From: Euryarchaeota archaeon Ods04
GTDB lineage: Archaea; Halobacteriota; Halobacteria; Halobacteriales; Halorutilaceae
Length of the DNA stretch: 20,732 bases
Assembly: GCA_028751055.1 (NCBI GenBank)
Contig: JAQZDD010000001.1
Coordinates: 1-20,732 of the forward strand
Direction: 5' to 3'
Shown here piece by piece: positions 1 to 20,732 of this stretch. The notes under the pieces are model-generated. The model did no database searches, was not told where the DNA came from, and saw nothing but the letters and a program-made list of their open reading frames with translations. Position 1 is the first letter of the stretch. Each line of letters opens with the position of its first letter. The translations under genes and the position numbers were made by a program.

Positions 1-1
1 G

Positions 2-769
2 GACGAGTTCCGTCAGCAGGCGGTTCTCGGATACCGCACGGGCGAAGACCTCGGTCTGGACTACACGGCGGCATTCCGAGCGACACGCGACTACTTCGAC
101 GAACACGAAGACTGGTTCAAGGAGATAGTGGACGAAATCGGCGAACCCGTGCTCGTCGAAGTCATCCCTGAGAGGAAACATTACTGGAGCGTCAAGATAG
201 ACTTAGCCGTCATAGCCGGCGGCGAACCTATGGAGAACCCGACGGTGCAGATAGACGTTGAGAGCGCGGACAGGTTTGAGATAGAGTACTACGACGACGA
301 GGGCGAACATGAACCCGTTCTGCTCCACTACTCGCCGTCGGGGAGTATCGAACGCGCCTTCGCCGCTCTTCTGGAGACGGCGGCACAGCAGGAGTCGCCG
401 TCGCTCCCCGTCTGGCTCTCGCCGACACAGGTGCGTTTCGTACCCATCGGAGACGAACACGTCGAACACTGCGCCGACATCGCCGAGACGCTCTCCGACG
501 CGGGTATACGCGCCGACATAGACGACCGCGACGAGACGGTCGGCAAGAAGATACGTAAGGCGGAGCAGGACTGGGTGCCGTACGTCGCTGTGGTGGGCGA
601 CGACGAGATAGAAGACGGAACGCTGAGCGTCCGTGTGCGCGAGGACGACGAGGAGATAACGACGACGCCGCTCGACCTCGTCGACGACATAGGCGAAAAG
701 GTCGCGGGAATGCCGACGCGCGAAAGGTACACGCCGCTTCTTCTTTCGGACAAGCCGCAGTTTGTCTGA
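2..769 (+). CDS. thrS: Threonyl-tRNA synthetase, C-terminal part (5' end outside window)
   Basis: Charges tRNA-Thr with threonine in the cytoplasm. The frame is already open at base 2 and reads DEFRQQAVLGYRTGEDLG, so the gene enters from the left with no start codon inside. The visible part holds the end of the class II catalytic core, with the motif 3 signature GSIERAFAALLE near base 345. It is followed by the HGTP anticodon-binding domain, beginning LPVWLSPTQVRFVPIGDEH and containing the DDRDETVGKKIRKAE segment typical of ThrRS. It stops with TGA at 767-769. The protein is very acidic, consistent with a salt-in halophile. The next gene starts 44 bp on behind its own TATA-like box, so it is probably a separate transcript. 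Family identity is confident; no editing domain can be judged because the N-terminus is missing. Confidence 0.95.
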   Translation, partial: DEFRQQAVLGYRTGEDLGLDYTAAFRATRDYFDEHEDWFKEIVDEIGEPVLVEVIPERKHYWSVKIDLAVIAGGEPMENPTVQIDVESADRFEIEYYDDEGEHEPVLLHYSPSGSIERAFAALLETAAQQESPSLPVWLSPTQVRFVPIGDEHVEHCADIAETLSDAGIRADIDDRDETVGKKIRKAEQDWVPYVAVVGDDEIEDGTLSVRVREDDEEITTTPLDLVDDIGEKVAGMPTRERYTPLLLSDKPQFV

Positions 770-784
770 CGGACGACCGCAGGC

Positions 785-790
785 TTATTA
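785..790 (+). promoter_or_regulatory. TATA-like box for the UspA-like gene
   Basis: TTATTA lies 23 nt before the ATG at 814, the spacing expected for an archaeal promoter giving a leaderless or near-leaderless mRNA. There is no good Shine-Dalgarno sequence before this ATG. Assigned by position and sequence only. Confidence 0.5.
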
Positions 791-813
791 TCCAGCGTCA
801 CGAAGATGGAACG

Positions 814-1185
814 ATGAAGAAGCTTCTTGGCATAGGCGGAAGCGACGACTCGCTGAAAGCTTTGGAGCACACGCTCAGCCGTGCCGCCGAGACAGGTGAC
901 GAACTCGTAGTGGCTGTGGTCGAAAACCCTGACTCCGCGCACGACGCCGACGAGGTTGCCGAGCACGTCAGGCAGAAGGTGGAGGAGCACGGAGAGGTTG
1001 ACGCCGAGGTAGTCAGGCTCGAAGGACATCCGGGAAGCGCGCTCGTTGAGTACGCCGAGAGCGAAGGCTTCGACGAAATCGTACTCGGAGGGGGCGAGAC
1101 GAGCGCGATGGGCAAGATACAGATGGGGCATATCGCCGAGTTCGTACTGCTAAACTCCCACGTGAACGTGAAGCTGGTGAGATGA
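814..1185 (+). CDS. UspA-like universal stress / nucleotide-binding domain protein
   Basis: A single-domain protein of 123 residues with the UspA alpha/beta fold pattern: a short N-terminal strand (KKLLGIGGSDDS), a central helix-strand region, and a C-terminal glycine-rich segment GGGETSAMGKIQMGHIAEFV followed by a final strand HVNVKLVR. The last part resembles the G-x2-G-x9-G phosphate-binding loop and following helix of ATP-binding Usp proteins, although the first glycines are not a perfect match. Its stop codon overlaps the next start (ATGA at 1182-1185), so translation of the low-complexity peptide downstream is probably coupled to it. Role unknown; the family is often linked to stress or small-molecule binding. 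A TATA-like box sits 23 nt upstream. Confidence 0.75.
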   Translation: MKKLLGIGGSDDSLKALEHTLSRAAETGDELVVAVVENPDSAHDADEVAEHVRQKVEEHGEVDAEVVRLEGHPGSALVEYAESEGFDEIVLGGGETSAMGKIQMGHIAEFVLLNSHVNVKLVR

Positions 1186-1382
1186 AGATGGACGGGGAAA
1201 CAGAGGGGACAGGGACGGAGGCGGAGGCAGAGGCGGAAACGAAGGTAGAGAAAGAGGTGGATACTAAGAAGAAGACGGGGATGGAGACAGAGGCGGAGAC
1301 AGAGGCAGAGGCAGATACTAAGACAAAGACGGAAACGAAAGCAGAGGCAGAGACGAACACTAAGACGAAGGAGGCTGTATGA
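1182..1382 (+). CDS. Low-complexity Glu/Ala/Thr/Lys-rich mini-protein
   Basis: This 66-residue reading frame is almost entirely E, A, T, K and D, built from alternating pairs such as EAEAEAET and ETEAEAD. It has no recognisable domain and could form a charged single helix or coiled coil, or be disordered. It overlaps the upstream stop by ATGA (1182-1185) and the downstream start by ATGA (1379-1382), so it fills exactly the space between the UspA-like and GNAT genes in a coupled layout. The coding strand is nearly all purine and made of hexamer-like GAGGCR/GAGACR units, so it may have grown by repeat expansion. It could be a real linker peptide or merely a repeat that stays open. I favour translated but of unknown function. 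Confidence 0.45.
   Translation: MKMDGETEGTGTEAEAEAETKVEKEVDTKKKTGMETEAETEAEADTKTKTETKAEAETNTKTKEAV
1194..1375 (+). repeat. Imperfect GAGRCN hexamer repeat, polypurine tract
   Basis: The stretch is dominated by in-frame units such as GAGGCG, GAGGCA, GAGACA and AAGACG, giving Glu-Ala, Glu-Thr and Lys-Thr pairs. The plus strand is strongly purine-biased throughout. Such tracts can slip during replication and can form triplex structures. The array stays in frame over its whole length, which suggests selection against frameshifts or a recent origin. Confidence 0.65.
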
Positions 1383-1942
1383 ACGGCGAGAACGGAATCA
1401 CCGACGTGTCGGGCTTTCCGGAGCCGCCTTTCGAGTTCGAGACGAAAGAGGGCAGAACGGTCGAGGTACGCGTATACAAGGACGAAGAGGGCGAAGAAAA
1501 AGAGGACGACGAGAAAGGCGACCGCGCCGCTCTGAGACAGATGTACGACGAGTTCGACTCCGCCGACAGGGCGCAGGGCATACCGCCGGTGCGCGAAGAC
1601 GCTCTCGAAAGATGGCTCGACACGGTGCTCGAAGGTATAAACGTGGTCGCGTGGTGCGACGGCGACGCTGTGGGACACGCGACGCTCGTCGAGGACGAGA
1701 GGCTAGACGCACACGAACTCGCCATATTCGTGCTCCAGAGCTACCAAGGCGAAGGCGTCGGTTCGCGTCTCATGTACGGCACGCTTGCGCACGCCTACGA
1801 ACTCGGCGTCCGCGACGTCTGGCTCACCGTCGAGCGGTGGAACCACGCCGCGATACGTCTCTACAGGAAGACGGGCTTCGCGGTCACGATGCAGGAAAGC
1901 TTCGAGATAGAGATGGCGACGCGGCTCGTGAAACAGACGTGA
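1379..1942 (+). CDS. GNAT family N-acetyltransferase
   Basis: A protein of 187 residues. The acetyl-CoA binding motif A is clear: the strand ELAIFVLQ leads into SYQGEGVGSRLMYG (residues 121-134), matching Q/R-x-x-G-x-G/A. It is followed by DVWLTVERWNHAAIRLYRKTGF, the typical motif B region. The substrate is unknown. The N-terminal 50 residues include an unusual Glu/Lys/Asp-rich stretch (KDEEGEEKEDDEKGD) before the conserved LRQMYDEFDSADRAQGIPP part, which resembles other haloarchaeal GNAT proteins from memory. The start overlaps the preceding mini-ORF by ATGA, so expression is probably coupled to the UspA-like gene. An internal start after the charged stretch is unlikely because the conserved strand ETKEGRTVEVRVY comes before it. 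Confidence 0.85.
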   Translation: MNGENGITDVSGFPEPPFEFETKEGRTVEVRVYKDEEGEEKEDDEKGDRAALRQMYDEFDSADRAQGIPPVREDALERWLDTVLEGINVVAWCDGDAVGHATLVEDERLDAHELAIFVLQSYQGEGVGSRLMYGTLAHAYELGVRDVWLTVERWNHAAIRLYRKTGFAVTMQESFEIEMATRLVKQT

Positions 1943-1979
1943 AGCCATAGCCGAGCACGACGACGCTCCCCTACCTAGT

Positions 1980-3461
1980 CTATCCTTCCTTTATCTCCGT
2001 GATGAAGCCCTCTATCGCCTCGACACCGCCGTCCGAGTAGATAGCCTGTCCACGTTCGAGGACGTGTCGCGTCTCGCCTTCTCTGGTCACGATACGGTAT
2101 GTTATTTCGAAGGACTCGCCGTCGTCGACGGCTTCCCGCACGGCTTCCCGTACGTCTTCTCTGTCGTCGGGATGCACGACCTCTTCTCCGTAGAAGCCTT
2201 CACGCGCCTCCATCTCCGACGGCGGATAGCCCGTCAACTCCTCGACCTCGCCTCGAATCTCTTCCATCGTCCATCCGGGGTCGTCCCTGCAGCGGTACAC
2301 AATCCCCGGAAGGTTGTCGATGAGCGTCTCCAGACGCCGTACGTGCTCCTTGCGCTCGGTGATATCGCGTCCCTCGGGCACGAGCAACGTCACTTCGCCG
2401 TCTTCGTCCGTGACGGGACGTACCGTGAAGTCGATTACAGCATCCCTGTCGGAGCCTCGCACTAGGACCTCTTCACGGTACAGTTCACCTTCGCGTGCGT
2501 GCTCGACGGCTTCACGTGTAGTCTCACGCGCTTCCTCGCTTGACCTGAACCAGTACGTGTCCCAGACGGACTTGCCGACGACGTCTTCTCTGTCAAGACC
2601 TCCGAAAGACAGTGCCGTCCGGTTAGCCTCTATGACCGTTCCGTCCGTCTCCATAAGACCGACGAAGGTGTACGTGTTGTTGAATATCGCTTCGTACCTT
2701 CTCTGCCGTCGCTTCTCGTCGGTTATGTCGCGCACCGTGCAGACGAGTCCACCCTCGTCTGTTACCGCAAGTGTGTGGTCCTCGACGAAGGTGCTCCCAT
2801 CGGCGCGAAGCCCCGTCGTTTCACCGTGCCACCTTCCTTTTTCCTCTGCCTTCGGGATTACGCTCTCTCTAACGTGTTTGGCGTCCTGTTCGCGGTAGAC
2901 GAGTTCCCAGTGTTCGTCTATCATGTCGTCGGGTTCGTATCCGTACAGGTCGGCGTAAGCTTCGTTGACGTAGACGAAACAGCCTTTGTCGTCGAGTATG
3001 CTGATGCCTTCCTGTGCGGTCTCGATGGCGTTCATCTGACGTTGACGTTCGCGTTCCGCGCGTCTACGTTCGACGGAGTTACGTATGCGGTTAGCCAGAA
3101 TCTCGTAAGTTTCGGAGCCCCCTTTCTGCAGGTAGTCGGTGACGCCCGCTGAGATGGCGTCGCTCGCCACCTTCTCGCTCCCTTTGCCGGTGAAGAGGAT
3201 GAACGGAAGAGCAGGGTAGTCGTCCCGGACGGATTTGAGGAACTCGATGCCGTTCGTGCCGGGCATGTCGTAGTCGGAGACGACGCAGTCGAACTCCTTC
3301 TCGGGGTCGGAGAGCCGCTCAGTGCCTTCGGAGGCGTCCGTCACGGACTCGATGTCGAAGCTTATAGCTCCGTCCTCCGTCTCGCGGTGGAGAAACTGCC
3401 GTGTCAGATCCGCGAGGTCGGGGTCGTCCTCGACATGGAGAACACGGACTTTCTCCCCCAT
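1980..3461 (-). CDS. Response regulator receiver with three PAS domains, no kinase
   Basis: The start is taken at MGEKVRVLHVEDD. A longer frame begins 24 codons upstream, but the family N-terminus and a TATA-like box 25 nt before this ATG favour the shorter form of 493 residues. Residues 1-125 form a receiver domain: acidic pair D12-D13, probable phosphoacceptor D63 in VSDYDMPG, T91 in LFTGKG and K113. PAS domains follow at about 143-250, 255-370 and 377-490; the first two end in the usual DITDEK/DITERK linkers. The protein stops at FITEIKEG, where a HisKA/HATPase part would normally begin, and no kinase sequence is found in the 37 bp beyond. It is likely a cytoplasmic phospho-sensor that works through a partner. 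Ligands are unknown. Confidence 0.88.
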   Translation of the reverse strand: MGEKVRVLHVEDDPDLADLTRQFLHRETEDGAISFDIESVTDASEGTERLSDPEKEFDCVVSDYDMPGTNGIEFLKSVRDDYPALPFILFTGKGSEKVASDAISAGVTDYLQKGGSETYEILANRIRNSVERRRAERERQRQMNAIETAQEGISILDDKGCFVYVNEAYADLYGYEPDDMIDEHWELVYREQDAKHVRESVIPKAEEKGRWHGETTGLRADGSTFVEDHTLAVTDEGGLVCTVRDITDEKRRQRRYEAIFNNTYTFVGLMETDGTVIEANRTALSFGGLDREDVVGKSVWDTYWFRSSEEARETTREAVEHAREGELYREEVLVRGSDRDAVIDFTVRPVTDEDGEVTLLVPEGRDITERKEHVRRLETLIDNLPGIVYRCRDDPGWTMEEIRGEVEELTGYPPSEMEAREGFYGEEVVHPDDREDVREAVREAVDDGESFEITYRIVTREGETRHVLERGQAIYSDGGVEAIEGFITEIKEG

Positions 3462-3486
3462 AACGCGTACGATACAGAGAGGAAGG

Positions 3487-3493
3487 GTAAAAC
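3487..3493 (-). promoter_or_regulatory. TATA-like box for the receiver-PAS gene
   Basis: On the minus strand the sequence reads GTTTTAC, 25 nt before the ATG at 3461. It supports a leaderless start at MGEKVRV and argues against the longer upstream ATG at 3533, which would lie upstream of this box. The remaining spacer up to 3561 holds nothing else I recognise. Confidence 0.5.
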
Positions 3494-3561
3494 GTTTGTG
3501 GCAAAAACACCGGTCTCGTGGTGCCCTCGTCAACCCACACGCGAAGTAGAGAAAACGTTAG

Positions 3562-3993
3562 CTAAGTCTCGTAGACCGGCGAGGTGTCGACGTAGACGCG
3601 CGCTTCGACGACTGTGTCCGAACCGTCTAGGTCGAGAGCCGTCGTCGCCGGTACCTCCGTCTCGGTGCCGTCAAGGAGGGTGTACGTGACGACGGACTCT
3701 AAAACGAGCGTCGTCTTCTCGTCGCCAGGAGTTTCGTCGGCGATGTCGGCTTCGTAGACTCCCGTGAACGTGTGGTCGAGAGTCTCAATGTCGTCGAAGA
3801 ACCCTCCTACGAACTCCGCGATACCGTCTGAACCCTGTATAGGCTCGAAGTTCCCCCACCGGAACCGCGAGTCTTCACCGAAGTAGTCCACGTACTCCTC
3901 GGCGCGCGTCCCGTCGCACGCCGTGTACATCTCCTTCACGAGTTCAAGACTTTCGTCCGAGCAGTCGATACGTGCGTCGTCGGCGATTTCCAT
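3562..3993 (-). CDS. NTF2-like / SnoaL-like cone-fold protein
   Basis: The core reads ESLELVKEMYTACDGTRAEE, then GIAEFVGGFFDDIETLDHTF and a C-terminal beta-rich part, the pattern of NTF2-like (SnoaL, nuclear transport factor 2) proteins of about 130-145 residues. I choose the start MEIADDARIDC at 3993 (143 residues), which fits family length and lies 35 nt after a TATA-like GTATATCG at 4029-4036. ATGs at 4020 and 4131 are also in frame and cannot be excluded. Such folds bind small hydrophobic ligands or act as isomerases or limonene-epoxide-hydrolase-like enzymes; no catalytic set can be assigned here. It lies downstream of the cupin gene on the same strand, and the two may be linked in function. 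Confidence 0.65.
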   Translation of the reverse strand: MEIADDARIDCSDESLELVKEMYTACDGTRAEEYVDYFGEDSRFRWGNFEPIQGSDGIAEFVGGFFDDIETLDHTFTGVYEADIADETPGDEKTTLVLESVVTYTLLDGTETEVPATTALDLDGSDTVVEARVYVDTSPVYET

Positions 3994-4091
3994 CGTGCAA
4001 AGTCGGTGCTTTGCGTCCATAACGACACCGATATACGACGAACCTCCGGTGTAGGAAACGTGTCCGCGGTCACGACGGCAGTAGCGGTCGG

Positions 4092-4589
4092 TCAGGAACT
4101 GATGCTGAACGAGTTGCCGCAGTCGAGGCACGTCATCTCAAACGCCGGACCTTCGACGAGGTCGACACCGTGCCCCGTCTCCTCCTCGCAGTCCTGACAG
4201 TAGATTATCGACTCTATATCCTCCCAGTCGTGTTTCGAGTCGGGCGCGCCGAGCGCGAATCCGACGACGGTCTCGTCTTCTTCGCCCACCTCAGGGTCGT
4301 TGTAGCCCATCTGGAAGTCTCCCGGAGCGAAACGTATGAGTTCGCCTGCTTCGACGACGACATCTTCGTCGGGCGTCTCGAACGTCGCCGTTCCTTCCTG
4401 TACGTAGAAGACCTCCTCTTGGTCGTGGTGGGTGTGCATCCCGCCGGAGAACGACTCGCCGGGTTCGAGTTCGAAGTAGTTCATGGCGAAATGTTCGGTA
4501 CCGAGCGCGTCCGACACAGGTCTTCGGACGGAGTGGACACCCATCGGGTTCAGCTCTTTCCTCACGTCTTCTATGGCTACCTTCTCCAT
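4092..4589 (-). CDS. Cupin domain protein with C-terminal zinc ribbon
   Basis: A protein of 165 residues in two parts. Residues 35-115 are a single cupin barrel: motif 1 reads GGMHTHHDQEEVFYVQEG, with metal-ligand candidates H52/H54/H55 and E58/E59. Motif 2 reads FAPGDFQMGYN; the usual histidine of PGxxHxxxN is replaced by Gln93. Residues 130-160 carry CQDC and CLDC pairs (C131, C134, C154, C157), a likely zinc ribbon. Activity is unknown; it could bind a ligand or regulate something rather than catalyse. The start at 4589 gives the expected N-terminus with no clear ribosome binding site. The gene is divergent from the MscS gene across a 121 bp spacer and precedes the NTF2-like gene. Confidence 0.85.
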   Translation of the reverse strand: MEKVAIEDVRKELNPMGVHSVRRPVSDALGTEHFAMNYFELEPGESFSGGMHTHHDQEEVFYVQEGTATFETPDEDVVVEAGELIRFAPGDFQMGYNDPEVGEEDETVVGFALGAPDSKHDWEDIESIIYCQDCEEETGHGVDLVEGPAFEMTCLDCGNSFSISS

Positions 4590-4683
4590 GTTCCGAGGTG
4601 ACGGGCAGACGAAGTAAGGCTTACGGCAACGTCAAGGAGAAGACCGTCTTTTCTGGTGCGAGAAGTTTTTCGGTGGAAAGAGA

Positions 4684-4689
4684 TTTACA
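4684..4689 (+). promoter_or_regulatory. TATA-like box for the MscS gene
   Basis: TTTACA is placed 21 nt before the GTG start at 4711, inside the 121 bp divergent spacer shared with the cupin gene. It supports the GTG as a leaderless start. Confidence 0.4.
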
Positions 4690-4710
4690 GGCGGCGTACG
4701 GTGCAGGAAC

Positions 4711-5655
4711 GTGCGCTTAGGATACGTCTCGTTGTTCCTCGCCGCAGTCTTAGCCTTTGTCTCTCTGGTCGTCGGAGCCTTCCCCGACGACATTCTCGTT
4801 CTCGCAGGGGAGTCACTCGTGCCTCTCCTCGTGCGCGTCACGCTCGTCGCCGCTGTCGTCCTCGCCGTCTACGGAGCGTACCGTGTCGTCGTCTCGTGGG
4901 CTGCATCGACCGTCGAACGCAGGAGGCGGCAGAGCTTCGTCAACGCCGCGCGCCTCGTCGCTGTCGCGCTCTCGGTAGTGGGTGTGCTTGCGGTCGTCAC
5001 TGAACGATGGTTGGGCGTTCTCGTCTCGTTCGGCGTCATAGGCGTCGCGGTCACTTTCGCCCTGCAACAGCCACTCTTCTCGGTAATCGCGTGGGTGTAT
5101 ATCACCGCAAAAGAGCCTTACACGGTCGGCGACCGCGTCTCCATCGACGGTACGAAGGGTGACGTCATCGGCGTCGACCTCTTCGTCACAAAGCTCTGGG
5201 AGATAGACGGCGAACTCGTCGCTTCACATCAGCCTTCAGGACGTATCATAACGGTGCCCAACAGCGCGGTACTTTCTTCGCACGTCTTTAACTTCACGTG
5301 GGAGGAGTTTCCTTACGTCTGGAACGAGATAGAGGTGCAGGTCGCATACGAAACTGACTTACCGTACGCGACGGAGACGATGCAACGCGTAGCCGACGAA
5401 CGTCTGGGCGACGAGATGGAGTCACGTGTGGAGGAGTACAGGTCACTCGTCTCCGAGACGCCCGTCGAGATAGAGGTGCGCGAGCGTCCGTCGGTAAACG
5501 TCAGCGCGCGCGACTCTTGGATCGAGCTACGTCTGCGATACCTCGTGCACCCGAAGCAGGGTCAGCGTGTCAAGAACGAACTTTACCGCGAGATACTCAA
5601 GGAGTTCAACGAGAACCCCGACAGAGTCGCCTTCCCCGTCAGCAGGAACAGGTGA
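4711..5655 (+). CDS. MscS-family mechanosensitive ion channel
   Basis: A 314-residue inner-membrane channel that opens under membrane tension and releases solutes after osmotic downshift, a plausible need in a salt-in halophile. Hydrophobic segments lie at about residues 3-24, 33-60 and 82-130. The last one runs into the MscS pore-lining region and the signature VAVTFALQQPLFSVIAWVYI, then a beta domain with YTVGDRVSIDGTKGDVIGVD and the conserved RIITVPNSAVLSSHVFNFT. The C-terminal alpha/beta domain is complete (SWIELRLRYLVHPKQ). The start codon is GTG, chosen because the hydrophobic N-terminus begins right after it and a TATA-like box lies 21 nt upstream. The gene is convergent with the PAC2 gene, 18 bp apart. 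Confidence 0.92.
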   Translation: MRLGYVSLFLAAVLAFVSLVVGAFPDDILVLAGESLVPLLVRVTLVAAVVLAVYGAYRVVVSWAASTVERRRRQSFVNAARLVAVALSVVGVLAVVTERWLGVLVSFGVIGVAVTFALQQPLFSVIAWVYITAKEPYTVGDRVSIDGTKGDVIGVDLFVTKLWEIDGELVASHQPSGRIITVPNSAVLSSHVFNFTWEEFPYVWNEIEVQVAYETDLPYATETMQRVADERLGDEMESRVEEYRSLVSETPVEIEVRERPSVNVSARDSWIELRLRYLVHPKQGQRVKNELYREILKEFNENPDRVAFPVSRNR

Positions 5656-5673
5656 CGGCAGAGGATTACAATC

Positions 5674-6411
5674 TCACATGTACGCCCTGTCCTCAGAGAT
5701 GCGTCTCCTTGACTCCTTCTCGAACATCTCCATCCTGTCTGCGAGATGCTCGTAGTGCTGTCTGAGTTCGCGGGCGTACTCCTCCAGCGGCGCGGTGTCA
5801 ATCTCCACATCGTAGACATCCTCGAACGCGTGAATCAGCCTCAACGCCGCCTCGACATCCTGCGCGGGCGGATGCACGGGTGTCACGAGCACACCGACCG
5901 AGAGCGACGTGTCGATTCCGCGCGCCACCAGGTCGGCGTGCACGCCTTCCAAGAAGCCACCGCCCATCGCCTCTAGCTCGTCCTCGACGCGCGGACGGTA
6001 GTCGTCGGTTGCGACGTAGTAGACGCCGTGCTGGTCTGGTCCGTGGGGTGCGACGATGCCTGAAAGCACGACTATCTCGTCTACTCCGTTGCGCTCAGTC
6101 CAGTCCATGACGGCGTCTGCGAACGGACGCACCGCGCCGAGCGGTACGAAGAGTTCTCCCGCCAAGACTGTGAGGTCGTGTTCGTCGGACGAAAAGAGAC
6201 GCGTGTGGTGGCGCGGTCTGCCGTCCTCGAAAGGTGTTATCGACGGCAGGTCGTCGGTCTTGACGTGCCCCGTCTCCTCCAGACCGAGGTGCTGTACAAG
6301 GAAGTCGACGGCTGTCAGACCTGCGAGACCGAACTCCGACATACCGACGACGAGCGTCTTCGAGGGCTGTCCCTCGTGCTCTATCTCGAAGGTGGCTTTT
6401 TCAGGCTCCAT
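5674..6411 (-). CDS. PAC2-family proteasome assembly chaperone homologue
   Basis: A 245-residue protein. The N-terminal part KTLVVGMSEFGLAGLTAVDF and the later VDEIVVLSGIVAPHGPDQHG and SVGVLVTPVHPPAQDVEAAL are characteristic of the archaeal PAC2 (formerly DUF75) family, related to eukaryotic proteasome assembly chaperones and archaeal PbaA/PbaB. It likely works in the cytoplasm with the 20S core particle. The C-terminal helix (RELRQHYEHLADRMEMFEKE) ends in RAYM. This resembles the hydrophobic-Tyr-X tail by which proteasome partners dock into alpha-ring pockets, though alanine is a weak hydrophobic residue. It shares a 66 bp divergent spacer with the epimerase-family gene. Confidence 0.85.
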   Translation of the reverse strand: MEPEKATFEIEHEGQPSKTLVVGMSEFGLAGLTAVDFLVQHLGLEETGHVKTDDLPSITPFEDGRPRHHTRLFSSDEHDLTVLAGELFVPLGAVRPFADAVMDWTERNGVDEIVVLSGIVAPHGPDQHGVYYVATDDYRPRVEDELEAMGGGFLEGVHADLVARGIDTSLSVGVLVTPVHPPAQDVEAALRLIHAFEDVYDVEIDTAPLEEYARELRQHYEHLADRMEMFEKESRRRISEDRAYM

Positions 6412-6449
6412 GTTGTCTACTCAGACCCCGTGTTCTTGAATCTTCGGCG

Positions 6450-6455
6450 TTATTA
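6450..6455 (+). promoter_or_regulatory. TATA-like box for the epimerase-family gene
   Basis: TTATTA lies 22 nt before the ATG at 6478, in the 66 bp spacer shared with the divergent PAC2 gene. This is the usual spacing for a leaderless archaeal transcript. Confidence 0.5.
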
Positions 6456-6477
6456 GGCTCCGCTGTGTAGACGAGGT

Positions 6478-7245
6478 ATGCGTAACCTGATAGTCGGATG
6501 CGGCTTCGTCGGAAAGCGTCTCGCGCGCGAACTCGTGGAGAGAGGGGAGGAAGTCACCGCCGTCACACGCTCGGGTGTGTCGCTCGAAGGCGTCGAGAGC
6601 TTTGAGGCGGACGTGACGGACGACGCGCCCGAACTACCCGAAGCCGACCGCGTCTTCTACCTCGTAAGCGCGGGAGGGCGCGATACCGACGCGTACAGGA
6701 AGGCGTACGTCGAGGGTCTGCGGAACACTGTCAACGCTCTGGAGGATACGTCGCTCGTTTACTCGTCGTCGACGGGAGTCTACGAAACGGACGACGGCTC
6801 CTGGGTAGACGAGGAGACGGAGATAGACGCGACGAAGGAACGGACTCACGTGCTTCTCGAAGCAGAGGAACTGGCGCGCGACTCAGGCGGCACCGTAGTC
6901 CGTTTCGGCGGTCTGTACGGCGAGGGACGTATCGGCACCAACCGTTACCTTGACGGCGCGACCGTAAAGGCGGGCTACCTCAACCTGATACGTGGTGAGG
7001 ACGCCGCCACCGCACTTCTCGCGGCGGACGAAAGCGACGAAGACCTGTACGTCGCTGTCGATAACGAGCCTGTGCACAGACACGACCTGGCGCGGTGGAT
7101 GGCGGAGAAGACCGGACGCGAGGTCGGAAACCTTGTTGAGGAGACACGGACGCCCAACAAACGTTGCTCGAACAAACGTCTGCGCTCGACAGGATGGACG
7201 CCCGAGTATCCGACGTACAGAGAAGGATACGCGCCGTTTCTGTAA
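6478..7245 (+). CDS. YeeZ-like NAD(P)-binding epimerase/dehydratase family protein
   Basis: A 255-residue extended short-chain dehydrogenase-type protein. The N-terminus MRNLIVGCGFVGKRLAREL is a Rossmann G-x-G-x-x-G loop. VYSSSTGVYETDDGSWVDE follows in the position of the catalytic Ser/Thr strand. The usual YxxxK catalytic pair is not seen; the expected site reads TKERTHVLLEAEELA, as in the YeeZ-like subgroup, so classical epimerase chemistry is doubtful. The C-terminus (TPNKRCSNKRLRSTGW to GYAPFL) is a conserved terminal module. Its last 95 bp are repeated 7.4 kb away at 14678-14772, marking the edges of an island; the gene itself is intact. The ancestral neighbour downstream was probably the alcohol dehydrogenase. 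Confidence 0.85.
   Translation: MRNLIVGCGFVGKRLARELVERGEEVTAVTRSGVSLEGVESFEADVTDDAPELPEADRVFYLVSAGGRDTDAYRKAYVEGLRNTVNALEDTSLVYSSSTGVYETDDGSWVDEETEIDATKERTHVLLEAEELARDSGGTVVRFGGLYGEGRIGTNRYLDGATVKAGYLNLIRGEDAATALLAADESDEDLYVAVDNEPVHRHDLARWMAEKTGREVGNLVEETRTPNKRCSNKRLRSTGWTPEYPTYREGYAPFL
7151..7245 (+). repeat. Direct repeat copy 1: 3' end of epimerase-family gene, left island boundary
   Basis: These 95 bp, ending exactly at the TAA stop, match 14678-14772 with 87 identical positions and no gaps by hand alignment. Beyond the stop codon the two flanks show no similarity. Six of the eight differences fall in three codons plus the stop codon, and none breaks the frame. This looks like an attachment-site or recombination-derived duplication rather than chance. 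Confidence 0.9.
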
Positions 7246-7330
7246 CCGCAGTCCTCGACAGAGTCGGTTGAGAAAGCTTGCTTCGCTTCTGGTTCGACGC
7301 CGATTAAACAGTCGACGACCTCGTAAGAAC

Positions 7331-7336
7331 TAATAT
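7331..7336 (+). promoter_or_regulatory. TATA-like box for the beta-propeller gene
   Basis: TAATAT stands 22 nt before the ATG at 7359. The 113 bp between the end of the repeat and this gene otherwise holds nothing I can identify. It means the island's first gene has its own promoter and does not depend on the epimerase-family gene. Confidence 0.5.
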
Positions 7337-7358
7337 CCGGGAGTGTGCCAGCCCGTAT

Positions 7359-8783
7359 ATGTCGAAAAAGAGGCTGTTTTTTGTAATCTTCCTTATGTTT
7401 CTTGTTCTGTTTAGCGGAGCTGCCGTCGCCGCCGAAGACGAAACGGCTGTCGAAACGACGGTATACGTCGGTGGCGAAAACGGTAGCGTGTACGCTGTCG
7501 ACGCTTCGGACGGAACCGAGGTCTGGAGCATGGAAATCGAGGGTGCTGCTAGGATACTGTCGTCTCCTACTGTTGTAAACGGCACCGTGTACTTCGGTTC
7601 TATCGAGGAATTCGACGAAGATAGCTCCGACGACACCCGAAGTGAGGGAGATCCAGCGTTATATGCTGTGGACGCGGAGACCGGGGACGAAGAATGGGTG
7701 TTTACGGACACCGAAGGACCGGTTTTCTCATCACCCACCGTCGTAGACGGCAGGGTTTACTTCGGAGAGGCGAAAGACGCGGGCGGATTCGGAGGAGGAG
7801 TCTACTCCATAGATGCCGAAACGGGCGAGGAGGAATGGTCTCTTTCGGAGCCTATCGGAGACGTTACTTCTCGGCTTACGGTAGTAGACGGAAAGGTATT
7901 TTTCAACGACGCGGATGTACACGCTCTGGAAACCGAAGGAGGTCGACAGGTTTGGTCAGCGGAAGAGCATAGTATGACACCGACCGTGTCGAACGGTACC
8001 GTCTACACAGGAGATACCTCCGAGTTCGGAATGGGGGAAGACGGGATTGAGGTGGCTGAGGAAGCCGCTACTGCGTCTCTTGACGCGACGACAGGTGACT
8101 TGGTATCGGAAAGTTCTGTTTCCGAGGGCGTTTTCATCATGGTTTCTCCACCCACGGTAGTAGACGGAACCGTTTACGTGGGATACGTTGACTCGTTTGA
8201 GGGAGAGTCCGGAGTATACGCGTTCGATGCCGAAACTATGGACAAAAAATGGTCTAAACTCTTGGATAGCGACGTTGGCGAACTTCCGACACTATCGACC
8301 GCCTCCGACGGGATTATCTACGTCGGGGTGGGTGAGAGCCAGACTCCTTACGCATCCGTTTACGCTGTTGACTCAGAGACAGGTGATATAGAGTGGGAGA
8401 AAGACGACTTTGGTAAGGAAGTAACTTCTCCGACGGTGGCTGGAGACGCCGTATACGTTACCGATAACGAGACTCTGTATTCCTTGAACAAAAAGAGTGG
8501 AGAGGTGCTATGGCATAAGGAGGGCGAGTTCACCTCCACGCCGACGATCGTTGACACCCCGACTGACGGAGACAGCATCGATTCGCAGGTGATTTTGGGC
8601 ACCCTCGGTCACCACGAAGAATGGGCTGAAAAGGCGAGTTCGGCTGGTACGGACGGAGAGTTCAGGAACCAGAGCTCGCCTGAGGAAGCTGGCGGGACTG
8701 AGGAGCTACCTGGCTTCGGGTTTGTTGCCACAGTACTGGCTCTTGTGACATCGGCGTTGTTCGCCCGACGAAGACCGGAATGA
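7359..8783 (+). CDS. Secreted PQQ-type beta-propeller protein with PGF-CTERM anchor
   Basis: A 474-residue surface protein. The N-terminal signal peptide is MSKKRLFFVIFLMFLVLFSG with an AVAA-type end. It is followed by about eight propeller blades of the PQQ/quinoprotein type, each with a strand like TVVDGTVYVG and a blade end like YAVDAETGDEEW. The blades look structural: I see no enzymatic quinone-binding set, and the closest relatives in form are BamB-like scaffold propellers. The C-terminus reads EELPGFGFVATVLALVTSAL then FARRRPE, a PGF-CTERM tripartite anchor (PGF motif, hydrophobic helix, basic tail) processed by archaeosortase A in haloarchaea. It is therefore expected to end up lipid-anchored on the outer face. 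It is the only plus-strand gene in the island and converges with the membrane-protein genes. Confidence 0.88.
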   Translation: MSKKRLFFVIFLMFLVLFSGAAVAAEDETAVETTVYVGGENGSVYAVDASDGTEVWSMEIEGAARILSSPTVVNGTVYFGSIEEFDEDSSDDTRSEGDPALYAVDAETGDEEWVFTDTEGPVFSSPTVVDGRVYFGEAKDAGGFGGGVYSIDAETGEEEWSLSEPIGDVTSRLTVVDGKVFFNDADVHALETEGGRQVWSAEEHSMTPTVSNGTVYTGDTSEFGMGEDGIEVAEEAATASLDATTGDLVSESSVSEGVFIMVSPPTVVDGTVYVGYVDSFEGESGVYAFDAETMDKKWSKLLDSDVGELPTLSTASDGIIYVGVGESQTPYASVYAVDSETGDIEWEKDDFGKEVTSPTVAGDAVYVTDNETLYSLNKKSGEVLWHKEGEFTSTPTIVDTPTDGDSIDSQVILGTLGHHEEWAEKASSAGTDGEFRNQSSPEEAGGTEELPGFGFVATVLALVTSALFARRRPE

Positions 8784-8848
8784 AAGAGAACTAAGCTTTG
8801 GGCAGGTTCACATCTCGGAACTCTACTGGAGCCGACTTGACACCAATT

Positions 8849-9133
8849 TCAGTCGAGAGGCGTAGAAATATATGGGGCAACGAAAAGTATCAGAACATAC
8901 ACAACAACGGCTTGCTTCCAGCTCACTTCGACGCCGATGTTACTGAGGAACTTTCTGCCGCGCGGTCTGGCTACGATACCGGTCACGAAAAAAAGAATTC
9001 CTGCCAGATAGTTACCTATGTACAGTTCTTCTGCGTCCATTATTTCAGTTAATATGACAGACGCCCCGATAGAGAAGTAGAACCAACCCAATGCCCACCA
9101 GACCGTGTTAGTCGTCGCTTGTCTTACTGTCAT
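8849..9133 (-). CDS. Small three-helix membrane protein, unknown function
   Basis: Ninety-four residues with three predicted membrane segments: about 10-32 (WWALGWFYFSIGASVILTEI), 40-57 (IGNYLAGILFFVTGIVA) and 73-90 (WKQAVVVYVLILFVAPYI). I do not recognise a family. It is last in a same-strand series after the GLUG gene and another membrane protein, 63 bp after the latter. A weak TCAATAGG about 23 nt before its ATG could be its own promoter. It converges with the beta-propeller gene across 65 bp that hold nothing else visible. Possible roles include partner or stabiliser of the surface proteins, but nothing in the sequence proves it. Confidence 0.6.
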   Translation of the reverse strand: MTVRQATTNTVWWALGWFYFSIGASVILTEIMDAEELYIGNYLAGILFFVTGIVARPRGRKFLSNIGVEVSWKQAVVVYVLILFVAPYISTPLD

Positions 9134-9196
9134 TCTGTTTTCGTCGAGTTTCAGACCTATTGAGTCCGATTTTTCCCTCTGAAGGAGTCCGTGGTT

Positions 9197-9616
9197 TTAC
9201 AGGAACTCTTCGACGCCGTTCATCCGGTCATCTCTTCCTTCGCAGCCCAGTAGTATCGACCTCCTTGTTACGATGTACACCACCATCACCGGTACGTTGA
9301 CTATCGGGACAGCACCCCACATGAAGATGGCACTCGGGAACCTCCCCACTTCTTCGCGCAGATAGATACGGTCTTCGGAGATCCAGTGCAGATATCTGAA
9401 GGGATTGTACCAAAATAATCCCAGTATGGGTATAAAAACTATAATAAAGAATATTATCAGGTCCAAATCTCGAAGAAGGGGATCATCCAGAGGATAGAAA
9501 AAGTAATCTACGAGCTCAGAATACATAATACCAATAGAAAATATTATGTTTATTATGAAAGTACGCCGAAGGATGACGTACCCTTTCGATCCATCCTGAT
9601 CTTCGTCTGAGGTCAT
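9197..9616 (-). CDS. Multi-pass membrane protein coupled to the GLUG gene
   Basis: A protein of 139 residues starting MTSDEDQDGSKGYVIL. A longer frame exists upstream but runs antiparallel through the GLUG coding region as an Arg-rich shadow, so the start at 9616 is chosen. Its ATG overlaps the GLUG stop codon (TCAT on the plus strand, 9613-9616), a 4-bp overlap typical of translational coupling. Three hydrophobic segments lie at about 15-35, 52-70 and 93-113, with charged loops between them. No family recognised. Much of the gene is AT-rich (about 33% GC in the line at 9421), unlike the GLUG gene it is coupled to. Coupling suggests a stoichiometric partner of the surface adhesin-like protein. 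Confidence 0.65.
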   Translation of the reverse strand: MTSDEDQDGSKGYVILRRTFIINIIFSIGIMYSELVDYFFYPLDDPLLRDLDLIIFFIIVFIPILGLFWYNPFRYLHWISEDRIYLREEVGRFPSAIFMWGAVPIVNVPVMVVYIVTRRSILLGCEGRDDRMNGVEEFL

Positions 9617-11202
9617 ATGCGTAGATACCTCCGATACGTGACGGAAAAGACGGCTACCGCCACCAACGCCGCTACGACACCGAAGCCGGGGAGTCTCTCC
9701 TCGTCCGCTGGCGCGTCGTCTACCTGCCAAGCGAGACTTGGGTAGTCGTCCTCCGTGGTTCGCCACGTCTCCTCGAAGTCGAAGCCGTCCATGTTGTCGC
9801 GCGCCGCGGAGCCGGTCATTTCGTCCGTCGCCAGTCCCGTGCCTCCAGCTGACTCGTCCTGTCCCGTCGCTTCGATGTCCCAGTAAGAGGATTCGACTTC
9901 GCCGTCGGCGACTTCCTCATCTCTGTCCGGCAGTTCCTGTACATCCTCTCCGACCAGACCGCCGACGTTCTCGCCGCCCGTTACGGCTCCTGCTGCGTAC
10001 GTCTCCTCAATAAGGAAGCCCGCGTTCGCCCCAAGCAGCCCACCGACACTCCGCTCGCCAGTGACGTCGCCCGTAGCGTATGACGCGTTCAATATACTGT
10101 TCGCCACGGGGGTATCCTCCTCAGCGAGGGCGATACCTGCGAGTCCGCCGACGTTCTCTTCACCCCTTACGTCGCCCGTCGCGTATGATTCGGTGACTCG
10201 CCACACAGTACCACCGGCGAGTCCGCCGACTCTAGTTTCGCCGGAGACATCACCCGTAGCGTAGGACTCGTTGATATAACCGAGGTTGAATCCAACGAGA
10301 CCACCGACCGCACCTTCTCCGGAGACATCGCCTGTAGCGTAAGACCCGTTGACTCTGCTTCCAATCGCTGCGAGTCCGCCGACTGCACTTTCGCCGGAGA
10401 CGTCACCTGTAGCATAGGATTCAGAAATTAATGGTATCTCAAAATCCACCGCGCTAAATAGAATGAGATCCATAGACCTCGTCCCAATCAGTCCGCCGAC
10501 ACCCTCTTTGCCCGTCACGTCGCCTGTGGCGTAGGACTTGCGTACCTCAAGGCTAGAACCGGCGAGTCCGCCGACACCCTCTTCGCCTGTCACGTCGCCG
10601 ATGGCGTTGGAACCCACGACTGCGTTTCCGTGTCCTACAACTCCACCAACTCTTTCGACGCCCGTAACGTCCGCCGCCGATTCCGAAGCGTTTACCAAGG
10701 TGAGACTGTTTCCGACGACACCGCCGATTGTTTTGTTTCCGGATATCTCTCCGGATACGTATACGTCGGATATCCGTGTATCGGCTCCGAACGCCGTCCC
10801 CGCGAGACCGCCGACGTTTTCGTCGCCCACGACGTTGACGTTTTTGAGCCTGACGTCCTCGACCGAGCCGTTGACTACGGCTCCGAACACACCGACATCG
10901 CTCTCGTTCGGACGGTCTATACGCAGGTTCGAGATACTGTGTCCGTTGCCGTTGAGGCTCCCGCTGAACCCATCGATAGGACCCCCCGTAAACACACCCA
11001 TCGGCTCGAAGTCGTAGCCAGAAGCGTTGATGTCGTCGACGAGGACGTAGTCGCCGTCAAGGTCTTCTCGGATGTCCTGTAGCTCCTGCGCGTTCGATAT
11101 CTCTGTCGCGTCTTGCGCGGCGACGCCGCACGTGGAGAAGACTAAGAATACGAAAACCAGCAGCAGCCAAGTGACTAAAGTCGCCGACATGCGGTTTCCC
11201 AT
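9613..11202 (-). CDS. GLUG-repeat adhesin-like surface protein with PGF-CTERM anchor
   Basis: A 529-residue exported protein. Residues 1-30 are a signal peptide (MSATLVTWLLLVFVFLVFST, ending GVAAQ). Residues 35-125 hold a start module (ISNAQELQDIREDLDGDYVL, then GFSGSLNGNGHSISNL) common to GLUG proteins. From about 126 to 420 there are roughly ten repeats of the type SYATGDVSGEGAVGGLVG, the GLUG motif found in adhesin-like proteins and forming a beta-solenoid. The C-terminus LPGFGVVAALVAVAVFSV plus TYRRYLRI is a PGF-CTERM anchor, so archaeosortase A should attach it to the cell surface. The start at 11202 is preceded by a TATA-like box at about 30 nt; an ATG four codons later is also possible. 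The small membrane protein downstream overlaps its stop. Confidence 0.88.
   Translation of the reverse strand: MGNRMSATLVTWLLLVFVFLVFSTCGVAAQDATEISNAQELQDIREDLDGDYVLVDDINASGYDFEPMGVFTGGPIDGFSGSLNGNGHSISNLRIDRPNESDVGVFGAVVNGSVEDVRLKNVNVVGDENVGGLAGTAFGADTRISDVYVSGEISGNKTIGGVVGNSLTLVNASESAADVTGVERVGGVVGHGNAVVGSNAIGDVTGEEGVGGLAGSSLEVRKSYATGDVTGKEGVGGLIGTRSMDLILFSAVDFEIPLISESYATGDVSGESAVGGLAAIGSRVNGSYATGDVSGEGAVGGLVGFNLGYINESYATGDVSGETRVGGLAGGTVWRVTESYATGDVRGEENVGGLAGIALAEEDTPVANSILNASYATGDVTGERSVGGLLGANAGFLIEETYAAGAVTGGENVGGLVGEDVQELPDRDEEVADGEVESSYWDIEATGQDESAGGTGLATDEMTGSAARDNMDGFDFEETWRTTEDDYPSLAWQVDDAPADEERLPGFGVVAALVAVAVFSVTYRRYLRI
9943..10827 (-). repeat. GLUG tandem repeat region
   Basis: The region encodes residues about 126-420 of the GLUG protein. 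About ten imperfect units share SYATGDV-x-G-x-x-x-VGGLAG with variable spacers. At DNA level the repeats are visible as recurring variants of CCGGAGACGTCACCTGTAGC followed by a YATG-coding part. One unit carries a longer spacer near 10430-10480 (residues 241-260, with LILFSAVDFEIPL). Such arrays can gain or lose units by recombination. Confidence 0.85.
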
Positions 11203-11231
11203 CGGGTTATCTATGCTTATTGAGCAAGGAA

Positions 11232-11238
11232 CTTATAT
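11232..11238 (-). promoter_or_regulatory. TATA-like box for the GLUG gene
   Basis: On the minus strand ATATAAG is placed 29 nt before the ATG at 11202 and overlaps the last codon of the upstream coiled-coil gene. It suggests the GLUG gene can be transcribed separately from the two-gene unit before it, giving a leader of a few nucleotides. Confidence 0.45.
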
Positions 11239-12285
11239 CTCCGCGTCTCTTGCTTTCCGGAGTGTTTCGATCAGCTTCTCGGATCTGAGTAATACTCGTG
11301 TAGCAACTACCTCATCTAATTTCTTTTCTCTTTGTGAAGTGACTTGATTCTTGAATGCCTCAACCGAGTTTATAATAGAATCTATCCTGTTATTCAAGCT
11401 CCTTTCATTCCGCCCCTCTTTTGCGTCGTCCCTTATTTCCTCTATCCTATCCAGTATATTATCGATTTTATTCCGTATTCCCTCCGATCTCCTACCGCCC
11501 CTGCCGTTTCCGCTACTTCCGCGTCCTCTGGAGGAATCGTCTACGTTCCTCTGTGTAAGTCTCCTAATTGTCTCAGCTTGCTGAGTAGCTCTTTCAAGCA
11601 GATCTATTTTGTTCTTCACTTGGATTCTGATTCTAATCCTGTCAAATCCTTCTTGCGAGAGGGCGGACAAAGTGACCTCTGACTCGGTAGATTCGTTTCC
11701 CCCTACTCCTATTTCAACATCAGCTGAACTCATTCTTTCCAACTCACCTATACCAGCCGATAGAGATATGTCAATGTCGGAGTCTATTTCGATTTTGAGA
11801 TTTTCCGTTTTCCTTCGTCCTACATTCTCTATCGTGTACACAGCAGTCTTCTTTGTTCCTTTTATTACTTCCACGGTCTCAGGCCCGGATATAGAGAGTA
11901 TGGCTGGGAAGTCCGCGTTTTCTATATCCGACAATACGTCTTCGGAAGCATCTAAGAACCTCTCCTCGGCGTCTATAGCTGATTTCACTACTGATAGGGC
12001 ATCATCCATATCTATCCCTCCACCGACGAACAGAGAAACAGACAGACGCAGTCTCGTTCTCACACTTCTCACTTCGGATACGGCTGACCTAAAATTCCTG
12101 ACGGAGACGGGGACTTCTTCGTCCAACTTCACGTCGGATTTGATCCCGTTTGTCGCCTTCATTAGGACACCTTCTCTTCTTCTCCTCTGTGAGAATTCCT
12201 CCGATAATTCCGGGAATCTCCTGAGTATCTCTGACCTATCTTCCTTTTCAATAAGCCTTTTCAGTTTTTCTAAGTCTTTTGTCAT
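11233..12285 (-). CDS. Coiled-coil protein with Ig-like middle domain, unknown function
   Basis: A 350-residue protein with no signal peptide. Residues 1-125 are helical and charged. About 128-225 look like an Ig-like or CARDB-like beta domain ([20 protein letters not shown], then TIENVGRRKTENLKIEID). This is followed by a helix, a Gly/Arg/Ser linker (SSRGRGSSGNGRGGRRSEG) and a C-terminal helical region likely to form a coiled coil (IDNILDRIEEIRDDAKEG). I do not recognise a named family. It starts 6 bp after the Tat-exported protein gene, with a strong Shine-Dalgarno sequence lying over that gene's last codons, so the two are almost certainly co-expressed. It is AT-rich relative to the flanks. 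Being cytoplasmic by sequence, it may handle or regulate its exported partner. Confidence 0.65.
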   Translation of the reverse strand: MTKDLEKLKRLIEKEDRSEILRRFPELSEEFSQRRRREGVLMKATNGIKSDVKLDEEVPVSVRNFRSAVSEVRSVRTRLRLSVSLFVGGGIDMDDALSVVKSAIDAEERFLDASEDVLSDIENADFPAILSISGPETVEVIKGTKKTAVYTIENVGRRKTENLKIEIDSDIDISLSAGIGELERMSSADVEIGVGGNESTESEVTLSALSQEGFDRIRIRIQVKNKIDLLERATQQAETIRRLTQRNVDDSSRGRGSSGNGRGGRRSEGIRNKIDNILDRIEEIRDDAKEGRNERSLNNRIDSIINSVEAFKNQVTSQREKKLDEVVATRVLLRSEKLIETLRKARDAEI

Positions 12286-12291
12286 CTATTG

Positions 12292-14562
12292 TTACCTCCT
12301 CTGGGTTATGGATTGGAGTATTGGATTTATTTCACCAATATCATTTTTTATGTCTTCAACAGCATTCTCGCTTACTGCTTGTGCTATTCTATCTATGGCT
12401 ATCTCAATCCTCTCAAAATTAATTATGCCGTTCACTCCTAATACATGAACAAGCTGTATATCATTCAATCCTTTAGCTCCTATTATGGAACCAGATAAAT
12501 CAGCCAGAGAATCCGCGCTACTCAGTAGCGCGGCATATGCCAGTATCACTGTGGCGGCAACGGCAGCCTTTTCAAAGCTAGGTCCGTCAACAATTAGAAG
12601 TGCTAATACTGTCAGTGTTATGCCCACAAAGACCCCTCCTACTACTGTCTGTCCGAAGTTAAGTAGGTTCAATTTCTCCAGAGTATCCTCGGCTTTAGTT
12701 TCTACTGCTCGTTGACCATTTTCTGAGAAGGATTCTCTTAGTTCAGATCCAGATGACGATAGTATAGATTCGTTTATATTATCATCCAGATCCTCCATTG
12801 AGGAGTTTATAACATTATCCACCCCGAATACCGGTAAGAATAAAAATACGTTATAATATGTTTTCGAGAGACTGAAGTTATTTCGCGTAGATTTGAAGCC
12901 TTCTCTGACAGTATTTATTTGCTCTTCTATCCGGTTAGCAGTTTCCCCAACAAAAGTCTCCGCCACGTCTTCGTTAATATCCTCGTCCAAATTTCTGAGG
13001 GAGCTTAAATCACCGAAGCTATCGGGGTTAGCTAGACTGCTAAGATTAATCGATGTGGTAGATTCAATTTCTTCAGTAACTACGTCGGCAATATCTTCAA
13101 GTTCCTCCGAGAAGGGGCCATAAAATCCATCTCTGTCTGCGTCAAAGGAACCACCCAGAATATCTTCCTCTATATCCTCTTCCAAGCTTATCAATTCATC
13201 TCTTATTCTTTCTTGTCGGGCTCCTGGGAGTGTATCTATACCCAGTATATCATCTCTGGCATCTTCAGCATCGTCAATAAAATCATCAATATACGGGATA
13301 AGATCATCTTTTATGAGGTCTTCTACGACACCTTTTGCCAAATCTATTCCTCCGGCAATATCAGCAGCACTCTCATTAATAGCCTTTCTAAGTATCTTAG
13401 CTCCGACTATCTGGACAGTAAAACTGAACGAAAATTCGGCTATTTCCTCGGCTATGTCTGGGCCCTGACCCACCGATTCTTTTGTTATTCCTTCGCTAAG
13501 TATCTGCCTTTGTACTCCCTCGTTGAATTGATTCTGTTTCTCTGGAGTTGCTTCGGGAAACTCTTCCTCTATCTCTTCAAGGAGAATTTCGGCTTCCTCA
13601 TCAAGATTGTCAGCGTCGTCTCCAATAATATCACGAGCCTCGTCTCTGATGTCGGCTATCAGATCATTTTTGTCATCAACAAGATCCTCTATATCATCAA
13701 GCTGTGGCTCATTACCGATCTCCTCGCCCTCGCAGTCGTTGAGAGGATACTCCAGAAGCTCGGAATTCACGGTTTCGGGTGGATGTATCGCGCGGTTCAC
13801 CCACACGTATCTGTCGTAGTTCACTCTGGTTGAACTCCCGCTCTCACGCCCCATGGCTCGGAACCGAGGTCCGACTTCGAATCCGCTTCCGTCATAGAAT
13901 GAACTGCCCTCCTGCACGAAGCCCGTACCGTCATTGACATAGACGGTATATGTGTTAGCGTCCGCGTCAAGGACGATGCGTATCTGGTACCACTGCCCGT
14001 CTTGGAAGTTCCTCCCGTCTCCGAAGGTTCCTCCGACGGGAATGTCTGCTCCCCCGAACACGTTCCGGAAGAAGAGACCGTTACCGGCTATTCCGTTCGT
14101 GAAGGCACGGAAACCTGTTCTTATGCTGTCGGCGTCGTTGAAGAGGTAGGCTAAATTCCCTCCGGACTCATGTTTCCAGTGACAGTCTATCGTGACGCTA
14201 TCCTCTGCTCTGAAATTGAAGTTTATGTCAATGCCACCATCGTCTTCTATTTCTAGCGAACACTCGGACTCCTGTGTGTTCGTGGATGCGCCTTCTTCAT
14301 TCCAGCTGAAGTCACCGACGATCGTCCCGTCGGGCGGATCCGCTGGATTCGTAACGCGGTCGTCTTCTCCTAAGATACCTACAGATGGATTGTAATCTCC
14401 CTCGTACTTTTCTCCTCTGTCGTCAACAGGATACTCTTTTTCTTCTTTCTCCGCGATCACGGTAGGGGTGGCACCAAGTCCCGCAAAGCCGACCGTACCG
14501 GTGTAACGCAGGATATCTCTGCGATTGTACTGACAATCTTCTTCGTCATATTTCCTTGGCAT
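12292..14562 (-). CDS. Tat-exported lectin-like / long helical / membrane-hairpin protein
   Basis: A protein of 756 residues in three parts. A Tat signal at residues 13-37 (NRRDILRYTGTVGFAGLG) directs export of a folded protein. Residues about 78-270 look like a concanavalin/LamG-type beta domain (QWYQIRIVLDADANTYTVYV is typical). After about 275 the protein is long, acidic and helical, with coiled-coil character. It ends with two close hydrophobic segments at about 639-658 and 666-681 (VVGGVFVGITLTVLALLI and AAVAATVILAYAALL) and a short tail. GC content drops from 60% in a lectin-part line (13981) to 42% (13321) and 32% (12301) in the helical part, changing near 13690-13740 at the domain boundary, so the gene looks like a fusion. 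A strong TATA box lies upstream. Function unknown; domain boundaries are approximate. Confidence 0.7.
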   Translation of the reverse strand: MPRKYDEEDCQYNRRDILRYTGTVGFAGLGATPTVIAEKEEKEYPVDDRGEKYEGDYNPSVGILGEDDRVTNPADPPDGTIVGDFSWNEEGASTNTQESECSLEIEDDGGIDINFNFRAEDSVTIDCHWKHESGGNLAYLFNDADSIRTGFRAFTNGIAGNGLFFRNVFGGADIPVGGTFGDGRNFQDGQWYQIRIVLDADANTYTVYVNDGTGFVQEGSSFYDGSGFEVGPRFRAMGRESGSSTRVNYDRYVWVNRAIHPPETVNSELLEYPLNDCEGEEIGNEPQLDDIEDLVDDKNDLIADIRDEARDIIGDDADNLDEEAEILLEEIEEEFPEATPEKQNQFNEGVQRQILSEGITKESVGQGPDIAEEIAEFSFSFTVQIVGAKILRKAINESAADIAGGIDLAKGVVEDLIKDDLIPYIDDFIDDAEDARDDILGIDTLPGARQERIRDELISLEEDIEEDILGGSFDADRDGFYGPFSEELEDIADVVTEEIESTTSINLSSLANPDSFGDLSSLRNLDEDINEDVAETFVGETANRIEEQINTVREGFKSTRNNFSLSKTYYNVFLFLPVFGVDNVINSSMEDLDDNINESILSSSGSELRESFSENGQRAVETKAEDTLEKLNLLNFGQTVVGGVFVGITLTVLALLIVDGPSFEKAAVAATVILAYAALLSSADSLADLSGSIIGAKGLNDIQLVHVLGVNGIINFERIEIAIDRIAQAVSENAVEDIKNDIGEINPILQSITQRR
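12294..12300 (-). promoter_or_regulatory. Shine-Dalgarno AGGAGGT for the coiled-coil gene
   Basis: On the minus strand AGGAGGT lies 8 nt before the ATG at 12285 and overlaps the last Arg codons and stop of the upstream gene. It is the strongest ribosome binding site I see in the window, where first genes mostly look leaderless. It decides this start and indicates co-translation from a two-gene mRNA. Confidence 0.85.
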
Positions 14563-14584
14563 GTGGTCAGAACTAGTGCCACGG

Positions 14585-14594
14585 GTATAAAAAT
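14585..14594 (-). promoter_or_regulatory. TATA box driving the island's two-gene unit
   Basis: The minus strand reads ATTTTTATAC, 22 nt before the ATG at 14562, a good archaeal TATA element with leaderless spacing. The surrounding 14563-14670 is very AT-rich. It would drive the Tat-exported protein and its downstream partner, perhaps reading on into the GLUG genes. Confidence 0.65.
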
Positions 14595-14615
14595 TTCATT
14601 TCAAAAATGTCTACA

Positions 14616-14634
14616 TGTTTAATGTAAGTAAACA
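14616..14634. repeat. Short inverted repeat near right island edge
   Basis: TGTTTA and TAAACA are perfect 6-bp arms around a 7-base spacer, about 44 bp inside the right-hand direct repeat and about 22 bp upstream of the TATA box of the minus-strand unit. It could be an operator or part of an attachment site. In such AT-rich DNA it could also be chance. Confidence 0.3.
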
Positions 14635-14677
14635 AGAATTATTGGATCACTGATATTTCTCGGGTGAGCAGAGCGCG

Positions 14678-14772
14678 CGCCCAACAAACGTTGCTCGAAC
14701 GAACGTCTGCGCTCGGCGGGATGGACGCCCGAGTATCCGACGTACAGAGAAGGGTACGCGCCGCTCCTATGA
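14678..14772 (+). pseudogene. Direct repeat copy 2: orphan 3' end of the epimerase-family gene
   Basis: Ninety-five bases match 7151-7245 at 87 positions without gaps and still read as the gene's C-terminus (PNKRCSNERLRSAGW to GYAPLL, stop TGA), but no gene body precedes it; an in-frame TGA lies at 14665-14667. The changes are Lys to Glu, Thr to Ala, Phe to Leu, two silent changes and a different stop codon, a pattern expected of two formerly functional alleles rather than decay of a dead copy. It marks the right boundary of the island. The alcohol dehydrogenase start lies 46 bp beyond the stop codon. Confidence 0.9.
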
Positions 14773-14792
14773 CGTGACAACCTGCACGAAGC

Positions 14793-14799
14793 TTATTTT
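14793..14799 (+). promoter_or_regulatory. TATA-like box for the alcohol dehydrogenase
   Basis: TTATTTT sits 19 nt before the ATG at 14819 and 34 nt before the in-frame ATG at 14834. It lies outside the island, just after the orphan gene end, so insertion of the island has not removed the dehydrogenase's promoter. Confidence 0.45.
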
Positions 14800-14818
14800 C
14801 CTCGGCTTCCATACACGT

Positions 14819-15886
14819 ATGGGGGATAACCCAATGAAAGCATTCGTAATGAACGGCATAGGGGAGACCGGATTCGCGGAGAAAGAAGAACCACAAGCGG
14901 GACCGAACGACGCCGTCGTGAAGCCCACGAAGGGACTGGTCTGCACGTCGGACGTGCACACGTTACACGGCGCGATAGGCGAGCGCGAGAACCTGACACT
15001 CGGACACGAGACGGTCGGTGTCGTCGAGGAGGTCGGCGAAAACGTCGAGGAGTTCGAACCCGGCGACCGCGTCGCTGTCGGTGCCATCACACCCGACTGG
15101 GGTTCGGCGGCTGCGCAGGACGGACATCCGTCGCAGTCGAAGGAGCCGTTGGGCGGCTGGAAGTTCGCCAACGTCAAGGACGGCACCTTCGCCGAGTACG
15201 TCCACGTCAACGAGGCGGACGCAAACATGGCACGCATACCCGAAGACGTGACCGACGAGGAAGCCGTCTACATCACCGACATGATGAGCACGGGCTTCAT
15301 GGGCGCGGAGCATGCCGAGATACCTGTCGGCGGCACCGTCGCAGTCTTCGCTCAGGGTCCTGTCGGGCTGATGGCGACGAAGGGTGCGGAGCTACAGGGC
15401 GCGGGACGTATCATCGCCGTCGAGTCGGTGCCCAAGCGGCAGGAACTTGCGCGCGAGTACGGCGCGGACGAGATAGTCAACTTCGAGGAGGGCGACCCCG
15501 TGGAGCAGATACACGACCTGACAGACGGCGAGGGCGTCGACTCGGCGATAGAGGCACTGGGAACGAGCGGAACCTTCGAACAGTGTGTGAAGGTCACCAA
15601 GGCAGGCGGCACCGTCTCGAACATCGGCTACCACGGAGAGGGCGAGCACGTCAACATCCCCCGCGAGGAGTGGGGCGTCGGCATGGCTGAGATAGACATC
15701 GCCACGGGTCTATGTCCCGGCGGAAGGCTACGTCTCGAACGCCTCCTGCGTCTCATAGAGAACGGCCGTGTCGACCCGACACATATGACGACGCACGAGT
15801 TCGGATTCGACGAGATAGACGAGGCTTTCCGTCTGATGGAGACGAAGGAGGACGGCATAATCAAGCCGCTGATACTGTTCGACTGA
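14819..15886 (+). CDS. Zinc-dependent secondary alcohol dehydrogenase, T. brockii ADH type
   Basis: A medium-chain dehydrogenase of 355 residues. It resembles Thermoanaerobacter brockii isopropanol dehydrogenase along its length, including CTSDVHT, LGHETVG, AITPDW, GWKFANVKDGTFAEY and CPGGRLRLERLL. Catalytic zinc ligands are Cys37, His58 and the Asp of DMMSTGF (numbering from MKAFVM). The cofactor strand reads GRIIAVESVPKR: where the NADP-dependent relatives have Gly-Ser-Arg, this has Glu-Ser-Val, which argues for NAD(H). It interconverts secondary alcohols and ketones, or possibly other alcohols. The start at 14819 follows a TATA-like box; the ATG at 14834 matches the family N-terminus exactly and is an equal alternative. 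An ATG at 14774 is too close to the TATA box to be used. It converges with cdc48. Confidence 0.9.
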   Translation: MGDNPMKAFVMNGIGETGFAEKEEPQAGPNDAVVKPTKGLVCTSDVHTLHGAIGERENLTLGHETVGVVEEVGENVEEFEPGDRVAVGAITPDWGSAAAQDGHPSQSKEPLGGWKFANVKDGTFAEYVHVNEADANMARIPEDVTDEEAVYITDMMSTGFMGAEHAEIPVGGTVAVFAQGPVGLMATKGAELQGAGRIIAVESVPKRQELAREYGADEIVNFEEGDPVEQIHDLTDGEGVDSAIEALGTSGTFEQCVKVTKAGGTVSNIGYHGEGEHVNIPREEWGVGMAEIDIATGLCPGGRLRLERLLRLIENGRVDPTHMTTHEFGFDEIDEAFRLMETKEDGIIKPLILFD

Positions 15887-15912
15887 GGGCGTCTACTCTA
15901 CTTTTACTACGT

Positions 15913-18150
15913 CTACTGGAACGTCCTTTCAGGCTCCCTTTCGGTCTCGGGAACCTTCTCGGCGTCTATCTCCTCGGCTATCTTCTCGTACCTCTTCATG
16001 TCCTCGTCGTCGAGCGACGGCTTCACCTTGTCGAGAGCCTTCTCGAAGTCGTCCTCCGTGATAAGGACGTTTCCGACCGACGTGTCTATATCCTCTGGGT
16101 CGACGCTCTCGATGAAGCTCCTCATCGCGTTCATGCTTGCCACACGTGTGAGTGCCTCTAAGTCGCTGCCTGTGTAGCCCTCCGTCCTTTCGGCGATGTC
16201 GTCTAAGTCGACGCCGTCGGCAAGCGGCGAGCCGCGTGTATGGATGCGCAGTATCTCGCGCCGCGCCTCCTCGTCTGGAACGGGAACCTCGACGAGAGAG
16301 TCAAGGCGTCCGGGACGCAGGAGCGCGTTGTCGATACGGTCGGGGCGGTTTGTGGCGGCGACGACCTTGACGTTCTTTAGCTCCTCGATTCCGTCGAGTT
16401 CGGTCAGGAGCTGTGAGACGACGCGTTCGGTGACCTGCGAGTCGAAAGAGCCGCCGCGTTCGGGTGCTATAGAGTCTATCTCGTCGAAGAAGATTATCGT
16501 CGGCGCGTTCTGACGTGCCTTCTTGAAGACCTCGCGTACGCCTTTCTCCGACTCACCGACGTACTTGTTGAGAAGCTCAGGTCCCTTGACGGAGATGAAG
16601 TTGGAGTTGCTCGCGTTCGCAACAGCCTTCGCAAGAAGCGTCTTGCCCGTGCCGGGCGGACCGTACATGAGTATGCCCTTCGCGGGTTCTGTGTTAAGCT
16701 CCTCGAAGACCTGCGGGTACTGCAGGGGCCATTCGATGGCTTCGACCATCTCCTGCTTGACATCTTCAAGACCTCCGACGTCGTCGTAGGTCACGTCGGG
16801 TACCTCGACGAAGACCTCGCGCATCGCACTTGGCTCGACAGCGCGCATCGCCGCCTCGAAGTCGTCGTCACGTACCTTGAGGTCTTCGAGCACGTCGGCG
16901 GGTATCTCCTCCTCCTCTATGTCGATACGCGGTCGGACACGCCGCAGAGCCGACATAGCCGCCTCCTTCGTTAGCGTCGCTATGTCGGCACCCACGAAGC
17001 CGTAGGTCTGGTCTGCGATGTCGTCAAGGTCGACGTCGTCGGTCAGAGGCATGCTCCGCGAATGTATCTGGAGTATCTCGAGCCTTCCGTCGCGGTCGGG
17101 CACGCCTATCTCGATTTCGCGATCGAACCTACCGCCGCGCCGCAGAGCGTTGTCGACCGCGTCGACGCGGTTGGTGGCTGCGATTACCATGACATCGCCG
17201 CGCTCCTCCAGACCGTCCATGAGCGAAAGAAGTTGTGCGACGATACGGCGTTCCATCTCGCCGCTGACCTCGTCGCGCGACGGCGCGATGGAGTCGATTT
17301 CATCTATGAAGATTATGGCGGGCGAGTTCTCCTCGGCTTCCTCGAATATCTCACGTAGCTGCTCCTCGGACTCGCCGTAGTACTTCGACATGATTTCGGG
17401 ACCCGAGACGGTCGAGAAGTGTGCGTCGACCTCGTTTGCGACAGCCTTCGCAATCATCGTCTTGCCCGTTCCGGGCGGTCCATGAAGCAGGACTCCCTTA
17501 GGCGGCTCTATACCGAGCTGCTCGAAAAGCTCGGGATGGCGAAGAGGCAGTTCTATCATCTCCCGCACCTGTTCGAGTTCGTCGTTCAGCCCGCCGATGT
17601 CCTCGTAGGTCACGTCGGGCACGTCGCCCGTGCTGCCTTCGATGTCCGCCTCCGTCGCGGGTTCGGAGTCCCATTCGAGCGTCGTGTTCCTTCCGACGAC
17701 GACAGCACCCGAAGGACTCGTCGACTTGACCACGAAGGCGAGCCTGTTGTTGAGCAGGCTGTGCTGGAATATCTGACCTTTCTTCACAGGTCTGTCGACG
17801 AGTGCCTCCTTGAGGCGTCTCTCCAGATGCCCCGGACTACCGCGTATCCTGACGGGCTGGGCGGGCGCGACGGTGATGCTGTCCGCCACCTCCGTCTCGA
17901 TAGACGACACCTCAACCTTCTCGTCTATACGTGCGTCGGCGTTCTTGCGCGTCTCGCCGTCTATCGCAATAAGACCGCGCGGTATGTCGGCGGGTGCAGC
18001 CTTCGCAACCGCCTCCCTGTCACCCGATATCTCGATTATGTCCCCAGACGTTATGCCGAGTTCCCTCATAACCGAGTCGTTTATAGCCGCTATTCCCCTG
18101 CCAGCGTAACGCTGGTTGTCGAGTCTGCTGACCTTGAGATTGACTGACAT
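15913..18150 (-). CDS. cdc48: Cdc48/p97/VAT-type AAA+ unfoldase
   Basis: A 745-residue hexameric ATPase that unfolds proteins, working with the proteasome in archaea. An N domain covers residues 1-about 175 (double-psi barrel beginning [18 protein letters not shown]). D1 has Walker A GPPGTGKT at 224-231 and Walker B IIFIDEID at 279-286, with the sensor and arginine-finger region [14 protein letters not shown]2 has a second GPPGTGKT at 497-504, IIFFDEID at 552-559 and ALLRPGRLD. Both sites look intact. The tail ends EREPERTFQ, without a clear hydrophobic-Tyr-X motif. The start at 18150 is set by the conserved N-terminus; a longer frame reaches 18294 but crosses the promoter. Divergent from the NYN gene. 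Confidence 0.97.
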
Positions 18151-18173
18151 AACTAACCAAGAGTAAGTAGAGG

Positions 18174-18184
18174 TTAATAATAAA
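18174..18184 (-). promoter_or_regulatory. TATA box for cdc48
   Basis: The minus strand reads TTTATTATTAA, with its inner edge 23 nt before the ATG at 18150. This is a good TATA element and sets the start at MSVNLKV rather than the longer upstream frame. The 132 bp divergent spacer to the NYN gene holds no other clear element apart from a weak CATTAG near 18250. Confidence 0.65.
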
Positions 18185-18282
18185 CCTTTCGGCAAAACGA
18201 GACCTACGGCGCACGCGGACACCGTGTCTCGCGTCCGTATCCGGAAAGCATTAGTTCGTCGGCACGTATCCGCGTCCAACAG

Positions 18283-18780
18283 ATGCCTGTTCATCCTGAC
18301 CAGTCCGTGTCGGTGCTAGTCGACACCCAGAACATGTACCACGCCGCACAGAACCTCTACTCGAACAACTTAGACTACTCGTCCGTGCTCGAAGAGGCGA
18401 CCAAGGAGAGACGTCTGCGGCGTGCTCTCGCGTACGTCGTACGTACCGACACGGAGGAGGAAGAGACCTTCTTCGACGCCCTGACACGGATAGGCTTCGA
18501 GACGAAGGTCAAGGAGATGAAGGAGTATCCCGACGGCACGCGGAAGGCGAACTGGGACATGGGTATCGCAATCGACGCTATCACGTTCGCGCCGCATCTT
18601 GATGCCATGGTGCTCTGTACGGGAGACGGTGACTTCACGCGTCTCGTTCACCACGTACGCGAGAAGGGTGTGCGTGTCGAGATAATGGGGTTCGGGAGTA
18701 GCACGTCGCAGGAACTCATCGATGCCTCCGACGACTTCATAGACCTTCAGGAAGACCCCGACCGTTTCGTGCTCGGCTGA
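18283..18780 (+). CDS. NYN-domain (LabA/DUF88) PIN-like putative RNase
   Basis: A 165-residue protein with the NYN/PIN-like fold: [19 protein letters not shown] carries the first acidic residue (D14), [13 protein letters not shown] the middle pair (D92, D98), and [20 protein letters not shown] the third cluster (D115, D117). This is the full acidic set expected to bind metal for RNA cleavage. It is related to the LabA/MARF1 NYN group. The target is unknown. It reads away from cdc48 and converges on the HD gene, whose last 34 bp overlap its own 3' end. A weak CATTAG lies 28 nt before the start. Confidence 0.88.
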
Positions 18781-19406
18781 CGCTCCTCGTCGAACCTTTC
18801 GAAGAACTCGGCGAGGTAGGCGTGTCGCTCCTCGGCGAGTCGCCGCGCCGTCTCGGTGTGCATCCCGTCGCGGAGGCTCAGGAGCTTTTCGCGTGCGTGC
18901 TCCGCTGCGGCGTCGAAGTCGTTGTAGGTGTCGGAACAGTCGGAGATGTCGGAGTCATCGGAACATCCGGATACGCCGGAGTGGTACAGGACACGCGCGA
19001 CGCCTACCGCACCGAGCGCGTCCAAGTCGTCGGCGTCCGAAACGACGCGCGCCTCAACCGTGCGGGGTTCCGGTCCGGTCGAGTACCTGTGCGCCTCTAC
19101 GCAGTGAACGACAGCGTCGCGTATCTCGTCGTCGACACGTCCGTCAAGAATGCGTCGCGCCTCCTCCGCACCCCATGCGGCGTGGTCGTCTACCTCGCCG
19201 CGCGCTTCCTTGGCGCGTCCGATGTCGTGTAAGAGAGCACCGAGCCTTACGACGCGCACGTCGGCGTCTTCTTCGCGCGCCAGACGGACGCCGGTTGTCT
19301 CGACACGTAGAGCATGCTCCCAGCCGTGTGCAGGGTCGTCGGCGTAAAGACGGCGTGCTTCGTCGCGTATCCTTTCTATATCGTCCGTCTCTCGTGTCTC
19401 ATCCAT
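18747..19406 (-). CDS. HD-domain metal-dependent phosphohydrolase
   Basis: A 219-residue protein. HGWEHALRV gives the first histidine (H31), GALLHDIGRA the HD pair (H60, D61), then a helix with a histidine cluster near residues 101-106 (VVHCVEAHRYS) and SDADDLDALGAVG the last aspartate (about D124). These are the metal ligands of the HD superfamily, similar to YedJ-type enzymes; substrates may be nucleotides or other phosphates. Residues 142-159 are an extra Ser/Asp/Cys-rich stretch made by six 9-bp tandem repeats, between the catalytic core and the last helices. Its 3' end overlaps the converging NYN gene by 34 bp. It follows the rhodanese gene on the same strand. Confidence 0.88.
   Translation of the reverse strand: MDETRETDDIERIRDEARRLYADDPAHGWEHALRVETTGVRLAREEDADVRVVRLGALLHDIGRAKEARGEVDDHAAWGAEEARRILDGRVDDEIRDAVVHCVEAHRYSTGPEPRTVEARVVSDADDLDALGAVGVARVLYHSGVSGCSDDSDISDCSDTYNDFDAAAEHAREKLLSLRDGMHTETARRLAEERHAYLAEFFERFDEERQPSTKRSGSS
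18930..18983 (-). repeat. Six 9-bp tandem repeats inside the HD gene
   Basis: On the plus strand six successive 9-base units read GTCGGAACA, GTCGGAGAT, GTCGGAGTC, ATCGGAACA, TCCGGATAC, GCCGGAGTG. On the coding strand each is NNN-TCC-GRN, giving the peptide triplets HSG, VSG, CSD, DSD, ISD, CSD. The unit is a multiple of three, so copy number can change without breaking the frame. Confidence 0.85.
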
Positions 19407-19476
19407 CGTGTCCGCCTGTCAGTCCATACGTCCCGTCCTTTCCATCCCTCGCGTCTGTATCTTCGGTCCCATCCAT
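19399..19476 (-). CDS. Candidate 25-residue mini-ORF between rhodanese and HD genes
   Basis: An ATG 21 bp after the rhodanese stop opens a frame of 25 codons rich in Gly and Asp (MDGTEDTDARDGKDG...), ending in a TGA that lies inside the HD gene's first codons (ATGGATGA). The surrounding 19407-19497 spacer is strongly purine-biased on this strand, with repeated GATGGA/GACGGG words, so the frame may be open by composition alone. If translated it could couple HD translation to the rhodanese gene, like the charged mini-ORF at 1182. No domain. Confidence 0.2.
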   Translation of the reverse strand: MDGTEDTDARDGKDGTYGLTGGHDG

Positions 19477-19497
19477 CTTGTCGCCCCGTCGTCCACG

Positions 19498-19812
19498 TCA
19501 CTCGGTTTCGAGTTCGTACTTCCAGCCCTTGTATCCGTCGTTGAGGTTAGCTACCTTACCGTCGAACCCCTCGTACGACTCTATGAGACGCGCCGCCTGC
19601 AGAGAACTCTGACCTATCGGGCAGACAACGACCACATCGTCGCTCCATTCGTGCTCCTCAATACGCTGTGTGAGTTCAGGGAAGGGAACGTTCTCCGCGC
19701 CGGGGATATGTCCCTCTCCGAAGTTTTCGGGATTACGTATGTCGATTATCTGTGGCGCGTCGCCGTTGTCTAACCTCTTCTTGAGTTCGTCGGGTTGTAT
19801 CTCGTCCACCAT
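19498..19812 (-). CDS. Single-domain rhodanese-like sulfurtransferase
   Basis: A 104-residue protein covering one complete rhodanese domain: QIIDIRNPENFGEGHIPGAE is the typical N-terminal motif, and VVVVCPIGQSSLQAARLIES carries the active-site loop with Cys64, which takes up a persulfide in sulfur transfer. It ends with LNDGYKGWKYELE, the usual rhodanese C-terminus. Cytoplasmic and without a signal sequence. It is the upstream gene of a probable unit with the HD gene (91 bp apart), and a TATA-like box lies 24 nt before its start. The sulfur acceptor is unknown. Confidence 0.93.
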   Translation of the reverse strand: MVDEIQPDELKKRLDNGDAPQIIDIRNPENFGEGHIPGAENVPFPELTQRIEEHEWSDDVVVVCPIGQSSLQAARLIESYEGFDGKVANLNDGYKGWKYELETE

Positions 19813-19836
19813 CGTGCAGGACGTTGCCTCGCTGAA

Positions 19837-19844
19837 AGTATACT
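19837..19844 (-). promoter_or_regulatory. TATA-like box for the rhodanese gene
   Basis: The palindromic AGTATACT lies 24 nt before the ATG at 19812, giving leaderless spacing for the rhodanese gene. It sits in the 150 bp divergent spacer shared with the Tat lipoprotein gene. Confidence 0.5.
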
Positions 19845-19934
19845 GTTTACGGAAGCGGCAGGTTTTGGCACCTGTCAGCCGTGCCTCGTCGCTCTCCCGC
19901 GCATCCGCCCGACGTTTTCCGCAAACAAAACCGA

Positions 19935-19940
19935 TTTACT
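19935..19940 (+). promoter_or_regulatory. TATA-like box for the Tat lipoprotein gene
   Basis: TTTACT is placed 22 nt before the ATG at 19963, supporting that ATG as a leaderless start. Confidence 0.45.
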
Positions 19941-19962
19941 CGGTGAGGGCGTATACGAAACG

Positions 19963-20732
19963 ATGAAACAGACCGAGGGGCTTTCGAGACGCGACTTCTT
20001 CAAGGCGGCTGTCGCTGTCGGAGGGGCAAGCGCGCTCGCGGCGTGTCTCGAACGCGAGAGCGTCGACGTTCCGACAGGAGGCGGCGACGTACCCGACAGA
20101 CAGCACGACTGGAACGACTACCTGCGCACCGACGAACACGGCAACTTCCTGACGCCGCGTCACCACGCGCTCCTCTTGCTCGACTACACGGGCGACACGC
20201 CGGAAGTCGAAGACGACCGCGCGACAGTCGAGGAAGCCTTCGGTACGCTCGAACGCGCGTACGAATGGAGCCACGAAGGTCTCCTTTTCACCGTCGGCTA
20301 CTCACCGTACTACTTCGAACGTTTCGACGAACCCCTTGACGCGGATATCGAACTGCCAGAACCCCGTCCGCTTGCGTCGTTCGAAAGTCCAGAACCCGAC
20401 GAGGTAGACGCCGTCATGCATCTTGCGAGTGACCACGCCAGCGTCGTACTCGAAGCCGAGGAGGCACTCTTAGGCGAACGCGGAGAGGCGAACGGCGTGG
20501 AGATGGAGACGGACCTGCGCGGAGTCTTCGAGAAGGTGCAGAGGCGCACTGGCTTCGTCGGCGAAGGTCTTCCGGCGGAGAACCAAGACACGCGCGGTGT
20601 GCCCGACTCCGAACCCGTGCCCGAGGACTCTCCGCTCTACATGGGCTTCAAGTCGGGCTTCAAGGAGAGTCAGGCAACCGAAGACGACGTGACGTTAGGC
20701 GACGAGGGCGGTGCGTTCGCAGGAGGGACGAC
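19963..20732 (+). CDS. Tat-exported lipoprotein, Dyp-peroxidase-like haloarchaeal family (3' end outside window)
   Basis: The frame is open from the ATG to the end of the window (256 complete codons). Residues 9-28 are a Tat lipoprotein signal: SRRDFFKAAVAVGGASALAA then Cys28, with LAAC as lipobox, so the mature protein is probably lipid-anchored outside the cell. The body has HHALLLLDYTGDTPEVEDDR, LLFTVGYSPYYFERF, VMHLASDHASVVLEAEEALL and RTGFVGEGLPAENQD. From memory these resemble a haloarchaeal Tat-signal family (DUF7405) with a ferredoxin-like, Dyp-type-peroxidase-like fold; that link is tentative. The C-terminal half, where a haem ligand would be expected, is not in the window. Confidence 0.7.
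   Translation, partial: MKQTEGLSRRDFFKAAVAVGGASALAACLERESVDVPTGGGDVPDRQHDWNDYLRTDEHGNFLTPRHHALLLLDYTGDTPEVEDDRATVEEAFGTLERAYEWSHEGLLFTVGYSPYYFERFDEPLDADIELPEPRPLASFESPEPDEVDAVMHLASDHASVVLEAEEALLGERGEANGVEMETDLRGVFEKVQRRTGFVGEGLPAENQDTRGVPDSEPVPEDSPLYMGFKSGFKESQATEDDVTLGDEGGAFAGGT

What the first reader, a model, noticed from the sequence alone, without database searches (positions are those of the whole stretch)
7151..14772. A 7.4-kb island sits between two copies of the last 95 bp of a gene
The 3' end of the YeeZ-like gene (7151-7245) recurs at 14678-14772 with 87 of 95 positions identical, in direct orientation, and both copies end exactly at a stop codon, beyond which similarity vanishes. 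This is the footprint of elements that integrate in a gene's 3' end and restore it, but here the target is a protein gene, not a tRNA. Removing one repeat plus the insert would place the gene's stop codon 46 bp before the alcohol dehydrogenase.
Basis: seen in the sequence. Interest (0 to 1): 0.85.

Follow-up and report, generated by a model that had tools for sequence, protein, structure and literature searches.

The report
Surface-gene island at a gene's tail
A salt-loving archaeon appears to have taken a block of mostly surface- and membrane-type genes into its chromosome at the very end of an ordinary enzyme gene, leaving the old gene tail stranded on the far side; this is a clear scar of DNA capture but of a kind already known.

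Summary
7151-7245, the last 95 bp of an epimerase-like ("YeeZ-like") gene, recurs in direct orientation at 14678-14772 with 87/95 identity (E 5.9e-34 in its own genome); similarity stops sharply on both sides. The contig belongs to the genus of Halorutilus salinus. The slot between this gene and CDC48 differs in all four family genomes held: empty in MAG Ods01; one Condensation-domain gene in G003; pntAB, an IS200/IS605 element, a methyltransferase and an alcohol dehydrogenase (ADH) in H. salinus; this island, the tail relic and the ADH in the window. I found no relic in the other three. The two tails are each other's closest relatives (8 differences over 93 coding bases, all transitions), so they separated after the split from H. 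salinus. No integrase, transposase or replication gene was recognised in the island; it encodes a clear and a weaker PGF-CTERM-type surface protein, two small membrane-type proteins and a LamG/p350 pair that recurs in five other genomes of the order. I favour capture anchored by homologous recombination in the gene's 3' end (about 0.5) over a decayed or non-autonomous site-specific element (about 0.3). Known kind of event; modest interest.

The parts
6478..7245 (+). Epimerase-like gene ('YeeZ-like', 255 aa), intact; its last 95 bp are repeat copy 1
   Evidence: Pfam NAD_binding_10/Epimerase; matches in 55 of 59 genomes searched, own included
7151..7245 (+). Repeat copy 1: live 3' end of the gene, stop TAA
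7359..8783 (+). Secreted PQQ-type beta-propeller protein with PGF-CTERM tail
   Evidence: PQQ_2 1.6e-39; TIGR04126 28 bits, cut-off 24.5; such proteins are common, 29 of 31 genomes
8849..9133 (-). Small putative membrane protein (by eye), 94 aa, no family
   Evidence: one weak PHROG match, E 0.061
9197..9616 (-). Putative membrane protein (by eye), 139 aa, no family above cut-off
9613..11202 (-). GLUG-repeat surface protein, 529 aa, PGF-CTERM-like tail below the curated cut-off
   Evidence: PF07581 2.2e-17; TIGR04126 0.0048; phrog_30905 3.5e-20, function unknown; internal repeats D1
11233..12285 (-). p350: protein of unknown family, partner of the LamG-like gene; AlphaFold2 model with helices, one Ig-like domain, helices
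12292..14562 (-). LamG-like protein, 756 aa, Tat-type signal by eye
   Evidence: some homologues carry PF13385 or are named LamG-like jellyroll proteins; no Pfam match of its own; 8 of 98 genomes, own included
14678..14772 (+). Repeat copy 2: displaced orphan 3' end of the epimerase-like gene, stop TGA
14834..15886 (+). Zinc-type alcohol dehydrogenase, shared with H. salinus at this place, not with G001 or G003
15913..18294 (-). CDC48-type AAA ATPase, conserved far flank of the variable slot in the four family genomes held

Best explanation
The slot between the epimerase-like gene and CDC48 is a place of gene turnover in this family. In the window's lineage the gene once ended directly upstream of the ADH. 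A stretch of foreign or strain-specific DNA, starting inside a near-identical copy of the same gene and running on into an island of surface- and membrane-type genes, then entered. One side was anchored by homologous recombination in the gene's 3' end; the other side joined without long homology 95 bp before the old stop codon (homology-facilitated illegitimate recombination, or a single crossover of a circle carrying that tail). The gene stayed whole with the incoming tail (copy 1), and the old tail (copy 2) now lies 7.5 kb downstream. Shown: repeat, sharp borders, empty or differently filled slot in relatives, closeness of the two tails, no recognised recombination gene. Inferred: the order of events, which tail is the incoming one, the donor, and the recombination route.
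For: Repeat and borders. Four different contents of the same slot in the 4 family genomes held, window included. No relic seen in relatives: one copy of the tail each in G001 and G002; best ungapped matches in the H. salinus and G003 intervals at shuffled level. Copies 1 and 2 are sisters: 8 differences over 93 coding bases, all transitions, against 14-20 differences with half or more transversions to H. salinus and G001; 6 informative sites group copy 1 with copy 2, against 1 and 1 for the alternatives. No PF00589 match on this contig and no mobility family in the 14 island ORFs scanned. GC3 is 0.44-0.66 in the island genes against 0.67-0.79 in the flanking genes.
Against: No donor arrangement (gene followed directly by this island, without the relic) was found, so the anchor side is unproven. 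No relative shows the gene abutting the ADH; the only empty site (G001) also lacks the ADH. The same footprint follows from a site-specific element. 95 bp is short for an unaided crossover between diverged strains (own knowledge). Which tail is older is not settled: one unambiguous change each, and residue frequencies separate them only weakly. Only four family genomes are held and the window's is a draft MAG.
Confidence: 0.5

Rival explanations
1. Remnant or non-autonomous site-specific integrative element: its attP carried a copy of the gene's last 95 bp, integration restored the gene, and the integrase was lost or acted in trans.
For: In-frame copies both ending at a stop codon, gene whole, imperfect repeat. 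A comparable pattern is known for prophage e14 in icd: icd after excision differs from icdA by 12 SNPs, with an 11-bp repeat as the crossover site (PMC4759930, passage), and for thaumarchaeal elements. Integrase-family matches exist on other contigs of this genome, 2 places. A 35-bp exact stretch (7192-7226) lies inside the repeat (from the differences). The GLUG protein matches a PHROG family of unknown function (3.5e-20), as GLUG repeats may occur on viruses too.
Against: No integrase on this contig; no mobility, replication or structural virus family in the island ORFs scanned. Intergenic gaps of at most 115 bp leave no room for a decayed one. Longest exact inverted match within 120 bp of the two ends 8 bp. 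One tail copy each in G001 and G002. No relatives of the LamG or p350 proteins in viral contigs or plasmids.
Confidence: 0.3
2. Old tandem duplication of the gene followed by loss of the second copy's 5' part and replacement by the island.
For: The two tails are each other's closest relatives.
Against: Upstream of copy 2 there is no trace of the rest of the gene, identity 25-30%. It needs two or more events, with a junction meeting lower-GC DNA.
Confidence: 0.12
3. Assembly chimera of two strains in a metagenome.
For: The source is a 411-contig draft of 64% completeness. I saw no reads.
Against: Both tails are resolved as distinct sequences. The right-hand junction must exist in some molecule, because the 23 bp after it are gene-tail sequence (inference). 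The window's epimerase-like, LamG and p350 proteins are each listed with a longest contig of 34,709 bp, longer than the window, though perhaps from the same reads.
Confidence: 0.05

Closest known systems
e14 prophage in icd of E. coli (icdA/icdC)
   Same: Element between an intact 3' end and a displaced, slightly diverged 3' end of a protein gene; icd after excision differs from icdA by 12 SNPs (PMC4759930, passage)
   Different: e14 is a prophage excised by site-specific recombination at an 11-bp repeat; here no recombinase and no prophage genes were recognised
Thaumarchaeal integrated mobile elements in 3' ends of protein genes
   Same: Archaeal; 14 of 68 in 3'-distal parts of protein genes (PMC6563490, passages)
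   Different: Those are mobile elements with generally short repeats; here the repeat is 95 bp and no mobility gene was recognised
Displaced orphan modules of V. cholerae T6SS clusters and Rhs loci
   Same: An incoming module anchored by homology displaces an old part downstream; proposed route is akin to homology-facilitated illegitimate recombination (PMC5361080, passages)
   Different: Here the displaced part is the tail of a housekeeping-type enzyme gene, not a gene of the cargo system
Pan-genomic islands and homeocassettes of Halorubrum ezzemoulense
   Same: Alternative cargo between the same two core genes in haloarchaea (PMC11078007, passages)
   Different: Cargo here shares no detected homologues with the alternative in H. 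salinus; compared between species, not strains

Membership tests
Site-specific (tyrosine integrase) integrative element | Direct repeats from the target gene's end at both borders | tested here: met
Site-specific (tyrosine integrase) integrative element | Integrase gene inside the element | tested here: not met
   no PF00589 match on this contig; no recombinase family in the 14 island ORFs scanned
Site-specific (tyrosine integrase) integrative element | Precise empty site in a relative | tested here: inconclusive
   G001 is empty but also lacks the ADH; no gene-ADH junction found
Site-specific (tyrosine integrase) integrative element | Excision as a circle | not testable with these tools
   needs PCR or reads
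Casposon | Terminal inverted repeats and Cas1 | tested here: not met
   longest exact inverted match within 120 bp of the ends 8 bp; no Cas1 family in the 14 island ORFs scanned
Homology-facilitated illegitimate insertion | Displaced fragment of the anchor gene beyond the cargo, without recombinase | tested here: met
Homology-facilitated illegitimate insertion | Donor in which the anchor gene runs directly into the same cargo | tested here: inconclusive
   not in the three family loci examined; few close genomes held, and neighbourhoods of more distant relatives were not read
Variable slot between core genes (pan-genomic island) | Same flanking core genes, different contents | tested here: met
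   4 of 4 family genomes held differ
Homeocassette | At least half of the alternative islands' genes are homologous | tested here: not met
   none of the six island proteins matches the H. salinus slot at E 1e-3 by tblastn

The most novel reading that the evidence does not exclude
The 3' end of this epimerase-like gene is a genuine attachment site in Halorutilus-like archaea for small elements without their own recombinase, which move surface-protein cassettes (such as the LamG/p350 pair) with an integrase supplied in trans.
Probability: 0.15. Interest if true: 0.6.

Novelty: new member of a known kind. Interest (0 to 1): 0.35.

Why it matters
It is a readable scar of how a haloarchaeon adds cell-surface genes without an obvious mobile element. 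The displaced tail names the anchor gene and places the capture after a species split, so the recombination route can be tested once close strains are sequenced. It also flags a recurring gene pair of unknown function (LamG-like protein plus p350) as cargo.

Tried and rejected
Rejected: full second gene decayed in place (no similarity upstream of copy 2); tRNA-targeted element (no tRNA in the window; none in 11 related loci); virus or plasmid island (viral-contig scans with the epimerase, LamG and p350 proteins confirmed no relative; plasmid searches with LamG and p350 found no match; the PHROG matches, the best being the GLUG protein at 3.5e-20 and the PQQ protein at 5.9e-5, are to families of unknown function); defence island (six island proteins, no PADLOC match at 0.01); RNA element (no Rfam match at gathering score in 6400-15900); casposon or transposon.

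Led nowhere: the structure of p350 (one model job, three sequences, mean pLDDT 80.7) shows only a common Ig-like domain, so no function follows. A solved-structure sequence search with p350 gave one match at E 0.51. The Halorutilus salinus paper (PMC10134839) was searched for six words (transposase, integrase, genomic island, horizontal, mobile, MAG) and held none. The Aeromonas additive-transfer paper (PMC11375855, passages) supports flanking homology as a common route but is bacterial. The paper searches were seen as listings, except for the papers named with passages.

Weakened on checking: I first read the residues of copy 1 as those of living genes and those of copy 2 as decay. In one search copy 1's Lys is in 5 and its Phe in 2 of 36 homologues, but these include the window's own protein (4 and 1 others, the four Lys entries being close to one another). 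Copy 2's two Ala are in 1 and 0 of 36. The contrast is slight, and the odds did not rest on it.
Full report
Observation. The last 95 bp of the epimerase-like gene at 6478-7245 recur at 14678-14772 in direct orientation with 87 of 95 positions identical. In the genome held (1,703,903 bases, 411 contigs, 64% complete) the tail occurs only at these two places, the second with E 5.9e-34. Similarity ends sharply: 25% identity over the 60 bp upstream and 18% over the 60 bp downstream. Copy 1 ends in TAA, copy 2 in TGA, and copy 2 keeps the reading frame.

Where it comes from. G002, in the same genus, has a 316,034-base contig with the gene at the coordinates of NZ_RKLV01000001.1 of Halorutilus salinus F3-133. 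G003 is in the same family. No further family members appeared when 100 relatives were asked for (98 genomes searched).

The slot in relatives. In the four family genomes held the epimerase-like gene lies upstream of, and convergent with, CDC48, but what lies between differs. G001: nothing, the two stop codons adjoin. G003: one gene with a Condensation domain. H. salinus: pntA, pntB, a DUF4864 protein, an IS200/IS605 transposase with a TnpB-like partner, a methyltransferase, then the ADH (88% identical to the window's). Window: six cargo genes, the orphan tail, then the ADH. The window genome's own pntA lies on another contig.

Search for other relics. A protein search with the gene in 59 genomes (own included) found matches in 55. 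Apart from the window, one other genome (G057) had a match limited to the C-terminal part (residues 167-251, in a 384-residue open frame), which I did not follow up. A DNA search with the tail in four genomes found one copy each in G001, G002 and G013. It found none in G003, not even the tail of its own gene, so it says nothing there. Ungapped scans of the H. salinus and G003 intervals gave 42 and 41 of 96 matches, no better than shuffled sequence (45 and 41), against 87 of 96 for the window relic.

Age and polarity. Over 93 coding bases (7150 to the codon before the stop) copy 1 and copy 2 differ at 8 sites, all transitions and none at a second codon position; the stop codons differ too. Each copy differs from H. 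salinus and G001 at 14-20 sites, half or more of them transversions. Six sites group the two copies together and one site supports each alternative. The tails therefore separated after the split from H. salinus, whether inside this genome or between it and a close donor. Which tail is the older is not settled: one unambiguous change falls on each. Among 36 homologues (the window's own included) copy 1's Lys and Phe occur in 5 and 2, copy 2's two Ala in 1 and 0, a slight contrast. The sample is about 95 bp, so this is suggestive only.

Cargo. A PQQ-type propeller protein with a PGF-CTERM tail, a GLUG-repeat protein with a weaker one, two small membrane-type proteins without family, p350 and a LamG-like protein. 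GC3 runs from 0.44 (LamG) and 0.46 (p350) to 0.66 (GLUG), against 0.67-0.79 for the flanking genes, so the island may itself be a mosaic. PQQ-type relatives are common (29 of 31 genomes) and say little. LamG relatives occur in 8 of 98 genomes including its own, one of them by a short weak match; p350 in 3 of 98 including its own. With an iterated profile, p350 was found next to LamG in 5 of the 7 other LamG loci fetched (L069, L070, L072, L073, L074; not L075, L076); ends overlap in 3 of the 5. In L070 the LamG gene is a weak match, and L071 holds a p350 without LamG. Relatives of LamG and p350 were not found in viral contigs or plasmids. The protein database gave 25 LamG and 3 p350 homologues, self included, from capped or large candidate lists.

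Mechanism. The footprint (intact gene, cargo, orphan tail) follows from any insertion in which the incoming DNA carries the gene's tail. A site-specific element should bring an integrase. None is on this contig, none of the 14 island ORFs scanned matches a mobility family, and the gaps between cargo genes (largest 115 bp) leave no room for a decayed one. Homologous recombination at one side with illegitimate joining at the other explains the footprint with one event and no recombinase. It has been proposed for displaced modules in Vibrio and Rhs loci (PMC5361080, passages), and haloarchaea are described as frequently recombining (PMC11078007, passages). The Vibrio paper also notes that this route is rare where it was measured. 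No donor was found, and a 95-bp duplicated tail is what a site-specific element could leave too, so I give about 0.5 against 0.3. Insertion as such, by whatever route, I hold at about 0.85.

Compared with what is known. Integration in 3' ends of protein genes is established in bacteria (e14 in icd, 12 SNPs between excised icd and icdA; PMC4759930, passage) and in archaea (14 of 68 thaumarchaeal elements; PMC6563490, passages; also PMC8371274, section 19 read). Alternative islands between the same core genes are known in Halorubrum (PMC11078007, passages). The finding is a new instance, not a new kind. For this locus itself I made only one literature search, on Halorutilus (11 papers listed, one searched for six words), so I make no claim that it is unpublished.

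Noticed in passing
window 11233-14562; L069, L070, L072, L073, L074: LamG-like gene and p350 form a recurring adjacent gene pair (ends overlap in 3 of 5 loci) in genomes of four other families of the order; p350 has no Pfam, NCBIfam (above cut-off) or PADLOC family.
   Followed up: partly
L043 15024-16734: IS200/IS605 element (Y1 transposase plus TnpB-like protein with a Cas12f1-type domain) in the same slot in Halorutilus salinus.
   Followed up: no
window 1205-1365: Cluster of short GA-rich direct repeats (family D2) just upstream of the acetyltransferase-like ORF at 1379.
   Followed up: no
L045 8097-9404 (minus strand): G003 carries a single gene with a Condensation domain in the slot between the epimerase-like gene and CDC48.
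   Followed up: no
C-terminal ends of P0001-P0036: The last residues vary between close homologues (20 of 36 end in APLL; others end in APLLDA, APLLRG, APLLG, VSLLS and so on), which would fit frequent changes of the sequence just behind this gene.
   Followed up: partly
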